From NCBI GenBank assembly GCA_944381185.1, contig CALWKE010000001.1, positions 1 through 64,000 of the forward strand: a stretch of DNA of 64,000 nucleotides, read 5' to 3'. Origin of the DNA: an uncultured Clostridia bacterium (lineage in GTDB: Bacteria > Bacillota > Clostridia > Christensenellales > UBA1242). Below, piece by piece: positions 1 through 64,000 of the stretch. Within the stretch, counting starts at the first letter, position 1. Each line of letters begins with the position of its first letter. Both the position numbers and the translations under genes were made by a program. The notes beneath the pieces were generated by a model that saw nothing but the letters and a program-made list of their open reading frames with translations, was not told the DNA's origin and ran no database searches.

Positions 1-27
1 AGTTGCTTACCCTTTTTGATTCACCAG
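1..27 (-). pseudogene. Decayed tRNA-Thr copy, 5' part, cut by window edge
   Basis: Read on the minus strand these bases match the 5' third of the intact tRNA-Thr at 120-194: acceptor CTGGTG is kept but the D arm is broken. It shares AAAAGGGTA and GCAACT with the next decayed copy rather than with the intact gene, so it probably derives from that copy. The remainder lies outside the window. Confidence 0.6.
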
Positions 28-36
28 TTTTTGTTG

Positions 37-111
37 TGGAGCTGGTGGTCGGAATTGAGTGGGCAACCGTCTGTTTATAAGTCAGTTGCTCTACCCTTTT
101 CGTTACACCAG
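37..111 (-). pseudogene. Decayed tandem copy of tRNA-Thr
   Basis: This is a full-length copy of the neighbouring tRNA-Thr with the same 3' end (CACCAGC, T, CCA) and the same T-rich spacer. The D stem no longer pairs. The anticodon stem has lost its outer and inner pairs. The T loop has changed from TTCGATT to CTCAATT. The anticodon triplet now reads TAT instead of TGT. It starts about 82 bases from the intact gene, and the partial copy to its left is about 84 bases further on, which indicates tandem duplication followed by decay. It is unlikely to make a working tRNA. Confidence 0.75.
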
Positions 112-119
112 TTTTTTTG

Positions 120-194
120 TGGAGCTGGTGGTCGGAATCGAACCAACAACCGTCTGATTACAAGTCAGATGCTCTACCATTGAGCCACACCAGC
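120..194 (-). tRNA. tRNA-Thr (TGT)
   Basis: The reverse complement folds as a cloverleaf: acceptor GCTGGTG/CACCAGC, D stem GCTC/GAGC, anticodon stem TCTGA/TCAGA with loop CTTGTAA (anticodon TGT), T stem GTTGG/CCGAC with loop TTCGATT, discriminator T and encoded CCA. It is the last intact gene of a minus-strand tRNA operon, followed by two decayed copies of itself. Confidence 0.95.
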
Positions 195-222
195 ATTGAA
201 AATTCTAGATTTTCTAGAATTT

Positions 223-298
223 TGGTGCCGCGGGGCGGAATCGAACCACCGACACAGGGATTTTCAGTCCCTTGCTCTACCGACTGAGCTACCGAGGC
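223..298 (-). tRNA. tRNA-Phe (GAA)
   Basis: Cloverleaf with anticodon stem GGGA/TCCC, loop CTGAAAA (anticodon GAA), T loop TTCGATT and encoded CCA. The acceptor arms GCCTCGG and CCGCGGC pair except for a U4-C69 mismatch, which is unusual in an intact tRNA. All other arms are good, so I still call it functional. Confidence 0.92.
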
Positions 299-340
299 AT
301 AAATAATGCTTGTTTTTATGAAACAAGCAAAACATTGATT

Positions 341-417
341 TGGCGACCCGAAACGGGCTCGAACCGTCGACCTCCAGCGTGACAGGCTGGCGCTCTAACC
401 AACTGAGCTACCGGGCC
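341..417 (-). tRNA. tRNA-Asp (GTC)
   Basis: Acceptor GGCCCGG/TCGGGTC with two G-U pairs, anticodon stem CCAGC/GCTGG, loop CTGTCAC (anticodon GTC), discriminator G and encoded CCA. Third gene of the tRNA operon. Confidence 0.95.
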
Positions 418-438
418 AAACTATGGTTAAATTATTTA

Positions 439-515
439 TGGTGGGCCTTCACGGACTTGAACCGCGGACAAACCGGTTATGAGCCGGTTGCTCTAACCAA
501 CTGAGCTAAAGGCCC
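439..515 (-). tRNA. tRNA with CAT anticodon (Met or Ile2)
   Basis: Acceptor GGGCCTT, anticodon stem ACCGG/CCGGT with loop CTCATAA (anticodon CAT), encoded CCA. The acceptor is fully paired and the anticodon stem lacks the three G-C pairs of initiators, so it is not tRNA-fMet. It is either elongator Met or the Ile2 tRNA whose C34 is changed to lysidine; I cannot decide from sequence. Confidence 0.9.
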
Positions 516-545
516 ATCATTAGTAGTTAGACAACAAAGATAAAG

Positions 546-622
546 TGGTCGGGGTGGCGAGACTCGAACTCACGACCCCACGGACCCAAACCGCGTGCGC
601 TACCAAACTGCGCTACACCCCG
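546..622 (-). tRNA. tRNA-Pro (TGG)
   Basis: Acceptor CGGGGTG/CACCCCG, anticodon loop TTTGGGT (anticodon TGG), T loop TTCGAGT, encoded CCA. It is the first gene of the operon, about 30 bases downstream of a near-consensus promoter. Confidence 0.95.
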
Positions 623-651
623 AGATTTCCGTGTTGCAAACTAACGAGATA

Positions 652-680
652 ATTTTACACTATAAAAAAATAATTGTCAA
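652..680 (-). promoter_or_regulatory. Promoter of the tRNA operon
   Basis: On the minus strand a perfect -35 TTGACA (675-680) and -10 TAAAAT (652-657) are separated by 17 bases. It faces the tRNA genes Pro-Met-Asp-Phe-Thr. Confidence 0.85.
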
Positions 681-706
681 CAAAAAATAAAAAATTTTAT
701 ATATAA

Positions 707-744
707 TTTGTTAAAGTGCAAGGTTTTCCCTGCACCTTAACAAA
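707..744 (-). terminator. Long hairpin after the ABC-F gene
   Basis: An inverted repeat of about 16 pairs (TTTGTTAAAGTGCA... with its complement, loop about 5 bases) lies just after the ABC-F stop codon. The T-rich stretch follows only after a gap, so it may terminate weakly or insulate the tRNA promoter from read-through. Confidence 0.6.
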
Positions 745-751
745 AAAATAA

Positions 752-2323
752 CTAATCAAGCCCAAGATAATTGTTATAAGTTGTCTGTTTGTCATAAGTT
801 TTTGTTTTGTCTATCGCAATAATTCTATTTGCAACTGTTTGCAAAAGTTCATGGTCTTGACTTGTGAAAAGTATTGGGGACTTATAATTAATCATACCTT
901 TATTAAGAGATGTTATACTTTCAAGGTCAAGGTGGTTTGTTGGTTCATCAAAAATAAGAACATTTGCACCAGAGAGCATTGCACGAGCAAGCATACATCT
1001 AACCCTTTCACCACCTGAAATGCAATTTGCTTTCTTTTGTGCTTCCTCACCCGAAAATAGCATTCTTCCAAGCCAACTTCTTAAAAAGGTTTGGTCTTTT
1101 TCATCTGAATATTGCGCAAGCCAATCAACAAGCGAAAGTCCACAATCTTTAAAATAAGCGTCATTGTTTTCAGGAGTATAGCAAGGTTTAACAGTTGTGC
1201 CCCAATCAAAAGTTCCAGCATCGGCAGAATCTTCACCCATCAAAATCTTAAATAATGTTGTTATAACATTTGCATTTTCACACATAAAGGCTATTTTGTC
1301 ACCTTTATTTACTGTAAATGAAATATTTTCAAACAAACCATTTTTTGTTAAGCCATTAACTCGAAGAATTTCATTTCCAACTTCCCTTGCTGGTTTAAAA
1401 TCAACATAAGGATATTTTCGAAGTGAAGGCTTAATGTCAACAAATTGAAGTTTTTCAAGTTCTTTTTTTCTGCTTGTTGCCTGTTTGCTCTTTGAAGCAT
1501 TAGCAGCAAACCTTGAAATAAATTCTTGAAGTTCCTTTGCTCTTTGTTCAGCTTTTTTATTTTGTTCTTTTGCTTGACGAAGCAAAAGTTGGCTGGTTTC
1601 ATACCAAAAATCATAGTTTCCAACAAACATTTCAATTTTGCCATAGTCGATGTCACAGATATGTGTGCATATTCTATTCAAAAAATAACGATTATGTGAA
1701 ACAACAATAACCAAATTTTCAAAATCAATCAAAAAGTTTTCAAGCCAGTTAACAGTTTTTGCATCAAGGTTATTTGTAGGTTCGTCCAAAATCAAAATAT
1801 CAGGGTTTTTAAAGAGTGCTTTTGCAAGCAAAACCTTAACTTTAAGTTTTGGTTCAAGGTCTTTCATTAAAACATCAAAAAATTCTTCGTTGATGCCTAG
1901 TTCACTCAAAAGATTTTGTGCTTCACTTTCTGCTTCCCAACCACCAATTTCCATAAATTCATTTTCAAGTTCACCAGCACGAATGCCATCTGCATCTGTA
2001 AAATCAGCTTTTGAATAAAGTTCATCTTTTTCACGCATGATTTCCATAAGCCTTTCATAGCCGTGCATAACAGTTGAAAGAACGGTGTAATCGTCCCACG
2101 CTTTTTGGTCTTGTTGCAAAACGCTCAATCTTTTTCCCTTATCAATAACAATATCACCTGAACTTGGCTCAATCTGCTTTGTGATAAGTTTCAAAAATGT
2201 AGACTTGCCTGCACCATTCGCACCAATAATACCATAGCAATTTCCATCTTCAAACTTTAAATTAACATCTTCAAACAAAACTCTTCCGCCAAATTGAAGT
2301 CTTACATTATTAACACTAATCAT
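752..2323 (-). CDS. ABC-F family ATPase (YbiT/YkpA-like) with one eroded ATP site
   Basis: Soluble ABC-F protein of 523 residues with two nucleotide-binding domains joined by a charged linker (about 240-300). ABC-F proteins act at the ribosome or on translation; this subfamily (YbiT/YkpA-like) has no firm role that I know. NBD1 has an intact Walker A GANGAGKST (34-42), Walker B LILDEP (177-182) and H-loop His210. NBD2 has the signature SGGE (435-438) and Walker B with DEPTNHLD. The other composite site is degraded: the NBD1 signature reads DLEPKLKVK (154-162), the NBD2 Walker A reads CENANVITT (347-355) without the GKS/T, and the NBD2 H-loop is Gln489. From memory, relatives already have weak motifs there but keep Lys and His. 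The ATG is preceded by ATGAGGAAATTTTT, a good ribosome site. Confidence 0.92.
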   Translation of the reverse strand: MISVNNVRLQFGGRVLFEDVNLKFEDGNCYGIIGANGAGKSTFLKLITKQIEPSSGDIVIDKGKRLSVLQQDQKAWDDYTVLSTVMHGYERLMEIMREKDELYSKADFTDADGIRAGELENEFMEIGGWEAESEAQNLLSELGINEEFFDVLMKDLEPKLKVKVLLAKALFKNPDILILDEPTNNLDAKTVNWLENFLIDFENLVIVVSHNRYFLNRICTHICDIDYGKIEMFVGNYDFWYETSQLLLRQAKEQNKKAEQRAKELQEFISRFAANASKSKQATSRKKELEKLQFVDIKPSLRKYPYVDFKPAREVGNEILRVNGLTKNGLFENISFTVNKGDKIAFMCENANVITTLFKILMGEDSADAGTFDWGTTVKPCYTPENNDAYFKDCGLSLVDWLAQYSDEKDQTFLRSWLGRMLFSGEEAQKKANCISGGERVRCMLARAMLSGANVLIFDEPTNHLDLESITSLNKGMINYKSPILFTSQDHELLQTVANRIIAIDKTKTYDKQTTYNNYLGLD

Positions 2324-2351
2324 AAAAATTTCCTCATAATAAACTAGACTA

Positions 2352-2381
2352 ATTATAGAGTATCAATCCAATTTTTGTCAA
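2352..2381 (-). promoter_or_regulatory. Promoter of the ABC-F gene
   Basis: Minus strand: -35 TTGACA (2376-2381), 18-base spacer, -10 TATAAT (2352-2357), about 30 bases before the ATG. Confidence 0.8.
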
Positions 2382-2450
2382 TTAATAAGTTCATTATACT
2401 TGTTATAAAATCCAAAAATATTGTAAATAATTAAATTTGAGGATATTTGT

Positions 2451-2969
2451 ATGGCAGAAAATAAAAATGTTAAACCAAAAAGCACAAAATATGTTGCACA
2501 TAAATGGTGGTTAGATGCTCTTTTGTTTATAGGTGGAACGCTCTTACTTGGTGGGCTTTCTGCTCTTCTTGGTGGTTCAATGTTTTCTTATAAAGACTAT
2601 GAAATGCCACCAGCGTCACCTCCAGAAATCTTGTTTCCAATAGTATGGTCAATAATTTATCTTGCAATTGGCGTTTCAACATTTTTGATGTGGCGTGACA
2701 AAGAAATCAAATCAAAAGACCGAAAATTAAATTTAATTTTATATTTTGTTCATATGTTCTTTAATGTTTTATGGACACTATTTTTCTTCCGTCTAGACAT
2801 GCCAATATTTGCAGTAATTTGGCTTCTTTTCATCGTTGCAACCGCCTGTGTGGTTATGTATAGATATTTTGTTTGCAACTTGCCAGCAGGCATAATTTTC
2901 ACTGTTTACACCCTTTGGCTAATTTATGCACTGTATTTAAATCTTGGCTTGGTTTTAATAAACTTCTAA
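2451..2969 (+). CDS. tspO: TspO/MBR family membrane protein
   Basis: A 172-residue protein with a basic N-terminus and five hydrophobic segments, the expected fold of the tryptophan-rich sensory protein/benzodiazepine-receptor family. The family binds porphyrins and sterol-like ligands in the membrane. The typical segments are visible: PPEILFPIVWSIIYLAIG in helix 2, the FNVLWTLFFF stretch in helix 3, and a final helix with LWLIYALYLNLGL. It starts at ATG with GAGG about 9 bases upstream. It is a single gene, divergent from the ABC-F gene and convergent with metG, with which it shares a two-way terminator. What it does here cannot be read from the sequence. Confidence 0.9.
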   Translation: MAENKNVKPKSTKYVAHKWWLDALLFIGGTLLLGGLSALLGGSMFSYKDYEMPPASPPEILFPIVWSIIYLAIGVSTFLMWRDKEIKSKDRKLNLILYFVHMFFNVLWTLFFFRLDMPIFAVIWLLFIVATACVVMYRYFVCNLPAGIIFTVYTLWLIYALYLNLGLVLINF

Positions 2970-2970
2970 A

Positions 2971-2994
2971 AAAACTCCACATATGTGGAGTTTT
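2971..2994. terminator. Bidirectional terminator between tspO and metG
   Basis: Perfect palindrome with stem ACTCCACAT/ATGTGGAGT flanked by A and T runs. It gives a hairpin plus U-tract on both strands, serving tspO on plus and metG on minus. Confidence 0.9.
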
Positions 2995-5076
2995 TTATTC
3001 TTCTTTTTCTGCAACCAACTGACTTGGATGCTTTTTAAAAAAGTCAAATCTTGCTTCAATAAATTTTGGTTTATGATGTTCTTTTGTTTCAAAAAAGTTA
3101 TAAATTGGTTCGTTAATTCTGTCCCAAGTAAAAATATCTTTGCTCACACCTAAATAATCTGCCAAATTATTAATTCCAGCTGGTGCAACCGAATGAAGCA
3201 TAACCATTGCAACTTTTGTGTAGTGAAGAGTGTTTATTATGCACTTTTTCTCTTTTTCTTTATCATTGGCATCAAAGTTTTTAACCCAATATTTATTGAT
3301 GTTTCTCATGAAACTATCAAGTTCATACATGCACATATGAAACTTGTTTTCCATCATACACTTTTCAAATTTAAGTGATGAAAGTTCACATTCAAGCAAA
3401 ACTTCTTCATCAATTTCACCATAAGGAATTTCACCATCAAAATCTTTTTGCCAAGTATAAAATAATGTTCGAAGAGTTCTATTATAAACATTCGTCAAAA
3501 GATTTCCATCTTTAACAACTGGGTCAACATCTTCTGGTTTTGCATCTGGATTATAAACTTTTGGATTAAATGAAGAAGAAGTGTTGCCAACATTAAGAGC
3601 CAAAAAGTGTGCACGAAGTTGCTCTTCTGTATAAAAATTTAAAAGTTCATCAGCCATTGGTGGCTTAATTTTACCCGAAGAACTTGCCTTGTTACCCATA
3701 AAGAGTGAATGTTTATTAACAATAAGTTGACTCATTTGAAGGTCACCGTCTGGCGCATCAACCACTGGTTTTCCACTTTGCGTTGCAAACCACATTGCAT
3801 GTTGTGCTGGACCATAAAAATAAATATTATCTTCGCCAAGCACTTGATAAACCTTTGCGTCTTTCTTGCACCACCAATTTTTCCATTCATCATCGCCTTT
3901 TCCAATACTTTTAAGATATGCCCTAGTAAATGAAATTGGTGCCCAAAGTGATTCTGGCCAACAATAGAATGTCAAACCAGTAAGTCCATCTTTTTCAGGA
4001 ACAGGAACACCCCAAGAAATATTTCCTGAAAGCCTGAATGGAACAAGTGTTTTTCCTGTTCTATACCTAATTGTTCCCGCTGAAATTGGCTCAACCTTGT
4101 CTTCTGGTGCAACTTCACTCTTTTCCCAAGCAGGTTGTGATTTACCTGACAAAATTTCACATGCTTTTTCACGATCTTCAAGAGTATCAAACACAATAAC
4201 GAAACTTGCCTTGCTCTTATCCTCAATTTGCTCAAACTTTGGAAGAAGATGTTTAATTTTATCAAATTCAGGCATATAATCTTTTTTGATATAAATTTCG
4301 GGTTTCTTTAAAAATTCTTTAATTTCTTTTGTAACAAATTCACGAGTTGGAGTCTGTTTTTCAAGAATATCAATCCATTCTTTTAAAAGTTCGGTATAAT
4401 TTTGAAGATTAAAATACCAATTTTCAATTTTGCGAAGTTCAGGCTTTGTTCCAGTGAGTGTTGAAACAGGGTCAATTAATTGTTCAGGCAAATACTGATG
4501 ACCAAGGTCACATTCATCTGCATATCCTTTTTCACTTTTACAGCCTTCAATTGGACATTTGCCAATAACCTGCCTTCCATTTAAAAAACACTTTGCTTTT
4601 GTGTCATAAAATTGATAGGTTGAAAGTTTTGAAAGTGTTCCATTTTCATAGAGTCGGTCAAAAATTTCATCACTCATTTTTTTATGCATATCGCAAGAAG
4701 AACCAATAGCCGACCCCTCAAACCAATTATGAGAAATTTCATATTTTTTAAGTGTTTCAATGTGTTTTTTGTTATATTCCGTCACCATGTCGGTAATTGT
4801 TCCGGTGTAACCCTCTTCAACTTTTTTTCTATAAGTTTCAAGTGATGGTGAACCATAACAATCAGTTCCTGAAACAAAAATAACATTGTCATTCCCAAGT
4901 TTATCACGCAAAAATCTTGCAAAAAAATCAGCATAAACAAACATACCGCAAACATGCCCATAGTGAAGTTCTTTGTTTCCATAAGGCATACCCGCAGTCA
5001 CTATTGCTCTTTTTGGATATTTTGGTCTGTTATCTTTCATTCTTTTTACAACTTCTTTCATTTTTTCTAAATCCAT
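2995..5076 (-). CDS. metG: Methionyl-tRNA synthetase
   Basis: Class I aminoacyl-tRNA synthetase that charges tRNA-Met, 693 residues. The N-terminal Rossmann domain starts at VTAGMPYGNKELHYGHVCG, the HIGH-type motif. A Cys-rich zinc knuckle follows (CPIEGC...ECDLGH). The KMSKS-type loop reads GNKASSSGK, a variant I recall from a clostridial MetRS subtype that also has the RTGKTLVPFRL segment seen here. An extra stretch of roughly 90 residues lies between the zinc region and the conserved NISWGVPVP. No C-terminal Trbp111-like domain is present. I start it at the ATG at 5076 because GGGGGA lies 4-9 bases before it; the in-frame ATG 51 bases upstream overlaps the leader terminator and has no ribosome site. 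Expression is probably set by the attenuator described separately. Confidence 0.9.
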   Translation of the reverse strand: MDLEKMKEVVKRMKDNRPKYPKRAIVTAGMPYGNKELHYGHVCGMFVYADFFARFLRDKLGNDNVIFVSGTDCYGSPSLETYRKKVEEGYTGTITDMVTEYNKKHIETLKKYEISHNWFEGSAIGSSCDMHKKMSDEIFDRLYENGTLSKLSTYQFYDTKAKCFLNGRQVIGKCPIEGCKSEKGYADECDLGHQYLPEQLIDPVSTLTGTKPELRKIENWYFNLQNYTELLKEWIDILEKQTPTREFVTKEIKEFLKKPEIYIKKDYMPEFDKIKHLLPKFEQIEDKSKASFVIVFDTLEDREKACEILSGKSQPAWEKSEVAPEDKVEPISAGTIRYRTGKTLVPFRLSGNISWGVPVPEKDGLTGLTFYCWPESLWAPISFTRAYLKSIGKGDDEWKNWWCKKDAKVYQVLGEDNIYFYGPAQHAMWFATQSGKPVVDAPDGDLQMSQLIVNKHSLFMGNKASSSGKIKPPMADELLNFYTEEQLRAHFLALNVGNTSSSFNPKVYNPDAKPEDVDPVVKDGNLLTNVYNRTLRTLFYTWQKDFDGEIPYGEIDEEVLLECELSSLKFEKCMMENKFHMCMYELDSFMRNINKYWVKNFDANDKEKEKKCIINTLHYTKVAMVMLHSVAPAGINNLADYLGVSKDIFTWDRINEPIYNFFETKEHHKPKFIEARFDFFKKHPSQLVAEKEE

Positions 5077-5094
5077 AATTTCCCCCAAATATAA

Positions 5095-5175
5095 AAAAGT
5101 CATCAAGCACTGTTGCTTGATGACCATATAGTTTCACAAGCAACAAAAAGCTTGTGTGCGAATTTCACACACATT
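5095..5175 (-). promoter_or_regulatory. Transcription attenuator in the metG leader
   Basis: Four overlapping pairings are possible in the minus-strand RNA. A: TGTGTGTG/CGCACACA (5153-5173, 8 pairs). B: CACAAGC/GCTTGTG (5135-5156, 7 pairs). C, an antiterminator: TGTTGCTTG (5137-5145) with CAAGCAACA (5111-5119), 9 pairs. D, a terminator: TCATCAAGCA/TGCTTGATGA (5100-5123, 10 pairs, loop ACAG) followed by CTTTTTT. A excludes B, B excludes C and C excludes D, the logic of trp-type attenuators. The T-box core GGTGGAACCACG is absent, and I see no SAM-box consensus. Confidence 0.7.
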
Positions 5176-5211
5176 CTAACATTGTTGTTGTGCTTTAACT
5201 AATTTAATCAT
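5176..5211 (-). CDS. Putative leaderless leader peptide of metG (11 codons)
   Basis: Reading frame MIKLVKAQQQC followed by TAG, between the metG promoter and the attenuator. Its ATG begins exactly 6 bases after the -10 hexamer TAATAT, so A of ATG is the predicted transcription start and no ribosome site is possible. The same geometry occurs at uvrB, with an identical six-base spacer AAAATT. The stop lies 2 bases before hairpin A, so a ribosome ending there would cover the 5' arm of A. The codons hold no Met beyond the start. Whether it is translated is inference. Confidence 0.45.
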   Translation of the reverse strand: MIKLVKAQQQC

Positions 5212-5217
5212 AATTTT

Positions 5218-5246
5218 ATATTACACTATCCTTCTATTTCTGTCAA
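5218..5246 (-). promoter_or_regulatory. Promoter of metG
   Basis: Minus strand: -35 TTGACA (5241-5246), 17-base spacer, -10 TAATAT (5218-5223). The predicted start is near 5211, leaving a leader of about 135 bases before the metG ATG. Confidence 0.85.
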
Positions 5247-5275
5247 ATATTTTAAAATATAAGAGCTCACATTTA

Positions 5276-6136
5276 TTATTGACCAAAACTATTTTTATTA
5301 TAATATTCCAAAATATCCTTTAAAGGAATCTCTTTCATTGGCGAACCGTCGCCATCATTTCTGTAAGCAACAAAATTTTTAACACCCATATTATCAATCA
5401 AAAACTCTGCAAAAGTTCTAAATGGGCTATCATTAATTTTTCTAATAGTTTCAAGTGAAATAAGCCTGCTAGGAATTCCATTTTCCATTTCATACGCAAA
5501 CCTATAAAAATTTCTAGCCACGCATTTTTCAATAGGAAGGTCAATATAAACCATAGTTATATCATAATCATGTTCACGAAGCAATTTAACAATTCTTGTG
5601 ATACTTTCTTTTTTCTCTGCAGTCTTTGGAATAACCAAATCAAAACCTTCACTTGCTGCAATTGCCATAACCTTTTTGGTTAACATACTTGCTTCTTCAT
5701 GAATATAATCCGTTCCCTTTCCTTCATCAAAATCATCACGAAGACCATAAATTGAATTGTATCCCTGTTTAATAAAATCAACGTCAACAATCATTGCATT
5801 AGAATTAGCACTTAAATTTTGACAATATGATGATTTACCAGACGCAATCTGCCCCAAAACAATGGTTGCCTTTCTCGTTTTATTAGCATCTTTAAATTCA
5901 TTTAAATAATCACTAATAATTTTAAGCCTAAACAACTGTCTTTCTTCGCTTTGGTCATCAATAGATTGCTTTTTAGCACGTTCCAAAACTTCTTTTTCTT
6001 GAAAAATTATAACTTGTTCTAATTGTTCTCTATCAAGATTTAATTTTTTAGACACTTCATCAAGCCCACGATTGAGCCAAATATCAATATCTCTTTCACT
6101 AAAGTTTTCAAAACTATGTAAATCAAAATAATTCAT
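5276..6136 (-). CDS. Zeta-toxin-like P-loop kinase
   Basis: 286 residues. An N-terminal region of about 90 residues is rich in charged helices. The kinase domain follows with Walker A GQIASGKSS, the acidic motif VDVDFIKQG, a conserved HEEAS stretch and an Arg-rich lid (ARNFYRF). This pattern fits the zeta toxin/PezT group, P-loop kinases that phosphorylate UDP-N-acetylglucosamine or related nucleotides. No epsilon-type antitoxin gene is adjacent on either side, so it may be a housekeeping or solitary member rather than half of a toxin-antitoxin pair. It ends immediately before the metG promoter region. The ATG has GGGG about 10 bases upstream. The substrate is unknown. Confidence 0.75.
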   Translation of the reverse strand: MNYFDLHSFENFSERDIDIWLNRGLDEVSKKLNLDREQLEQVIIFQEKEVLERAKKQSIDDQSEERQLFRLKIISDYLNEFKDANKTRKATIVLGQIASGKSSYCQNLSANSNAMIVDVDFIKQGYNSIYGLRDDFDEGKGTDYIHEEASMLTKKVMAIAASEGFDLVIPKTAEKKESITRIVKLLREHDYDITMVYIDLPIEKCVARNFYRFAYEMENGIPSRLISLETIRKINDSPFRTFAEFLIDNMGVKNFVAYRNDGDGSPMKEIPLKDILEYYNKNSFGQ

Positions 6137-6216
6137 AGAATTTTATCCCCAAGTTTTCTCTAGTTGATATTTTAACATAAAATATAAAAATTTCAATACA
6201 TATTAAAAATTTCTAT

Positions 6217-6241
6217 AAAAAAATCTGCAAGTTTCAGATTT
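6217..6241 (-). terminator. Terminator after the nitroreductase gene
   Basis: Minus strand hairpin AAATCTG/CAGATTT with a 7-base loop followed by TTTT, overlapping the stop codon of the upstream gene. Confidence 0.6.
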
Positions 6242-6911
6242 AAAATTTAACTGAATAATTATCTTTGCCTGCACCAACTTCAAAATGATATTTCACAATT
6301 CCAAGGTCAACTTTTGAATAAAAACCTTTTTTAGCCTTAATTGAAACATCTTTCCCGTCATAACCAATAACAAATTTTTGTTGATTCATGGCTGTTGGGG
6401 CTAAAAGTGCAAGTTCATATCCTTTTTTAAACCATGCAGGAGCTGTTTCAAGTGATGCCTTAAGCAGTTTTTCATCAGACTTATTTTTATGCTGATAACC
6501 TTGGTTTTCACCATAACCAATTGCAATAATAAGCCTTAATTTTTCATTCTCTTTAATTTTAACTTTCGTCTTTCGCTTACTATATGAAAGTCCAAGCCAA
6601 CAAGAATTTAGCCCTAAACTTTGAGCCAAAATAACTAACTTTTCGCCAAAGTAGCCGAGTTTTTCATCAAGTTTATCACCCTTTGGTCCAATGAGAGCAA
6701 TATAGTTTTTTACATTAGTAAACTTTCCATAATGAGCAAAAAAACAATCAAATGTTTCAGGGTCGCCAGTCACAAGTTGAATATTTAAATCGCCTTCACG
6801 ATTGCATTTATCAATTTCATCTTTCAATTTTATAATGATATCTTCTTCAATATCTTTATCTAAATATTGCCTAACAGAATGACGATTTTTTATTGCTTCA
6901 ACTATATCCAT
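6240..6911 (-). CDS. Nitroreductase-family flavoprotein
   Basis: 223 residues. The start MDIVEAIKNRHSVRQYLDKDI is the classic N-terminus of nitroreductase-fold proteins, where the RHSVR Arg contacts FMN phosphate. The later segments YFGEKLVILAQSLGLNSCWLG and IIAIGYGENQG, with an APTAMNQQ motif near the end, match the clostridial putative TM nitroreductase subgroup. Such enzymes use NAD(P)H to reduce nitro compounds or quinones; the physiological substrate cannot be told. It lies 18 bases downstream of the Nnr gene in the same direction, with GGAGG 7 bases before ATG, so the two are probably co-transcribed. Nnr repairs hydrated NAD(P)H, a plausible link to an NAD(P)H-dependent flavoenzyme. Confidence 0.85.
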   Translation of the reverse strand: MDIVEAIKNRHSVRQYLDKDIEEDIIIKLKDEIDKCNREGDLNIQLVTGDPETFDCFFAHYGKFTNVKNYIALIGPKGDKLDEKLGYFGEKLVILAQSLGLNSCWLGLSYSKRKTKVKIKENEKLRLIIAIGYGENQGYQHKNKSDEKLLKASLETAPAWFKKGYELALLAPTAMNQQKFVIGYDGKDVSIKAKKGFYSKVDLGIVKYHFEVGAGKDNYSVKF

Positions 6912-6929
6912 AAATACCTCCGTAAATTA

Positions 6930-8426
6930 TTAATTATCCATTATAATTTCATTTATTGCATTTTTTATCATATTTGCAGTGTCGCTTGCAACCATACTTA
7001 TTGCCCCATTTTCATTTTCTGCAAGTGCACCAGCAAGTCCATTAACAAATGCAGCCCCAGCAACTGCCAAAAGCAAATTATCTTGATTATATGCGCAAAC
7101 AGCAGATATAATCCCCGAAAGCACGTCTCCACTTCCAGCAGTCGCCATTCCTGCTGAACCCTTGTCAACCAAATAAATCTTTTCGCCGTTTGTAACAATG
7201 GTTGTTGTTCCCTTCAAAAGCAAAATGCAATTATTTTCTTTTGCATACTGCTTTGCAAGTTCAATTTGATTTTTATATATTTCGTCGACACTTTTTCCTG
7301 TAAGCCTTGAAAATTCTTTAATGTGAGGTGTAAGAATAACCTTGCATTTTGCCTTTTTTAATAAGTCATTATTCATTTTCGCCAAAACTGTCAAGGCGTC
7401 GGCATCAATAACAAGAGTTCCATCAAACTTTGCTAATAAAAAGTTTAATATTTTTTCAACTTCTCCTGAAAGCCCTATCCCCATTCCTATTGCAATAGTT
7501 TTCACACCATTAATTAGTTCAACAAACTCACTTTCATTAAACAGAATTTCTCCATTATTACTTTTAAGTGGAAACATTGTGCTTTCAAGCAAATATGGCA
7601 TAACCGCTTGTGAAATGCACTTTGGCACAGCAAGTTTAACAACTCCTGCACCTGCTCGCATAGCAGAATTTGCCAAGTTTGCAAGTTTTATTGCTCCCGA
7701 ATATTTTTCTGAACCACCAATAAGAGCAATATATCCATAAGTTGACTTATTTGAAAAATTCTTCCGTTTAAAGAAAATGCTTTCTAAATCTTTCTTTTCA
7801 ATCAAGTAATATGGTTCAGAAATTAATTCTATACCAATATCTGCATTAGTCTTACTTTTCATCACATCTTTTGCCATATTCAAAAAATGCCCTGTTTTGA
7901 ATGAACCTATTGAAATCGTTAAGTCCGATTTAACACAAATGTCACAAAGCCCCGTGTCACCATTAAGTCCACTATTAATATCAACTGAAATGATGACGGC
8001 TTTTGAATTATTAATTTTGTTAATCACATCTTTTGGCAATCCTTTAACTTCACCTTTAAAACCCGTGCCAAAAATGCAATCTACAATAGTTTTAAATCTA
8101 TCAAAATTAGTATTTTTATTAATTACTTCAATATTAATTTTTTTATCTGCACACTTATCAAAATAAAATTTGCCGTCAGTTGAAAATTTTTCTTCCAACA
8201 AAAATACCTTGCATTCAACGCCAATATCTGCAAGTTTTTTTGCAAGCACAAAGCCATCACCTGCATTGTTGCCCGTGCCACAAACAATAGCAACAGGTGC
8301 TTGCCACTTCACTCTTTCAAAAACAGCCTCGCCCGCCCTTTTCATAAGTTCTTTAGACGAAGTTAAATTTTTGATAGTCCACTCATCGCTCTTTCGCATA
8401 TTTTCAACTGAAACAACATTAATCAT
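6930..8426 (-). CDS. nnr: Bifunctional NAD(P)H-hydrate repair enzyme Nnr
   Basis: 498 residues in two domains. Residues 1 to about 210 are the YjeF_N-type epimerase with GTGNNAGDGF and VDCIFGTGFKG. Residues about 225-498 are the ADP-dependent dehydratase, ribokinase-like, with the anion-hole motif ATAGSGDVLSGII near the end. Together they convert the R and S forms of NADHX and NADPHX back to NADH and NADPH. Fused proteins of about 500 residues are standard in bacteria. The catalytic motifs are all present. The start ATG has AGGTG upstream. The gene heads a likely two-gene unit with the nitroreductase downstream. Confidence 0.93.
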   Translation of the reverse strand: MINVVSVENMRKSDEWTIKNLTSSKELMKRAGEAVFERVKWQAPVAIVCGTGNNAGDGFVLAKKLADIGVECKVFLLEEKFSTDGKFYFDKCADKKINIEVINKNTNFDRFKTIVDCIFGTGFKGEVKGLPKDVINKINNSKAVIISVDINSGLNGDTGLCDICVKSDLTISIGSFKTGHFLNMAKDVMKSKTNADIGIELISEPYYLIEKKDLESIFFKRKNFSNKSTYGYIALIGGSEKYSGAIKLANLANSAMRAGAGVVKLAVPKCISQAVMPYLLESTMFPLKSNNGEILFNESEFVELINGVKTIAIGMGIGLSGEVEKILNFLLAKFDGTLVIDADALTVLAKMNNDLLKKAKCKVILTPHIKEFSRLTGKSVDEIYKNQIELAKQYAKENNCILLLKGTTTIVTNGEKIYLVDKGSAGMATAGSGDVLSGIISAVCAYNQDNLLLAVAGAAFVNGLAGALAENENGAISMVASDTANMIKNAINEIIMDN

Positions 8427-8636
8427 TCATACACCTAATTAATTATATCATACAACAAAACTAAAAAACTATAAAATAAATTAGGCAAGTAATAATAATT
8501 TAATAAAATTAAACTCAAATTTTATTTATTAAAAAATTTGAAATTAAAATAAAAATCATAAAACTCTTCACTTTTATTTCTTATTTCAACAATAATCTAA
8601 AATAAAATAAAAGTGAATAGAGAAAATTAAAAAAAC
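8427..8636. other. Very AT-rich gap without a recognisable gene
   Basis: Between nnr and the tRNA-Leu terminator there are about 210 bases of almost pure A/T. A possible -10 TATAAT for nnr lies about 20 bases before its start on the minus strand, with no good -35. I see nothing else. Confidence 0.5.
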
Positions 8637-8676
8637 AAAAAAAATAATCCTCACCAAAAAGGCAAAGATTATTTTT
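8637..8676 (-). terminator. Terminator of tRNA-Leu
   Basis: Minus strand: stem AAAAATAATC/GATTATTTTT around a loop of about 17 bases, then a long T run, directly after the tRNA CCA. Confidence 0.75.
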
Positions 8677-8679
8677 GTT

Positions 8680-8763
8680 TGGTGCGAGGAAAGGGGGTCG
8701 AACCCTCACTCCTTTCGGAAACCGCCCCTTAAACGATCGCGTCTGCCATTCCGCCATCCTCGC
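8680..8763 (-). tRNA. tRNA-Leu (AAG)
   Basis: Long-variable-arm tRNA with acceptor GCGAGGA/TCCTCGC, variable arm TCC/GGA around GAAA, T stem GAGGG/CCCTT and encoded CCA. Counting from the D arm gives anticodon stem ATCGT/GCGGT (two G-U pairs) and loop TTAAGGG, hence anticodon AAG. A34 would need conversion to inosine by TadA to read CUU and CUC. Confidence 0.88.
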
Positions 8764-8799
8764 AAAAAGGGAGTTGTAATTTTTTCAAATTACGACACT

Positions 8800-8828
8800 A
8801 GTATACTCACAAAAAAACAATTTGTCTA
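8800..8828 (-). promoter_or_regulatory. Promoter of tRNA-Leu
   Basis: Minus strand: -35 TAGACA (8823-8828), 17-base spacer, -10 TATACT (8800-8805), about 36 bases before the tRNA. Confidence 0.75.
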
Positions 8829-8872
8829 GTATTTTTTTAAAAATCTTCAAATTTAGTTCCCATTTAAATCAA

Positions 8873-9265
8873 TTATAAGCACTTAAATGAAATTGCCACA
8901 ATTCCATTTTTTTCAATATCTTCAAACGACTCATTTGCCAAAAATGCATCAGATGCTTTTTCAACAGGTGCGTTTGGTTTAAAACCACAAGCCTCCCTTC
9001 CAAGTGACTCGATTGCATCTTTGATATTATCAAAATAAAGCAATTTTTCAATTTTAGCATGTATTTGACTTTTCGTTTCATCATCTTTAAACTCTTCCCT
9101 TTCTTCGTCTGAAAGACTATCTAAATTCAAACAAAAAGTTATTTCATTACCAACAGCATAATCCTTTCTTTTTGCATTATTAACAACAAGATGAATTGTT
9201 TTTTTGCCTGAAACAATTTTTTCAAACATATCTTTTTCAACAATAAATTTATAAATATCTTCCAT
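8873..9265 (-). CDS. ASCH/PUA-like domain protein
   Basis: 130 residues, a single small domain. The N-terminus EKDMFEKIVSGKKTIHLVVNNAKRKD resembles the ASCH fold, where a conserved (I/L)xxGxKTxExR strand-helix element opens the domain, and the following NEITF strand is also typical. ASCH domains are RNA-binding PUA relatives found with translation and RNA metabolism genes. The expected Glu-x-Arg after Thr is replaced by HLVVN, so assignment is by overall pattern. AGGGG lies about 8 bases before the ATG. It stands alone between tRNA-Leu and the lytic transglycosylase. Confidence 0.6.
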   Translation of the reverse strand: MEDIYKFIVEKDMFEKIVSGKKTIHLVVNNAKRKDYAVGNEITFCLNLDSLSDEEREEFKDDETKSQIHAKIEKLLYFDNIKDAIESLGREACGFKPNAPVEKASDAFLANESFEDIEKNGIVAISFKCL

Positions 9266-9334
9266 TATTTTGCCCCTAAAAATTTATAATATAATTATAA
9301 AAACTATAAAAAGCATTGTCAAGAATAAAAACAG

Positions 9335-9862
9335 TTAAACATTTTCTTGGGTTTTGTAAAAATAGTAATCTCTTATCACATGGGTGTAATAATTATATGT
9401 TTCAGTATAATCAATTTTTGACACATCTAAATTACCATCAACACCTAGCCACTTTTTAATGGCAACTTCACCTGCATTATAAGCGCAAATAACAATATCT
9501 AAATTATTAAATTTTGAATACAAATAATTTAAATAAAAACAACCAAATCTAATATTTGTTTCTTCATCATAAAGAATATCTGAATAATATTCAACACCCA
9601 GTTCGTTTGCAATCCACTGCCCTGTTCTTGGCATTATCTGCATCAGCCCTAATGCTCCTGAAGTCGATTTCGCATAAGGGTCAAAATTGCTTTCATTTTT
9701 AATAATTGCAAAAACCAACGCCTCATCTAAATTATACTCTTTTGCGTAATGTGAAACATATTCTTCATCTTTAGTTGGATAAATCACAAAATTAAATAAA
9801 ACAAAACAAAAAACTGTTAAAATGACTATTGAACCAAAAATAAATAAAATTACTTTTCTCAT
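9335..9862 (-). CDS. Membrane-anchored SLT-type lytic transglycosylase
   Basis: 175 residues. Residues 1-28 hold one hydrophobic anchor, and the rest is a Slt70-like goose-lysozyme domain. The catalytic Glu sits in IIKNESNFDPYAKS, followed by the family motifs GALGLMQIMPRT and VICAYNAGEVAIKKW. Such enzymes cleave the glycan strand of peptidoglycan and leave a 1,6-anhydro end. At this size it is almost the bare catalytic domain, like small Firmicutes proteins placed beside polA. The start ATG lacks a good ribosome site. A -10-like CATACT lies 6 bases upstream, so the message may be leaderless. Confidence 0.9.
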   Translation of the reverse strand: MRKVILFIFGSIVILTVFCFVLFNFVIYPTKDEEYVSHYAKEYNLDEALVFAIIKNESNFDPYAKSTSGALGLMQIMPRTGQWIANELGVEYYSDILYDEETNIRFGCFYLNYLYSKFNNLDIVICAYNAGEVAIKKWLGVDGNLDVSKIDYTETYNYYTHVIRDYYFYKTQENV

Positions 9863-9986
9863 AATAATAGTATGCCCATTAAAATAAAAAAAGTAATTAT
9901 AAAGTACTAAATTTAAAAATTTAAATTAAAATTAAAAAATATAAGCATTTTTTATTAAAAAAAGATAATTTTTGCGTTTTTATTTA

Positions 9987-12530
9987 TTAATGACCATCAC
10001 TCCACCTGTAACTTGAAGTAATATCAACAACCAAAGGAACAATTAATTTATATGCATTTTCCATTTGCTGTTTTAAAAGTTTTTTAACTTCATCAAGTTC
10101 CTCTATTGGCGAATCAATTATAAGTTCGTCGTGCACTTGCATAATAATTTTTGCCCTTAATCCTTTTTCTTTTAAAGCATTATAAGTGTTAACCATTGCA
10201 ATTTTAATTATATCGGCAGCCGTTCCTTGAAGTGGCATATTTTGACTAGCACGCTCTGCTCTACTTCTAATCATAAAATTAGATGAATTTATATCAAACA
10301 TTTTTCTTTTTCTACCAAATAATGTTCTTGCTTCGCCAGTTTCTTTTGCACTCAAAATTGCATTATCCATAAACTTTTTAACAGCAGGATGTTTTTCATA
10401 AAAATTATTAATAAACACCCTCGCTTCTCGTGGCGAAATTTTAAGGTCATCAGCAAGCCCGTACTCACTAATTCCATAAATAATTCCAAAGTTAACAACT
10501 TTTGCCATTCTACGCATTTCTTTGGTAACCATGTTTTCCTGAACACCAAAAACAGTGCAAGCCGTTTTTGTATGAATATCTTCATTTTTATTAAAAGCAT
10601 CAACAAACACAGGGTCTTGACTCAAATGTGCAAGAAGTCGAAGTTCAATTTGTGAATAGTCAGCATCAACCAAAACAGAATCTTTTGATGAAGCAACAAA
10701 CATACTTCTAATCTCTCTACTTTCTTCCGACCGAATTGGTATATTTTGCAAATTAGGTTCGACTGAAGAAAGTCTTCCAGTTGTTGTTAATGTTTGCTTA
10801 AAATATGTATGAATAAAATCATTCTTATCAATGTGCGGATAAAGCCCACTAATATAAGTGCTCAAAAATTTTGCAACTTTTCTATATCGTAATATGTATG
10901 GAACAATTTCATGCTCATTTTTAATTTCTTCTAAATTTTCAGCACTTGTTGATTTTTTCTTTTTTGTTTTTGAATATAGCCCTAATTTATCATATAAAAT
11001 TTCACCTAATTGTTTTGGAGAATTTATATTAAATTTAACACCAGCAAGATTATAAATTTCTTTTTCAAGGTTTTCAAGCTCTAAATTATATTTTTGTTTT
11101 AATGATAAAAGAATTTCTTGATCAACTTTAAATCCATAATTTTCCATATCAAAAAGCACTTTTACAAGTGGAATTTCAACTTGATTGAATAAAAATTGCA
11201 GTTTTTCATCAATAAATTTTTGGTTATATTCTATATAAAATTTATATATTTTAGTGGCAATAAATTTTATTTCATCATCAAAAAACACATCTTTAATACT
11301 ATCAACCGGCACTCCATCAACCAAATACTTCGCAACAGAAATATCAAAATAATTATTAAGTTCAATATTAAATTGTTTTAAATAATACATATCTTGCTTC
11401 GCATCAAAACAAATCTTTTTAATTTCATTCGATTCAAAAATTTCTTTTGTATTTTCAAAAAATTCATTAACATTAATTGCTTTTGTTATCAAATCTGCTG
11501 TAGTTGAAAAAACGATTTCAGTTTCACCAAGTGATATATGTATTTCATTTTTATCAAAAAATAATGAAAATTCGTGATGTTTTTTTATTAATTCTATGGT
11601 TTTTTGCAATTTTTCATTATCTGCATAATTTTCAATATTATAAATTTCTTCGTTTCTTTCACCTTTAGAAAGGTCAAAACTTGATGAGTTTTTTAATAGT
11701 GTTTTAAATTCATAATATTTAAAAAATTCATAAACAGGTTCTGAAAAAGGATATTCATATTCTAGGTCTTTTAATGAAATATCTATTTCACCTTTTGTAA
11801 CTATCGTTGATAATTCTTTAGACAAATATGCTAGTTCTTTTCCTTGAATTAATTTTTCTTTTAATTTTCCCGTTATATTATCAACGTTGTTATATATGTT
11901 ATCAAGATTACCATATTTTAAAATTAAATCAGTTGCTGTTTTTGTTCCAACCCCGGGAACTCCCGGAATATTATCTGATGAATCGCCTTGAAGCGCTTTT
12001 AAATCAATAAATTGTTCGGGGCTAACACCATATTCATTTTTCAAAGTTTTTTTATTAATAATTTTAACATCACTGGTTCCCTTTTTAGTAAAATAAACCG
12101 ATGTCACATCATCAACTAATTGAAAAGAATCTCTATCACCAGTCACTATAATTGTTTCTGTATCTAAAAATTTTTTAGAAAGGATACCAATAATATCATC
12201 GCCTTCCAAACCTTCTTTTTCAGCAATTTGAATATCCATGAGTTTAAGCATTTTTTTTAGTGGTTCAAGTTGACTTCGAAGTTCATCTGGCATAGGCTTT
12301 CTTGTTGCCTTGTATTCACTATAAATATTATTCCTAAATGTTTTTTTTGAAGCATCAAAAGCAACAACCATATATTTTGGTTTTATATTTTGAATAATAT
12401 GCAAAATTTGAATAGCAAAACCATAAACTGCATTTGAATATTCTCCTTTAGAATTTGCTAAAAGTGGCAATGCGTAAAATGAACGATAAAATATGCTGTT
12501 GCCATCAATAATAACTAATTTATTAGACAT
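9987..12530 (-). CDS. polA: DNA polymerase I
   Basis: 847 residues in the usual order. The 5'-nuclease domain starts at LVIIDGNSIFYRSFYALP and contains VVAFDASKKTFR and GVGTKTATDLI. The middle 3'-5' exonuclease-like domain lacks the DxE motif (FSLFFDKNEIH instead), as in many Firmicutes, so proofreading is probably absent. The polymerase domain has motif A DADYSQIELRLLAHLSQD, the O-helix RRMAKVVNFGIIYG and motif C IMQVHDELI. It works in Okazaki fragment maturation and repair synthesis. GAGGG lies about 9 bases before ATG, with a TATAAT further upstream. Confidence 0.96.
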   Translation of the reverse strand: MSNKLVIIDGNSIFYRSFYALPLLANSKGEYSNAVYGFAIQILHIIQNIKPKYMVVAFDASKKTFRNNIYSEYKATRKPMPDELRSQLEPLKKMLKLMDIQIAEKEGLEGDDIIGILSKKFLDTETIIVTGDRDSFQLVDDVTSVYFTKKGTSDVKIINKKTLKNEYGVSPEQFIDLKALQGDSSDNIPGVPGVGTKTATDLILKYGNLDNIYNNVDNITGKLKEKLIQGKELAYLSKELSTIVTKGEIDISLKDLEYEYPFSEPVYEFFKYYEFKTLLKNSSSFDLSKGERNEEIYNIENYADNEKLQKTIELIKKHHEFSLFFDKNEIHISLGETEIVFSTTADLITKAINVNEFFENTKEIFESNEIKKICFDAKQDMYYLKQFNIELNNYFDISVAKYLVDGVPVDSIKDVFFDDEIKFIATKIYKFYIEYNQKFIDEKLQFLFNQVEIPLVKVLFDMENYGFKVDQEILLSLKQKYNLELENLEKEIYNLAGVKFNINSPKQLGEILYDKLGLYSKTKKKKSTSAENLEEIKNEHEIVPYILRYRKVAKFLSTYISGLYPHIDKNDFIHTYFKQTLTTTGRLSSVEPNLQNIPIRSEESREIRSMFVASSKDSVLVDADYSQIELRLLAHLSQDPVFVDAFNKNEDIHTKTACTVFGVQENMVTKEMRRMAKVVNFGIIYGISEYGLADDLKISPREARVFINNFYEKHPAVKKFMDNAILSAKETGEARTLFGRKRKMFDINSSNFMIRSRAERASQNMPLQGTAADIIKIAMVNTYNALKEKGLRAKIIMQVHDELIIDSPIEELDEVKKLLKQQMENAYKLIVPLVVDITSSYRWSDGH

Positions 12531-12574
12531 AAAACTTCCCTCTAATAAAATTATACCAATTTTTATAGAAAAAT

Positions 12575-12610
12575 AAAAACAAAAAGAGTTAATATTCTCT
12601 TTTTGTTTTT
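12575..12610 (-). terminator. Terminator after lipoprotein gene
   Basis: Stem AAAAACAAAAAGAG/CTCTTTTTGTTTTT with an 8-base loop, 10 bases past the stop of the lipoprotein gene at 12620. It separates that gene from polA. Confidence 0.85.
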
Positions 12611-12619
12611 TACTATTTA

Positions 12620-13174
12620 TTACTCTTCAGTTGCAGTTGCAAGAGTAGCAACAACTTTAACTAAAATTCTACTTTCAGTATCATCTGTATATTTAACTGT
12701 TAATGTATATTCTTTAGTGTTTGCTGACAATATGAGCATTGCATAAGAATCTTCACCATCATCATTATCTAATAAATCTGTAAGTGAACCAACATAATTT
12801 TTATCTGAAGAATTATCTGAATAAACCTTTGTTGTGTTTCCTTTTAGTTCAAATGATGAAAGAGTTCTCTCTCTATCAAAAGTTAATTTTATAACAAAAA
12901 CATGTGTAATATCATCAACGCCAAATATATTTTTTTGTGATTTAGACATTGCATCAATTGTTCCTAAAATTGTAAAATTATTTTGTTCTTGTTTAACACT
13001 CACTGTTTTAGAATTTTCAAATTCAACTTCATTTAAAACCGCATTTGTTAATTCAATTTTTTCTGAAGGACCATTTTTACTATTATTACCCTTAACAGTG
13101 CTTCCACATGCAACAGTCATAAGCGGCACTAAAGTAATCATAAATACTAATATTATTTTTTTAAAAATTTTCAT
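12620..13174 (-). CDS. Predicted lipoprotein, paralogue of the next gene
   Basis: 184 residues. The N-terminus MKIFKKIILVFMITLV...TVACG is a lipoprotein signal with Cys in the lipobox TVAC. The mature part begins with a short N/S/K-rich linker and is predicted mostly beta. It resembles the protein encoded at 13227: both have a (F/Y)TI(L/Y)G(T/S)(I/V)(D/E) strand, a (D/A)D(I/V)xxV(F/V)(V/A)IKLT strand and a final strand pattern for a small sandwich. I do not recognise a named family. GAGGTG precedes the ATG. No enzyme motif is seen. Confidence 0.75.
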   Translation of the reverse strand: MKIFKKIILVFMITLVPLMTVACGSTVKGNNSKNGPSEKIELTNAVLNEVEFENSKTVSVKQEQNNFTILGTIDAMSKSQKNIFGVDDITHVFVIKLTFDRERTLSSFELKGNTTKVYSDNSSDKNYVGSLTDLLDNDDGEDSYAMLILSANTKEYTLTVKYTDDTESRILVKVVATLATATEE

Positions 13175-13226
13175 TTATTCACCTCAATTTATATTGTTTT
13201 ACATTTAAAATTAAGAAATTTTGCGA

Positions 13227-13718
13227 TTATTTTAATTCTATATTTTTGTCAAAATAAATCACATAAACCAATTCTTCTGAACCTCTATTCCATCTTACTG
13301 AAATTGTTGTTGTTTTATCAGGAACTGCTTCAAGAATAATAAATGTATAATCCGAACCATTCAAATGTTCCGCATCATATGCTCTGTTTCCGTCAGTTGA
13401 AATTTCAACTTCATCTTTATTTACCTTACTATCAATTGCTGTAAGTTTTATTGCAACAACATAGTTCACATCATCTGCAATGCTGAACTCTTTTTTTACA
13501 GCAGAATTTTCTAATTTTTCAACGCTTCCATAAATTGTATAAGTGTTTTTTCCATCATCTTTAATCTTAACTCCAATATTTGCAAAAGTAAATGAATCAT
13601 GAATTCTGTCACCTGCGCCCATAAGCTCTATTGCTTTAGCACTTTGACCACTGCCGCACCCAACAAGTATTATTAATGAAAACATAAAAATAAAACATAA
13701 ACTTAAAATTTTCTTCAT
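13227..13718 (-). CDS. Predicted lipoprotein, paralogue of the previous gene
   Basis: 163 residues with signal MKKILSLCFIFMF...LVGCG, lipobox LVGC. The mature domain shares strand patterns with the neighbouring lipoprotein, including YTIYGSVEKL and VNYVVAIKLTAID. The two genes lie head to tail 52 bases apart and probably arose by duplication and are expressed together. Processing would use Lgt, whose gene lies at the right edge of the window. Function unknown. Confidence 0.75.
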   Translation of the reverse strand: MKKILSLCFIFMFSLIILVGCGSGQSAKAIELMGAGDRIHDSFTFANIGVKIKDDGKNTYTIYGSVEKLENSAVKKEFSIADDVNYVVAIKLTAIDSKVNKDEVEISTDGNRAYDAEHLNGSDYTFIILEAVPDKTTTISVRWNRGSEELVYVIYFDKNIELK

Positions 13719-13771
13719 AAAATTCTCCTACAATTATTATGTTTTATATTTTCCTTTTTATGTAGAACATA

Positions 13772-13800
13772 AAAAAAAGATGCAATCTTGCATCTTTTTT
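13772..13800 (-). terminator. Terminator after the ppa operon
   Basis: Stem AAAAAAGATGCAA/TTGCATCTTTTTT with a 2-base apex, directly after the stop of the gene at 13819. Confidence 0.85.
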
Positions 13801-13818
13801 ATTTTATATTTTATATTT

Positions 13819-14880
13819 TTATTTAGATGGTTCTGTTTCTTCAACTTTGCCTGTGTTTGTGCTCTCAACAATTAATCTAGAAGTTTCTTTATCTAAAGTT
13901 GCTTTAAACAAAGTCTTTCCACTTGGTGTAATAACTATAAAAAATTGACCATCTTTTGGTTCCATGTTTGTTGTGAATGGTGAATTAGCATCAAATTGAA
14001 TTGATGAAAAATACATTTCATCTAACTGATTTATCTTTCCTTCTTTTGAACCAGTAGTTGAACCCCCATCACCATGAGTTTTTCCACCTTTAGTTGCTTG
14101 TGTTTTTGATTTTTTTAAAAAACTTGCTGTATCAATTCCAAAAACATCAATAGTTAATTTTGCTAAATCTGATGATAAGTAATAAGAATTTCCATTTTCT
14201 TCACCAGCCGCCTGTACTAATTGATTTGAAAGACTAAATATACATTCAATTTTTTCTGAATAGTTTTTCTTTAGTTCTTCAGGCATTTCATCAATTTGTG
14301 AATACAAATATTCTTGAATTTCTTCGCCTTCATTTTTGCTTAAAGCAACAAGATTAACCAATACATTTCCATCTTTAACTGAACAAGTCACACCATTTTC
14401 TGTTATTTCCGGCATAATATAACTTATATCAGCATTATTTTCATTAGCACCGATTTGAGAAATTCTAAATGGTTTATCAACAACACCCATATTAGAATTA
14501 ACAGCCCCAGAAATCAATTTTAAATTTGTTCTATCATCTTCTGATGATGACTTTAAATCACCAGTTGTTACTTTTTTTGATAATCCTGATTTTCCCTTAA
14601 ATTTTTCAAAAAATCCTGAACTTTTTGAAGGGTGACTGGTTAAGTTTGCAAATGAACTTATATAAATTTTCTTTATACTACCAGAAAAGTTTTTGCTTAT
14701 ATAATCTTTTAATTCTTTGTAATATTCTAAATATTTTTTCAATTCACCCAAGGTTTTAATTTCTACATTTTGTCCAGAGTAAACATAACTTCCATCACTT
14801 TGCTTTTTAAAGTAAGGAAATTTTACTGATTCTCCATTTAAAATATCATTTTGCATGCTACTAATATTTAATTTAGCCAT
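13819..14880 (-). CDS. Uncharacterised cytoplasmic protein downstream of ppa
   Basis: 353 residues, no signal peptide or membrane segment. Residues 1-75 have a compact start with a YYKELKDYISKNF helix. About 90-130 is S/K/T-rich and probably disordered, as is a G/T/K-rich stretch near 270-290. Between and after lie predicted mixed alpha/beta regions with no motif that I recognise. It follows ppa by 21 bases and ends at a strong terminator, so it is probably co-transcribed with pyrophosphatase. The nearest ribosome site (AAGGGAG) is about 13 bases before the ATG, rather far. I do not assign a function. Confidence 0.7.
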   Translation of the reverse strand: MAKLNISSMQNDILNGESVKFPYFKKQSDGSYVYSGQNVEIKTLGELKKYLEYYKELKDYISKNFSGSIKKIYISSFANLTSHPSKSSGFFEKFKGKSGLSKKVTTGDLKSSSEDDRTNLKLISGAVNSNMGVVDKPFRISQIGANENNADISYIMPEITENGVTCSVKDGNVLVNLVALSKNEGEEIQEYLYSQIDEMPEELKKNYSEKIECIFSLSNQLVQAAGEENGNSYYLSSDLAKLTIDVFGIDTASFLKKSKTQATKGGKTHGDGGSTTGSKEGKINQLDEMYFSSIQFDANSPFTTNMEPKDGQFFIVITPSGKTLFKATLDKETSRLIVESTNTGKVEETEPSK

Positions 14881-14901
14881 AAAATAATTTTATCTCCCTT
14901 T

Positions 14902-15435
14902 TTAATTATTTTCAAATTTTTCTTCAAATGCTTTTATACACTCATCAACTGTTTTAATAGCGTCTTCTCTTCCACTAATGCATTCAATCTTAACAGGTTT
15001 ATTTTCAAGTTGTTTATAAACTTGCAAAAAGTGAATAAGTTCATCAAACACATGTTTTGGCAATTCAGACATATCATTGTAACTGTTGTTTTGCGGGTCA
15101 TTAAAAGGAATTGCAATAATTTTTTGATCTAGCTCATCACCATCAATCATTTTAATAACTCCAATAGGATAACATCTAACCAAACTCATTTTTTCAATTG
15201 GTTGGCTACATAAAACAAACACATCAAGTGGGTCGTTATCAGGACTTAATGTTCTAGGAATAAATCCATAATTCATAGGATAATATGTTGCGGTAAACAA
15301 AACTCTATCCAAAATAATAAGAGAAGTTTCTTTATCTAATTCATATTTATTTTTTCCGCCTTGTTCAATTTCAATAAAACAAACAAAGTCATCACTTTTA
15401 ATTCTATCTTTGTTAAATTCTTTCCAAATATTCAT
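14902..15435 (-). CDS. ppa: Inorganic pyrophosphatase, family I
   Basis: 177 residues, the normal length. It hydrolyses pyrophosphate to two phosphates and so pulls nucleic acid, protein and other biosyntheses forward. The signature SPDNDPLDVFVL holds the metal-binding Asp residues. The upstream YYPMNYGFIPRTL and a later DGDELDQKIIAIP match the family I active-site strands. GAGGTG lies 6 bases before the ATG. It appears to head a two-gene unit with the unknown protein at 13819. Confidence 0.95.
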   Translation of the reverse strand: MNIWKEFNKDRIKSDDFVCFIEIEQGGKNKYELDKETSLIILDRVLFTATYYPMNYGFIPRTLSPDNDPLDVFVLCSQPIEKMSLVRCYPIGVIKMIDGDELDQKIIAIPFNDPQNNSYNDMSELPKHVFDELIHFLQVYKQLENKPVKIECISGREDAIKTVDECIKAFEEKFENN

Positions 15436-15490
15436 TTTTACACCTCAATTTTAATAACAGAGATATTTTACACCCACAATTATATTTAAG

Positions 15491-16438
15491 TCAATGCTTT
15501 GTTGTCTTTTTTCTATTCATTAAAATTTGACCAAGTAATAAACTTCTCGCATTAAATTCATCTTCTTTGAGTTCTTCAATACCATCTTCTTGATTTTCTT
15601 CAATTTTGTTTTTTACTGAAATAAGATTAGCAAGTTCTTCTCGCCTTTTATCTTCAAGCCAAGATTTCATATAATTTTTATCAACTTTTATTGAAGTATT
15701 AACATCTCCATCAACTAATGACTCATCAACTAAAACTTTTGCTCCACTATTTGCAAGCATTTTAGATGTTCTATCAAAAAGTTTTGTTTCAAAATCCTCA
15801 TTTATTTTCAAATGCCTGTCACTATTAATGTTTAAATATGAATCCGATATATGAGAACAAAACATTTCATCAAAATTATCTTCTTGAACACACCTATGTA
15901 ATCTTCTTGACTTATCAAAATGCCCATGTTTTTGTTTTACGAGATTTAAAAGTGTTTCTTGGGCTACTTGTCCATTTTCATCTTTTAACTCGTTTATTGT
16001 ATCACTAACCGCCTGAAGTTCTTCAATATCTTCAGTCTTAACCAACTTTGAAACTTTTTTATCAGTTTTAACAAACTGCATTTTGCTCAAAAGTTCATCT
16101 TCACTAATGCTAGGATTTGTCTTAATTTCTTGAGCATCATCTTCTTTCTTTTTAACAACTCTTTCATATACCTTTTGAACTTCTGGCTTTTTCTTTGACT
16201 TTTTTATTTTCTTTTCAGCATTTTTAGTTTTCTTTTTAAAAATTAATTTTGGTTTATCATTCTGTTCGCTCTTGTCAACTTCTTCGTTTGATTTAACTTT
16301 GTTTTCTTCATTAACTTTGTTTGTTTCATCAGTTTTCTTTTTTTTATTAACTTTAAAGAATAATGAAATAAAAACAAACATAACCACCAAAACTGAAGCA
16401 ATAATCATAATTGGATTTGAAATTAAAAATTTAATCAT
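15491..16438 (-). CDS. Membrane-anchored Lys-rich protein encoded with floA
   Basis: 315 residues. Residues 1-32 are one membrane segment (MIKFLISNPIMIIASVLVVMF...). Residues 33-115 are extremely rich in Lys, Glu and Asn and likely extended. The remainder has helices with several HxxR and Cys residues but no family signature that I recognise. It lies 14 bases downstream of floA with a strong GGAGGTG site, so the two are almost certainly co-transcribed. In many Firmicutes floA follows an nfeD gene; none is seen here, and this protein occupies the partner position. A role at FloA membrane assemblies is inference only. Confidence 0.75.
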   Translation of the reverse strand: MIKFLISNPIMIIASVLVVMFVFISLFFKVNKKKKTDETNKVNEENKVKSNEEVDKSEQNDKPKLIFKKKTKNAEKKIKKSKKKPEVQKVYERVVKKKEDDAQEIKTNPSISEDELLSKMQFVKTDKKVSKLVKTEDIEELQAVSDTINELKDENGQVAQETLLNLVKQKHGHFDKSRRLHRCVQEDNFDEMFCSHISDSYLNINSDRHLKINEDFETKLFDRTSKMLANSGAKVLVDESLVDGDVNTSIKVDKNYMKSWLEDKRREELANLISVKNKIEENQEDGIEELKEDEFNARSLLLGQILMNRKKTTKH

Positions 16439-16452
16439 TTTTTCACCTCCAA

Positions 16453-17631
16453 CTATTTATTTGTTGAGTCATCATTATTATTCTTTTTTTGAGCGGCTGC
16501 AAGGCTTGCAAACCTAGCAGCAAGTGGATTGAGTGGTGGAGAAAATGAATTTGAACCAGATGAGTATCCTGAAGCACTCGACATTATTGGTTTTGGTTGA
16601 GGCGTAATATCTTTTTTAGAACTAATTTTTTCAGCCTTTTCTTCTTCAGTTCTGCTCAATGATTTTCTCATAGCAGTATCAGCTTGAATATTTTGCATTT
16701 CATAATAATCATTTACCGAAATTTTACCTGAAGAAAGTGCTTTGGCAAGAGCCTTTGGAACTTCTGCTTCCGCTCTAATAACCTCTGCACGCATTTCTTG
16801 AACACGAGCCTTCATTTCATTTTCGGCAGCAATAGCCATACTTTTTCTTTCTTCTGCCTTTGACTGTGCAATACGTTTTTCTGCTTCTGCCCTTGCAATA
16901 TTAAGTTCAGCATCAATATTTCTTCCAACATCAATATCAGCAATATCAAGTGACGAAATATAATATGCAGTTCCACGGTCAAGCCCCTTTTCAAGAACAG
17001 TTGAAGAAATCAGTTCTGGGCTTTCCAAAATCATTTTATGCGAATCGGTTGAACCTACTGTTGTAACGATACCTTCACCAACACGGGCAATAATTGTATC
17101 TTCACCCGCACCCGAAATTTGCATAAGCATGTTAGAAACAACTGTAACTTTTGCTTTAACAATAAGTTCAATACCATCTTTGGCAACAGCAGAAATTTCA
17201 GGTGTTTCAATAATTTTAGGAACGACGGTATTTCTAACAGCCTCATAAACATCACGACCAGCAAGGTCAATTGCCTTTGCTTTTTGAACAGTTAAGTCAA
17301 TATTTGCTGAAAATGCAGCAACAAGTGCTTTCACAACATTTTCAACGTTTCCACCAGCCATATAGTGAGTTTCAAGTTCATCAACTGTGATTTTTAAACC
17401 CGCTTTTCGAGCAGTGATGTAATTAAGAGTAATAAGTTGACAATCTACCTTTCGAAGTTTCATACCAATAAGTTTTATCATTGAAATATGTGCAGAAGAA
17501 ACGAGTGCCCTAAACCAAAGCTTAAATGGCACAAGAACCAATATAACAACTATTGCAGCAATAATCAAAACACCTAAAATTGATAGGCCAACAATCCAAC
17601 CAACACTTAAATTTGCTGCCGCAAGAAACAT
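16453..17631 (-). CDS. floA: Flotillin-like protein FloA
   Basis: 392 residues from the ATG at 17631, chosen because AAAGGAGGGA lies just upstream and the protein then begins with the family membrane hairpin region (SVGWIVGLSILGVLIIAAIVVILVL is one long segment). The body matches bacterial FloA: KLRKVDCQLITLNYITARKAG, then NIDLTVQKAKAIDLAGRDV, then a long Ala/Glu-rich coiled coil (about 265-330). FloA forms membrane foci that organise secretion and cell-wall enzymes. It is longer than the usual roughly 330 residues: a low-complexity tail rich in Ser, Pro and Asn extends beyond the coiled coil. Confidence 0.93.
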   Translation of the reverse strand: MFLAAANLSVGWIVGLSILGVLIIAAIVVILVLVPFKLWFRALVSSAHISMIKLIGMKLRKVDCQLITLNYITARKAGLKITVDELETHYMAGGNVENVVKALVAAFSANIDLTVQKAKAIDLAGRDVYEAVRNTVVPKIIETPEISAVAKDGIELIVKAKVTVVSNMLMQISGAGEDTIIARVGEGIVTTVGSTDSHKMILESPELISSTVLEKGLDRGTAYYISSLDIADIDVGRNIDAELNIARAEAEKRIAQSKAEERKSMAIAAENEMKARVQEMRAEVIRAEAEVPKALAKALSSGKISVNDYYEMQNIQADTAMRKSLSRTEEEKAEKISSKKDITPQPKPIMSSASGYSSGSNSFSPPLNPLAARFASLAAAQKKNNNDDSTNK

Positions 17632-17655
17632 ACTCGTCCCTCCTTTTGCTTTTAT

Positions 17656-17684
17656 ATTATAACATAATAACGAATAAAAATCAA
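17656..17684 (-). promoter_or_regulatory. Promoter of floA
   Basis: Minus strand: -35 TTGATT (17679-17684), 17-base spacer, -10 TATAAT (17656-17661), about 25 bases before the floA start. Confidence 0.75.
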
Positions 17685-17780
17685 TACTCACCTTAAAAAT
17701 AATTATATTAATATAACAAATTATATCTATTATAATAAAATAAAAAATGCAAAATATTATCATTTTGCATTAAAAATATA

Positions 17781-18389
17781 TCAATAATCATATTTTGAGT
17801 TATCTTTTATATTTTTTTCAATTTTCAATTTATAAAAAAATCCATACTTTTTTCTAGCATCAATATCCGCTTGTTCATACCTATAAACAACCGCTTCATA
17901 AGTATTTTTAAAATCAATTTCCCCCGAGTATTTGCATTTATATTTTTTTAAAAACTTAATTGAATATTTTTGTGCATCTCTTTCAACTGATTGATTGTTA
18001 TACATAACATTATCAGTTGACGAAGAAAAATATCCCGCCCAATTTCTCTTCCATTTTTTTGCCGTAAACTCATACCACTTAAGTTCTCTTGAAACAACCG
18101 AAAATTGATAAGCATGCCTTGTTTCATGAACAATTGTTTCCATTGCATGAAAACGAAATTTTGGTTCATACAGAAGATTTTCATTTAGCACAATTTTTTT
18201 CATGCCATTTATAACTGTAAACGCTCCAAAACAATTCCAATTTTCGTCATCTTTTAATTCAAGTTTAAGTGGTTCAATATTTAATTTTTTTGCTACTTTT
18301 TTTTCTAATGCAATAAATACCTTTAATCTTTTTTCGGGGTTCAAATTCTTCCACTTTTTTAATTTAAATTTTGAAAATAAAAACAACAT
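17781..18389 (-). CDS. Putative zinc metallopeptidase (HExxH protein)
   Basis: 202 residues, no clear signal peptide. The motif ETIVHETRHAYQ is a canonical HExxH zinc site, and VERDAQKYSIKFL about 50 residues later could give the third ligand as a gluzincin-type ExxxD helix. The rest is basic and Tyr-rich. I do not recognise the family; it recalls the small bacterial DUF zincins related to ImmA/IrrE or SprT domains. AGGTGAT precedes the ATG. It stands alone, divergent from the OGG-type glycosylase gene. The target is unknown. Confidence 0.7.
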   Translation of the reverse strand: MLFLFSKFKLKKWKNLNPEKRLKVFIALEKKVAKKLNIEPLKLELKDDENWNCFGAFTVINGMKKIVLNENLLYEPKFRFHAMETIVHETRHAYQFSVVSRELKWYEFTAKKWKRNWAGYFSSSTDNVMYNNQSVERDAQKYSIKFLKKYKCKYSGEIDFKNTYEAVVYRYEQADIDARKKYGFFYKLKIEKNIKDNSKYDY

Positions 18390-18443
18390 ATTATCACCTA
18401 TATAAATTTTATCATAAAATCACTTTGTCAACAATTATTTTAT

Positions 18444-18471
18444 TTGATATTGCTAAAAAATATTATATAAT
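18444..18471 (+). promoter_or_regulatory. Promoter of the OGG glycosylase gene (leaderless)
   Basis: -35 TTGATA (18444-18449), 16-base spacer, -10 TATAAT (18466-18471), then six bases and ATG. The start codon falls at the predicted +1. Confidence 0.75.
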
Positions 18472-18477
18472 GTATAT

Positions 18478-19338
18478 ATGATTTACAAATTAGACAAAAA
18501 TAAAATATTGGTTTTAGATAAAACTCAATTTAATCCCGAACATATTCTAGAGTGTGGACAGGTTTTTAGATATGGCAAAGATGAAAATAATAACTATTTT
18601 GTTATTTCAAAAAACCATAAGGCAACAATTGTTGAATATCCTGATTATTATGAAATTAATAGTGATGACCCAAACTATTTTGTTAACTATTTTGATTTAA
18701 ACACAGACTATAACAAAATCAAACAACATCTCAAACAAAATAAAACCATGTCACCTATGATTGATTTCGGCTACGGAATAAGAATTTTAAAAGCAGACCC
18801 TGAAGAAATTATTTATGCCTTTATAATTTCACAAAACAATAATATTAAGCGTATACAAAAAATAATTGACAAAATGTGCTCTGTTGGTGAAAAATGCAAT
18901 GGTTATAATGCCTTTCCAACTTCAAAAATTTTATGTAATGAACCTGAAGAATTTTTTGCAAATCTAGGTGCAGGATACCGTGATAAATTTTTAAAACAAA
19001 CTGCCGAAACCCTTTCAAAAATCAATATTGATGATATAAAAAACCTTTCAACCGATAAACTCTATGATTACCTATTAAGTTTAAAAGGTATTGGTCCAAA
19101 AGTTGCTAGTTGTATTTTGTTGTTTGGATTTGGCAGAACCAACAAATTCCCTGTTGACACTTGGATTGAACAAGTCTATTACAATCATTTTTCTAAAGAA
19201 AAAAGAACAAGACCTGAAATTCAAAAATATCTTGAAGATGAATTTAAAGATTATTCAGGACTTGCCCAACAATATTTGTTTTATTACGAACGCTCAAACC
19301 CCACAAAAAATAAAAGGACAGACGGCATTAGTCTATAA
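18478..19338 (+). CDS. ogg: 8-oxoguanine DNA glycosylase (OGG type)
   Basis: 286 residues. The N-terminal beta domain contains CGQVFRYGKD, typical for the OGG/AlkA fold. The helix-hairpin-helix-GPD region carries LKGIGPKVASCILLFGFGR, with the catalytic Lys expected in the hairpin, and NKFPVDTWIEQV with the active-site Asp. It excises 8-oxoguanine opposite C and cleaves the strand as a bifunctional glycosylase/lyase. Length and motifs fit bacterial OGG of Clostridia. The gene has no ribosome site, and its promoter geometry predicts a leaderless message. A strong terminator follows. Confidence 0.9.
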   Translation: MIYKLDKNKILVLDKTQFNPEHILECGQVFRYGKDENNNYFVISKNHKATIVEYPDYYEINSDDPNYFVNYFDLNTDYNKIKQHLKQNKTMSPMIDFGYGIRILKADPEEIIYAFIISQNNNIKRIQKIIDKMCSVGEKCNGYNAFPTSKILCNEPEEFFANLGAGYRDKFLKQTAETLSKINIDDIKNLSTDKLYDYLLSLKGIGPKVASCILLFGFGRTNKFPVDTWIEQVYYNHFSKEKRTRPEIQKYLEDEFKDYSGLAQQYLFYYERSNPTKNKRTDGISL

Positions 19339-19354
19339 TTTTTGGAACTAATAT

Positions 19355-19390
19355 AAAAAGGAACTTTGCTATTTTTATAAAGTTCCTTTT
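19355..19390. terminator. Bidirectional terminator after the OGG glycosylase gene
   Basis: Stem AAAAGGAACTTT/AAAGTTCCTTTT with a 12-base loop between two convergent genes. Confidence 0.85.
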
Positions 19391-19435
19391 CTTTTCTGCT
19401 AGTTTATAAATTTATCAACTGTAGTCTGTTTTTAC

Positions 19436-19840
19436 TTAACAAACAGTTTCAGGACTTGTGTATAATGAGTGAATTTTTGCAGACATATTGTTCAAATAAA
19501 ATACTTCAAAAATTTTATCATTTTCACTATATATCTTTTTTAATCTTGGATTTTCTTCAAGCATCTGCCTTTTTGCTTCAGCTCTTTCATCAAAAACAGC
19601 CTCACCACTAACCCTAATCCACCTATCTTCACCAATAACAGCACAAAGTTCTATTTTAGGATTTTTCTTCATTTGCTTATAAGCATTTTTATGATTATTT
19701 GTATAAAAATACACCTTATCTTCAAATGCACAAACAGCATTAAACGGACGAACATTTGGTTGCCCATCATCACTTGTTGCAAAGAAAAATGTTTCAGCTT
19801 GTTTTAAAATTTTTAAAACTCTTTCATATGCTCCACTCAT
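19436..19840 (-). CDS. Pyridoxamine 5'-phosphate oxidase-like protein
   Basis: 134 residues, one split-barrel flavin domain. The pattern ETFFFATSDDGQPNVRPFNAV, then VYFYTNNHKNAYKQMKKNPKIELCAV and WIRVSGEAVF is that of the short PNPOx-like putative flavin reductases common in Clostridia. They bind FMN or F420; the substrate cannot be inferred. GAGGTGG precedes the ATG. Single gene. Confidence 0.88.
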   Translation of the reverse strand: MSGAYERVLKILKQAETFFFATSDDGQPNVRPFNAVCAFEDKVYFYTNNHKNAYKQMKKNPKIELCAVIGEDRWIRVSGEAVFDERAEAKRQMLEENPRLKKIYSENDKIFEVFYLNNMSAKIHSLYTSPETVC

Positions 19841-19916
19841 AAATTACCACCTCAATAAACTAACTATATAATATCATTATTATATGAAAATCACAAGCAA
19901 TTAATAAAAACAAAAT

Positions 19917-19941
19917 AAAAAAGTGGCAGTGCCACTTTTTT
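19917..19941 (-). terminator. Terminator of the rplU-prp-rpmA operon
   Basis: Stem AAAAAAGTGGC/GCCACTTTTTT with a 3-base loop, 8 bases after the rpmA stop. Confidence 0.9.
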
Positions 19942-19948
19942 GTCTTAA

Positions 19949-20236
19949 TTATTTTTGAGCTGGAATAACACAAACTCTTTTTTTGTCTTTTCCAAACTTT
20001 TCAAATTTAACAACACCATCAATTTTAGCATAAAGAGTATCATCATCACCAATACCAACATTTTCACCAGGATGAACATTTGTTCCTCTTTGTCTAACAA
20101 TAATGTTGCCACCTTTAACGGTTTCACCAGAATATTTTTTAACACCAAGTCGTTGAGCATTTGAGTCACGGCCATTTTTAACTGAACCGCCACCCTTGTG
20201 GTGAGCAAATAACTGGATATTAATAAAGTTAGTCAT
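19949..20236 (-). CDS. rpmA: Ribosomal protein bL27
   Basis: 95 residues, a component of the large subunit near the peptidyl transferase centre. It starts with an N-terminal extension [10 protein letters not shown] before [15 protein letters not shown]. In Firmicutes this extension is removed by the protease Prp, whose gene overlaps this one by 4 bases, so cleavage after LF is expected. GGAGG lies about 9 bases before ATG. Confidence 0.97.
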
Positions 20237-20568
20237 AAGCTTTTTACCTCCAATTCAATATAGTCTGAAAAACTTTCATAAAGGTCAGAAATTCCACAAA
20301 GCATCGTATCCAAAATTGCAGATACTTGAATTTCTTGTTTTTCATCAAGTTTTTCTGGTAAAGTGAATTTTAAATAACCTCGTTCGTCATCTCTTTTCAT
20401 ATCAAGTTCAACCAAAGCAATCATAAGCAAACCTAAAACTGCTGTTTGAACAATACTCGAAAGCGAAGCACAAACAATGTCTTCACCCTTTTCTCCGTAG
20501 TTTGTGTGACCATCACACTCTACTTCAAAAATTTTATTATCTTTTTTACTGATTACAACTTTTGTCAT
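20233..20568 (-). CDS. prp: Ribosomal-processing cysteine protease Prp
   Basis: 111 residues. The motif [20 protein letters not shown] contains the catalytic His and Cys of the YsxB/Prp family. The enzyme removes the N-terminal extension of bL27. The gene lies between rplU and rpmA, exactly as in Bacillus and Staphylococcus, with start/stop overlap to rpmA. Confidence 0.96.
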
Positions 20569-20581
20569 TTAATCACACCTG

Positions 20582-20890
20582 TTATTTTTCAATTGAAATA
20601 ACTTTAAGTTTTGTGTATGGTTGACGATGACCTTGCTTTCTGCGAACATTCTTTTTAGCTTTGTATCTGTAAACAACAACTTTTTTGTCTTTACCAAATT
20701 CCAAAACTTCACAAACAGCTTTAGCCTTTTTGCTATTAGCAGATGCAATTTCAACCTTATCACCATCAGCAACAAGCAAACATGGAAGTTCAACTTTATC
20801 ACCAACTTTAGCATCTAACTTTTCAGCTTTAAAATAGGTGTTTGGTTCAACCTTATATTGTTTGCCACCAACTTCAACGATTGCATACAT
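20582..20890 (-). CDS. rplU: Ribosomal protein bL21
   Basis: 102 residues, large-subunit protein that contacts 23S rRNA. It begins MYAIVEVGGKQYKVEPN and has the basic C-terminal KKNVRRKQGHRQPYTKLKV. I use the ATG at 20890 because it matches the family N-terminus and has GAGGAGG about 11 bases upstream; an in-frame extension of 15 codons is not supported. Confidence 0.97.
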   Translation of the reverse strand: MYAIVEVGGKQYKVEPNTYFKAEKLDAKVGDKVELPCLLVADGDKVEIASANSKKAKAVCEVLEFGKDKKVVVYRYKAKKNVRRKQGHRQPYTKLKVISIEK

Positions 20891-20982
20891 AATTTGGTAT
20901 CCTCCTCTCTCCAGTCTCACTGCGAAGGTGCACAAAAATTTTGTGACTTAAACATAATAAAAAAACCTTTTGCAAGTGGCAC
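20891..20982 (-). promoter_or_regulatory. Long 5' leader of rplU, possible r-protein autoregulatory leader
   Basis: About 90 bases separate the predicted start from the rplU ATG. The RNA contains CACAAAATTTTTGTG, a strong hairpin, then GCACCTTCGCAGTGAGACTGGAG before the ribosome site. An L21 leader motif is known in low-GC Gram-positives, and position and length fit, but I cannot confirm the consensus by eye. Confidence 0.45.
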
Positions 20983-20988
20983 GCTAAT

Positions 20989-21017
20989 AATTTAACACTT
21001 ACAAATGGTTTTGTCAA
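20989..21017 (-). promoter_or_regulatory. Promoter of rplU-prp-rpmA
   Basis: Minus strand: -35 TTGACA (21012-21017), 17-base spacer, -10 TAAATT (20989-20994). Confidence 0.8.
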
Positions 21018-21041
21018 GGTTTTTAAATATAAATAATATTA

Positions 21042-21896
21042 TTATAATAATTTCATTGCCTGATAAAATTCAATTTCGGATAATGTGTTAACAATATCAT
21101 AATTTTCATCAAGAAAAATAAAATTATAAAAATGATTATCATCAATAAATTTAAAAAGTGAATAAAGAGAAGTTTTTGATGAAACATAAATGTTTCTTTC
21201 AAGCAATCCTTTAGAAATTAATTTAAACTTCCGTTCTGCAAAAAGTGACCTTTTAAATGAAGTATCTTTTGCAGATGAAAAAAGCAAAAATGCAAGGTTA
21301 ACACAAACAAAACCAAGTGTAAAATTAAATTCAAAAAAGAAAGAAATCAAAAACAATAAAAACAAAAAAACTATAACAAAAAGCGATATCTTTTTTGTTA
21401 AATTCAAAGCTCTTTTTCTGTTCATTTTTTTTGACAAAAAAGATAATATCAGCCTTCCACAATCAAGTGGATAAATTGGCAAAATATTAAATAAAAAAAT
21501 TGATAAATTTGCAATCAAAACATCATTTAAATAAATGTATGATTCAGGAAAAAACCAAAAAGAAAGATAACATAAAACAACAACAAATAAATTAAAAAGA
21601 GGCCCAACAACAACAATTTTAATCTCGTCATTTAATGTGAAGTCATCAAGTCCTTCAAGTGACGCACCAAAAAATGTTAGATGAATTTTAGTTGCCATGT
21701 AACCGAGTTTTTTAGCAACAAAAAAGTGTGCAAGTTCATGTAAGCACACAAAAATCACAAAGAAAAAATAAAGTCTCATTTCATCTAAAAAATATGCGAG
21801 AACAAATATAAAAACAAACGAAAAACCAATTTTAAAGAATTTAAAAGAAAATTCAATTTTTCGCAAAAAATGTCTAATTTGGTTGAATATTTGCAT
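21042..21896 (-). CDS. spoIVFB: SpoIVFB-like M50 membrane metalloprotease
   Basis: 284 residues with several membrane segments. The zinc motif CLHELAHFFVAKKLG lies in an early helix, and ILPIYPLDCGRLILSF supplies the third ligand Asp; both are site-2-protease signatures. In Bacillus SpoIVFB cleaves pro-sigma-K in the mother cell. Here the same gene order (min genes, spoIVFB, rplU, prp, rpmA) supports orthology, but no SpoIVFA-like gene is present. The C-terminal 60 residues include an IFLDENYDIVNTLSE stretch, which may be a reduced CBS-like region. No ribosome site is seen; translation may couple to the gene 24 bases upstream. Confidence 0.85.
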   Translation of the reverse strand: MQIFNQIRHFLRKIEFSFKFFKIGFSFVFIFVLAYFLDEMRLYFFFVIFVCLHELAHFFVAKKLGYMATKIHLTFFGASLEGLDDFTLNDEIKIVVVGPLFNLFVVVLCYLSFWFFPESYIYLNDVLIANLSIFLFNILPIYPLDCGRLILSFLSKKMNRKRALNLTKKISLFVIVFLFLLFLISFFFEFNFTLGFVCVNLAFLLFSSAKDTSFKRSLFAERKFKLISKGLLERNIYVSSKTSLYSLFKFIDDNHFYNFIFLDENYDIVNTLSEIEFYQAMKLL

Positions 21897-21920
21897 TGTT
21901 TTTAATAAATTATATGATTT

Positions 21921-22172
21921 TTAATTTTTATTTAGAACATTTAAAAACAAATAATCGTCAATCAAACATGAAATTTCAACATAATAGTTATTATTTTTTA
22001 AAACTTTAATACTCATTGAAAGATTGTCTTTTTCAATATTTGTATAATTAGAAAAACATTCAAAAATATCACTTTTTAAATTTCTAAAAAGTTGAATTGG
22101 CAATTCGTACTTATCGTTAGAAAGTTGTTTTTTTATATCATCTTCAATTATTTTTTTATTCAAATTTTTCAT
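21921..22172 (-). CDS. minE: MinE-like cell division topological factor
   Basis: 83 residues. The segment LKSDIFECFSNYTNIEKDNLSMSIKV followed by YYVEISCLI matches the alpha-beta pattern of the MinE topological specificity domain. MinE stimulates MinD and makes it oscillate, which keeps Z-rings away from poles. The gene overlaps the end of the MinD-like gene by 17 bases, the usual minDE order. The N-terminal anti-MinCD region is short and divergent. Identification rests on context plus pattern. Confidence 0.7.
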   Translation of the reverse strand: MKNLNKKIIEDDIKKQLSNDKYELPIQLFRNLKSDIFECFSNYTNIEKDNLSMSIKVLKNNNYYVEISCLIDDYLFLNVLNKN

Positions 22173-22932
22173 AAAATCTTCTCCTTAATAATCCTAAAAA
22201 GCCTTTATATTTATCTTTATAACCACTATATATTTTTTTATTTTGAATTATTGAAGTTGTTAATTTTTTAAAAAAAATCCTTTTTTTAATAGCATCTTTT
22301 TTTAATAAAAAATAGTTATTTTTATAAAACTTTGGAACAACAAAAATAATTTCTCTTTTAAGTATCTCTTCTATCTCTTTTTCCCCTAAAAAATTACCCT
22401 TAATTTCACCTATCACCCTTGCCATGTTCAGAATAATTTTTTGATTTTTTATATTGCTATAATAGCATGCCTTTTGAAGCAGTTTTGCTGAATTTCTAAT
22501 TGTTATATTTCCATTACTACATATTAAAATTATCTCATTTGAACATTCTAAAAACAGTGACAAATTTTTCATATTTAATGAATTTACATCAATTAGAATG
22601 TAATCAAAAAAACTAGAGAGTTCTTCAACAAAAAATTTAATAAGTTCAAAGTGTAGCAAATAATCAAAACTTGCTGAATTGCTTTTAATGTAAAACAAAT
22701 TATAGTTTGCTTTGTTAACAACTTCTTTTAATGATAAATTTCCAACTAAATATTCTTTTAAATCAACATCTTCATCAGTTTCAAATTTTAATGATAAATT
22801 ATTAATACCAAAGTATCCGTCAAAAACACAAACTTTATTTTTTGAAATTGATAACTCTTTAGATAATTCATAAATAATACTAGTCTTCCCAATTCCACCC
22901 GCACTTGATATAAAACTAATTATTCTACACAT
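22156..22932 (-). CDS. minD: MinD-like ATPase lacking the signature lysine
   Basis: 258 residues, deviant Walker-type ParA/MinD fold. The P-loop reads SSAGGIGKTS (9-18): the second Lys (GKT) is present, but the signature Lys of KGGxGKT is Ala11. The DSPAG motif of MinD is replaced by DVNSL, while switch I (FDGYFGINNLSL) is recognisable. The C-terminus FLGLLRRRFYEKFE is a good amphipathic membrane-targeting helix like that of MinD. Partner minE overlaps downstream; no minC is present. The start has no ribosome site, and the -10 TATTAT lies exactly 6 bases before ATG. It may bind the membrane but have altered ATP hydrolysis. Confidence 0.8.
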   Translation of the reverse strand: MCRIISFISSAGGIGKTSIIYELSKELSISKNKVCVFDGYFGINNLSLKFETDEDVDLKEYLVGNLSLKEVVNKANYNLFYIKSNSASFDYLLHFELIKFFVEELSSFFDYILIDVNSLNMKNLSLFLECSNEIILICSNGNITIRNSAKLLQKACYYSNIKNQKIILNMARVIGEIKGNFLGEKEIEEILKREIIFVVPKFYKNNYFLLKKDAIKKRIFFKKLTTSIIQNKKIYSGYKDKYKGFLGLLRRRFYEKFE

Positions 22933-22938
22933 AACTAC

Positions 22939-22944
22939 ATAATA
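22939..22944 (-). promoter_or_regulatory. -10 box of minD-like gene (leaderless geometry)
   Basis: TATTAT on the minus strand, then six bases, then the ATG at 22932. The -35 region is weak. No Shine-Dalgarno sequence lies between. Confidence 0.5.
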
Positions 22945-23030
22945 ACTAAATTTTATGTTTTAAGTAAAATCAAAAACAATTTATCTTATGTCTTCTTTTG
23001 TAAATATTTGCAAAAATATTTGTTTTGTAT

Positions 23031-23059
23031 TTGTAACAATTAAAAAAATATTATATAAT
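23031..23059 (+). promoter_or_regulatory. Promoter of the MreB-like gene
   Basis: -35 TTGTAA (23031-23036), 17-base spacer, -10 TATAAT (23054-23059), 16 bases before ATG with GAGGT between. Confidence 0.75.
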
Positions 23060-23075
23060 AAATTTAGAGGTTAAT

Positions 23076-24083
23076 ATGTCAACAACATTTATTGGTTTAA
23101 AATTAGGTTCAACAACAACATGTATTTATAAGTCTGGCAATGGAATTGTTTTAAAAGAAGCAAGTTTAATTGCAATGCCAACAAATCCAAAAATAAAAGA
23201 ACCAAAAGCTATTGGAAATGATGCAAAAAAACTTATTGGAAAAACAGGAGAAAACTTAACGGTTTATTCACCTATTTCAAATGGAATAATTCAATATGAC
23301 GAACTTGCAGTATTAATGCTAAAAGGTTTCTTAAAAAAAGTTTTTCCAGTTAAATCTTTTGGTGAAAATATTAAAGCAGTTCTTTGCGTTCCACTGGGGC
23401 TGTCTGCTTCTGAAAAAAAACAATTTGAAATAGCATGTTTTAAATCTGGAATTGCCGATGTTTTTATTGTTCCTGACATAATAAGTTTTGCACTTGGTAG
23501 CGGAATAGATATAAAATCTGAAACTTCCGCTTTTATTGTTAACATTGGTGGTGACACAACAAATATTGCAAGTGTTTCAAACCTTTCAATTATAAATGGT
23601 TATAATCTTAATATTGGTGGTTCAATAATCAATATTGCAATCGCAAAATTTATTGAAGAAAACCATGGGCTTCATATTTCTGCAGAACAAGCAGAACGCC
23701 TTAAAATTGAAATATGTTCTCTGTTTGAAAATTATTCAGCTTCAACAACAATTGTAGGTATTGATAAAAATACAAACTTAAAACAAGAAATATCAATAAC
23801 TGCAACCGAACTCTACCCAATCATAAATCACTATTATTCAAAAATTGCTGAAATGATAGGTTCTGTTATTCAATCAAGCGATCCTGAAATTGTTGCCGAT
23901 ATTTCAAGAAACGGAATATATTTTTATGGTGGAGCCTCTCATATTGTTGGTCTTGAAAAATTTATGTTTGATAAATTAAAATTTAAGATAAATATATCTG
24001 ACAATCAATATTCTAACCTGCTTGGAATTGCAGAATTGATAAAATATCCACAGATGCTCAAAAAAATTATAAAAAATAACTAA
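23076..24083 (+). CDS. MreB-like actin homologue with altered ATP site
   Basis: 335 residues, the length of MreB. The overall pattern is kept: N-terminal IGLKLGSTTTCIYKSGNGIVLKEASLIA aligns with the MreB start, then VPLGLSASEKKQFEIA, and the C-terminal FYGGASHIVGLEKFM matches the adenosine motif. Key residues differ: the phosphate-1 Asp of DLGT is Lys9, the phosphate-2 DIGGGT reads NIGGDT (Asn156), and the catalytic Glu of EP is Asp134 in PDIISF. It stands divergent to minD, and in Bacillus mreB sits beside the same min-spoIVFB cluster. I see no mreC or mreD. It is probably a shape or scaffold protein with weak or no ATPase. Confidence 0.8.
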   Translation: MSTTFIGLKLGSTTTCIYKSGNGIVLKEASLIAMPTNPKIKEPKAIGNDAKKLIGKTGENLTVYSPISNGIIQYDELAVLMLKGFLKKVFPVKSFGENIKAVLCVPLGLSASEKKQFEIACFKSGIADVFIVPDIISFALGSGIDIKSETSAFIVNIGGDTTNIASVSNLSIINGYNLNIGGSIINIAIAKFIEENHGLHISAEQAERLKIEICSLFENYSASTTIVGIDKNTNLKQEISITATELYPIINHYYSKIAEMIGSVIQSSDPEIVADISRNGIYFYGGASHIVGLEKFMFDKLKFKINISDNQYSNLLGIAELIKYPQMLKKIIKNN

Positions 24084-24101
24084 TTTAATAATAGAAAATA
24101 T

Positions 24102-24131
24102 AAAAGTTAGCGTCATAATTCGTTAACTTTT
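24102..24131 (+). terminator. Terminator after the MreB-like gene
   Basis: Stem AAAAGTTAGCG/CGTTAACTTTT (one G-U) with an 8-base loop and trailing Ts. Confidence 0.7.
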
Positions 24132-24156
24132 TTCATATGTAATTTTTAAATGGGTA

Positions 24157-24185
24157 TTGACTTATAACTATTCTATTGTTATAAT
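24157..24185 (+). promoter_or_regulatory. Promoter of the envelope gene pair at 24247
   Basis: -35 TTGACT (24157-24162), 17-base spacer, -10 TATAAT (24180-24185), giving a leader of about 55 bases. Confidence 0.8.
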
Positions 24186-24246
24186 TAGTTAGAGGTAAGA
24201 TGAGCTTATACTGTGTTACCATAAATCATATTTCTGGGAGTGAAAT

Positions 24247-24987
24247 ATGGAAGCAAAAAAGAAAAAAAAGATTGTTGCTATCGTCTGTGCCATTATATTA
24301 GTTATTGCAATAGCTATTGTTGGCATAATTTTTAGCGTGCGTAAAAATAATAGCAATAAATCTTCTCAAAATGTTTCAAACGTTAACACAGAAAATTCAA
24401 CAACCATCACAAACACTTATAATGAAGCAATAGCGAAAGAACAAATTCCTGCAAACTATTCTGGACGATACAAATATTCACATGTTGCTTCTATCGATTT
24501 TCATTTTGATGAATACCCTGTTGAAGAAGCGAATTATTATATCCAAAAAATTTGTGAAAATAAAGGTGTCCGTGATGTTAATGGATTAATCAATCTTTTA
24601 AATAAAGAACAACTTGAAAAAACAAATAACGGAACTGATGTGCTCGTCTTCCAAGATGGTATATACACAAAAAATGTAGTTGGTAAAGATAGTTATGGCA
24701 ATGAAAAATATTTTCCAACTGAAAATGGAACCTATGTTGGTGATGACAACCTTGCCGTTGTAAGAGTTGATGGAAAAAATAAATTTTTTATGTCATTAAA
24801 CTATAAAATTTCCAGTGACGCAATAACTGCAGTTGTTGATGTTTCTGAAAACAACGGAACTAAACTTTATGTTTATGAAACCATTGTAAGCAGCAATGAC
24901 CCAACACTTGAACTCTTTACAGTTACTTATGTTTATGATATGTTTATACCAGACCACTCTATTCCTGATGAAAATTTAGATTTTTAA
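24247..24987 (+). CDS. Membrane-anchored extracellular protein, unknown
   Basis: 246 residues. Residues 8-30 (IVAIVCAIILVIAIAIVGIIF) form one membrane anchor after a Lys-rich start. A short Asn/Ser/Thr linker follows, then a beta-rich outer domain with YSGRYKY near residue 75 and repeated GTYVG/KLYVYE strands. I recognise no family. GGGAGTG precedes the ATG. The lipoprotein gene 17 bases downstream encodes a domain with a similar opening (NGIYKF and then RDINGVYD against RDVNGLIN), so the two may be distant paralogues expressed together. Confidence 0.75.
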   Translation: MEAKKKKKIVAIVCAIILVIAIAIVGIIFSVRKNNSNKSSQNVSNVNTENSTTITNTYNEAIAKEQIPANYSGRYKYSHVASIDFHFDEYPVEEANYYIQKICENKGVRDVNGLINLLNKEQLEKTNNGTDVLVFQDGIYTKNVVGKDSYGNEKYFPTENGTYVGDDNLAVVRVDGKNKFFMSLNYKISSDAITAVVDVSENNGTKLYVYETIVSSNDPTLELFTVTYVYDMFIPDHSIPDENLDF

Positions 24988-25004
24988 GCAAAGGAGATTA
25001 AAAA

Positions 25005-26048
25005 ATGAAAAAAACATTAAAAAAATTATCATCAATAATTTGCATGATTGCTCTACTCGTTGTTGCATCAGTATCCGTTGCTTGTGGCGGAGGCAAACCA
25101 ACAACAAACAATATTGATGCAAGTCAAACAAATATAACCGACAATGGAAATTCACAAATTGATTATGTTGAAAACACAGATGAAACAGAAACACCTGAAA
25201 TTCAAATTGAATTAAATGGAATTTATAAATTTGAAAACACCTATTCTTTTGATGATGTTTACTTTGAAGACTTAAATGAAGTTATAGAATTTTTCCAAAC
25301 AAGAGATATTAATGGTGTTTATGACGCCACAAAAAAACTTGGATTTGATGAATTTGTAAATAATATAACTAACACTGGAACACTTTCAAGAGCTTTGTTA
25401 TTTAATTCAAATGTTTGTTATAATCTTTCATACACTGAAAATAATGTTTACAAATCTGTTGATGAAGATTTAAATTTTGAATATTCAATTGCAGATGATG
25501 GAAAAATTACAACAAACAACACTTCAATTATTGAATATGATGCAGAAAATGATATAATCACAATCTACTTTATGTTCACTTATAATGATGGTGAAACAAT
25601 TGTTGAAACTCCATTATATGTAAAAACAACTTTATCAAAAGTTCCATATTCAACAGATATTAATTCTGGTGTAGATTATATTTACAATGAAAATTCATTA
25701 ATATTAAAAACAACTTCAACCGACTCAATAACATTTGATGATTACAAAGAAATTTTAAGCAATATATTCCAAGTTGAAGAAAATGCAGACTTACATGAAA
25801 CAATGATTAATACCCTTTCATCTTGGACACTCAATTTCAATGAAGATATGTCAACTATAGTTGTTACATTTGCAGATAATAGTTTTGCTATAGTTCACAT
25901 TAATAATGATGAGTCATACACAATTAATAACATAACCTTCAAAGTAACAGAAAGATTAAATGATATAACAACAAATACTAAAACCTTGGTTATGGAATTA
26001 ACTCTTGATAGTGAAACATCTCTTTGCTTTGAATTCGTAGAAAAATAA
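25005..26048 (+). CDS. Predicted lipoprotein, unknown
   Basis: 347 residues. Signal MKKTLKKLSSIICMIALLVV...SVACGGG with lipobox SVAC. After a Thr/Asn linker come two similar stretches: NGIYKFENTYSFDD near residue 70 and a later VDYIYNENSLILKTTST region, suggesting two beta-barrel-like domains of the type often seen in clostridial extracytoplasmic proteins. A strong AAAGGAG lies 7 bases before ATG. It forms an operon with the gene before it and ends at a two-way terminator. No enzyme motif is visible. Confidence 0.78.
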   Translation: MKKTLKKLSSIICMIALLVVASVSVACGGGKPTTNNIDASQTNITDNGNSQIDYVENTDETETPEIQIELNGIYKFENTYSFDDVYFEDLNEVIEFFQTRDINGVYDATKKLGFDEFVNNITNTGTLSRALLFNSNVCYNLSYTENNVYKSVDEDLNFEYSIADDGKITTNNTSIIEYDAENDIITIYFMFTYNDGETIVETPLYVKTTLSKVPYSTDINSGVDYIYNENSLILKTTSTDSITFDDYKEILSNIFQVEENADLHETMINTLSSWTLNFNEDMSTIVVTFADNSFAIVHINNDESYTINNITFKVTERLNDITTNTKTLVMELTLDSETSLCFEFVEK

Positions 26049-26049
26049 T

Positions 26050-26079
26050 AAAAAGGCACATAAATTTATGTGTCTTTTT
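26050..26079 (+). terminator. Terminator after the lipoprotein gene
   Basis: Stem AAAAAGGCACATAAA/TTTATGTGTCTTTTT (one G-U), immediately after the stop codon. Confidence 0.85.
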
Positions 26080-26085
26080 TATAAC

Positions 26086-26116
26086 AAAAAAACTAGCAAG
26101 TTATGCTAGTTTTTTT
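26086..26116 (-). terminator. Terminator after the Ppx/GppA-like gene
   Basis: Stem AAAAAAACTAGCA/TGCTAGTTTTTTT with a 5-base loop, 10 bases past the stop at 26127. Confidence 0.85.
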
Positions 26117-26126
26117 TGTTGATATT

Positions 26127-27647
26127 TTATAAAATTTCAAGTTTTTTATGGAATATCTTTTCAAAATCTCTGCCAACTTCCATACCACGTTGAATTTCAA
26201 ATGTTGCATCTGAAGTTGTTACCGTTTTCATAATAACTGAATCACCCAAAATATCACAATTAATATCAACAATAACACTGTTCTTTGTTCGATCAAAACA
26301 TTCAGCAAGTCTTAAAATTATTCCTAATTTTTTAGTTGCATCAACATCATCAACTGTGAGTATTCCATTAAATTTAGCCCAATCAGCCATTTTTATATCA
26401 CCACCTGAATGAAGTGATGCCACAAAACTTGCAAGAATAAGTTCACGATGTGTAAGTCCATATATTTCACTATTTATAACGACTTCAAATGAATGTCTTG
26501 CATGATTTTTATAACTAATTCGCTTGCCAACATCATGCATATAAGATGCAACTCGAAGAACTTTAACATAACTTCTTGGAAGTTTATGAAGAACCCGAAG
26601 CTGTTTAAATAAAAGCATTGAAAGATTATAAACTTGTTCATTATGTTTTGTTGAATCAGCTTCATATTCAGCAGTTTGAGCCATAACTGAAAACCCAACA
26701 ATATCTGAATTTGGCTTTTCAAGTGTTGTAGGTGTAACAGAATTAAACAACAAACCTTCAACAAGCGACCTTGTTGTTACTGTTATGGTTTCACGCGAAA
26801 TATTTTCAGTTATAGTCTTAATAACTTGAACAGCATAAGCAAACACATCTGCCCTGCTTTCATATAAATTTTTAAGCCTTTTGTTTTCATTAAGTTCAAT
26901 TGCTTTAAGTTGTTTTAAAATATGGTCTATATCTGCTGTATCAAAAACATAGCCATCATCTTTATCAAGTGGATATTTTTTATAAATTCTGTCCATACTT
27001 GAAAGGTCTTCAAAATATGGTCCATTACCAACAAAAACATACTCAGGCTCAATGTCTTTTAACCACCCAAAATCAGATAGTTGTGAGTTGATATATTTTG
27101 CAACCTTGTCAAAAGCCTCATCTTTTTCATATTTTGAAAGTGGATACATATCAATTAAATTTTTTGGCCCAACAGGAATATATGCCTGATTTAAGATATT
27201 TCTTCTGTTATATTGAATTAAATGAATATTATCAGCACCAACATTAACAACAATGGCTTTTGGCAAATCATAACTATTCATAATTCCTGTGTATATTGCA
27301 GCATTTTGTTCTTCTGGTGATAAAAGTGAAAATCTGAAACCACAAGTAACAAACACTTCATCAAAGAAACTATAAATATTCATAGGTTTAGTATCTTTAA
27401 CAAAGTCTGCAATCGCAATAGTTTTATTAACAGCAAACATATCACAAATTTTTCTAAAATTTTTGAGCGTGCTGATAATAGACATAATTTGATTTTTCTT
27501 TAAAAAGTGGTCATCATCAATTTCAAGACCAAACTTAATAGGCTCAATTTCAACATCACAAATTGAAAAGAAATTATCTTGAACAACATTTGCAATAACC
27601 AATTTTGCAGAATATGTTTCAACAACAACAACCGCTATTTTATCCAC
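26127..27647 (-). CDS. Ppx/GppA-like protein with HD domain, phosphatase site eroded
   Basis: 506 residues with the layout of exopolyphosphatase: an ASKHA domain (1-300) and a C-terminal HD domain (about 335-500). The HD domain is intact: MHDVGKRISYKNHARHSF (His371/Asp372). The N-terminal phosphate loops are not. The family DxGSNS reads VETYSAK (9-15), the DIGGGST loop reads NVGADNI (135-141) and the GNEEA segment reads SPEEQ (110-114). Canonical enzymes cut polyphosphate or pppGpp; here the HD part may be the working half, or the protein may bind nucleotides as a regulator. It starts at GTG with GAGG 6 bases upstream. Confidence 0.8.
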   Translation of the reverse strand: MDKIAVVVVETYSAKLVIANVVQDNFFSICDVEIEPIKFGLEIDDDHFLKKNQIMSIISTLKNFRKICDMFAVNKTIAIADFVKDTKPMNIYSFFDEVFVTCGFRFSLLSPEEQNAAIYTGIMNSYDLPKAIVVNVGADNIHLIQYNRRNILNQAYIPVGPKNLIDMYPLSKYEKDEAFDKVAKYINSQLSDFGWLKDIEPEYVFVGNGPYFEDLSSMDRIYKKYPLDKDDGYVFDTADIDHILKQLKAIELNENKRLKNLYESRADVFAYAVQVIKTITENISRETITVTTRSLVEGLLFNSVTPTTLEKPNSDIVGFSVMAQTAEYEADSTKHNEQVYNLSMLLFKQLRVLHKLPRSYVKVLRVASYMHDVGKRISYKNHARHSFEVVINSEIYGLTHRELILASFVASLHSGGDIKMADWAKFNGILTVDDVDATKKLGIILRLAECFDRTKNSVIVDINCDILGDSVIMKTVTTSDATFEIQRGMEVGRDFEKIFHKKLEIL

Positions 27648-27812
27648 ATTTCACCTCTAATGTCTATAATATTTCTCATACCAAATTATAACATAATTAA
27701 GTATAAAAGTGAAGAATTATAAAGATATTTTTTATTTTACAATTTAATATATCAAAAACTTATAATCTAAATTTTTATTGATTTTTATTTGACATTTTAA
27801 TAATTAATATAT
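27648..27812. other. Gap between the Ppx/GppA-like gene and rnfB
   Basis: 165 bases, extremely AT-rich. I find neither a hairpin terminator for the rnf-like operon nor a clear promoter. Confidence 0.4.
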
Positions 27813-28595
27813 CTAAATTCTAGAAATAACATGTTCAGGGCAAGCCGCAACACATTTGCCACACTTTGTGCATTTTGTTGAATCAATTTTTGGAAGCCCA
27901 CCAACCATTGTTATTGCACCTTCAGGGCACGCAACAACACAGGCTTCACAATGTGTGCATGCAACCTTACAATTTCGAGTTACAACTGAATCATTAGAAG
28001 AATTTTTGCACACAACTTCAACAAATTTACTGCTTGGAATAAGTTCAATTAAGTGATTAGGACACGCAAAAACACACTCTCCACAACCAACACATTTTTC
28101 TTTATCAACAATTGCACAACCCTTTTTTGATATTGAAATTGCACCATATTTACAAGCATTAACACAATCGCCACAGCCAAGACATGCAAATGGACAGTGC
28201 TTGTTTCCATCATGAACCAAGTTCATACTTGAGCATGTGTTGTCACCAATATAATTATATTTATTATTGCAATCAACCCCACCTTTACAGCGAACGAATG
28301 CAACATTATCAAAATGAACTCTGCGCTCTTTCTTTAAAATCTGTCTGATACGCAAATAATTTTTACCATTTAAAAACGGACATTGCCCCGGTGAAGTCTT
28401 ACCCTTGTAAAGGTCTTCTGCAAAAATAATACATTGTTCTCTGCCACACTCACCACAATCTAAATGTGGCAAAAGTTCATAGATAACTTCTGATGTTTTA
28501 TTCAACTTTTTATTCTTACTTTTAACTGATGAAACTATTATTGTTAATAACAATATCACAATAATAGCAACTGCATAAATAATTATTTGTAACAT
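27813..28595 (-). CDS. rnfB: Rnf-type complex subunit RnfB, ferredoxin-like
   Basis: 260 residues. One N-terminal membrane helix is followed by the Fe-S motif CGECGREQC...QCPF (Cys47, 50, 55, 72), then a clostridial-type Cys-rich middle, then ferredoxin clusters of the CxxCxxC type (GCGDCVNACKYG, GCGECVFACPNH, CTHCEACVVACPEG, KCGKCVAACPEH). All cluster ligands look intact. In Rnf, RnfB takes electrons from reduced ferredoxin. It is the last gene of the rnfCDEAB-like operon, 14 bases after rnfA. Unlike its partner subunits it shows no loss of cofactor residues. Confidence 0.92.
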   Translation of the reverse strand: MLQIIIYAVAIIVILLLTIIVSSVKSKNKKLNKTSEVIYELLPHLDCGECGREQCIIFAEDLYKGKTSPGQCPFLNGKNYLRIRQILKKERRVHFDNVAFVRCKGGVDCNNKYNYIGDNTCSSMNLVHDGNKHCPFACLGCGDCVNACKYGAISISKKGCAIVDKEKCVGCGECVFACPNHLIELIPSSKFVEVVCKNSSNDSVVTRNCKVACTHCEACVVACPEGAITMVGGLPKIDSTKCTKCGKCVAACPEHVISRI

Positions 28596-28609
28596 TTTTC
28601 CTCCGAATT

Positions 28610-29188
28610 TTACACAATAAGAAGTTCAGCATAATAAATTAAAATTGAAACAAATGCAAGCAAAAATAATCTAGAAGAAACATTTCTGAAATTAACATTT
28701 TGATAGCCTCTATTAAAACTTCTAACAAAAAATCCAATAATTGCTGTCATTGCCATTATAACTATTATAACAGCTATCATCTGCATAACAAAGCTTAAAA
28801 TAGAAACATTCATTTGAAGCATAAAAACAGATGATGCAACAAAAACCAAATCAAATGCGTAAGAATATGAACTTTCATATAAATAGAACTTAAGATTTGA
28901 TGACCTTTGCCATATACTAGAAACAATTAAATTAAAAACTCCAGATAAAAACACAACAATGGTAAAACCTATAAAATGCAAATCATTATCTTTTAACAAA
29001 TATGTTTCAAGAAAATAATAAACAAAACCTATAACACAAATTTCAAAAGCAAGCATAAGCATGTTTAGGTATCTAAATGACCTATACATTTTTTCTCGTT
29101 GAAATTCAAGGGCTCCTGAACCATTACTTAAAACTATATTGGTTTGCAAACCATATAAAATTAAATAGGATAAAAAAGTCTGCAACAT
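28610..29188 (-). CDS. rnfA: RnfA-like membrane subunit without the metal-site cysteines
   Basis: 192 residues with six hydrophobic segments, the length of RnfA (about 190). Position in the operon and length identify it. The canonical N-terminal NNFVLxRFLGxCPFxG is represented by TNIVLSNGSGALEF, so the Cys is missing. The second site TTNCAVLG is represented by ASSVFMLQMNVS, also without Cys. The only Cys is Cys50 in another helix. In canonical Rnf the RnfA and RnfE cysteines hold an iron site inside the membrane. The gene starts 2 bases after rnfE ends, with GGGAG upstream. Confidence 0.75.
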   Translation of the reverse strand: MLQTFLSYLILYGLQTNIVLSNGSGALEFQREKMYRSFRYLNMLMLAFEICVIGFVYYFLETYLLKDNDLHFIGFTIVVFLSGVFNLIVSSIWQRSSNLKFYLYESSYSYAFDLVFVASSVFMLQMNVSILSFVMQMIAVIIVIMAMTAIIGFFVRSFNRGYQNVNFRNVSSRLFLLAFVSILIYYAELLIV

Positions 29189-29190
29189 CG

Positions 29191-30099
29191 CTATTCATCT
29201 CCCTTATCTGATTTTCTATCAAACATTTTTTCAACTTTCGCTTCTTTTGAAACTTTAAGTCTTCGATTTTTCTTTTTCTTTTTTGGTTTAATCTCTTCTT
29301 TACTTTCACCATCTTCTAAATCAGAGTCAGAGGTGTTATCTTCAACCGTTTCATTAACATCAGATTTTTCCTGAATAATTTTAAACTCTTCATTTCCAAT
29401 TGTTCTAACATCAATAGGACTAGCAAGCATTTTCTTTCGTCTTAAATTGTCATATTGAAACATTTTTTCATCTCTAATTTTTTTGACAAACTTTTCATAA
29501 ACCATTTGCTTATCATAAACTTTTCTGCGAATATATCCGTAAATTGCTTCAACAACAGCACAGATAATACCCAAAAATATAAGTGAAAAAATTGTTCCTC
29601 TAAAAAATTCAATACCAGCAAAATTATTAGATATCACTTTGCCAAATATGCTTCCGAAACCCAAAATTTCTTTAAATATTGAAAATACCATAAGTATTCC
29701 AAAATAAAACAAAATAGCAGATATAATTTTTGTTGAAATTCTTCCAACAACCGCTTTTGTATCAATATAATAAATATCAACACTCAAAACAACTGTCGAC
29801 AAAACTGCTAAATAATACATATCATTAGCATTCAATCCCAAAATATTATACTTGTCTAATAGAAAATTTAAAATTGTAACAACCAAACAAGAAACCATTG
29901 CTGTCACAAAAACTTTAACAGTTGAACTTAAATATTTGTTAAAAAGTGCACATACAAGCATTGATAACAAAAATGCAAAAAACACCATAACAAAAACACA
30001 AAGTGCATCTTTTGCATAAGTCACAAAAAACATAACCGGACAAATTGCAAGAGTCGCCAAATGAACAATATTAAGCTCTATATTAGTTCTTATGTGCAT
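29191..30099 (-). CDS. rnfE: RnfE-like membrane subunit with a charged tail
   Basis: 302 residues. Residues 1 to about 205 contain six membrane segments. LATLAICPVMFFVT (Cys20) matches the LGLCPLLAVT of RnfE, and FSIFKEILGFGSIFG matches its SLREIIGxGTLF. The second Cys region (VTNCIxxGRAEAF in the family) reads LSVDIYYIDTKAV without Cys. An extra C-terminal tail of about 100 residues is highly charged (E/D then K/R) and cytoplasmic by prediction; I know no such tail in RnfE. The start overlaps rnfD by 17 bases. GGAGG precedes the ATG. Confidence 0.8.
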   Translation of the reverse strand: MHIRTNIELNIVHLATLAICPVMFFVTYAKDALCVFVMVFFAFLLSMLVCALFNKYLSSTVKVFVTAMVSCLVVTILNFLLDKYNILGLNANDMYYLAVLSTVVLSVDIYYIDTKAVVGRISTKIISAILFYFGILMVFSIFKEILGFGSIFGKVISNNFAGIEFFRGTIFSLIFLGIICAVVEAIYGYIRRKVYDKQMVYEKFVKKIRDEKMFQYDNLRRKKMLASPIDVRTIGNEEFKIIQEKSDVNETVEDNTSDSDLEDGESKEEIKPKKKKKNRRLKVSKEAKVEKMFDRKSDKGDE

Positions 30100-31012
30100 T
30101 TCTTAAACCTCCTAAACTTACAGGTTTCCAAACGAGATATGTATCCATCATTGGAACAAACAAGTTAACAAAAAGCAAAACAGCAAAAGAAGTATTCTCT
30201 CCTAAAACTCCTAAATTCCAAACTAGAGCAGAAAGAACACCAAACATAATTGAATAAATAAACTTTCCAAAAACAGAATCTGGTGAAGTGTTTGGATCAG
30301 TTAACATAAACACACTAACAAACAAAAATGAACCTGAACAAACATTTATAAGCGTATGGTCAATATCAGTAAATATTAAACTTGTAATTAAGTATGACAA
30401 AACTGCAATGATTGGAATTTTAAAATCGATAACTCCCGTATAAACCAAAAAAACATAGCAAAGCAAAATTATTATTATGCAAGTTGTTCCTATTCCACCT
30501 ATTGACTGACCAATCAATAAATTGACAATTTCATTAGACCCACCAAGTGCTATTGATGAAAGTTGTTCTCCACTATGAATAATTGTGTAAAATTCACCAG
30601 CAAAGCCAGAGGCAACAACGCCAGCGAAACATCTTGCAGTTCCTGCTGGATTAAATTTATTTCTACCAAGTCCACCAAATGCAATTTTAACAACTATAAT
30701 CGCAAAAAACGCAGATAAAACAACAATCCAAAGCGGTGCTTTATAAGGCATTGTTAAAGCCAAAATCATACCTGTTACAAAAAATGAAAAATCTTCAATA
30801 ACAAATTTTTTCTTTGTAATCAAATTGTAAACAAGTTCAAATACCGCACAAGATGCAACACTTAACAGAATGATAAAAAATGCTTGCAGACCAAAAAACA
30901 TAACACCATAAATTGCAGGAATTGTAAGAGCGATTGAAATGTATAAAAACATTTTATTAATATCATTTCCACTGTGAACAAATGGTGAATGAGACACAAT
31001 AAAATTTTCCAT
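30083..31012 (-). CDS. rnfD: RnfD-like membrane subunit without the FMN threonine
   Basis: 309 residues, eight or nine membrane helices. VSHSPFVHSGNDINKMFLYISIAL at the start, NKFNPAGTARCFAG (119-131) and FVSVFMLTDPNTSP near 235 all match RnfD/NqrB. The loop that carries covalent FMN in the family ([ST]xATPL with the ApbE-modified Thr) reads LSSIALGGS (151-159), with Leu at the Thr position. Covalent flavin is therefore not expected. The gene overlaps rnfC by one base and rnfE by 17; the rnfG gene normally found after rnfD is absent. Confidence 0.85.
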   Translation of the reverse strand: MENFIVSHSPFVHSGNDINKMFLYISIALTIPAIYGVMFFGLQAFFIILLSVASCAVFELVYNLITKKKFVIEDFSFFVTGMILALTMPYKAPLWIVVLSAFFAIIVVKIAFGGLGRNKFNPAGTARCFAGVVASGFAGEFYTIIHSGEQLSSIALGGSNEIVNLLIGQSIGGIGTTCIIIILLCYVFLVYTGVIDFKIPIIAVLSYLITSLIFTDIDHTLINVCSGSFLFVSVFMLTDPNTSPDSVFGKFIYSIMFGVLSALVWNLGVLGENTSFAVLLFVNLFVPMMDTYLVWKPVSLGGLRNAHKN

Positions 31013-32325
31013 TACTTGCCTCCCTTTTTAATCTTTAAATATTCTTTTGCGGCAGAAATTCTTTGAGTCAAAAATCTTTTAGCCGGACAAACATATGAAC
31101 ATAGTCCGCATTCAATGCAAGAATTTGCTTTAAGTTTTTCAACCGAATCAAACTCTTCATCAAGATACGCCGCTTCAATTCTTTTTGGATTTAAAAATAC
31201 TGGGCATACCTTTGCACATTTTCCACATGAAATGCAAGGATATTCCTTTTGGTCATAATATGCAGGATATTTATTAAACACAATGCTGTCAGTTAAAAGT
31301 GAAATTGAAATATCTCTGTTAAATTGTGCAATTCCTGAAAGTTCATTTCCATCAATAAGAGCTGAATTATCATTAGGATTTTCAATGCCAACAAAATTTA
31401 AAATGTTATCATAAGACACACCATTTTGAACAATGTAATTTCCTTTTCTTGAAACATTATTCCCGTCAACTGAAATAATTTTAGCAATAAGCGGTTTATT
31501 AAATTCAACGGCACGACAAAAATTATAGCAAGACTCTGCACTTTCAATAGTAATACCTGCATCTAAAAAAGATGTTTTTTCATTAATTTTTTTACCGCAC
31601 ACTAAATTTGCTAAAATATAAGGATTATCAAAAGGATATTTATTTGGTATGAACTTTACCCTAAAATCATAATTTTTCTTATTTTCTTCAATGTGTTTTT
31701 TAAGTTTTGTTGCAAGTTTATAATTTGCTTCAGTAAAAACAAAAGTTATAGTTGTTGCACTTGTGATATTCATAAAATATCTTGCACCATTAACAACCTC
31801 TTCCATTTTACATTCAGTTATTGTTTGGTTAACTGTGTTATTTGGATCAGTGCTATCAAGAAGAACAAGAAGAGTTTTATAACTTCTTGCACCAATGTAA
31901 GAATATTTTAAATAAGAAGGCATACCAGAAATTGTGTCAATAATTCCAGCATCTTTAAGTCTTTCAATCAAAACAACATCACTAATAGAACCAATATCTG
32001 GAAGATCTTGAACTTCATTTTTGTTGTCATTCATGATTAGAATATGCTTTGATTGCTCACCAGTTGAATTCATTTTTTCAAAAATGTTTAATACCTTTCC
32101 ACTGACTGGCGAAAACAAATTCAAACCAACTTTTCCAGCAGGCTTTGCAATAAGTGTTCCCTGTTTAACTTCATCACCAACCTTAACGCATGGTTCTGAT
32201 TCAGGAACGGTTGGAAGTTTAAGCGAAACATTATAAAATTCAATTGGCCTCATTTGAGCCAATTCTATGCCCGCAGTATCTTTTTTCTTTTTAGGATAAA
32301 TACCTCTAAAACTTACTAATTTCAC
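31012..32325 (-). CDS. rnfC: RnfC-like Fe-S subunit with altered NADH/FMN loop
   Basis: 437 residues from GTG at 32325. I chose this start because TTGAGG sits 6 bases upstream and the protein then begins VKLVSFRGIYPKKKK, like the family FxGGxHPP start. A barrel-sandwich hybrid region follows (PAGKVGLNLFSPVSGKV). The family FMN/NADH loop GxGGAGFPTHxK reads DTISGMPSYLK (about 130-140), and the next motif NGAECEPY is replaced by LDSTDPNNT. The C-terminus keeps two [4Fe-4S] motifs, CISCGKCAKVCP (364) and CIECGLCSYVCP (403). So electron relay is possible but NADH oxidation is doubtful. First gene of the operon. Confidence 0.88.
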   Translation of the reverse strand: MKLVSFRGIYPKKKKDTAGIELAQMRPIEFYNVSLKLPTVPESEPCVKVGDEVKQGTLIAKPAGKVGLNLFSPVSGKVLNIFEKMNSTGEQSKHILIMNDNKNEVQDLPDIGSISDVVLIERLKDAGIIDTISGMPSYLKYSYIGARSYKTLLVLLDSTDPNNTVNQTITECKMEEVVNGARYFMNITSATTITFVFTEANYKLATKLKKHIEENKKNYDFRVKFIPNKYPFDNPYILANLVCGKKINEKTSFLDAGITIESAESCYNFCRAVEFNKPLIAKIISVDGNNVSRKGNYIVQNGVSYDNILNFVGIENPNDNSALIDGNELSGIAQFNRDISISLLTDSIVFNKYPAYYDQKEYPCISCGKCAKVCPVFLNPKRIEAAYLDEEFDSVEKLKANSCIECGLCSYVCPAKRFLTQRISAAKEYLKIKKGGK

Positions 32326-32354
32326 AATCAACCTCAATAATATATTACATAAAT

Positions 32355-32383
32355 ATTTTATCAAAATTAAGGTTTTTTGTAAA
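32355..32383 (-). promoter_or_regulatory. Promoter of the rnf-like operon
   Basis: Minus strand: -35 TTTACA (32378-32383), 17-base spacer, -10 TAAAAT (32355-32360). Confidence 0.75.
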
Positions 32384-32398
32384 ACGAATTATATGGTT

Positions 32399-32788
32399 TT
32401 AAGAATTTACTTTAGTTTTCTTACGCATAGCAATAATGGTTTTTATAAAATAAAAAATACCAACCAAAATAATAAAGCCCGCAAAGCAAATTCGAAGCAC
32501 AGATGATGATGTTTTTATTGCAAATAAACTCGAAAAAAAAGCAATTATTGTTGCAGGGATTGAAATTGCAATTAATGCAAAAAAATCAATAAGTTTGTTT
32601 TTTATATAGATAACAAAACAAATGATTGCAAGCACAATAAAACAAACAACATTTGTTGACTGACAAATAATTTGTTCAATACCAAAAAACAAACCGAGTA
32701 GTGGAATTAAAAATGTTCCACCACCCATACCCATTCCAGCAAACACACCTGAAAAACACGATATTAAAATTAAAAATAAAACTTGCAA
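32399..32788 (-). CDS. Half-size TauE/SafE-family permease
   Basis: 129 residues, four membrane helices. The N-terminal SGVFAGMGMGGGTFLIPLL is the conserved glycine-rich repeat of sulfite exporter/anion permease TauE/SafE. Normal proteins have about 250 residues with two such repeats; this is one half. The other half is encoded 67 bases upstream. The start is TTG after a perfect TAGGAGG. Two half proteins would form the complete transporter as a heterodimer. The substrate may be a sulfur-containing anion, which is only a family-level inference. Confidence 0.85.
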   Translation of the reverse strand: MQVLFLILISCFSGVFAGMGMGGGTFLIPLLGLFFGIEQIICQSTNVVCFIVLAIICFVIYIKNKLIDFFALIAISIPATIIAFFSSLFAIKTSSSVLRICFAGFIILVGIFYFIKTIIAMRKKTKVNS

Positions 32789-32855
32789 AATTTCCTCCTA
32801 AATTAATGATTTTATATATATTTTTCATATAAAATTGATACTTTTTGCGTTTTTT

Positions 32856-33236
32856 TTAAAAAATAATCATACAAACCCCAGCAATCACAAGCACAATTGC
32901 AAACACCAAATCTATAATATTGTTTTTTAATTTTTTAAGAAGTTTTGTTCCAATCAAACTTCCAATAACGCTACCTATAACACACACCAAAATAAGTTTG
33001 TAGTCAAATTCTTTTTTTATAAAATAAATTATTGAACTTGCAACACACATAAAAAGAACACAACCAAGTGTTGTTGCGTGTGCAGTTTTGCTATCAGCCT
33101 TTTCTGCATACGCAATCATAGGAACAAGCAAAAGTCCACCACCTGCACCAAAAAATCCATTGATAAACCCTGCAACTGTTCCCACTCCAAAAAGTTTTAA
33201 AAATCTTAAAATTTTTTGTTTTTTTAATTTGTTCAC
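32856..33236 (-). CDS. Half-size TauE/SafE-family permease
   Basis: 126 residues, four helices after a basic N-terminus. GTVAGFINGFFGAGGGLLLVPMIAYAEKADSKTAHATTL is the N-type repeat signature of TauE/SafE. It is the upstream partner of the half protein at 32399. Start codon GTG, without an obvious ribosome site. The two are probably co-transcribed from the promoter at 33265-33292. Confidence 0.85.
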   Translation of the reverse strand: MNKLKKQKILRFLKLFGVGTVAGFINGFFGAGGGLLLVPMIAYAEKADSKTAHATTLGCVLFMCVASSIIYFIKKEFDYKLILVCVIGSVIGSLIGTKLLKKLKNNIIDLVFAIVLVIAGVCMIIF

Positions 33237-33264
33237 ATAATTAGTATTGTGATTTTTGGCAATA

Positions 33265-33292
33265 ATTATAACATTTGTTTATAATAGCCCAA
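33265..33292 (-). promoter_or_regulatory. Promoter of the TauE/SafE pair
   Basis: Minus strand: -35 TTGGGC (33287-33292), 16-base spacer, -10 TATAAT (33265-33270). An ATTATAA/TTATAAT inverted repeat covers the -10. Confidence 0.6.
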
Positions 33293-33353
33293 TTTTAGAC
33301 ATTTCTTTTGTCAGAAATAGTTATCTTTAACGCATTAATTTATAAAATAATAG

Positions 33354-33382
33354 TTGATTTTTAAAGCAAAATATACTAAAAT
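33354..33382 (+). promoter_or_regulatory. Promoter of the giant surface protein gene
   Basis: -35 TTGATT (33354-33359), 17-base spacer, -10 TAAAAT (33377-33382), 37 bases before ATG. Confidence 0.7.
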
Positions 33383-33419
33383 TAAGTAGTGATTTTAATA
33401 CAATAATGGGACGGTATGT

Positions 33420-36400
33420 ATGAACAAGTTTTCAAAATATTTAATTAAAAAACAAAAATCAATTTTAAGCTTGCTTTTGGCATGCGTTTTAATGCTAACT
33501 TTTAACTATGCACCAATATCAATCTTGATTGAAAATTACAAACAATCAAACGCATATAAGGCTAACACAACTCAATCATATTATCCAAATTCAAGCACAA
33601 CAAATGAATCTAATATCAGCACCGGAAGTTACCCTTCTTCACTTGAAAAATATTTTGAAGGTAGCAACCGAAACTTTAATATTGCAACATATTATTCAAA
33701 TAGGTTCTATGATATCTATTCAAACAATTTGCATTCTTATTTAAATGATTCAAGACTAGATGATATTGTTGCAGGCTTCACAACTCTTTATAAAAATTAT
33801 CTTGACTTTTTAGGTTTTGAAACTCTTTATGATTACTATAATTCAAACTCATCAGAACTTAACGAAAAATACGAAATTTCAGATTTCAGAGGCTATGCTG
33901 AATATTTTGTTACCCACCAAACAACTTGGACTGATAGTGATGGCGACGAACACACAATTAGTGCCCTTTTCACTTTAGACGGAAATCAAGATGACCCAGC
34001 CAATGAAACTGATAGAATTAAATTTTATAATTCCTTTGCAAATTTTGTTAAAAAAGAAAACATCAGTGTTGATGGCGATGATGGCATAACAAACGAAACA
34101 GAAGATTTTTATAAAGATAGTGTTTCATATAACAGATTAAAGTCTTACATTGACACTTATATTGAACAAACAATAGCCATTTATACTTATGATGGAACAA
34201 CTCAAAATAAAAATGTTGCTGGAATTTTAGCAAATGGTGTTCCAACATCACAAAGTTATTATTATTCTGATGGCGAATATAAAACAATTGGTGAACCAAT
34301 CGAAAAATACATGACTGTTTCTGGTTCAGATAAAAAAGTTATCTATTATTTTGGAAGCGAACAAGATATTCAAAACTATGATGTTTATATTAATAACAAA
34401 GACGCTTTTTCAATCAACAACATCAGTGTTTTAGAAAAAGAACCAATATTATATAGATTAATCAAAAGTGGCGAAACTGGTTATATTGATGACAGTCACC
34501 CAACCTATTATAAATATGACAGTTCAACACCATACACAACAACAAACAGCGCTGTTGATATTTACATTTTAAATGACAGCCCAACAGATAACGAGCTTGC
34601 TACATACAATTCTCTTTACTATAATGTTATAACAAGTGAAGAACTTTTGGAAGATGCAGATTTTTATGTTCAAATTCCATATTCTGAATCTAACACAATA
34701 TATTTTGAAAACATCACAGGTTATAGCAAAACTGAATTAAAATTTGAAAACTTTGTAAATGCCTTCACAACAAACAAAACTGGTGCAACTGAAAGTATCA
34801 TTTATTTCAAACTTCGTGAAAACACCGATCGTGTTGTTTATTTTGATACCAGCACAGGGCTTAGTTTTAGTGAATTTCAAAACACTCATCAAGACTTTAT
34901 GAAATCTCATGTTGTTGTTGAAATAAATTTAAACAATGTTGACAACTCAAACGATTATTACAAAATTGACCCAGCTAATGACAACTATCATTCATATTAT
35001 GTTGATGGCTACCCTCTTTACTTTGAAAAAGTTAAAGTTAATTATGAAACTGTTGACACAAGTGAAAGTGTTTATACTGGTGAATATGAAATGGTTGCAA
35101 CAGCAAACATTCCTTATGAAAAAACCAATGTTCCATCTGAATCTTATGAAATGAATTCAGGCAAAAAAGTTATTTATGTTTTAAGTGAAAACCAAAAAGA
35201 AGTTATCAATGGTGTTACCTATAAAACAGTTTCAGCAAGCAACCTTGCCGCAATCAAAAATGAGTATGTTGCAGTGCCTGACTTTGTTTCAGATGAATTG
35301 AATGATGCAACTGGAACTTACAAATTTTATTACAGACACACACTAATTGAAGTTAATCAAATTTATGTTATTGATAACGATAAAGATGCATCAGATAATG
35401 AAGTTTATCAAAACTTGCACTACAATGTAATAACAAGTGATGAATATGATGCAAATTTCTATAAGTATTCTGTAATTTCTTCAGAAGATGAAAATTATAA
35501 TAAAGATTTCAAACTTTATTATAAGTATAATGAAACAATTGAACGTGAAAATCTTTATGTTCAAAATGAAGTTAGAGGTGACAACGCAATATATATTATT
35601 GATGACTCTTTAACTTCTGCTGATAGAACAAGATACAAACTCAACAACTTTACCCCAATCACAACAAGTGACTTCAATGCAGAGTCTGAATTTTATGTTC
35701 AAATTCTAGAAAATGATGACAACTATTCAACAGAATACACAAAACTATATTACAAATATAGTTCAAATGCCACACTTGAAAAAGCGGTTTACATCTATTC
35801 ATCAAAATCAAGCACTGAATATTTAACTTTCTATAACACTGATTCTGATTATGTTGCTTCTGATTATGAATTAATTCAGCCGGGTGACCCAAATTATGTT
35901 GAAAGAACTGAACTTTATTATAAAAGAATAAGAAATGAAAAATATGTGCAAAACACACAAGAAACTTACTTCTATTATCAAACAACTTCAACTGTTTCAC
36001 TTAAAGCCAACAGTTATTATGCAATTTCATTCTATGTTTACACAAACGGCTATTATGATGAAGCAAAAGAGTTCCCTGTTGAAGCATCTGTTTATATGAG
36101 AGATACAAACAATGTTCTTTCAGAAATAAAACTTGAAGAAATTTCAACAGATGGCAAATGGCAAAAGTACTATTTCTTCATAGCAACAAACACAATTTCA
36201 ACTTCTGCAATAAATCTTTACTTCTATATGGGTAACAGTGAAAGCATTTTAGGAAGCACATACAATGCTGATAACCCAGATTCTAATTTTGAAACAGTAA
36301 CAGGCACAGTTTTATTTGATGACATTAAAGTTATGCAAATCAATGAAACTGACTACACAAAGCGTGCAATTAATGATGTTCCTGTTTTATCAACACAAAT

Positions 36401-39365
36401 TGAAGAAGATGATTCTGCTGACACTGGAACAGAAGAACCTTCAACACAAACAGACACAACCACCCCATCAGATAAAGATGTTGATGAATATGGCAATTTA
36501 GTCTTTGTTGCAAATGAAATGACAAAGTATAATTCAATTATCTTTGATAACAAAACAAAAAATGATGTAAAACTTTGGAATAATCTTTCTTGGAATGAGA
36601 TGTTCAATGTTGATGGACTTTCAGATACTTTTGCTGGCTTAACTTTTGAAAAAGATGAAAATGATAAGTATCCTGATGGCTACTCTGCTTTGAACGATAT
36701 TTGGCAATACTATATTGGCCGTGAAGTTTCGGGTCAAGGCAATAACGACAGATTAAAACAATATCAAAATGCTTATTCAAGTGGTGATTTAATTTTATCT
36801 GTTATTGATGAAAGCACAATCGTTAAAAATTTAGATGACAAAGTTGATGAAGACGAAGATGAAAGTTCATCAAAAGCAAGTAACTCTGATTCAGGAACAT
36901 CTTCTGGCGACGATGATAAAGATGATGATATCAAAGTTGTTGAATCTACATTTAGAAAAGATAACAAAGTTTTAAAAGTTGAAAATAAAAATAGACTTGT
37001 TACCCTTGGCATAACTTCAAACACTATTGAAGTTGAACAAATGATGTATTACAAAATTACTGTTTGGGTTTATGCAACTGATGAAGATGCAAAGGCAACT
37101 GTTCTTGTTAACTCAATCATGAAAACTGCAACATCACCAGAACTTGGAACTCAACTTCAAACTGAAGCAACAATTGATGCTTGTTTTGATTCTGACTCTT
37201 ATTCAAAAGATTCAACCAATGAATATGGCTGGATTCCTATAACAATTTATATTGAAGGCAATTCTCTTCATAATCAAGATATAACTCTTGTTCTTTCTGC
37301 TGGCAGAAATTCAACGGTTTACTATGACAATATTTCAATTGAAAGAATAACAAGTGCTGCTTACGACACTGCAAGTTCAGATAAAGACGACACAACCTTT
37401 ACCCTTTCATTAAATCCAAGTTCAGCAAATATCTCAAATGGAATAACAAACGGTTATTTTAATAATGTAACTATTACAAATAACTATAATGATATTGACT
37501 ACACTCTTCCAAGAACCGCTGAAACATGGACTGTTGAATCAATCAATTCATCAAATGTTATTGCAGGTGTTGTTCCAACTGGCGAAACATATACAAGCAG
37601 AACTGAAAACTTCTACACAAAATATAATAATGGTGAAGTTCCAACCTCAAATGATGGCTTACCTGTCAATGTTTATGCAATTTATGCCCCATCAAAAGTT
37701 AAAGCTTCAATTTCAAATGCAACCGATAAAGAATTTGACACAACTAACATTTATAAAATTTATACCGGTTCAATGAGTTTGTCTGCTTCAAATGTATACA
37801 AAATTTCATTCGATTTCTATGCAGGATATGAATTTGATGGAACTATGACTGCAGCAATTTATCAAGGTTCAGTTGCAACTGACAAAGTTGTTTCAACAAT
37901 AACCGCATCAGAATTTAATGAAGGCTGGAACACTTATACCTTCTATATTGCAACAGGAACAGCCTCTTCAACCGTATATCTTGAAATTGGTGTTGAAAAT
38001 GCAACTGGAACTTGTTTCTTTAAGAGTGCATCAAACACAACTGAAAAAAAATCTCTCGATGAAATTCGTGACGACATGATCACTAGTGATGAAAATTCAT
38101 CATCAAATGCAGACGATATTTATAACAAAGATACTTTTAAAAATATCAGATTTATCAATTTAGCTGATTCAAACTTCACAATTCATGGCGACTTGAAAGA
38201 TGATGTTTCTAATTATTATGAAAATAATGAATATAATTCAACATTAGACAACACATCATCATATACTGTTGGAAAGTCTGGTATAGTTGTTTCTTCATAT
38301 TACACTTATGTTTCAGAATATTCATACACAGTAACAATTAATAAAGTTGAATATTACATCAAAGGTGTAACTGACGAAGAAACTGGCAAAACGGTTTATA
38401 AGTTATATAGTGATTCAATCTATACAGATGAAGTTAAAACAATCGATGGAAAAGAAGTTTCTATTCCAAGTTTAGATAAAGTTGTTATTGGAACAGAAAC
38501 TAATAACACCGAATATGATATAACCGAAACTGAAGAAAGAATTTATTCTTATAACTTCACAGAAAATGTAACAATTAATAACATTGAAATTCAAGCAAGT
38601 GAATTTAATAATAATTATTCACAAAATGTTATGGTTTTGGCAAATGGTCTTTCAACTGACTACACTGTTGTGTCACCAAGATTCAGCAATTCACTTAAAA
38701 CCAATTCATATTATGTGTTAAGAATTTATGTAAAAACAAGTGACTTTGATAATGAAGATTTTGGTTTAACAATGAAAATTGGAACCATCTCTGTTACATG
38801 GGAAAATATCAACACTGTTGGAAATGAAAACGCTGACGAAAATGGTTTTGTTTGTTATCAAGCATTAATAACAACAAACACAAGTTCAATTTCAAACTTA
38901 AATATTGAATTCTCACTCGGAAGCAAAGATTCAACAGGCTCAGGTTATGCAATCATTGCCGGAGCTAAACTTGAACAATATTCAACAGAAAAGCTTTTCA
39001 ATGAATATGTTTCAACTCTTGATGAAAATGATGAAACTGTTAAAAAATTCTTTGGAACAAAATCAAATGATAGTGATGACGATGATGATGACGACAGCGG
39101 AATTAATGCTTGGGCTGCAACATTCTTCTATGTATTCTCTTCTCTCCTTTTAGGTGTAGTTCTTGTTGTTGCTATTGTTGCCGTTGTTCTTAAAAAACAT
39201 CCAATCAAACACACTCAAGAATTTGAAAATGAACATGAACAAAGCAATGATCCAAATTCTCCAAAAACATCAAAGAAAAATAGCTTTATAGATGTTAATA
39301 AAGAGGAACCAAAAACAACAAAGCAAAATGATATTAACAATAATGATGATGAGGGCTTTGTTTAA
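33420..39365 (+). CDS. Giant membrane-anchored surface protein with repeats and carbohydrate-binding-like modules
   Basis: 1981 residues. A signal-like segment (residues 15-35) is followed by a Ser/Asn/Tyr-rich ectodomain. Residues about 395-850 contain repeated units with NVITSEE/NVITSDE, FYVQI and LYYKY motifs spaced irregularly. Four beta-sandwich-like modules follow near 860-975, 1197-1310, 1449-1540 and 1757-1860; each opens with a YY(A/K/V)I..(F/Y/W) strand, and two end in FDDIKV or YYDNISI, typical of CBM4/9 and related jelly rolls. Low-complexity acidic stretches separate them, including a DDDDDDD run just before the final membrane helix (GINAWAATFFYVFSSLLLG). A short charged tail of about 55 residues is cytoplasmic. 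There is no LPxTG motif. Its size and Tyr/Thr/Ser content suggest adhesion or glycan binding; that is inference. Confidence 0.88.
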   Translation: MNKFSKYLIKKQKSILSLLLACVLMLTFNYAPISILIENYKQSNAYKANTTQSYYPNSSTTNESNISTGSYPSSLEKYFEGSNRNFNIATYYSNRFYDIYSNNLHSYLNDSRLDDIVAGFTTLYKNYLDFLGFETLYDYYNSNSSELNEKYEISDFRGYAEYFVTHQTTWTDSDGDEHTISALFTLDGNQDDPANETDRIKFYNSFANFVKKENISVDGDDGITNETEDFYKDSVSYNRLKSYIDTYIEQTIAIYTYDGTTQNKNVAGILANGVPTSQSYYYSDGEYKTIGEPIEKYMTVSGSDKKVIYYFGSEQDIQNYDVYINNKDAFSINNISVLEKEPILYRLIKSGETGYIDDSHPTYYKYDSSTPYTTTNSAVDIYILNDSPTDNELATYNSLYYNVITSEELLEDADFYVQIPYSESNTIYFENITGYSKTELKFENFVNAFTTNKTGATESIIYFKLRENTDRVVYFDTSTGLSFSEFQNTHQDFMKSHVVVEINLNNVDNSNDYYKIDPANDNYHSYYVDGYPLYFEKVKVNYETVDTSESVYTGEYEMVATANIPYEKTNVPSESYEMNSGKKVIYVLSENQKEVINGVTYKTVSASNLAAIKNEYVAVPDFVSDELNDATGTYKFYYRHTLIEVNQIYVIDNDKDASDNEVYQNLHYNVITSDEYDANFYKYSVISSEDENYNKDFKLYYKYNETIERENLYVQNEVRGDNAIYIIDDSLTSADRTRYKLNNFTPITTSDFNAESEFYVQILENDDNYSTEYTKLYYKYSSNATLEKAVYIYSSKSSTEYLTFYNTDSDYVASDYELIQPGDPNYVERTELYYKRIRNEKYVQNTQETYFYYQTTSTVSLKANSYYAISFYVYTNGYYDEAKEFPVEASVYMRDTNNVLSEIKLEEISTDGKWQKYYFFIATNTISTSAINLYFYMGNSESILGSTYNADNPDSNFETVTGTVLFDDIKVMQINETDYTKRAINDVPVLSTQIEEDDSADTGTEEPSTQTDTTTPSDKDVDEYGNLVFVANEMTKYNSIIFDNKTKNDVKLWNNLSWNEMFNVDGLSDTFAGLTFEKDENDKYPDGYSALNDIWQYYIGREVSGQGNNDRLKQYQNAYSSGDLILSVIDESTIVKNLDDKVDEDEDESSSKASNSDSGTSSGDDDKDDDIKVVESTFRKDNKVLKVENKNRLVTLGITSNTIEVEQMMYYKITVWVYATDEDAKATVLVNSIMKTATSPELGTQLQTEATIDACFDSDSYSKDSTNEYGWIPITIYIEGNSLHNQDITLVLSAGRNSTVYYDNISIERITSAAYDTASSDKDDTTFTLSLNPSSANISNGITNGYFNNVTITNNYNDIDYTLPRTAETWTVESINSSNVIAGVVPTGETYTSRTENFYTKYNNGEVPTSNDGLPVNVYAIYAPSKVKASISNATDKEFDTTNIYKIYTGSMSLSASNVYKISFDFYAGYEFDGTMTAAIYQGSVATDKVVSTITASEFNEGWNTYTFYIATGTASSTVYLEIGVENATGTCFFKSASNTTEKKSLDEIRDDMITSDENSSSNADDIYNKDTFKNIRFINLADSNFTIHGDLKDDVSNYYENNEYNSTLDNTSSYTVGKSGIVVSSYYTYVSEYSYTVTINKVEYYIKGVTDEETGKTVYKLYSDSIYTDEVKTIDGKEVSIPSLDKVVIGTETNNTEYDITETEERIYSYNFTENVTINNIEIQASEFNNNYSQNVMVLANGLSTDYTVVSPRFSNSLKTNSYYVLRIYVKTSDFDNEDFGLTMKIGTISVTWENINTVGNENADENGFVCYQALITTNTSSISNLNIEFSLGSKDSTGSGYAIIAGAKLEQYSTEKLFNEYVSTLDENDETVKKFFGTKSNDSDDDDDDDSGINAWAATFFYVFSSLLLGVVLVVAIVAVVLKKHPIKHTQEFENEHEQSNDPNSPKTSKKNSFIDVNKEEPKTTKQNDINNNDDEGFV

Positions 39366-39366
39366 T

Positions 39367-39399
39367 AAAAAAAGGAAAGGTTAAATCCTTTCCTTTTTT
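39367..39399 (+). terminator. Terminator of the surface protein gene
   Basis: Stem AAAAAAAGGAAAGG/CCTTTCCTTTTTT right after the stop codon. Confidence 0.88.
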
Positions 39400-39404
39400 G
39401 CTAG

Positions 39405-39435
39405 AAAAAAATGCAACATTAATGTTGCATTTTTT
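39405..39435 (-). terminator. Terminator of the GNAT-like gene
   Basis: Stem AAAAATGCAACATT/AATGTTGCATTTTT, no loop beyond the palindrome centre, 26 bases after the stop at 39462. Confidence 0.85.
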
Positions 39436-39461
39436 ATTATAATTTTGTTTGCTAAAATTTT

Positions 39462-40583
39462 TTATAATTTTTTAATATAGCAAGTCTTTCTTCTAATAAG
39501 TTCCCTTTCAAACATTTCAAGTGACGTTATTGCACCTGTATTGGTTTCAAGTTGAACACCTGTGTCTGCATATTTTATAGTTGGAATACTTGAAAGTCTA
39601 TCAAACAATTTTTTAATAATAAATCCTGTTACCCCAAGTTTTTGGTATTCTTTCTTTACCGCTATAATTCCAAGTTCAACCGCATTTGGATGCTTAATTG
39701 CTTTAAGCCATTTAATAAAACCAAAAGGAAGCATTCTTCCATGAGTTTTTTGCATTGCATCAGCAAGTGATGGCCAAGTTAAACCAAAACCAATAAATTC
39801 TTCTTTTTTATTAAATACCAAACAAACATATCTTGTATCTAATATCAATTTAAATGTTGAAATAATTTGCCTTCTTAACTCTTTGTTAAATGGCATCGTC
39901 CCATAAAGTTCTTCAAAGGTTTCGTCAACGAGATTAAAAAATTCATCTCCATGTTTTTTTATTGCTTCTGATATAGATTTATAGTGTTGTTCATGAAATC
40001 CATATCGTTTTTCAACAACATTTGCAATTCTTTCAACACGATCATCCATCTTCATAGGAAATTTAAAACGCCACTCAACCCATTTTGCATCAGGCTTATA
40101 ACCAAAATTTTCAATATATGTTTGATAATAAGGTGCATTATAACTTGTGATAAATGATCCTTTATTTTCAAAACCATAAACCATCAGACCTTCACGTTCC
40201 ATATCGTCATAACCGAGTGGACCATGAATATATTCCATTCCCTGTTCTTTTGCCAAACTTTCAGCAGCAGACAAAAGTGCATGAGCAACATCTTCTCTGT
40301 CAACAACATCAAATCTTGTGAATCTCGCATATTTTGAATTGTTCTTTTTATTATATTCATGCATAACAAGGCATGCAATTCTTCCAATTACCTTACCATT
40401 CTCTTCTGCTAAAAAATGCACTTGTTCACATTCGCCATAGTGCGCATTTTTTTTGGTTGTCATTTTAAGTTCGTCTGCTTCCATTGGTGGAATGTAGTTT
40501 GGGTTGTCTTTATAAAGTTCTGTAGGAAATCTAACAAATTTTTTATAATCTTTTCTCTTATTAATTTTTCTTATAGTAAACAT
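39462..40583 (-). CDS. GNAT-fold acyltransferase-like protein
   Basis: 373 residues. The first half contains FPTELYKDNPNYIPPMEADE and VHFLAEENGKVIGRIACLV, then ARFTRFDVVD and HGPLGYDDMEREGLMVYGF. The C-terminal half holds a second GNAT-like region (VELGIIAVKKEYQKLGVTGFIIKKLF) ending in Cys/Lys. This double-GNAT architecture is common in Clostridia and Bacteroidetes proteins described only as hypothetical or GNAT-containing. An acetyl-CoA Q/RxxGxG/A loop is visible only as KKEYQKLGVTGF. Substrate unknown. AGGAG precedes ATG. Single gene, divergent from the flippase. Confidence 0.78.
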   Translation of the reverse strand: MFTIRKINKRKDYKKFVRFPTELYKDNPNYIPPMEADELKMTTKKNAHYGECEQVHFLAEENGKVIGRIACLVMHEYNKKNNSKYARFTRFDVVDREDVAHALLSAAESLAKEQGMEYIHGPLGYDDMEREGLMVYGFENKGSFITSYNAPYYQTYIENFGYKPDAKWVEWRFKFPMKMDDRVERIANVVEKRYGFHEQHYKSISEAIKKHGDEFFNLVDETFEELYGTMPFNKELRRQIISTFKLILDTRYVCLVFNKKEEFIGFGLTWPSLADAMQKTHGRMLPFGFIKWLKAIKHPNAVELGIIAVKKEYQKLGVTGFIIKKLFDRLSSIPTIKYADTGVQLETNTGAITSLEMFERELIRRKTCYIKKL

Positions 40584-40655
40584 AATATTCTCCTACCACA
40601 TTATATAATATATTTTCAAATATAACAATAAATACCTATATTTTTATAAAATTTT

Positions 40656-40684
40656 TTGTATAGGTCAAAGTCAGTCAATATTTT
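40656..40684 (+). promoter_or_regulatory. Weak promoter with an embedded CtsR-like direct repeat
   Basis: -35 TTGTAT (40656-40661) and -10 TATTTT (40679-40684) flank the 17 bases AGGTCAAAGTCAGTCAA. GGTCAAA-GTC-AGTCAAT is close to the CtsR heptad repeat RGTCAAA-NAN-RGTCAAA. It lies 47 bases before the flippase start. Confidence 0.4.
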
Positions 40685-40730
40685 TTAAAAAAATTTAATA
40701 TTCCAAAAACTTAAATCATAAATTTTAAAT

Positions 40731-42257
40731 ATGAATAAGTTTTTTAAAGCAATGTTTTGCGTCACATTTTTTTCAGTTGCAACAAGAGCATTTGGCTTTT
40801 TGCTTAAAATATTTTTATCAAGAAATATGTCAAGCACCATGCTTGGCAGTTATCAAGTTGCAATGAGTATCTTTGGAGTGTTAATGACATTTGTTTCAAG
40901 TGGAATACCCGTTGTTCTTTCGAGAAATGTTTCATATTATCATGGCGAAAAAAATAAAAATGCAATAGGTTCAATAGTTTCATCTGGTTTAATTTTAACT
41001 GGAATAATTTGTGCTCTTGCATCAATAATAGTTATCTTCTTTCCAAATTTATTAAACAAACTATTCACATCAAACGCATCAACTGAAATGCTTTTAATAC
41101 TTCTTCCCGCTTTAATTTTTAGTTCAATTTATGAAGTTCTTCGTGGTGCACTTTGGGGTGAAAAAGAATTTTTTGTCATAAGTATAACCGAATTTATCGA
41201 ACAAGTTTTACGAATTGTAATTATCATACTTTTGTTTAAAACCACATTTTTAGATATGTCACTCACAAACAAAACCGCCCTTTCACTTTCAATTGCCTGC
41301 ATAATATCTTCAATTATTGTAACAATCATTTATTTCAAAAAAGGCGGAAAACTTTATAATCCAAAACCTGAATTAAAAAAATTAATAAAAACAAGCTCTC
41401 CAATAACAGCGGTCAGAACTGTTTCATCGGTGGTTTCATCAATCATTGCAATTATAATTCCAATAAAACTAATGGATTATGGTTACTCATCAAATGAAGC
41501 TTTGTCTGAATTTGGCATAATTATGGGAATGACATTTCCGCTTTTAATGATACCTTCAACCCTAATCAGTTCACTTGCAGTAACAATCATACCAAGCATC
41601 AGCGAACAATCAAACAATATTGATAGTGGAAATGTTAAAGACAAAAATGTTTTAAAAAGCAAAATAAATTTTTCAATTAGAACTACTATAGTTTTTTCAA
41701 GTTTGCTTATGCCAATGTTCATAGCACTTGGCGGACCAATTTGTAAATTTGTTTTTAAAAATGAAGTCGCTGGTCATTATTTAAGCATAGCAGCAATTGC
41801 GATGATACCAATGGGTATCTCACAAATAACTTCTTCAATGCTAAATGCAATCGGTCTTGAATTAAAATCTTTAAAAAATTATGTAATATCTGCATCACTA
41901 CTAATATTTTCAATTTTATTTTTGCCAAAATACATTGGCACCTATTCACTAATAGTTGGTCATTTTTTAATGTCACTTTCATCATCTATCTTAAACATAA
42001 AAATGCTTGCAAAAAGAAACCTAATAGATTTTTCATTCATTAAAACCATGCTAATTATGCTTTTAACAATTTTAATCTCATCACTTTTAGGCTTCTTTGT
42101 GTTTAATTTACTTTCTAAATATTTTATATTTGCATTATTTTTCAGTTCAACATTAACTTTAATTTCAGTGTTTTTTCTAATCTATATTTTTAATATTGCT
42201 GATTTTAAAATGGTAATAATGCGAAATAAAGATATTTTAAAACATAAATCGTCATAA
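40731..42257 (+). CDS. SpoVB-like lipid/oligosaccharide flippase (MATE/MOP superfamily)
   Basis: 508 residues with 14 hydrophobic segments. The N-terminus FFSVATRAFGFLLKIFLSRNMSS with GSYQVAMSIFGV is typical of SpoVB/Wzx-like members, and SSPITAVRTVSSVVSSI opens the second half, also typical. These proteins flip lipid-linked oligosaccharides or lipid II. In sporulating Firmicutes SpoVB acts in cortex formation, but the family is also used for capsule or wall polymers, so the name is only by class. No ribosome site precedes the ATG. A CtsR-like repeat lies upstream. The last 6 bases overlap the convergent gene. Confidence 0.85.
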   Translation: MNKFFKAMFCVTFFSVATRAFGFLLKIFLSRNMSSTMLGSYQVAMSIFGVLMTFVSSGIPVVLSRNVSYYHGEKNKNAIGSIVSSGLILTGIICALASIIVIFFPNLLNKLFTSNASTEMLLILLPALIFSSIYEVLRGALWGEKEFFVISITEFIEQVLRIVIIILLFKTTFLDMSLTNKTALSLSIACIISSIIVTIIYFKKGGKLYNPKPELKKLIKTSSPITAVRTVSSVVSSIIAIIIPIKLMDYGYSSNEALSEFGIIMGMTFPLLMIPSTLISSLAVTIIPSISEQSNNIDSGNVKDKNVLKSKINFSIRTTIVFSSLLMPMFIALGGPICKFVFKNEVAGHYLSIAAIAMIPMGISQITSSMLNAIGLELKSLKNYVISASLLIFSILFLPKYIGTYSLIVGHFLMSLSSSILNIKMLAKRNLIDFSFIKTMLIMLLTILISSLLGFFVFNLLSKYFIFALFFSSTLTLISVFFLIYIFNIADFKMVIMRNKDILKHKSS

Positions 42258-42647
42258 AATATTTTCAATACTGATTTGAAAATCATCTAAATAGTGTGCG
42301 GAATAATCAATAAGTGCTGAAATTTCAGCATAAGCTTCTGTGTAATTATTTTCACTTACATAAACAGCAATTCGAGCCAACCCAATCTCAATATCTTTTA
42401 TCCAAGAATGCCAAATAACACATTTTAACCCTGTTACTCTTTTATGCCAATTTTCATGAATGCCATAAGCACTATCAATAAATTCTTTTGTATCAATTTT
42501 TTCTTTATTTTCTGTAAGTTCAATTTGCAAAGTTTCCAAACTATTAATAAGCCAGTTAAAAGATTTGTTGACAAATCTTGATTCAAAAACACAAGCCAAA
42601 ACTAAAGCAATGGTTAAAACTATCATAACAATCCAACGCTTTACCAT
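42252..42647 (-). CDS. DUF4363-like membrane-anchored protein
   Basis: 131 residues. One N-terminal membrane segment (WIVMIVLTIALVLACVF) is followed by a helical outer domain with WHKRVTGLKCVIWHSWIKDIEIGLARI, the pattern of DUF4363. The gene overlaps the DUF421 gene by 7 bases; the two families are usually neighbours in Clostridia. Function unknown. Its last 6 coding bases overlap the convergent flippase gene. Confidence 0.8.
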   Translation of the reverse strand: MVKRWIVMIVLTIALVLACVFESRFVNKSFNWLINSLETLQIELTENKEKIDTKEFIDSAYGIHENWHKRVTGLKCVIWHSWIKDIEIGLARIAVYVSENNYTEAYAEISALIDYSAHYLDDFQISIENIL

Positions 42648-43363
42648 TTGTCACCACCATTATAATCCATTTGAAAGGTATAATACTTGCTAATTGACTT
42701 CCCTTGAATAAAAATTTTTCCATTATTATCAAGAGTCATCAAAAGAACATCTTTAATTCTTTTAAGGTTAGCCTTCTTTAAACAAGTAGTAATAAAATTT
42801 TCATCAATGCCCGCAAGTTTAACATTTTCTTTTAATAGTAACCCGTCCATAATAATATTAACAGGCAATCCATTTTGACTGACTTTGACTTTTAAATCTT
42901 CTCTTGACGCTGGTTCAACCTCAGCCTTTTTGATTAAACATAAATTTCCATTAGTTTCAATAATTGCATACGCTATTTCTGAAATATCAAAAACCGAACA
43001 CCCTCGAACAAGTTCCATCAAATCATCTAAAGTCATATTCAATGCCTTGAGTTCTTTATAGTTTATTCCCCTTGGGCTGATTACTATTGCTGGTCTGCCC
43101 GTAAGCAAATATCTTGCAAACATAAACTTTCTAGATAAAAAGCATATCAAAAAATGAACAATTAAAAGAGTTATAATTGGAATAATTCCATGAACCAGCG
43201 GAACTGAAAGTTCTGCCATCGGAAGGCATGCAAGGTCTGCAATAATAAGAGTAACCACAAACTCAAATGGTTGCATTTCACCTATTTGTCTTTTACCCAT
43301 CAAACGAACAACAATTAAAACGCAAATGTAAATAATAACAGACCTTAATAACATTATTGCCAT
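42641..43363 (-). CDS. DUF421 (YetF-like) membrane protein
   Basis: 240 residues. Three N-terminal helices with the signature VRLMGKRQIGEMQPFEFVVTLIIADLACLPM, then a cytoplasmic two-part domain with RPAIVISPRGINYKELKALNMTLDDLMELVRG, the DUF421 core. In Bacillus such proteins (YetF, YdfR) are linked to spore and membrane properties, but the mechanism is unknown. Translation is coupled to DUF4363. No strong ribosome site before ATG. Confidence 0.9.
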   Translation of the reverse strand: MAIMLLRSVIIYICVLIVVRLMGKRQIGEMQPFEFVVTLIIADLACLPMAELSVPLVHGIIPIITLLIVHFLICFLSRKFMFARYLLTGRPAIVISPRGINYKELKALNMTLDDLMELVRGCSVFDISEIAYAIIETNGNLCLIKKAEVEPASREDLKVKVSQNGLPVNIIMDGLLLKENVKLAGIDENFITTCLKKANLKRIKDVLLMTLDNNGKIFIQGKSISKYYTFQMDYNGGDKW

Positions 43364-43418
43364 AACTTAATTATTTCAAAAATTTAAATAATAATACATT
43401 TAAAAAATAATTATAAAC

Positions 43419-43458
43419 AAAAAAGAATGATGTTTTTATTCTAACATCATTCTTTTTT
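43419..43458 (-). terminator. Terminator of the Ig-like protein gene
   Basis: Stem AAAAAAGAATGATGTT/AACATCATTCTTTTTT with an 8-base loop. Confidence 0.88.
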
Positions 43459-43477
43459 TTATATTAAAATTTAAATT

Positions 43478-44509
43478 TTAGTATGTAACAGTATAATGAA
43501 GTATAAATTCTTCTTTTTCATAAAATAATACCGCAGTTGAAATGGCTGGAGAAATTGGATTTTCTGTTTGAAGTGAATTTCTTTGAACCATGCTATCAAC
43601 AACTCTAACATAAACTATGTGCAAAAATTCATCATTTTCAAATTCAACCTTAACATAAATTTCTTTGCCACTAGTTTCAATATTCTCGCCTCTTTTAAAA
43701 ACTACATAATTTCTTGCACTATTTAACGCTGGTTCTGAAACATATTCTGTTTTTGAAAGGTCAACTTCCAAACTTCCATGCTTTATGTTTCTGTTTGTTT
43801 TCATGTTATACCATTTATAGGTTGAAATATTTTTTTCATAAATCAAGCCACTTGTTTCATCAACACTTACAACCGTTGAAGTTACTGATAAATTTCCACG
43901 ATCGTCGTAATTTGCTTTAATTTCTATTTTATCTTTTCCTGTATTAACAATAAGTGTATCTTTTTCAATCACATAATTATAACTTGCATCATAATTGCCA
44001 TCATTCATATACCATTTATTATCGTCTTTTTCATAGTATTGAATGACTCCACCCTGATTTAAATAAATAATTTCAGTGGTAGTATTTTGATTATAACCTT
44101 GTTCATTAGGTGTTATTGTGGTTACAAACTTATTTTGTTCATAATCCCAAACAGTATTTTCTTGTTTTTCAAGGTAATAACAACCGTTTTTAATAACAAT
44201 ATAATCAACATTAACAACAAAGTTCTTATAAACAATGTTCATTGTGCCTTTCTTTTCAATAGAAGTTGAAAACATATCAATGTTCACATTCTTTGAATCA
44301 AGGTCAACCATTTTTATGTCACCATTTTTATAAGTGACTTTAAGTTTAGCATCTTCAAAATCAATATCATCGCCAACAACATAAAGTGTTTGCATTTCAC
44401 CTTCAAGCTCAACCGCTTGAACATTTTTTGCGTTAAATATTAAGTATCCTAAATAAATAACTCCCGCTGTGCATAAGATTACAAGCAAAATTACAATAAA
44501 TTTTTTCAT
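43478..44509 (-). CDS. Membrane-anchored protein with bacterial Ig-like domain
   Basis: 343 residues. A single N-terminal helix (FIVILLVILCTAGVIYLGYLIF) anchors it. Residues about 38-108 match the bacterial Ig-like group 3 pattern: LYVVGDDIDFEDAKLKVTYKNGDIKMVDL. A second, lipocalin-like beta domain follows with GGVIQYYEKDDNKWYMNDGNYDASYNYVIEKDTLIV, then a last beta domain. It resembles the other secreted beta proteins of this window. GGGGAG precedes the ATG. Role in envelope unknown. Confidence 0.78.
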   Translation of the reverse strand: MKKFIVILLVILCTAGVIYLGYLIFNAKNVQAVELEGEMQTLYVVGDDIDFEDAKLKVTYKNGDIKMVDLDSKNVNIDMFSTSIEKKGTMNIVYKNFVVNVDYIVIKNGCYYLEKQENTVWDYEQNKFVTTITPNEQGYNQNTTTEIIYLNQGGVIQYYEKDDNKWYMNDGNYDASYNYVIEKDTLIVNTGKDKIEIKANYDDRGNLSVTSTVVSVDETSGLIYEKNISTYKWYNMKTNRNIKHGSLEVDLSKTEYVSEPALNSARNYVVFKRGENIETSGKEIYVKVEFENDEFLHIVYVRVVDSMVQRNSLQTENPISPAISTAVLFYEKEEFILHYTVTY

Positions 44510-44586
44510 AATCTTTAACTCCCCATTTGATATAAATAGTTATATCTTGAAAACATTATAGCATACTTATATCCAAATTTCAAGAG

Positions 44587-47385
44587 TTATTTTAAAATAT
44601 CTTTTAAAGCCTTGCCAGTGTAGGAATTTTCGCACTTTGCGACTTGTTCAGGTGTTCCAGAAACCACAATTTTGCCACCATTGTCACCACCTTCTGGCCC
44701 AATATCAATAACAAAATCAGCCACTTTTATAAGGTCAAGGTTATGTTCAATTACCAAAACACTATTGCCTGATTCGGTGAGTCTTTGCAAAATATGAACC
44801 AATTTTTCAACATCATAGGTGTGAAGCCCAGTCGTTGGTTCATCTAATATATATATAGTTTTTCCTGTTGGTCTTTTTGATAGTTCAGTTGCAAGTTTAA
44901 CTCTTTGAGCCTCACCTCCCGAAAGTGTTGTTGCGGGCTGACCAAGCCTAATATAACCTAGTCCAACATCATATAATGTTTGCAATTTGTTTCGAATACT
45001 TGGCAAGTTATAGAAAAATTCCAAAGCCTCTTCAACTGTCATATTCAAAACATCATTAATATTTTTTCCCTTATACTCAATTTCAAGGGTATTTTTATTA
45101 TATCTTTTTCCACCACATTCATCACATGTAACATAAACATCAGGCAAAAAGTGCATTTCAATTTTAAGCACACCATCTCCACCACAGGTTTCACATCTTC
45201 CACCTTTAACATTAAAACTAAATCTGCCCGCTGTGTAACCTCTTGCCTTTGATTCTGGAACGCTAGCAAATAACTCACGAATTGCAGAAAACACACCCGT
45301 GTATGTCACAGGATTACTTCTTGGGGTTCGTCCGATTGGGCTTTGGTCAATAACAACAACTTTATCAAGATTTTCAACCCCACGAATTTCCTTATATTTT
45401 CCTTCAATCAAATTTTGTTTATTTATTCGATTTGCAAGTGCAGGATAAATTATTTCATTAACCAAACTAGACTTTCCACTACCTGAAACACCAGTTACTG
45501 CAACAAAGAGTCCCAACGGAATTTTAACATTAATGTTTTTAAGATTATTCTGTTTAGCCCCAATAATTTCAAGTGTTTTGTCAGACATAGCACGTCTTTT
45601 TGTTGGCACGGGAATGCATCTTCTTCCCGATAAATAGGCACCTGTTAATGAATTTTCAACCTGCTCAATTTCTTTTGGTGTTCCCGTTGCAATAATTCTT
45701 CCCCCATGCTCTCCGGCCTTTGGTCCAACATCAATAACATAATCAGCCGCTCTAATAGTATCTTCATCATGCTCAACAACAATAACGCTATTACCTAAAT
45801 CTCGTAAATGTTTAAGAGTATCAATAAGTTTGTTTGTATCTCTTGGGTGAAGACCAATACTTGGTTCATCAAGAATATAAAGAACCCCCATAAGTCCCGA
45901 ACCAATTTGAGTTGCAAGCCTAATCCTTTGAGCTTCACCACCTGAAAGTGTGTAAGCCGTTCTTGACAAAGTTAAATAATCAAGTCCAACATCAACCAAA
46001 AATTTAAGTCTAGCATTAATCTCTTTAAAAATTGAATGTGAAATCATCTGTTCTTTTTCGGATAATTTCAAATTTTTAATCCAATTAATTATATTCGTAA
46101 CATTCATATCAGTCACATCAATAATTGACTTTCCGTCAATTTTAACCGATAGTGCTTGTTTATTTAAACGCTTTCCGCCACAAGTTTGACATGGTTTTGT
46201 AATCATATACTTTTCTATTTCATTGCGAACAAAATCACTTGTTGCATTTGCATGCCTTCGATATAAATTTGGAATAATTCCCTCAAATTTTCCATTAAAG
46301 GAACCAAAAGACCCCGAAATTTGAAGTTTTTCGCCATTAGTTCCATAAAAAAGCATATCAAGCATTTCTCTTGGTGCATTTTTGATTGGTTCATTCATAG
46401 AAAATCCAAATTTTCGTGCAATGGCTTGAAAATACAGGTTTCCAAAGCCATAATCACCCCAACCAAAAATTGATATTGCCCCATCAGCAAGTGACAAATT
46501 CCAATCTTTAACTAACAAATTTTCTTCAATAATCATCTTTGAGCCAATACCTGAACAATCAGGACAAGCACCAATAGGAGTGTTAAAACTAAAAAGTCTT
46601 GAAGAAATTTCATCAAATGAAAATCCACAATTTGGACAACTGTGCTTGGTTGAATAAAGTGTTTCTGTTCCATTTGAGTCAACAACCACAATTCCGTCTG
46701 AAAGTTTTACAGCTGTTTCCAAACTTTCAGCAAGCCTTGAAGCCATATTATCTGTTCTTATAAGCCTATCAATAACTACCGAAATATCATGCTTTTTATT
46801 TTTTTCAAGAACAATATCTTCATCAAGCATATGAATTTCGCCATCAACTTTAACTCTCACATAGCCTTTTTTTCTAAAACTATCAAACAAATCACGAAAC
46901 TCACCTTTTTTGCCACGAACAACGGGTGCAATAATAATTAATTTTGTTCCATTTTCACAAGCCATAACAAGTTTGACAATTTGGTCTATTGAAAGCGAAT
47001 TGATTGGAATATTGCAATTAACACAATAAGGAACACCGATGTTTGCATATAAAAGTCTTAAATAATCGTAAATTTCTGTAACTGTGCCAACCGTTGACCT
47101 TGGGTTTGAAGAAGTTGTTTTTTGGTCAATTGCAATAGCTGGTGAAAGTCCATCAATTTGGTCAACATCAGGTTTTTTCATCTGTCCTAAAAATTGCCTT
47201 GCATAAGAAGAAAGCGATTCCATATATCTTCGCTGACCTTCGGCAAAAATTGTATCAAATGCCAAACTAGACTTTCCACTTCCTGATAATCCGGTAAAAA
47301 CAACCAACTTATTTCTTGGAATTTCAACATTAATGTTTTTTAAATTATTTTCTCTTGCTCCAAAAATTCTAATAAAATTATCCAT
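44587..47385 (-). CDS. uvrA: Excinuclease ABC subunit A
   Basis: 932 residues from ATG at 47385, chosen because AAGGGA is 8 bases upstream; an in-frame TTG two codons earlier is not spaced correctly. Two ABC modules: Walker A GLSGSGKSSLAFDT and GVSGSGKSSLVNE, signatures LSGGEAQRIRLA and LSGGEAQRVKLA, and zinc fingers CPNCGFSFDE...CPDC and CETCGGDGV...CDEC. UvrA loads UvrB on DNA lesions in nucleotide excision repair. The C-terminus is short and ends at KDILK. It lies 58 bases downstream of uvrB. Confidence 0.97.
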   Translation of the reverse strand: MDNFIRIFGARENNLKNINVEIPRNKLVVFTGLSGSGKSSLAFDTIFAEGQRRYMESLSSYARQFLGQMKKPDVDQIDGLSPAIAIDQKTTSSNPRSTVGTVTEIYDYLRLLYANIGVPYCVNCNIPINSLSIDQIVKLVMACENGTKLIIIAPVVRGKKGEFRDLFDSFRKKGYVRVKVDGEIHMLDEDIVLEKNKKHDISVVIDRLIRTDNMASRLAESLETAVKLSDGIVVVDSNGTETLYSTKHSCPNCGFSFDEISSRLFSFNTPIGACPDCSGIGSKMIIEENLLVKDWNLSLADGAISIFGWGDYGFGNLYFQAIARKFGFSMNEPIKNAPREMLDMLFYGTNGEKLQISGSFGSFNGKFEGIIPNLYRRHANATSDFVRNEIEKYMITKPCQTCGGKRLNKQALSVKIDGKSIIDVTDMNVTNIINWIKNLKLSEKEQMISHSIFKEINARLKFLVDVGLDYLTLSRTAYTLSGGEAQRIRLATQIGSGLMGVLYILDEPSIGLHPRDTNKLIDTLKHLRDLGNSVIVVEHDEDTIRAADYVIDVGPKAGEHGGRIIATGTPKEIEQVENSLTGAYLSGRRCIPVPTKRRAMSDKTLEIIGAKQNNLKNINVKIPLGLFVAVTGVSGSGKSSLVNEIIYPALANRINKQNLIEGKYKEIRGVENLDKVVVIDQSPIGRTPRSNPVTYTGVFSAIRELFASVPESKARGYTAGRFSFNVKGGRCETCGGDGVLKIEMHFLPDVYVTCDECGGKRYNKNTLEIEYKGKNINDVLNMTVEEALEFFYNLPSIRNKLQTLYDVGLGYIRLGQPATTLSGGEAQRVKLATELSKRPTGKTIYILDEPTTGLHTYDVEKLVHILQRLTESGNSVLVIEHNLDLIKVADFVIDIGPEGGDNGGKIVVSGTPEQVAKCENSYTGKALKDILK

Positions 47386-47403
47386 ACACAATCCCTTTTT
47401 AGT

Positions 47404-47420
47404 GTTATGTCACACATAAC
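47404..47420. repeat. Palindrome between uvrB and uvrA
   Basis: Perfect inverted repeat GTTATGT-CAC-ACATAAC, 17 bases, in the 58-base gap between uvrB and uvrA. No T run follows, so it is not a terminator. It does not match the Firmicutes LexA box. It might be an operator or an mRNA hairpin affecting uvrA. Confidence 0.5.
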
Positions 47421-47443
47421 TCTTGAATTTATCACTAATTACA

Positions 47444-49498
47444 TCACCTAACAGGTGTAGATTTTCTTGTTCGTTCATAAACTTTGTTACGAGTTTTTTC
47501 AATTTTAACCTTGGCTTTATATTCTTTTCCATCTAGCTTTGCTTTAAGTTCAGCAATTTTATCACGAAGTTCTATTGCCTTTTCAAAGTCGAGTGACTTA
47601 ACTGAAACATTCATAAGTGCTGTCAAACTCTCAATTTGAGAAACAATATCTTCGGGTTTAAGTTTAGAGATATCTGTTTCTTTATTTGTAATTTTAAGCG
47701 TATTAACAATGTCTTTAACAATAGTCTTTGGCACAATTCCATGAACTCTGTTATATTCCATTTGAATTGCTCGCCTTCTGTTTGTTTCATCTATTGCTCT
47801 TTTCAGGCTATCCGTCATCACATCAGCATACATAATAACTCTGCCTTCGGCATTTCTTGCCGCTCTGCCAATGGTTTGAATAAGTGCACCTGTGCTACGC
47901 AAAAAACCTTCTTTATCAGCATCTAGAATTGCAACCATTTTAACTTCTGGAAGGTCAAGTCCTTCACGTAGAAGGTTAATTCCAACCAAAACATTACTTT
48001 CGCCACTACGAAGTTGATTTATGACGGTAATTCTATCCATTGCCTTAATTTCACTATGAAGATACGTAGTTTTTATACCCTTATCTGCCAAATATTTAGA
48101 AAGTTCTTCCGCCATTTTTTTGGTGAGTGTTGTAACAAGACACCTTCCACCACTTTCAATGGTTTTATTAAGTTCGCCAATAAGGTCATCAACTTGATTT
48201 TTAACAGGTTTCACAATAATTTCTGGGTCAACAAGACCTGTTGGCCTTATTATTTGTTCGGCAATGTTATCCTGCCTTTCCATTTCATAAGGTCCGGGAG
48301 TAGCTGAAACACATATCAATTGATGAAATTTGCTTTCAAACTCATGAAATTTAAGTGGCCTATTATCATAGGCAGATTTAATTCTAAAACCATACTCAAC
48401 CAAACTATCTTTTCTTGCCCTATCACCGTTATACATAGCCCGAATTTGTGGTATAGTCATATGACTTTCATCAATAAAAAGCAAAAAATCATCTGGAAAG
48501 TAATCAAGCAATGTGAAAGGAGTTTCGCCTGGTTTTCTTCCGTCAAAATATCTTGAATAATTTTCAATTCCACTGCAATAGCCAATTTCACGCATCATTT
48601 CAATGTCGTAACTCGTTCTTTGTTTAAGTCGTTCTGCTTCTAAAAGTTTACCTTTTTTAAGCATTTCGTCAACTTCAATCTTCATATCCTTTTCAATTTC
48701 AGACAAACACTCTTCCATACGCTCTCCGCCAACAGCATAGTGTGTTGCCGGATAAATTGCAATATGTTCAAGTGTTGCAAGAACTCTGCCTGAAACAGCT
48801 TCTATTTCACAAATTCGGTCAATTTCATCGCCAAAAAATTCAACCCTAACCGAAGTTTCACTGCTATTTGCAGGAAAAATTTCAAGGGTGTCGCCACGAA
48901 CTCTAAAAGTTCCACGAACAAAATCAATATCATTTCGCTTATATTGGTTTTCAACAAGCCGTGCAATTATTTCATCTCGTGAAATCTGCATGTTTGGTCT
49001 TAATGAAATTGCCATTTTGTGATATTCACTTGGTTCACCCAGACCATAAATACAAGAAACTGACGCAACAATAATAACATCATTACGCTCAAATAAAGCA
49101 CATGTTGCCGAATGTCTTAACTTATCAATTTCATCGTTAATGCTTAATTCTTTTTCGATGTATGTGTCCGAACTTGCAATATAAGCCTCTGGTTGGTAAT
49201 AGTCATAATATGAAACAAAATAGTGCACCGAATTATTTGGAAAGAATTCACGAAACTCGTTGCAAAGTTGAGCGGCCAAAGTTTTATTATGTGCTATAAC
49301 AAGTGTTGGTCTTTGAACTCTTTCAATAATATTTGCCATAGTAAAAGTTTTACCACTTCCAGTAACACCCAAAAGAACCTGCGTTCGAAGCCCGTCATCA
49401 AGCCCTTGAACCAAACTGTCAATTGCTTGTGGCTGGTCACCCGTAGGTTTAAATTTAGATATGAGCTCAAACTTTTTATTTATTTTTTCATACGCCAT
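47444..49498 (-). CDS. uvrB: Excinuclease ABC subunit B
   Basis: 684 residues, full length. Helicase motif [18 protein letters not shown], the beta-hairpin [25 protein letters not shown]-type motif [13 protein letters not shown], motif [21 protein letters not shown] and a C-terminal UVR coiled coil (about 625-660) for UvrC contact. UvrB verifies damage after loading by UvrA. No Shine-Dalgarno is present; the -10 TATAAT lies exactly 6 bases before ATG, so the mRNA is predicted leaderless. Operon with uvrA. Confidence 0.97.
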
Positions 49499-49504
49499 AA
49501 TTTT

Positions 49505-49532
49505 ATTATAACCACAAATTTATATTTTTCAA
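49505..49532 (-). promoter_or_regulatory. Promoter of uvrBA (leaderless)
   Basis: Minus strand: -35 TTGAAA (49527-49532), 16-base spacer, -10 TATAAT (49505-49510), then AAAATT and the uvrB ATG. Same six-base spacer as in the metG leader. Confidence 0.75.
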
Positions 49533-49554
49533 TAAATGATTAATTTTGCAAACT

Positions 49555-50181
49555 TTATGCATTTTGATTTTTACTAAATTTAAGCGACCCTGAAAGAAGA
49601 CTTCGAAGTTTATCAACTCCAAGCTCGTCTTTTTTAAAACTAAAACCATAAGAGTTTAGTTCATCAATAAGCTTTTCTCGTTGCTCATCTTCAGGCAAAT
49701 CATAATAATCAGGGTTGTCATAATACAAAACAACACCCACATTATCAATCTCTTGCATTTGAATAACACTCTTCATATCATCAATTTTGTAATGATAATC
49801 TCGTTTAAAAGTATCAAAAACCAAATACCAACCCTTGCTTTCCATTTCAGCAACAATAGCTTTAAATTCTTCCATAGTGCAATCAAAATTATCTTCTTTT
49901 GTGGCATCAAAAATTTTAAAGTTCTGCATTTGAAGACTAACCGAATAATCTTTATCAAAATTTTTTCCGCCAACCTTTTCACATATTCTAAATCTAACAC
50001 AAGAATTTTTTATTTGTTTTTCTGTTAAATGTGATAACTGCCTGTGTGACTTATTTGTCCAATAAAGGTCGTGTGTTTCAACATTTAAAACATTAACAGC
50101 ACCCACCTCTTCCAAAATTTTATCATACTCTTCAAGATTTGAAGAATCTAAAAGCATACCAATTTCAACAATACTTTCCAT
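49555..50181 (-). CDS. CYTH-like domain protein, tentative
   Basis: 208 residues from ATG at 50181, with GAGG 6 bases before it. The pattern suggests a CYTH/triphosphate tunnel fold: an early acidic strand MESIVEIGMLL, the central SCVRFRICEKVGG with alternating Arg/Glu/Lys, a KRDYHYKIDDMKSVIQMQEIDNVGVVLYYDNP stretch like the DxVxGLGxFxEIE strand, and a C-terminal helix with an SYGFSF ending. The family hydrolyses inorganic or thiamine triphosphate or makes cAMP. The hallmark ExExK is not clear (VEIGM), so activity is open. Single gene between uvrB and the ABC permease. Confidence 0.5.
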   Translation of the reverse strand: MESIVEIGMLLDSSNLEEYDKILEEVGAVNVLNVETHDLYWTNKSHRQLSHLTEKQIKNSCVRFRICEKVGGKNFDKDYSVSLQMQNFKIFDATKEDNFDCTMEEFKAIVAEMESKGWYLVFDTFKRDYHYKIDDMKSVIQMQEIDNVGVVLYYDNPDYYDLPEDEQREKLIDELNSYGFSFKKDELGVDKLRSLLSGSLKFSKNQNA

Positions 50182-50227
50182 ATTAAACCTCAATTATATT
50201 ATAAAAATCTAATCTAGTTCTTGCAAC

Positions 50228-50256
50228 AAAAAAGCACTTAACAAAGTGCCTTTTTT
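50228..50256 (-). terminator. Terminator of the ABC exporter operon
   Basis: Stem AAAAAAGCACTT/AAGTGC(C)TTTTTT with one bulge, 4 bases past the permease stop. Confidence 0.8.
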
Positions 50257-50259
50257 GTT

Positions 50260-51981
50260 TTACTCTCGTCTTAATGCGTCAATTGGTTGCATTCTGCTTG
50301 CCTTTACCGCTGGGAACATACCAAACACAAGACCAATAAGAGTGCAGAAACCAAGGCTCATTGCAATTACCCAAAGTGGCATCGACATTGCAAAGCCAAT
50401 ATAGTGTGAAATTATTGCAACACCAATAGCCGATATTCCAAGGCCAATTGCTCCACCAATAATTGAAAGCATAAGTGCTTCAACCAAGAATTGAACTAAA
50501 ATTGATGAACGCTTTGCACCAATGGCTTTTCGAATGCCAATTTCTCTTGTTCGCTCGGTAACAGCAACAAGCATAATGTTCATAATTCCTATGCCACCAA
50601 CAATAAGTGAAACTATTGAAATAACTGTGAGCATAGTTGTCAAAATATCCATAACATCATTGATTATATTTGCAACACTGCTCATTGAAATAATAAAGAA
50701 ATCGGTCATATAGCCATAATTTGCACCAATAAGAGCAAGCATGATACTATTTGCACTAGAACTCATAACATCTTCAGTTTTATACCTTAAATAAGCATAG
50801 TTTACACTAATATCAGCAACTCTTTTGCTATCACTTCCAAGTGGTGCAAGATTAGATTCATCTAAAAGCATATAACAAGTTCCACTTGAACCTGAAAACA
50901 TAAAATCAATAAGACTCATTTCACCACTATTAGATGATGACATACTTCCACCAAACATTGAATTATTTTCATTAAGCACACCCACAACTGTGTAAGTTTT
51001 TGCATTTGTTGCATCATAAATATCTTTAACAATAATAGGTTCTTCTTGAATGGCATTAGAACTAATTTCAGGAATAGCACTAATTGCTAAAATTAAATTT
51101 TCATTTGATAAATACTGAAAAAACTCAACATTAATCGTCATTGAATTATTTTCTAAATCGTAAGTAAAAAGTGAACTATCTTCATTTTCAATTATTGTTA
51201 AATTTAATCCCGTTTTATCCCCCGAACCTTGAATAATTTCATAATTACCAAGTAAGTAATCGCAAATTCTTTGTAAATCTTCACTTGTCATTTCATTTTT
51301 AAAACTAATTTTTATTTGCGTGTAATATTGAACACCAAATGAAATTTTACTACCCTTAACTTCCTCATTACTCTTACCACCAAGATATGTATCAATAAAC
51401 TCTTTATCAACCAAAATTTCATCAGTTTCAGTTGGGAATTTACCATCAATATCAAGTTCGTAAACATCATTAAAATTCTTGTCAACTGCATAGATTGAAG
51501 AACTTACTGGTCTAGCCTTTTTTCTAGACATCAAAATTGCCGCTAGTTGCCGTTCTTCATCTGTCATATTTTTAAGTTCTTCTTCTGTAAAAGTATATAA
51601 TTTTTCGTAACTGATAATATAGTCATTTGCAATATCTTCATACTCTGGATTAAAATCCGTCAAATCACTTGCAACAACTGCACTTGAAGAATAAACCAAT
51701 GAATACTCAAAATAATCTTCGGCAGACTCTTCTGGCTGTTCTGATTTAAGCACAGCTGAAAGCCCTGAATAAGTCATTTTGCCCGAAGTATTCATGATTA
51801 TTGAAAGTGTGCTCTGCGTGCGAATTGAAGAAACAACAGCATCTGAAACACCCTGTGCCACGGTGACCAAAAGTGAAACAGTAACAACACCAATAATAAT
51901 TCCAAGCATCGTGAGAAAACTTCGAAGTTTGTTTGTCCAAAGCGACTTTGATGCCATTTTTATTGCTTGCCAAAAATGCAT
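50260..51981 (-). CDS. MacB-like ABC transporter permease
   Basis: 573 residues from ATG at 51981, with AAGGAGG upstream; the A of the ATG is shared with the stop codon of the ATPase. The N-terminus WQAIKMASKSLWTNKLRSFLTMLGIIIGVVTVSLL is the first helix of MacB/FtsX-type permeases, and the C-terminal GGIGIMNIMLVAVTERTREIGIRKAIGAKRSSIL motif plus three final helices complete the fold. The extracellular domain of about 390 residues is larger than usual and rich in Ser/Asn/Glu. Such systems export peptides, drugs or lipids or act as mechanotransmitters. Neighbour TetR suggests induction by the substrate. Confidence 0.9.
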   Translation of the reverse strand: MHFWQAIKMASKSLWTNKLRSFLTMLGIIIGVVTVSLLVTVAQGVSDAVVSSIRTQSTLSIIMNTSGKMTYSGLSAVLKSEQPEESAEDYFEYSLVYSSSAVVASDLTDFNPEYEDIANDYIISYEKLYTFTEEELKNMTDEERQLAAILMSRKKARPVSSSIYAVDKNFNDVYELDIDGKFPTETDEILVDKEFIDTYLGGKSNEEVKGSKISFGVQYYTQIKISFKNEMTSEDLQRICDYLLGNYEIIQGSGDKTGLNLTIIENEDSSLFTYDLENNSMTINVEFFQYLSNENLILAISAIPEISSNAIQEEPIIVKDIYDATNAKTYTVVGVLNENNSMFGGSMSSSNSGEMSLIDFMFSGSSGTCYMLLDESNLAPLGSDSKRVADISVNYAYLRYKTEDVMSSSANSIMLALIGANYGYMTDFFIISMSSVANIINDVMDILTTMLTVISIVSLIVGGIGIMNIMLVAVTERTREIGIRKAIGAKRSSILVQFLVEALMLSIIGGAIGLGISAIGVAIISHYIGFAMSMPLWVIAMSLGFCTLIGLVFGMFPAVKASRMQPIDALRRE

Positions 51982-52796
51982 TACACTTCCTCCTTTTCCC
52001 AACTCTTTTCTATTTTTGATGTATTTTCTGTTTCATTTGTATTTTTTTGTGCATTAACTGCAACAACATCACTTTCAATTTTTAATGGATTAACAATTTC
52101 TTCTCCGTAACCAGCAATATTTTCATTGATTTCATCTGAATAAATCTTGCCGTCTAAAATATGAACGACTCGCCTTGATAGTTTTGCAATCTCGTCATTA
52201 TGTGTAATAATAACAATCGTTGTGCCCTCTTGATTTAACTCTTTTAATATTTTCATAATCTCATTGCCAGTTTTAGAATCAAGATTGCCCGTTGGTTCAT
52301 CTGCCAAAATGCACATTGGATCGGTTGCAAGAGCACGAGCAATAGCCACACGCTGTTGTTGACCGCCCGAAAGTTCACTTGGCTTATGTTTCATTCTCTC
52401 TTCCATTCCAACCATTTCAAGGGCTTTAACAACCCTTTTTTGACGTTCAGTTTTATTAATTCCTTGATAAATTAATGGCAATTCAACATTTTCATAGGCG
52501 TTTAAATTTTGAAGCAAGTTAAAGCCCTGAAAAATAAACCCCATTTTTTTATTGCGTAAAAATGCAAGTTGATTTTCAGAATAATTAGAAATTTCAACCC
52601 CGTCAACATAATATTCACCCGAAGTTGCAATATCAAGGCAACCAACAATATTCATCATAGTTGACTTGCCTGACCCAGATGGTCCAATTATCGTAACAAA
52701 TTCGCCATCTTCAATTTTCAAACTAACATCATCAAGGGCTTTAACAGTTGTGTCGCCCATATTGTAATATTTCTTTATATGTTTAAGTTCAAGCAA
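51981..52796 (-). CDS. MacB/LolD-like ABC transporter ATPase
   Basis: 271 residues. Walker [11 protein letters not shown]-loop IFQGFNLL, signature [16 protein letters not shown], Walker [14 protein letters not shown] and H-loop IVIITHND, all complete. A C-terminal extension of about 45 residues after KIYSDEI is acidic and Asn-rich. The start is TTG with AGGAG 7 bases upstream. It pairs with the permease by a one-base overlap and is divergent from tetR. Confidence 0.93.
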
Positions 52797-52980
52797 GGCT
52801 GTTCTCCTTTTTTTTATAAACTCACATTATTATATTAATTCTAATAAAAAATAGAAAATAGTTTTCTGTCGATTTTATAATTTTGTTCAAAATTTTATGC
52901 TTATGTTATAGAAAAGTAAATGTGTAACATATTATAACAATAACAAATAACAATAATTACAGCATAAAATAAAAAACCTG
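52797..52980. other. Intergenic between ABC ATPase and tetR
   Basis: AT-rich. A -10-like TATAAT faces the ATPase gene with no good -35. A repeat-like TGTTATA/TATAACA pair (around 52913-52945) is visible but imperfect. No gene. Confidence 0.4.
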
Positions 52981-53005
52981 TAAATCATAAAAAATACTTG
53001 ATTTA
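52981..53005. promoter_or_regulatory. Candidate TetR operator
   Basis: Inverted repeat TAAATCA-N11-TGATTTA that overlaps the -35 of the tetR promoter. Position suits autorepression and co-control of the divergent ABC genes. Confidence 0.45.
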
Positions 53006-53026
53006 TGTTCTATTTTATTTTAATGT
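52998..53026 (+). promoter_or_regulatory. Promoter of the TetR-family gene
   Basis: -35 TTGATT (52998-53003), 17-base spacer, -10 TAATGT (53021-53026), 20 bases before ATG. Confidence 0.6.
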
Positions 53027-53046
53027 ATAGTAACAAGGAGTTTGTT

Positions 53047-53598
53047 ATGGACAAAAGAGAAAATTTAACAAAATTATACATATATAAAGCTTTAATGAAA
53101 CTACTCACAAAAAAACCTTATGAAAAAATCACCGTTTGTGAAATCACAAAGACCGCTGGTGTATCTAGAATGTCATTCTATCGCAATTTTGAATCAAAAG
53201 AAGATTTGATTTTTAATGGAATAAAAGAAATTGTTTTGAGTGTAAATAATAAAATAAAACAACATGAAGTGGTCAATATATACACTAGTACAAAGGAATT
53301 TTTTGAAACATTTAAAAATTTTAAAGATATCATCACTTCCTTTGATAACTCGCCAATTACTAAAGAATTACTTGATGTAATTGTTAAACGAATGAAAGAA
53401 AACATTCCAATTGACTACATGAATAAAACTTCAAAATACATTCCTATCTTCTATTTTGGTGCAATTTCAACCACAATGATTGAGTGGTTAAAGTCAGGTG
53501 CTGTTGAAACACCTGATGAAATGGCAAGAATGCTTTCATCACTAATTTCAATTGATATTCCAAAATCAAATGAATTTCATGAAGATGATGACATATAA
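53047..53598 (+). CDS. TetR/AcrR family transcriptional regulator
   Basis: 183 residues from ATG at 53047 with AAGGAG 6 bases upstream. The N-terminal helix-turn-helix is typical: LYIYKALMKLLTKKPYEKITVCEITKTAGVSRMSFYRNFESKEDLI. The C-terminal ligand domain has IPIFYFGAISTTMIEWLKSGAVETPDEMARML, the pattern of the DhaS/YxaF-like clostridial TetR proteins. It probably represses the divergent ABC exporter and itself. Ligand unknown. Confidence 0.9.
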   Translation: MDKRENLTKLYIYKALMKLLTKKPYEKITVCEITKTAGVSRMSFYRNFESKEDLIFNGIKEIVLSVNNKIKQHEVVNIYTSTKEFFETFKNFKDIITSFDNSPITKELLDVIVKRMKENIPIDYMNKTSKYIPIFYFGAISTTMIEWLKSGAVETPDEMARMLSSLISIDIPKSNEFHEDDDI

Positions 53599-53698
53599 TT
53601 TCCGAATTTATCAGGTATTATGTCAAACATAGTATATTAATTTTAAATTTTATTAAGACAAAATTTATCAATTAATAAAATTACCCTTTTTAAAAATA

Positions 53699-53726
53699 TT
53701 GACAAATTTTTATTACTGATTATAAT
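53699..53726 (+). promoter_or_regulatory. Promoter of glyS
   Basis: -35 TTGACA (53699-53704), 16-base spacer, -10 TATAAT (53721-53726). Start predicted near 53733. Confidence 0.85.
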
Positions 53727-53732
53727 ACAATT

Positions 53733-53960
53733 TGTAGATTGCAATGAAAAAGAATAGTAATTTTGAAGGTTGCTTAAAGAGAGTTTCGTATGGTGTGATG
53801 AAACAAGTAAACGCAAAATGAAGGCACTTTGGAGCAATGTTTTAATTAAGTGAGTGCAACAGCACTAATAAGGGTGGAACCACGGGGGTCTAATCACTCG
53901 TCCCTTAAACAAAATTTAGATTTTTTCTTATTTTGTTTAGGCAGTGATTAGACTTTTTAT
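53733..53960 (+). promoter_or_regulatory. T-box riboswitch of glyS
   Basis: Transcribed leader of about 250 bases. The T-box core AGGGTGGAACCACGG is at 53871-53885. Upstream, AATGAAGGCACTTT presents GGC (53823-53825) as Gly specifier codon. The terminator stem GTCTAATCACT (53888-53898) pairs with AGTGATTAGAC (53943-53953) and is followed by TTTTTATTTTATTT. Uncharged tRNA-Gly would bind specifier and T-box bulge and prevent termination. The terminator loop is long and contains its own stem AAACAAAAT/ATTTTGTTT. Confidence 0.9.
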
Positions 53961-53981
53961 TTTATTTAAAGGAGAATTATT

Positions 53982-55355
53982 ATGAAAAATTTAACAATGG
54001 ATAAACTTGTTGCACACTGCAAAAACACAGGTATTCTCTACCCGGGCTCTGATATTTATGATGGTCTTGCAAACACTTGGGACTATGGTCCAGTTGGTGT
54101 GGAACTCAAAAATAACATAAAAAGAATTTGGTGGAAACGCTTTGTTCAAGAATCAGAAAATAGTTACGGCGTTGATGCTGCAATCATGATGAACCCACGA
54201 GTTTGGGAAGCATCTGGTCATGTTCAATCTTTCACCGACCCAAAAATGGATTGCAAGAGTTGCAAGTCAAGAATGAGAGCCGACACATTAATTGAGAACT
54301 TTTCCAAAGGCAGTGTTGATGTTGACGCAATGACAAATGATGAAATGCAAGACTATATCAATGAACACAAAATCAAATGCCCTGTTTGTGGCAATTTTGA
54401 CTGGACACCAATTCGTCAATTTCAACTCATGTTCAAAACTTCAAGAAACATTACTGGCGACTCTAACGACGTTATTTATTTAAGACCAGAAACCGCACAG
54501 GGCGAATTTGTTAACTTTATGAACATTCAAAGAACAACCCGTGCCAAAGTTCCATTTGGAATTGCTCAAGTTGGAAAGGCTTTCAGAAACGAAATCACTC
54601 CGGGAAACTTTACTTTTAGAACTATCGAATTTGAACAAATGGAACATCAATGGTTCTGCAAAAATGAAGAAGAAGGTTTTAAGTATTACAAAGAATACAA
54701 AGATAAAGCTTGGCAATTTTTGCTTGATATTGGTTTTAACAAAGATGATTTAAAATTTAAAGATCATGAAAAATTGGCACATTACGCAAAGGCAGCAACT
54801 GACATAATTTTCAACTTCCCATTTGGTTGGAACGAACTTAACGGAATTCATTATAGAACCGATTATGACCTTCGCAGGCATCAAGAATATTCAGGCAAAA
54901 ACATGATGTATATTGACCCTGTAACCAATGAAAAGTATATTCCTCATGATGTTGAATATTCTATTGGTGCTGACAGGCTTACCCTTGCAATACTATGCGA
55001 ATTTTATGATGAAGAAACCCTTGAAAATGGTGAAACAAGAATTGTTTATCACTTCCACCCTGCCATTGCTCCATACAAGGTTGCAGTTTTGCCACTTCAA
55101 AAGAATATGTCTGAAAAAGCTAAAGAAATTTTGAAAAAACTTTCAAAACACTTTATGTGCACCTATGATGAATCAGGCTCTATCGGAAAAAGATATCGCC
55201 GTCAAGACCAAATTGGAACTCCATACTGCGTAACGATTGACTTTGAAACTCTTGAAAATGAAACCATAACAATTCGTGATCGTGACACAATGGAACAAAA
55301 ACGAGTTTCAATTGATGAACTTATTAACTTTGTTAAAGATAAAATTGAATTTTAA
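53982..55355 (+). CDS. glyS: Glycyl-tRNA synthetase (alpha2 type)
   Basis: 457 residues, class II, the homodimeric bacterial/eukaryal type. N-terminal YPGSDIYDGLANTWDYGPVGVELK, motif 2 FRNEITPGNFTFRTIEFEQMEHQWF, motif 3 near ADRLTLAILCEFY and C-terminal anticodon-binding domain with RYRRQDQIGTPYCVTIDFETLEN. Cysteines at CKSCKS and CPVCG could bind zinc. It charges tRNA-Gly and is controlled by the T-box just upstream. AAAGGAG lies 8 bases before ATG. Confidence 0.97.
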   Translation: MKNLTMDKLVAHCKNTGILYPGSDIYDGLANTWDYGPVGVELKNNIKRIWWKRFVQESENSYGVDAAIMMNPRVWEASGHVQSFTDPKMDCKSCKSRMRADTLIENFSKGSVDVDAMTNDEMQDYINEHKIKCPVCGNFDWTPIRQFQLMFKTSRNITGDSNDVIYLRPETAQGEFVNFMNIQRTTRAKVPFGIAQVGKAFRNEITPGNFTFRTIEFEQMEHQWFCKNEEEGFKYYKEYKDKAWQFLLDIGFNKDDLKFKDHEKLAHYAKAATDIIFNFPFGWNELNGIHYRTDYDLRRHQEYSGKNMMYIDPVTNEKYIPHDVEYSIGADRLTLAILCEFYDEETLENGETRIVYHFHPAIAPYKVAVLPLQKNMSEKAKEILKKLSKHFMCTYDESGSIGKRYRRQDQIGTPYCVTIDFETLENETITIRDRDTMEQKRVSIDELINFVKDKIEF

Positions 55356-55363
55356 ACAGAATA

Positions 55364-55415
55364 AAAACACCTAAATTAAAGTTAATCACTAATAAAAACT
55401 TTTATAGGTGTTTTT
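55364..55415. terminator. Terminator between glyS and the convergent gene
   Basis: AAAAACACCTA and TAGGTGTTTTT pair around a 30-base loop; T runs on either side make it usable from both directions. Confidence 0.7.
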
Positions 55416-55419
55416 TCTT

Positions 55420-57018
55420 TTACTTTTCAAAAGGATTATTTGTGCTTTCACTGCTATCAAAGGTTTCATTTAATTTTCTAATTGAATTTGTTATCCAAAA
55501 AGCAGCTTCTAAAGCAGAAAACATATCGCTTTTATCTTTTCTTACTTCTGTCACATCAACATAAGCAACTTTGTTTAATGCATGTTTCATTTGCTTAAAA
55601 GTAATAGGTTCACTCTTTTGATTTATTCTTGAAAATAAATTAAAAATATCAATATAATTTGCATTGTTTAAAAGACTAACATATCCATCAATAACATAGT
55701 CATCAAAATCAACTTCATGACTTTCTTTTAATACCTTTGAAACAGTAATTTTTTTAGCATCATTTTTATCTAATAAAATTTCTGCAAGTTTCTTTAAAAA
55801 TCTTTCATCAGAAAGCATATCTTGAAACCTGCAATCAATATCTTTTCCACGATGTTCCAAACAATAATTTGCCAAAGCCTGCTTTGTTATTTGTGACACT
55901 TTATTTGTGTAAAGTCCACTATTCTTATCTTCAAATTGGTCAATATATTCCTGCATAACAGACTCTTTTATTCCATCTTCAGCAAAAGAACCAATAGCAT
56001 ATAAAACCTTCAAAAATTCACGAACAAAATCTTTATCATCAAGATATTTTTGCAAATCATCAATATAATCAGCCTTTGAAAGCATACCCTTAATACCTTC
56101 AAGTATGTAGCCATTAATGTTAAAAAGCAATTCACTATTTAGTGTATTTTCTAAATCTTTGTTTAAAATAAGTGAATAAGTAAATGACGGCAAACTATTA
56201 AAATATGGAACATCAAGAGATGGCAGTGAATAAAAAATTCCATCAATCCCGTATTTGCTATCCTTAATAAACAAACAACAAGCAGGAATTTCAAATTCAC
56301 TTTGCCCTTCGCTAAATTTTTTATAATCCTTTCTTTTTCCTTCAACATTTTGAACAAAACATGGAATTCCAACAATATTTGCAAGTTCGCAAAGCATATA
56401 TGGATATGCGTTTTTATGAATTTTTGTAACATTAGACAAATCAACGCTAGCAATACTTTCATTTGTCAAATACTCAAACTCATCATAGTCAGTTTTAAAA
56501 TCATTCAAAAATCCTGCTTCATTTGAACTATCTGCAATATCCGACTTGCAGTTAGTCACCAAATAATACGAATACAAAAACTTTTCAAGTGGCGACAATA
56601 TTTCTTCGCTATTATTATTTTTAATATTCACAAGACTAGCAAAATAATTAATCAAATTGCTCGCCTTTTGAACATTCTCAAAATCAAACTCACTGCCTTC
56701 ATCGTAAAAATGCTCTGTAACTTTAACATCAACACCATTATCTTTCAAAAACTCTAAACATTCAAATGCCATTGAAAGTTCATCACTATTAAATGTTGAT
56801 GTATGGGTTTCTAACCCTGCCGGCAAAAAGATATCAAGTGCTTGCAAACTTGGCATAAAAGTCAACAAATTATCTATGGTTTTAAACTCTAAAAACACAT
56901 CTTTAGAAACATAAATTTTTTTTAGTTTCTTAAAAAACTCATTGCCCATAATAAAACTTAAATCTTCAACCGAAAGTTCTTTTTCAATTAAGATTTTATT
57001 ATCACAAACACTAATCAT
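55420..57018 (-). CDS. Large uncharacterised cytoplasmic protein
   Basis: 532 residues from the second ATG at 57018, because AGGAG overlaps the first ATG but stands 6 bases before the second. No membrane segment or signal. Acidic, helix-rich, with ALANIVGIPCFVQNVEGKRKDYKKF near 230 recalling a transglutaminase-like or papain-like strand (Cys followed later by His in NKVAYVD... is not clear). The last 60 residues include a possible coiled segment. I recognise no family and no conserved neighbour; it stands alone between glyS and a membrane protein gene. Confidence 0.65.
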   Translation of the reverse strand: MISVCDNKILIEKELSVEDLSFIMGNEFFKKLKKIYVSKDVFLEFKTIDNLLTFMPSLQALDIFLPAGLETHTSTFNSDELSMAFECLEFLKDNGVDVKVTEHFYDEGSEFDFENVQKASNLINYFASLVNIKNNNSEEILSPLEKFLYSYYLVTNCKSDIADSSNEAGFLNDFKTDYDEFEYLTNESIASVDLSNVTKIHKNAYPYMLCELANIVGIPCFVQNVEGKRKDYKKFSEGQSEFEIPACCLFIKDSKYGIDGIFYSLPSLDVPYFNSLPSFTYSLILNKDLENTLNSELLFNINGYILEGIKGMLSKADYIDDLQKYLDDKDFVREFLKVLYAIGSFAEDGIKESVMQEYIDQFEDKNSGLYTNKVSQITKQALANYCLEHRGKDIDCRFQDMLSDERFLKKLAEILLDKNDAKKITVSKVLKESHEVDFDDYVIDGYVSLLNNANYIDIFNLFSRINQKSEPITFKQMKHALNKVAYVDVTEVRKDKSDMFSALEAAFWITNSIRKLNETFDSSESTNNPFEK

Positions 57019-57099
57019 AACCATCTCCTAATAGTTAATATTATAACTAAATTTTGTGATAATTCAATAGCAAAAGCAAAATTTGTAAATAAAATAAAA

Positions 57100-57138
57100 T
57101 CACACATAAAACCTGAAATTATCAAGTGTTATGTGTGA
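57100..57138 (-). terminator. Terminator of the membrane protein gene at 57147
   Basis: Stem TCACACATAA/TTATGTGTGA (10 pairs) around a 19-base loop, then TTTTATTTTATTT on the minus strand. Confidence 0.75.
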
Positions 57139-57146
57139 CAAAGTAT

Positions 57147-57989
57147 TTAAAATAAATCATTAAAAGCTGAAAGTTCAGCCCTATACTCTTCCTTCGCTTG
57201 AATTGTTCTTGAATCATCTTTTCCATGCAAAATTAAGTTTGAAAGATACTTTCCTTTTGTTAAGTTCATAAGTGTGTGATGCGTCTTGATTTTTTGTATC
57301 TCATTAAGTTCACTTTCTGCATAAGTTTTTAAGTTTTCAATTCTTTCATTTAAAAGTTCTTCAACCATTTTTGAATCATTATTCAAATTAAAGGTTATAT
57401 TTAAATCATCAATTAAATTTTGTTTAGTTTCAATATTAACATTCATTGAATAAATATATTCCACATAAGTTGTATACGAATATTCAAACAAATACTCATC
57501 ACCTAACATTGAACAAACAAAAGGGTCTACTGTTTGGTTCAAATTAATTAAACATAAAACTTTTTGATTAATCAAATAACTTCTTGTGTTACATAAATAT
57601 GGAATAAGAGTTTTGTCTTCACCAACTGCTTTAATTGCTGAATTATCAAGTTTATCACAAAACTCATCAAATCCATCATCAAACATCAAAATATTTAAGT
57701 AATATAGTTCTTTTTCAAAGTTTGATTGTTCATCTTCAAACACAATCAAATTATAAAGGTCTGAAAGTTTTTCACTCTTTTCATAAACACGAACCAAACT
57801 AGCCTCTTCTGCGTTTTTAAACCCTAAAAATCGAAATAACTTAACATTTGCATTAGGATAAACAAAAAATAGAATAGAAACAATATAAACGCATAAAACA
57901 AAGCAAAATGCAAATATCTTTAAAAATTTTAAGATTGCATTTTTCCATATGACTGAATTTGTATTTATTTCTTTTGCTCTTTGTGTCAT
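57147..57989 (-). CDS. Uncharacterised single-pass membrane protein
   Basis: 280 residues from ATG at 57989, which shares its A with the stop codon of rpiB. One membrane segment at about 24-45 (IFAFCFVLCVYIVSILFFVYP), then an outer helical domain with several Cys, including IPYLCNTRSYLINQKVLCLINLNQ and VDPFVCSML. The C-terminal 70 residues are helical (ESELNEIQKIKTHHTLMN). I know no family. It is co-transcribed with rpiB upstream. Confidence 0.72.
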   Translation of the reverse strand: MTQRAKEINTNSVIWKNAILKFLKIFAFCFVLCVYIVSILFFVYPNANVKLFRFLGFKNAEEASLVRVYEKSEKLSDLYNLIVFEDEQSNFEKELYYLNILMFDDGFDEFCDKLDNSAIKAVGEDKTLIPYLCNTRSYLINQKVLCLINLNQTVDPFVCSMLGDEYLFEYSYTTYVEYIYSMNVNIETKQNLIDDLNITFNLNNDSKMVEELLNERIENLKTYAESELNEIQKIKTHHTLMNLTKGKYLSNLILHGKDDSRTIQAKEEYRAELSAFNDLF

Positions 57990-58465
57990 CAATTTTTCTT
58001 CTCCTCAATATCAGCCATTTGTTTTAATCTTCTAATATGCCTATCCCCTTCAAATTCCGTTTCAATAAACTTTTGAAGCATTCTAGCCATCTTTCGTCTG
58101 CAAGGCTTAATTTCAAAAAGTCCGTCACTGTATCCACCTGCAAAAACAATAGAATTTGCATTTTCATGACGCCTTGAAAAATAAGCATCTGCTTCACTTT
58201 CAGCAAGAACAGAGCGTATGCCAACAAATTTGTTTGCAACCATATTCATTCCAATACCTGTGCCACACAGAAGAATAAGACCATCAGCAGAAGTTTTTTT
58301 CATTTTTTCATAAGCCAATTTAGCCAAAAGTGGATAATCATTCGCTTCGCCATTATCATCAATCACATCAAACTCAATAGAGTTTAATGCAAGAACTTCT
58401 TGAATTTTTTTTATATATTTCAAATCGACCCTATGGTCATAAGCAATAATAAATTTTTTAAACAT
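57989..58465 (-). CDS. rpiB: Ribose 5-phosphate isomerase B (RpiB/LacA/LacB family)
   Basis: 158 residues from ATG at 58465 with TAGGTG upstream; a longer in-frame start would run through the small coiled-coil gene. Motifs: IIAYDHRVDLKY, the active-site CGTGIGMNMVANKFVGIRSVLAES (catalytic Cys in CGTG) and SRRHENANSIVFAGGY with the proton-donor His. It interconverts ribulose 5-phosphate and ribose 5-phosphate in the pentose phosphate pathway. C-terminal tail of about 20 charged residues. Confidence 0.93.
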   Translation of the reverse strand: MFKKFIIAYDHRVDLKYIKKIQEVLALNSIEFDVIDDNGEANDYPLLAKLAYEKMKKTSADGLILLCGTGIGMNMVANKFVGIRSVLAESEADAYFSRRHENANSIVFAGGYSDGLFEIKPCRRKMARMLQKFIETEFEGDRHIRRLKQMADIEEKKN

Positions 58466-58532
58466 AACTTCACCTATAATTAGTTTAATTTTTTTAAATA
58501 ATATTGTCAAACAAAAGAAAAAGAAGTATGTG

Positions 58533-58718
58533 TTACTTCCTTTTTCTTTTAGAACAATCAAGTTGCTTTTTCAATGAAACAATCTCTCGTTTTAGTGACT
58601 CAACATCTCGTCTGCTAACCGAAATAAGTCTGTCCTTCTCCTGAATAATCTCTTCATACATCTCTCTAGAAATATCACTAAAACCAGTATTATCATTTTC
58701 TCTGCTAAATCCAAACAT
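58533..58718 (-). CDS. Small coiled-coil protein between sepF and rpiB
   Basis: 61 residues. TAGGAGCAATTT just before the ATG is a full ribosome site, supporting a real gene. The C-terminal 40 residues (YEEIIQEKDRLISVSRRDVESLKREIVSLKKQLDCSK) have clear heptads and form one coiled-coil helix, ending in KRKRK. It lies 52 bases after sepF in the same direction. Its shape recalls small division or DivIVA-like helix proteins, but no family can be named. Confidence 0.7.
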   Translation of the reverse strand: MFGFSRENDNTGFSDISREMYEEIIQEKDRLISVSRRDVESLKREIVSLKKQLDCSKRKRK

Positions 58719-58770
58719 AAATTGCTCCTACACTTATATTGTGCAGAATTTGTCAAATTATGCAGAAATT

Positions 58771-59358
58771 TTATTCTTTTTGTCGTTCTTCTGGGCTTCT
58801 AATATTAAATCCTTCTGGAGTAATTAAAAATATATTATTATCAACATGCCTAATATTGCCGTTAAGTGCAAAAACCGCACCACTAACACAGTCAAGAAGC
58901 CTTTGTGAATCAATTTCATTCATGCTATTAAGGTTAAGCATAACTGATTCACCTTCTTTTAAATACCCAATAACAATTTCAACATCTTCAAATTTTGTTG
59001 GATAAACAAATTCAACATTTTTTGTTCCATATCCACCAACATTTGAACTAACGCCATAATTATTAACTGGTGAAGAATATGTTCTTTGAGTATTATATTG
59101 TTCTGGATTTTCAGAGTAAGACTTTGTTGTGCTCTGTGGTTTTTCTGGAATATCTTTTGCCTGTTTAAGTGCATACTTTTTAGCAATTCTATCAGCCTTT
59201 TCTTGTGCACGCCTAGCCTTTTCTTCTCTTTTTAATCTTTTCTTTTCATCTTCTTGGGCTCTTTTTTCTTCTCTAATCTTCTGTTTTTCCACAGAATCGT
59301 CATAAACTTCTTCATTGTCAAAGCCAACGCCCTTCATCAGCCAATTCATAAATCCCAT
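58771..59358 (-). CDS. sepF: SepF-like cell division protein
   Basis: 195 residues. The N-terminus MGFMNWLMKGVGF is an amphipathic membrane-binding helix. A strongly charged helix (30-75) and a Ser/Asn/Tyr linker follow. The C-terminal SepF domain is clear: VEFVYPTKFEDVEIVIGYLKEGESVMLNLNSMNEIDSQRLLDCVSGAVFALNGNIRHVDNNIFLITPEGFNI. SepF tethers and bundles FtsZ in Gram-positives. AAAGGAG precedes the ATG. The long charged helix is more extensive than usual. Confidence 0.93.
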   Translation of the reverse strand: MGFMNWLMKGVGFDNEEVYDDSVEKQKIREEKRAQEDEKKRLKREEKARRAQEKADRIAKKYALKQAKDIPEKPQSTTKSYSENPEQYNTQRTYSSPVNNYGVSSNVGGYGTKNVEFVYPTKFEDVEIVIGYLKEGESVMLNLNSMNEIDSQRLLDCVSGAVFALNGNIRHVDNNIFLITPEGFNIRSPEERQKE

Positions 59359-59430
59359 AGTTTATGCTCTCCTTTAGTAACATAATCATAACATATTTTG
59401 CGTAAAATTCAAATAAAATAATGATTATTT

Positions 59431-60174
59431 CTATAAATTGTCAAATAGATTAACTCTTTCAATGGTAGTATTAACCAAAAGTGAGGTTGCTAACGACTCT
59501 TTTTTTGAGGAAATATAAAAATTATTAAAGAAATTATTAAAATGAACCAAAATAATTTCTCCAACATTTATTGCGTTCTTTTCAAGCACACTCATTTCAC
59601 TTTGCTTTAATTTTTCAATAATATCTTCAAGTTCAAGTTTTTTTTCAATTAATTTTGAACATAGTTTTGAATCAGTCAAAGTTCCTGATAAATAATTTAT
59701 TAAATCTGTTTGATAAAAGTCTAAAAATTCATAGATAAACTTAACTAAATTAAAAACCTTTTCATTATCTTTTATTAGATTTTTCTTTTTGGCTGATACT
59801 TCTTTTGTTTTTACTTCAATAACGCCAGCGTCATTAAATGTGGACAAAATATTATTTTTTATCTGCTCTGCGTCACTATCTGTCACATACACATTTGCAA
59901 TCAAAAAATAGTTATCATTAAACGAATATGTAACACCTGCACCGCCAAGCGAAATAAGCAAATCTTGCATTGACGCAAGCGAACCTGATTTTTGAGATTT
60001 TGTTGCATAAACAAAAAAATAAGATTTTTGTTTAAAAAATTTTTCATCTTTTTGTTTGGGAATCAAAAGCACCAAAAACACTATTAAAATCGCAATTAAC
60101 AAAAAACTTAATATTGAAAATAACTTTAATTTTTTTCTTTTTGCACTCATATCAAGTGGCACATAACCTTGCAA
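59431..60174 (-). CDS. Membrane-anchored protein with SPOR-like domain
   Basis: 247 residues. Cytoplasmic N-terminus of about 18 residues, one helix (LFSILSFLLIAILIVFLVLLI), then KSYFFVYATKSQKSGSLASMQDLLISLGGAGVTYSFNDNYFLIANVYVTDSDAEQI, with the length and strand order of a SPOR peptidoglycan-binding domain or SpoIIIAG-type fold. A helical C-terminal domain of about 120 residues follows. Start TTG with TAGGAA 8 bases before is my choice; GTG and ATG lie a few codons inside. It sits just upstream of sepF, so a division role is plausible but unproven. Confidence 0.7.
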   Translation of the reverse strand: MQGYVPLDMSAKRKKLKLFSILSFLLIAILIVFLVLLIPKQKDEKFFKQKSYFFVYATKSQKSGSLASMQDLLISLGGAGVTYSFNDNYFLIANVYVTDSDAEQIKNNILSTFNDAGVIEVKTKEVSAKKKNLIKDNEKVFNLVKFIYEFLDFYQTDLINYLSGTLTDSKLCSKLIEKKLELEDIIEKLKQSEMSVLEKNAINVGEIILVHFNNFFNNFYISSKKESLATSLLVNTTIERVNLFDNL

Positions 60175-60309
60175 TTTACAAATTCCTACCTTATCATTAA
60201 ATTAGATTATATTTATTTTTATGCTTAATTTTCACAAAAAATGACCAAAGAGAAAAGTTATAAAGTAAGCAAAAATACATATAATTAATTGAGTAATAAG
60301 GAGCATAAT

Positions 60310-60603
60310 ATGAATTTAAAACCATTATTTGACAGGGTTGTTTTAAAACCAATAGTCAAAGAAAACAAAACAAAATCAGGAATACTCATTCCCGATACAG
60401 TTGGAGATGAACCTCTTGTTGCCGAAGTTGTTGCCGTTGGCACCGGTGATGATTTTGAAGGCAAAAAACAAGAAATGAGTGTTAAAGTTAAAAACAAAGT
60501 GTTATACAACAAATATGGTGCTATGACCTTTAAGTGCGACAACAATGAAGAATATGTTATTTTAAGACAAAGTGATATTTTAGGAATTTTTGAGGAGGAA
60601 TAA
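60310..60603 (+). CDS. groES: Co-chaperonin GroES
   Basis: 97 residues from ATG at 60310, with AAGGAG 7 bases upstream. MNLKPLFDRVVLKPIVKENKTKSGILIP starts the fold, the mobile loop is KENKTKSGILIPDT, and the roof DNNEEYVILRQSDILGIFEE ends it. It caps GroEL. No CIRCE inverted repeat (TTAGCACTC-N9-GAGTGCTAA) or CtsR box is visible in the 135 bases before it. Confidence 0.96.
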   Translation: MNLKPLFDRVVLKPIVKENKTKSGILIPDTVGDEPLVAEVVAVGTGDDFEGKKQEMSVKVKNKVLYNKYGAMTFKCDNNEEYVILRQSDILGIFEEE

Positions 60604-60606
60604 ACT

Positions 60607-62193
60607 ATGCCAAAACAAATTTTGATGGCAGACGAAGCCCGAAACGCTTTAAAAAATGGAATAAAAACAGTTGCAGATGCTGTTAAAATAACTCTTGGAC
60701 CAAAAGGCAAAAATGTAGTATTAGACAGAAAGTACACCACTCCATTAATAACAAATGATGGTGTGTCGATCGCAAAAGAAATCGAACTTGCCGACCCATT
60801 TGAAAATATGGGTGCAAACTTAATAAAAGAAGTTTCAGTAAAAACCAACGACTCTGCTGGCGACGGAACAACAACAGCTTGTGTGCTTGCAGAAGCAATA
60901 GTAACTAATGGTCTTAAAAATATTTCAAACGGAGCAAACCCAATAATTATTAGAAGAGGCATTGAAAAAGCTGTTAAAGTTTGCGTTAATCATTTAAGAA
61001 AAATCTCAAGACCTGTTTCAAGTGACCTAGAAATTGAGCAGGTTGCAAGCATCTCTGCAGGCGATGAAAACATAGGAAAATTAATTGCCGAAGCCTTTAA
61101 AAAAGTTGGCAAAGATGGAGTTATAACCATTGAAGAATCAAAAACTTCACAAACCAACTTAAAAACAATTCAAGGTCTTGAGTTTGACCGTGGTTATATT
61201 TCGCCATACATGGCAAACCAAAACACCAACTATGTTACTCTTGAAAACCCATATATTTTGTTGACTGACCGAAAAATTTCAAATATCAATGAAATTCTGC
61301 ATTTGCTTGAAGAAATAATGAAGACATCTCGCCCACTTCTTATTGTTGCCGATGATGTTGAAGGCGAAGCCCTTTCAACCCTTGTGTTAAATATGGTTAG
61401 AGGAAGTTTTACATCTGTTGCTGTAAAAACACCATCTTTTGGCGAAAAACAAAAAGAATTTCTTGAAGATATCGCACTCATTACTGGTGCAACATATCTT
61501 TCAAAAGAACTTTATCAAGATTTAAAAAATGTAACTATTGATGACCTTGGAGAGTGTTCAACTGCAAAAATATATAAAGATAAAACAATTATAATTGGTG
61601 GCAATTCAAATGTTGATAAAATAAATTCTCTTAAAATTGAACTCAAAAATCAACTTCTAGGCGAAAATGATAATTATGAAAAAGTAAAACTCGAAGACCG
61701 CATCGCCCGACTTTCAAATGGTATTGCTGTTATTGAAGTTGGTGCACCAAGTGAAATTGAAATGCGTGAAAAGAAACTTCGAATTGAAGATGCCCTATCT
61801 GCAACAAAGTCCGCAACCAAAGAAGGCATTGTTTCAGGCGGTGGAACAGCCCTACTTTCATGTGAAAATGATTTAAAAGAGCTAATCAACACTCTTTCAG
61901 GCGATGAAAAAATTGGAGCGGAAATTGTTTTAAAATCTCTTGAAAGTCCTTTAAGACAGATTGCCAAAAACTCTGGTGTTGATGATGGTGTTGTTATTGA
62001 AAAGGTAAAGAATGGAATAAATGAAAATATTGGCTATGACGCACTAAATAACAAATTTGTAAATATGCTTGAAAATGGAATAATCGACCCAACAAAAGTA
62101 ACAAGGTGTGCACTTGAAAATGCAGGAAGTGTTGCATCTTCAATTTTAACCACTGAAGTTATTGTTGCTGATATTTCAACTAAAAATGAATAA
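60607..62193 (+). CDS. groEL: Chaperonin GroEL
   Basis: 528 residues. ATP-site motifs GPKGKNVVLD, the NDSAGDGTTTACVLAEAI segment and DALSATKSATKEGIVSGGGTALL are present. The apical segment with RGYISPYMANQ is also typical. The C-terminus ends STKNE and lacks the GGM repeats of many GroEL proteins. It folds substrate proteins in an ATP-driven cage. It follows groES by 3 bases with GAGGAGG upstream. Confidence 0.97.
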   Translation: MPKQILMADEARNALKNGIKTVADAVKITLGPKGKNVVLDRKYTTPLITNDGVSIAKEIELADPFENMGANLIKEVSVKTNDSAGDGTTTACVLAEAIVTNGLKNISNGANPIIIRRGIEKAVKVCVNHLRKISRPVSSDLEIEQVASISAGDENIGKLIAEAFKKVGKDGVITIEESKTSQTNLKTIQGLEFDRGYISPYMANQNTNYVTLENPYILLTDRKISNINEILHLLEEIMKTSRPLLIVADDVEGEALSTLVLNMVRGSFTSVAVKTPSFGEKQKEFLEDIALITGATYLSKELYQDLKNVTIDDLGECSTAKIYKDKTIIIGGNSNVDKINSLKIELKNQLLGENDNYEKVKLEDRIARLSNGIAVIEVGAPSEIEMREKKLRIEDALSATKSATKEGIVSGGGTALLSCENDLKELINTLSGDEKIGAEIVLKSLESPLRQIAKNSGVDDGVVIEKVKNGINENIGYDALNNKFVNMLENGIIDPTKVTRCALENAGSVASSILTTEVIVADISTKNE

Positions 62194-62229
62194 AAATTAA
62201 TAAAAAATATTGAAAAATTAATAAAAAAT

Positions 62230-62259
62230 AAAAAAGAACCAAAAATTTGGTTCTTTTTT
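62230..62259. terminator. Bidirectional terminator between groEL and the AT-hook protein gene
   Basis: Stem AAAAAAGAACCAAA/TTTGGTTCTTTTTT with a 2-base apex, shared by convergent genes; it overlaps the stop codon of the minus-strand gene. Confidence 0.9.
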
Positions 62260-63256
62260 ACTCTTTTGTTTCTTTAACAATTTCTTGAATAGACAAAAAT
62301 CTTTTTTCAAACGTAGGCTTTTTTTGTTGCTGATCAATAGTTCTTGGCTTAACATCTTTGTTTTGTATCAATGGCCTTGTCATAAAGCCTGATTCTAAAA
62401 GTTCTATTTTAGATTTTTGCTGTGCTTTTTTAATTTCTTCCGAGTGGTCTGTTGCACCATAAGTTTTTGTTTCTTCATCATCTTTTTCCGACATCAGGTC
62501 AGCCATAATATCTTTAAGTGAAATATTAGGGTTAAGTGCCTCATTAAAATCAAACACGCTATCATTTGTTTGAGGAATACTTGATGCCACAGTTTTTTGA
62601 TGTGGTGCCGAATAAAACAAGTCATCAAGTTTACCTTTAATATCATCTTGAACTTTAATATCTTTCTCTGGCTTATGCCCAAGCCCAATAGACGAAACAA
62701 TACTTTGGTCTTCTTTTTTTGGTCTTCCCGGCTTTCGAAGCACACTTGCACCAATTTTTTGAGCAAATTCTTGCTTTAACCTATTAAACCTTTCATCTGC
62801 ATTAATTTGCTTTTCTTCAACTTTTTTATCTTTTCTGTTAGAAATAAAATCACGATCGCTTTTAGTTATCTGTGCATTCGCTTCAATAATATTACAGATT
62901 TCATAAATTTTTTCATTAAAAAGCGTAAAGTTTGCACTTTCAGCAGAAAACTCATCTTTCATTTCTCTGTTATAAATTGATTCACAAAGGGAATTATATT
63001 TTTCTTTATGAGCATCAATAAGTTTGCAGACATTCAAAAGTTCTTCAATAAGGCTTTCTTTAAGCCATTTTATTTTTCGTTCATACAAAACAAGGGCACG
63101 GGCTGTTGCCTTTTCCCTTTCTTTATATTCAGCAATAACCTTTTTATCTCTAACTCTTTCCTTTTCAAGTTTAACAAGCCTGTCACTTGTTTCAACTGCT
63201 GAAATCTCTTTTTTTGTTATTTCATCAATATCAATATCATTACTACGCTTTTTCAT
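62258..63256 (-). CDS. Coiled-coil protein with an AT-hook-like motif
   Basis: 332 residues, cytoplasmic. A long charged coiled coil covers about 25-75. Residues 174-181 read RKPGRPKK, a textbook AT-hook (GRP flanked by Lys/Arg) that binds the minor groove of AT-rich DNA. The rest is charged and probably disordered, with short conserved-looking pieces FDFNEALNPNISLKDIMADLMSE near 235-258 and a final KRFLSIQEIVKE. Its start overlaps the end of lgt by 14 bases. Family unknown; DNA or chromosome binding is inference from the motif. Confidence 0.7.
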   Translation of the reverse strand: MKKRSNDIDIDEITKKEISAVETSDRLVKLEKERVRDKKVIAEYKEREKATARALVLYERKIKWLKESLIEELLNVCKLIDAHKEKYNSLCESIYNREMKDEFSAESANFTLFNEKIYEICNIIEANAQITKSDRDFISNRKDKKVEEKQINADERFNRLKQEFAQKIGASVLRKPGRPKKEDQSIVSSIGLGHKPEKDIKVQDDIKGKLDDLFYSAPHQKTVASSIPQTNDSVFDFNEALNPNISLKDIMADLMSEKDDEETKTYGATDHSEEIKKAQQKSKIELLESGFMTRPLIQNKDVKPRTIDQQQKKPTFEKRFLSIQEIVKETKE

Positions 63257-64000
63257 GTTTAACTTCCTGACTCTTTCTATGTTTTATAATAAGACTAATT
63301 AACAAAATCACACCAACAGCAATCATAAGAATACTCAACACCCTTGAAACTGCAATACCTGAAACATTATAAATATACTCTGGTTGCCTTAATGGTTCAA
63401 GAATAGTTCTAACCGTTCCATAATAAATCAGATAGAATGCAGTTGTGTAGCCACTTTTCTTTGTTCCCAAAAATATTGATGCCGACAAAAAGAACCCAAC
63501 CAAATTCGCACAAAATTCATAAAAGAATAATGCCTGATAATAAACCCCATCAATTTCAACAGCAAATGGAAACCTTGCAAACCAAGAAGCAGAATCAATA
63601 ACTTGCCCATAAACTTCACTGTTAAAGTAATTGCCCCACCTGCCAATAGCCTGTGCAAGCAAAAGCACCGAGCAAAGAACATCAAAAAGCAAAAGTGGAT
63701 TCTTGTCTTTTTTAATTAAACAAAAAATTGTAAGTCCAAGACCTCCACCAACAATCGCACCGATAATGCTCATGCCACCAGTTCTAAAATTAAAATAATC
63801 ACTAATTGCCAGTGACTCATCAAACAGAACTGCAAAAAGCCTGCCACACAATATGCCTGTTGGCAGAATTATAAGTGCAATGGTAAGTGGCAAATCTGCA
63901 GGCAAATTTTTCTTTTTGCAAAGAATGCTTGCAACAATAACTGCTGCCAAAATGCCAATGCAAATAACAAGCCCATACCAATACACATCAAAGTCGCCTA
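63243..64000 (-). CDS. lgt: Prolipoprotein diacylglyceryl transferase, N-terminus cut by window edge
   Basis: At least 251 residues; the reading frame continues past position 64000, and the missing part is only the first few residues of the family. Multi-pass membrane protein with signature QAIGRWGNYFNSEVYG (H/QxxGRWGNFxNxExxG), RTGGMSIIGAIVGGGLG and YYGTVRTILEPLRQPE. It transfers diacylglycerol from phosphatidylglycerol to the lipobox Cys of prolipoproteins, such as those at 12620, 13227 and 25005. The codons preceding the in-frame GTG read GDFD, so the true start lies outside the window. Confidence 0.93.
   Translation of the reverse strand, partial: GDFDVYWYGLVICIGILAAVIVASILCKKKNLPADLPLTIALIILPTGILCGRLFAVLFDESLAISDYFNFRTGGMSIIGAIVGGGLGLTIFCLIKKDKNPLLLFDVLCSVLLLAQAIGRWGNYFNSEVYGQVIDSASWFARFPFAVEIDGVYYQALFFYEFCANLVGFFLSASIFLGTKKSGYTTAFYLIYYGTVRTILEPLRQPEYIYNVSGIAVSRVLSILMIAVGVILLISLIIKHRKSQEVKHEKA

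Follow-up and report, generated by a model that had tools for sequence, protein, structure and literature searches.

A stripped Rnf operon with conserved cytoplasmic iron-sulfur ligands in a family of uncultured Clostridia

In one family of uncultured Clostridia, a canonical rnfCDGEAB operon has almost certainly been transformed in place, in an ancestor of several genera. Judged from the sequences, this removed the electron path on the extracytoplasmic side, with RnfG and its FMN, the covalently bound FMN of RnfD and the ApbE flavin transferase, as well as the transmembrane [2Fe-2S] step between RnfA and RnfE and, in RnfC, the NADH end. What was kept is the Fe-S relay on the cytoplasmic side, with six clusters in RnfB and two more in RnfC, the three membrane subunits and most of the RnfD residues on the riboflavin/Na+ side. 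The operon lies in the window, that is the stretch of 64,000 nucleotides (positions 1-64,000 of contig CALWKE010000001.1, assembly GCA_944381185.1) analyzed from an uncultured Clostridia bacterium (UBA1242, Christensenellales). Its features and neighbors are:

27813-32325, minus strand: stripped rnf operon, gene order rnfC-D-E-A-B
31012..32325, minus strand: rnfC homologue, GTG start at 32325 with ribosome site, two C-terminal [4Fe-4S] sites
31915..31938, minus strand: RnfC loop DTISGMPS replacing GGAGFP (alignment)
30083..31012, minus strand: rnfD homologue (PF03116, E 1e-70)
30536..30562, minus strand: RnfD loop LSSIALGGS replacing the covalent-FMN loop SGATPL (alignment)
29191..30099, minus strand: rnfE homologue (Pfam match), C20 (LAICP) being the sole cluster Cys left
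29776..29799, minus strand: RnfE STVVLSVD, canonically VNCIILGR with the second cluster Cys (alignment)
29191..29511, minus strand: charged cytosolic tail of RnfE, about 100 residues
28610..29188, minus strand: rnfA homologue, both [2Fe-2S] cysteines gone (profile comparison with canonical RnfA)
29114..29143, minus strand: RnfA TNIVLSNGSG at the site of the canonical first cluster Cys (..GICPF..; alignment)
28814..28837, minus strand: RnfA ASSVFMLQ, canonically TTNCAVLG with the second cluster Cys (alignment)
27813..28595, minus strand: rnfB, one membrane anchor, PF04060, four Fer4 motifs, four extra linker Cys
32399..32788, minus strand: half-length TauE/SafE protein (PF01925) directly 5' of rnfC and conserved alongside it
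32856..33236, minus strand: second half-length TauE/SafE protein (PF01925)
26127..27647, minus strand: Ppx/GppA-type phosphatase 3' of rnfB, a conserved neighbor

The original prediction, made from the window alone, had described this gene order without rnfG in intact, tightly spaced frames with good ribosome sites, and the ORF calls and inspection of the starts agree with it. The five minus-strand frames are intact and closely spaced, and rnfD and rnfE overlap, so that the operon leaves no room for an rnfG. Ribosome sites of the GAGG/GGAGG type precede the GTG of rnfC, which could be extended upstream to a TTG at 32364, and the other rnf starts. RnfC, RnfD, RnfE and RnfB have Pfam matches; RnfA of the window has none. 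A profile of 15 variant RnfA rows nevertheless matches canonical RnfA from end to end (hhalign 97%, E 5e-11), and the profile match of RnfE to canonical RnfE is 99%. Homologues of RnfA, B, C, D and E are all present in one operon, which places the locus among Rnf systems. The AlphaFold models of RnfC (pLDDT 51) and RnfA (pLDDT 60) are too poor for pocket analysis; the best PDB fold match of the RnfA model is RnfA itself (8ahx_A), at a non-significant score.

Alignment with canonical RnfC confirms that the FMN/NADH loop has become DTISGMPS and that NGAECEPY has lost its Cys; the GAEK of YPQGAEK is lost as well. Both the glycine loop of this site (GxGGAGFP) and the Cys of NGAECEPY are missing from 23/23 variant rows. 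The P-[STA]-Y-x-[KR] and YP positions are kept in nearly all of them, and an acidic D-P occupies the former ECEP position. The reading of the FMN-Thr loop of RnfD as LSSIALGGS also held, the Thr being absent at the aligned position; the covalent-FMN Thr is absent in genus g1, and an aligned Thr is kept in genus g172 only. Among the residues assigned to the FMN side and the riboflavin side of RnfD (PMC9588780; PMC11889175), N90 and E185 on the FMN side are gone from all 20 variant rows, the RnfD of the window included. On the riboflavin side, N124 and D248 (C. tetanomorphum numbering) correspond to N121 and D239 here and both are kept; N124 is found in 19 of the 20 variant rows and D248 in 17, with Glu in two more (L030 and L114) and loss in L113. 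The claim that sites are missing in every subunit was therefore too strong, since the riboflavin-side residues are largely kept and RnfB has lost nothing.

In the membrane, alignments with the canonical subunits bear out that RnfA has lost both cluster cysteines and that RnfE of the window retains C20 only. Neither Cys occurs in any of 18 variant RnfA rows; the RnfE rows (n=20) hold at most one of two, and many do hold one. The set of four cysteines by which RnfA and RnfE ligate the membrane [2Fe-2S] cluster is absent from the variant, with no more than one of the four present. Only 1 of 75 canonical-invariant columns of RnfA and 3 of 69 of RnfE are held in 90% of variant rows, which may mean that the membrane subunits act as a scaffold instead of a conduit. 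The charged tail of RnfE proved real, but canonical relatives (L041 and L044) are also charged-tailed; its first part (KxxKxIRDEKxFQYDxLRRxKLL) is conserved within the genus, and in other genera the tail is shorter and carries LVEKYKxxI.

The cluster ligands on the cytoplasmic side are complete, as had been predicted for RnfB and the C-terminal part of RnfC: the window proteins carry 24/24 and 8/8 cysteines, respectively. All 24 are present in 17/17 variant RnfB rows, corresponding to six [4Fe-4S] sites, and all eight in 23/23 RnfC rows, corresponding to two. RnfB probably remains a docking site for reduced ferredoxin, and because this subunit is complete, electron uptake from ferredoxin by the variant complex is plausible. 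A tblastn search of RnfB against plasmids returned only matches below 60%, of canonical type.

The missing partners and a second canonical rnf operon were also sought elsewhere in the genome by profile, and none was found. No FMN_bind (RnfG-type) protein was detected in 24/24 stripped genomes, the source genome included, by a profile that a degenerate RnfG could slip past, as that of G016 does. ApbE is likewise absent from all 24, the source genome included; it is present in 10 of 11 relatives in the order that have an RnfD match, the lone exception being a genome of 51% completeness. In the source genome PF02508 matches only the RnfE of the operon, and RnfD and RnfC have one match each, which rules out a second rnf operon. 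[FeFe]-hydrogenase, considered as an explanation, is absent in g1 and present in most other stripped genera and thus does not track the stripping.

A first scan of contigs with a single RnfD query gave no matches. A contig search with the RnfC alignment of the genus yielded seven loci, all of one and the same genus and from gut-type MAGs, and further stripped genera were located by an RnfC search within the family. A profile of five RnfA rows, run against 396 genomes of the order, found outside kin only at weak scores because it was too narrow. Altogether 24 genomes from six genera carry the stripped operon, and the same residue losses recur across them; RnfC identity between genera is about 33-38% and genome sizes are about 0.7-2.0 Mb. 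The genomes compared are all metagenome bins, and contamination or an assembly error of one genome is excluded by the recurrence of the operon in 24 separate genomes. In an RnfC+D tree a branch with full support separates all stripped sequences from the rest. RnfC has a dN/dS of 0.036 in one close pair, and pN/pS is 0.22-0.59 for all five rnf genes, with synonymous sites close to saturation; these ratios show purifying selection on all five. Together with the recurrence and the kept Fe-S cysteines of RnfB and RnfC they support two further statements of the original prediction, namely that the pattern is not random decay and that the complex works without the usual NADH/flavin chain.

The place of the operon shows where it came from. 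In the sister families G025 and G030 the arrangement tauE-tauE-rnfCDGEAB-ppx is found with canonical motifs, and the shared flanks, the tauE pair and ppx, which the original prediction had overlooked, establish orthology of the two loci and mean that the variant arose in place. Further stages occur at the same locus: G016 is intermediate, G011 holds a remnant, G012 and G014 have only tauE and ppx, and G009 only ppx. G011 has lost its membrane subunits together with the RnfC clusters and most of those of RnfB, a joint loss suggesting that the clusters serve the membrane part of the complex. Both short tauE products exceed the PF01925 cut-off, and the halves in G011 span opposite ends of the profile. 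Ppx/GppA and MreB are not claimed as functional partners, as ppx adjoins an mreB-like gene in rnf-less genera too.

Since the known electron route to NAD and across the membrane is gone, we infer that the variant is not a redox-driven ferredoxin:NAD+ pump; textbook chemistry via the U-shaped transmembrane path is very unlikely. In solved Rnf structures the RnfB and RnfC clusters lie above RnfA/E and above the riboflavin/Na+ pocket of RnfD. We tentatively prefer a membrane transporter that is gated, not driven, by ferredoxin redox state, a possibility that we put forward with low confidence. By their charge state, the clusters of RnfB and RnfC would report on the ferredoxin pool at the cytoplasmic face and would open or close a passive or secondary ion or anion path through RnfA/E/D, perhaps together with the TauE halves. 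No electrons would cross the membrane, and RnfA/E/D would lack covalent flavin and metal clusters. In-place stripping and a gated module, taken as a whole, form the best explanation, to which we would give an even chance of being right. It is weakened by the small number of invariant columns retained in RnfA and RnfE and by the changes at D248 in L113, L030 and L114.

A rewired enzyme, in which electrons would pass from ferredoxin via RnfB to the RnfC clusters, possibly with a non-covalent riboflavin in RnfD, and on to an acceptor at the former NAD site without crossing the membrane, is conceivable but doubtful. It accords with the retention of every RnfB and RnfC cluster Cys and, mostly, of N124 and D248 in RnfD, with the P-[STA]-Y-x-[KR], YP and D-P positions, which give the impression that the former FMN/NADH domain still has a ligand, and with Nqr/Rnf-like complexes in which a non-covalent flavin site is in use although the RnfD Thr is missing (PMC11334425). 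However, more than 30 Å separates the RnfB and RnfC clusters in the A. woodii structure, where direct transfer was considered unlikely (PMC11889175), the operon encodes no acceptor enzyme, and RnfA and RnfE would be superfluous. The graded series at one place, from canonical sister families via G016 and the stripped operon to G011, G012/G014 and G009, and the small genomes might instead speak for a slowly decaying relic of genome reduction, with rnf genes of little or no function. We regard this as unlikely: six genera have intact frames, all 32 cluster cysteines and the operon order are conserved, all subunits are under purifying selection (RnfC dN/dS rounded to 0.04 in the close pair), and neutral genes would have been lost over the divergence between these genera.

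That the Rnf subunits are an Fe-S accessory or scaffold which regulates or anchors anion export by the split TauE/SafE transporter is quite improbable. A tauE gene adjoins rnfC on its 5' side in every stripped locus whose contig extends there, as in canonical G025 and G030, with at least one tauE half in G016, and the pair outlasts Rnf in G012 and G014; yet the association of tauE with rnf is older than the stripping and does not explain it. A classical pump with non-canonical cofactor ligands and an unrecognized RnfG or flavin transferase elsewhere could appeal to the degenerate RnfG of G016, the Thr of g172 and the single Cys in many RnfE rows, but is highly improbable given that ApbE is missing from 24/24 genomes, that no more than one of the four [2Fe-2S] cysteines is left, and that N90/E185 and the RnfC FMN loop are lost in all rows.

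The variant resembles canonical Rnf (A. woodii 9eri, C. tetanomorphum 7zc6) in its RnfC, D, E, A and B homologues and their order, its syntenic place in sister families, all RnfB/RnfC [4Fe-4S] ligands and most RnfD riboflavin-side residues, and differs in lacking RnfG, ApbE, the covalent-FMN site of RnfD (g1), the [2Fe-2S] ligands and the RnfC FMN/NADH loops. In Na+-NQR the RnfC homologue NqrA is also devoid of redox cofactors (PMC12174285), but NQR has NqrF in place of RnfB and keeps core flavins, riboflavin and the membrane [2Fe-2S] cluster; the variant, with RnfB kept, a stripped core and no covalent flavin sites, is not an NQR. In two-subunit Nqr/Rnf-like complexes (PF03116 + PF00175), too, the RnfD homologue lacks the flavinylated Thr (PMC11334425), yet these have retained an NAD-binding domain and a flavinylated subunit of the RnfG/NqrC type, neither of which the variant has; its RnfA/E/B/C remain and its RnfD of 309 aa contains PF03116 alone, which sets it apart from them. 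Both short neighbors match PF01925 like TauE/SafE anion exporters, but are split into two half-length genes co-encoded with rnf. No description of an Rnf without RnfG and flavins, or of TauE with RnfC, was found in the literature outside subscription papers.

Pumping by Rnf and Nqr is held to require the membrane [2Fe-2S] cluster and covalent flavins. In about two dozen species those very parts have been removed and the remainder has long been kept, a natural separation of what the subunits do as structure, as Fe-S carriers and as ion pathway. As canonical, intermediate, stripped, remnant and absent versions occupy one syntenic locus, it is possible to reconstruct, and to test, in which order the parts were lost. 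Energy-metabolism predictions from MAGs and other calls of "Rnf present" that rely on gene names or Pfam can be wrong, since stripped operons would be annotated as ferredoxin:NAD+ pumps.

The stripped rnf operon of the window genome, which lacks rnfG and several cofactor sites, lies in the following gene string:

33236-32856, minus strand: TauE/SafE half-length protein, first in the string
32788-32399, minus strand: TauE/SafE half-length protein, second in the string
32325-31012, minus strand: rnfC, with GTG at 32325 as start
31012-30083, minus strand: rnfD
30099-29191, minus strand: rnfE
29188-28610, minus strand: rnfA
28595-27813, minus strand: rnfB
27647-26127, minus strand: Ppx/GppA phosphatase, 3' of rnfB

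Because rnfD and rnfE overlap, there is no place for rnfG, in agreement with the original prediction that this gene is missing. The genome (1.37 Mb, 5 contigs, completeness 94.7%) yielded one match each for PF02508 (RnfE), RnfD and RnfC and therefore holds no second, canonical rnf operon. Two fast-evolving genes for single-anchor or lipoprotein-like products between mreB and ppx (24247-26048) occur only in the window's genus.

The stripped operon is a conserved system and more than a single aberrant genome. All seven congeners carry it as far as their contigs extend (RnfD identity 52-64%), and a search with RnfC among 297 genomes of the family added five further genera, giving 24 stripped genomes; all genomes are metagenome bins. 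On every sufficiently long contig the genes run tauE, tauE, rnfC, D, E, A, B; in most cases ppx and mreB come next on the 3' side and a large surface protein is encoded on the 5' side. Neither ApbE nor an FMN_bind protein was found in any of the 24, the window genome included, though a degenerate RnfG could evade the PF04205 profile. The congeners seem to be gut Clostridia, with goat, sheep and roe deer among the hosts indicated.

Compared with canonical Rnf from the same order and with solved structures, RnfA of the window lacks both cluster cysteines (0/18 stripped rows retain them) and RnfE retains C20 only; the first RnfE cysteine is present in 12 of 20 stripped rows, the second solely in loci L104-L106, and both together never. 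In RnfC, DTISGMPS stands where GGAGFP is expected, PFDNPY replaces PQGAEK and the cysteine of NGAECEPY is gone. The RnfC loop cysteine is absent from all 23 stripped rows, yet each has 8/8 cluster cysteines, and both [4Fe-4S] sites are intact in the window protein. All six are intact in window RnfB, and 17/17 stripped rows keep 24/24 cluster cysteines. The SGATPL loop of window RnfD is without its Thr, which is present in genus g172, though ApbE was not found there. A phmmer alignment with 7zc6_D, reproducing the published C. tetanomorphum numbering, places T87, N121, R127, no Thr, T176 and D239 at N90, N124, R130, T153, E185 and D248. N90 and E185 occur in none of 20 stripped rows, N124 in 19 and D248 in 17, plus two with Glu. 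N124 and D248 border the riboflavin/Na+ pocket on the cytoplasmic side (PMC9588780, PMC11889175). These residue states indicate that the extracellular FMN side is altered and that the two residues of the riboflavin/Na+ side are kept. The residue losses predicted for the window thus recur across the 24 genomes, and the RnfB and C-terminal RnfC clusters proved complete as foreseen. The wider claim that flavin and metal sites are missing in every subunit holds for RnfA, RnfE (C20 apart), RnfC and the RnfD Thr; it goes too far for the riboflavin-pocket residues N121 and D239 of RnfD and for the RnfB sites. RnfC of the window's genus (window 31012-32364) has two new invariant cysteines, C279 and C283 (450-aa numbering; AExCYNxCRAVEF), and the motifs P-[STA]-Y-x-[KR] and YP, inherited from the former FMN/NADH domain, survive in nearly all stripped rows; together these may form a new ligand site.

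Within genera, synonymous sites are near saturation (pS 0.59-0.84) and pN is 0.16-0.39 across all five rnf genes, lowest in RnfB and highest in RnfE and RnfA. Columns invariant in canonical Rnf are retained at 42/64 in RnfB, 29/86 in RnfC, 21/83 in RnfD, 3/69 in RnfE and 1/75 in RnfA. Stripped RnfA has its own constraint (N17 invariant; G23, K33, Y104 and R168 near-invariant), as has RnfE (Y111, E144, G149). These values argue that RnfB and RnfC are tightly held and that RnfA and RnfE, the former cluster-bearing membrane pair, are remodelled yet constrained. That this is not random decay is borne out by losses recurring with conserved Fe-S cysteines and by an RnfC dN/dS of 0.036 in the sole close pair with unsaturated sites.

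Since two sister families (G025, G030) have rnf in the same place in the order tauE, tauE, rnfC, D, G, E, A, B, ppx, and since its motifs are canonical there and ApbE is present in both, the sequences identify the stripped operon as the in-place descendant of a canonical one. A midpoint-rooted RnfC+RnfD tree sets all 20 stripped rows apart from the canonical ones and the intermediate G016 (support 100/100), consistent with a single origin. Other genera of the family represent additional stages. G016 (genus g10; locus L033, 6330-10354) still has ApbE, all four RnfA/E cysteines and RnfD STATVL; its RnfC loop reads GLSGSGFP, RnfA and the first Fe-S domain of RnfB, without the rest of that subunit, form a fusion protein, and two degenerate RnfG-like genes end in SSASYT.. 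and SSGTLT... The remnant in G011 (genus g5; locus L141, 4694-8376) comprises tauE, tauE, a 388-aa RnfC with no cluster, an RnfB reduced to 63 aa and a single Fe-S domain (PF04060), and ppx; rnfD, rnfE and rnfA are gone. Two further genomes keep tauE, tauE and ppx only, another only ppx. That the RnfC clusters disappear along with the membrane core suggests tentatively that the two act together in the stripped complex.

The split TauE/SafE, two adjacent half-length genes (window 32399-33236), is conserved 5' of rnfC in stripped operons and in the canonical ones of G025 and G030; no mention of TauE with RnfC was found in the open-licence literature searched. A 1981-aa protein of surface or cell-wall type with hydrophobic segments at both termini is encoded at 33420-39365; its type adjoins the tauE-rnf operon divergently in most genomes of the family, and a weakly similar protein sits beside canonical rnf in G025 and G030. 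An [FeFe]-hydrogenase (PF02906) was rejected as an explanation of the pattern, since the six genomes searched in the window's genus have none, yet only one of the stripped genomes searched outside that genus is without it.

Electrons in known Rnf pass from ferredoxin via RnfB, the [2Fe-2S] cluster of RnfA/E, FMN of RnfG, FMN and riboflavin of RnfD, the RnfC clusters and FMN of RnfC to NAD+ (PMC12174285). In contrast, the stripped complex lacks four stations of this path, so that neither the path nor pumping tied to membrane-cluster reduction could, judging from the residues present, operate as described; the predicted absence of the usual NADH/flavin chain is to this extent supported. The main rival reading is a putative electron relay along the cytoplasmic face to a new acceptor. 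Relic decay of the locus is unlikely because the stripped operon is conserved. What the stripped complex retains is predicted ferredoxin docking, Fe-S clusters that would lie above RnfA/E and RnfD on the cytoplasmic side, and the cation/riboflavin residues of RnfD. We prefer a putative ferredoxin-responsive, gated membrane module, perhaps including TauE.
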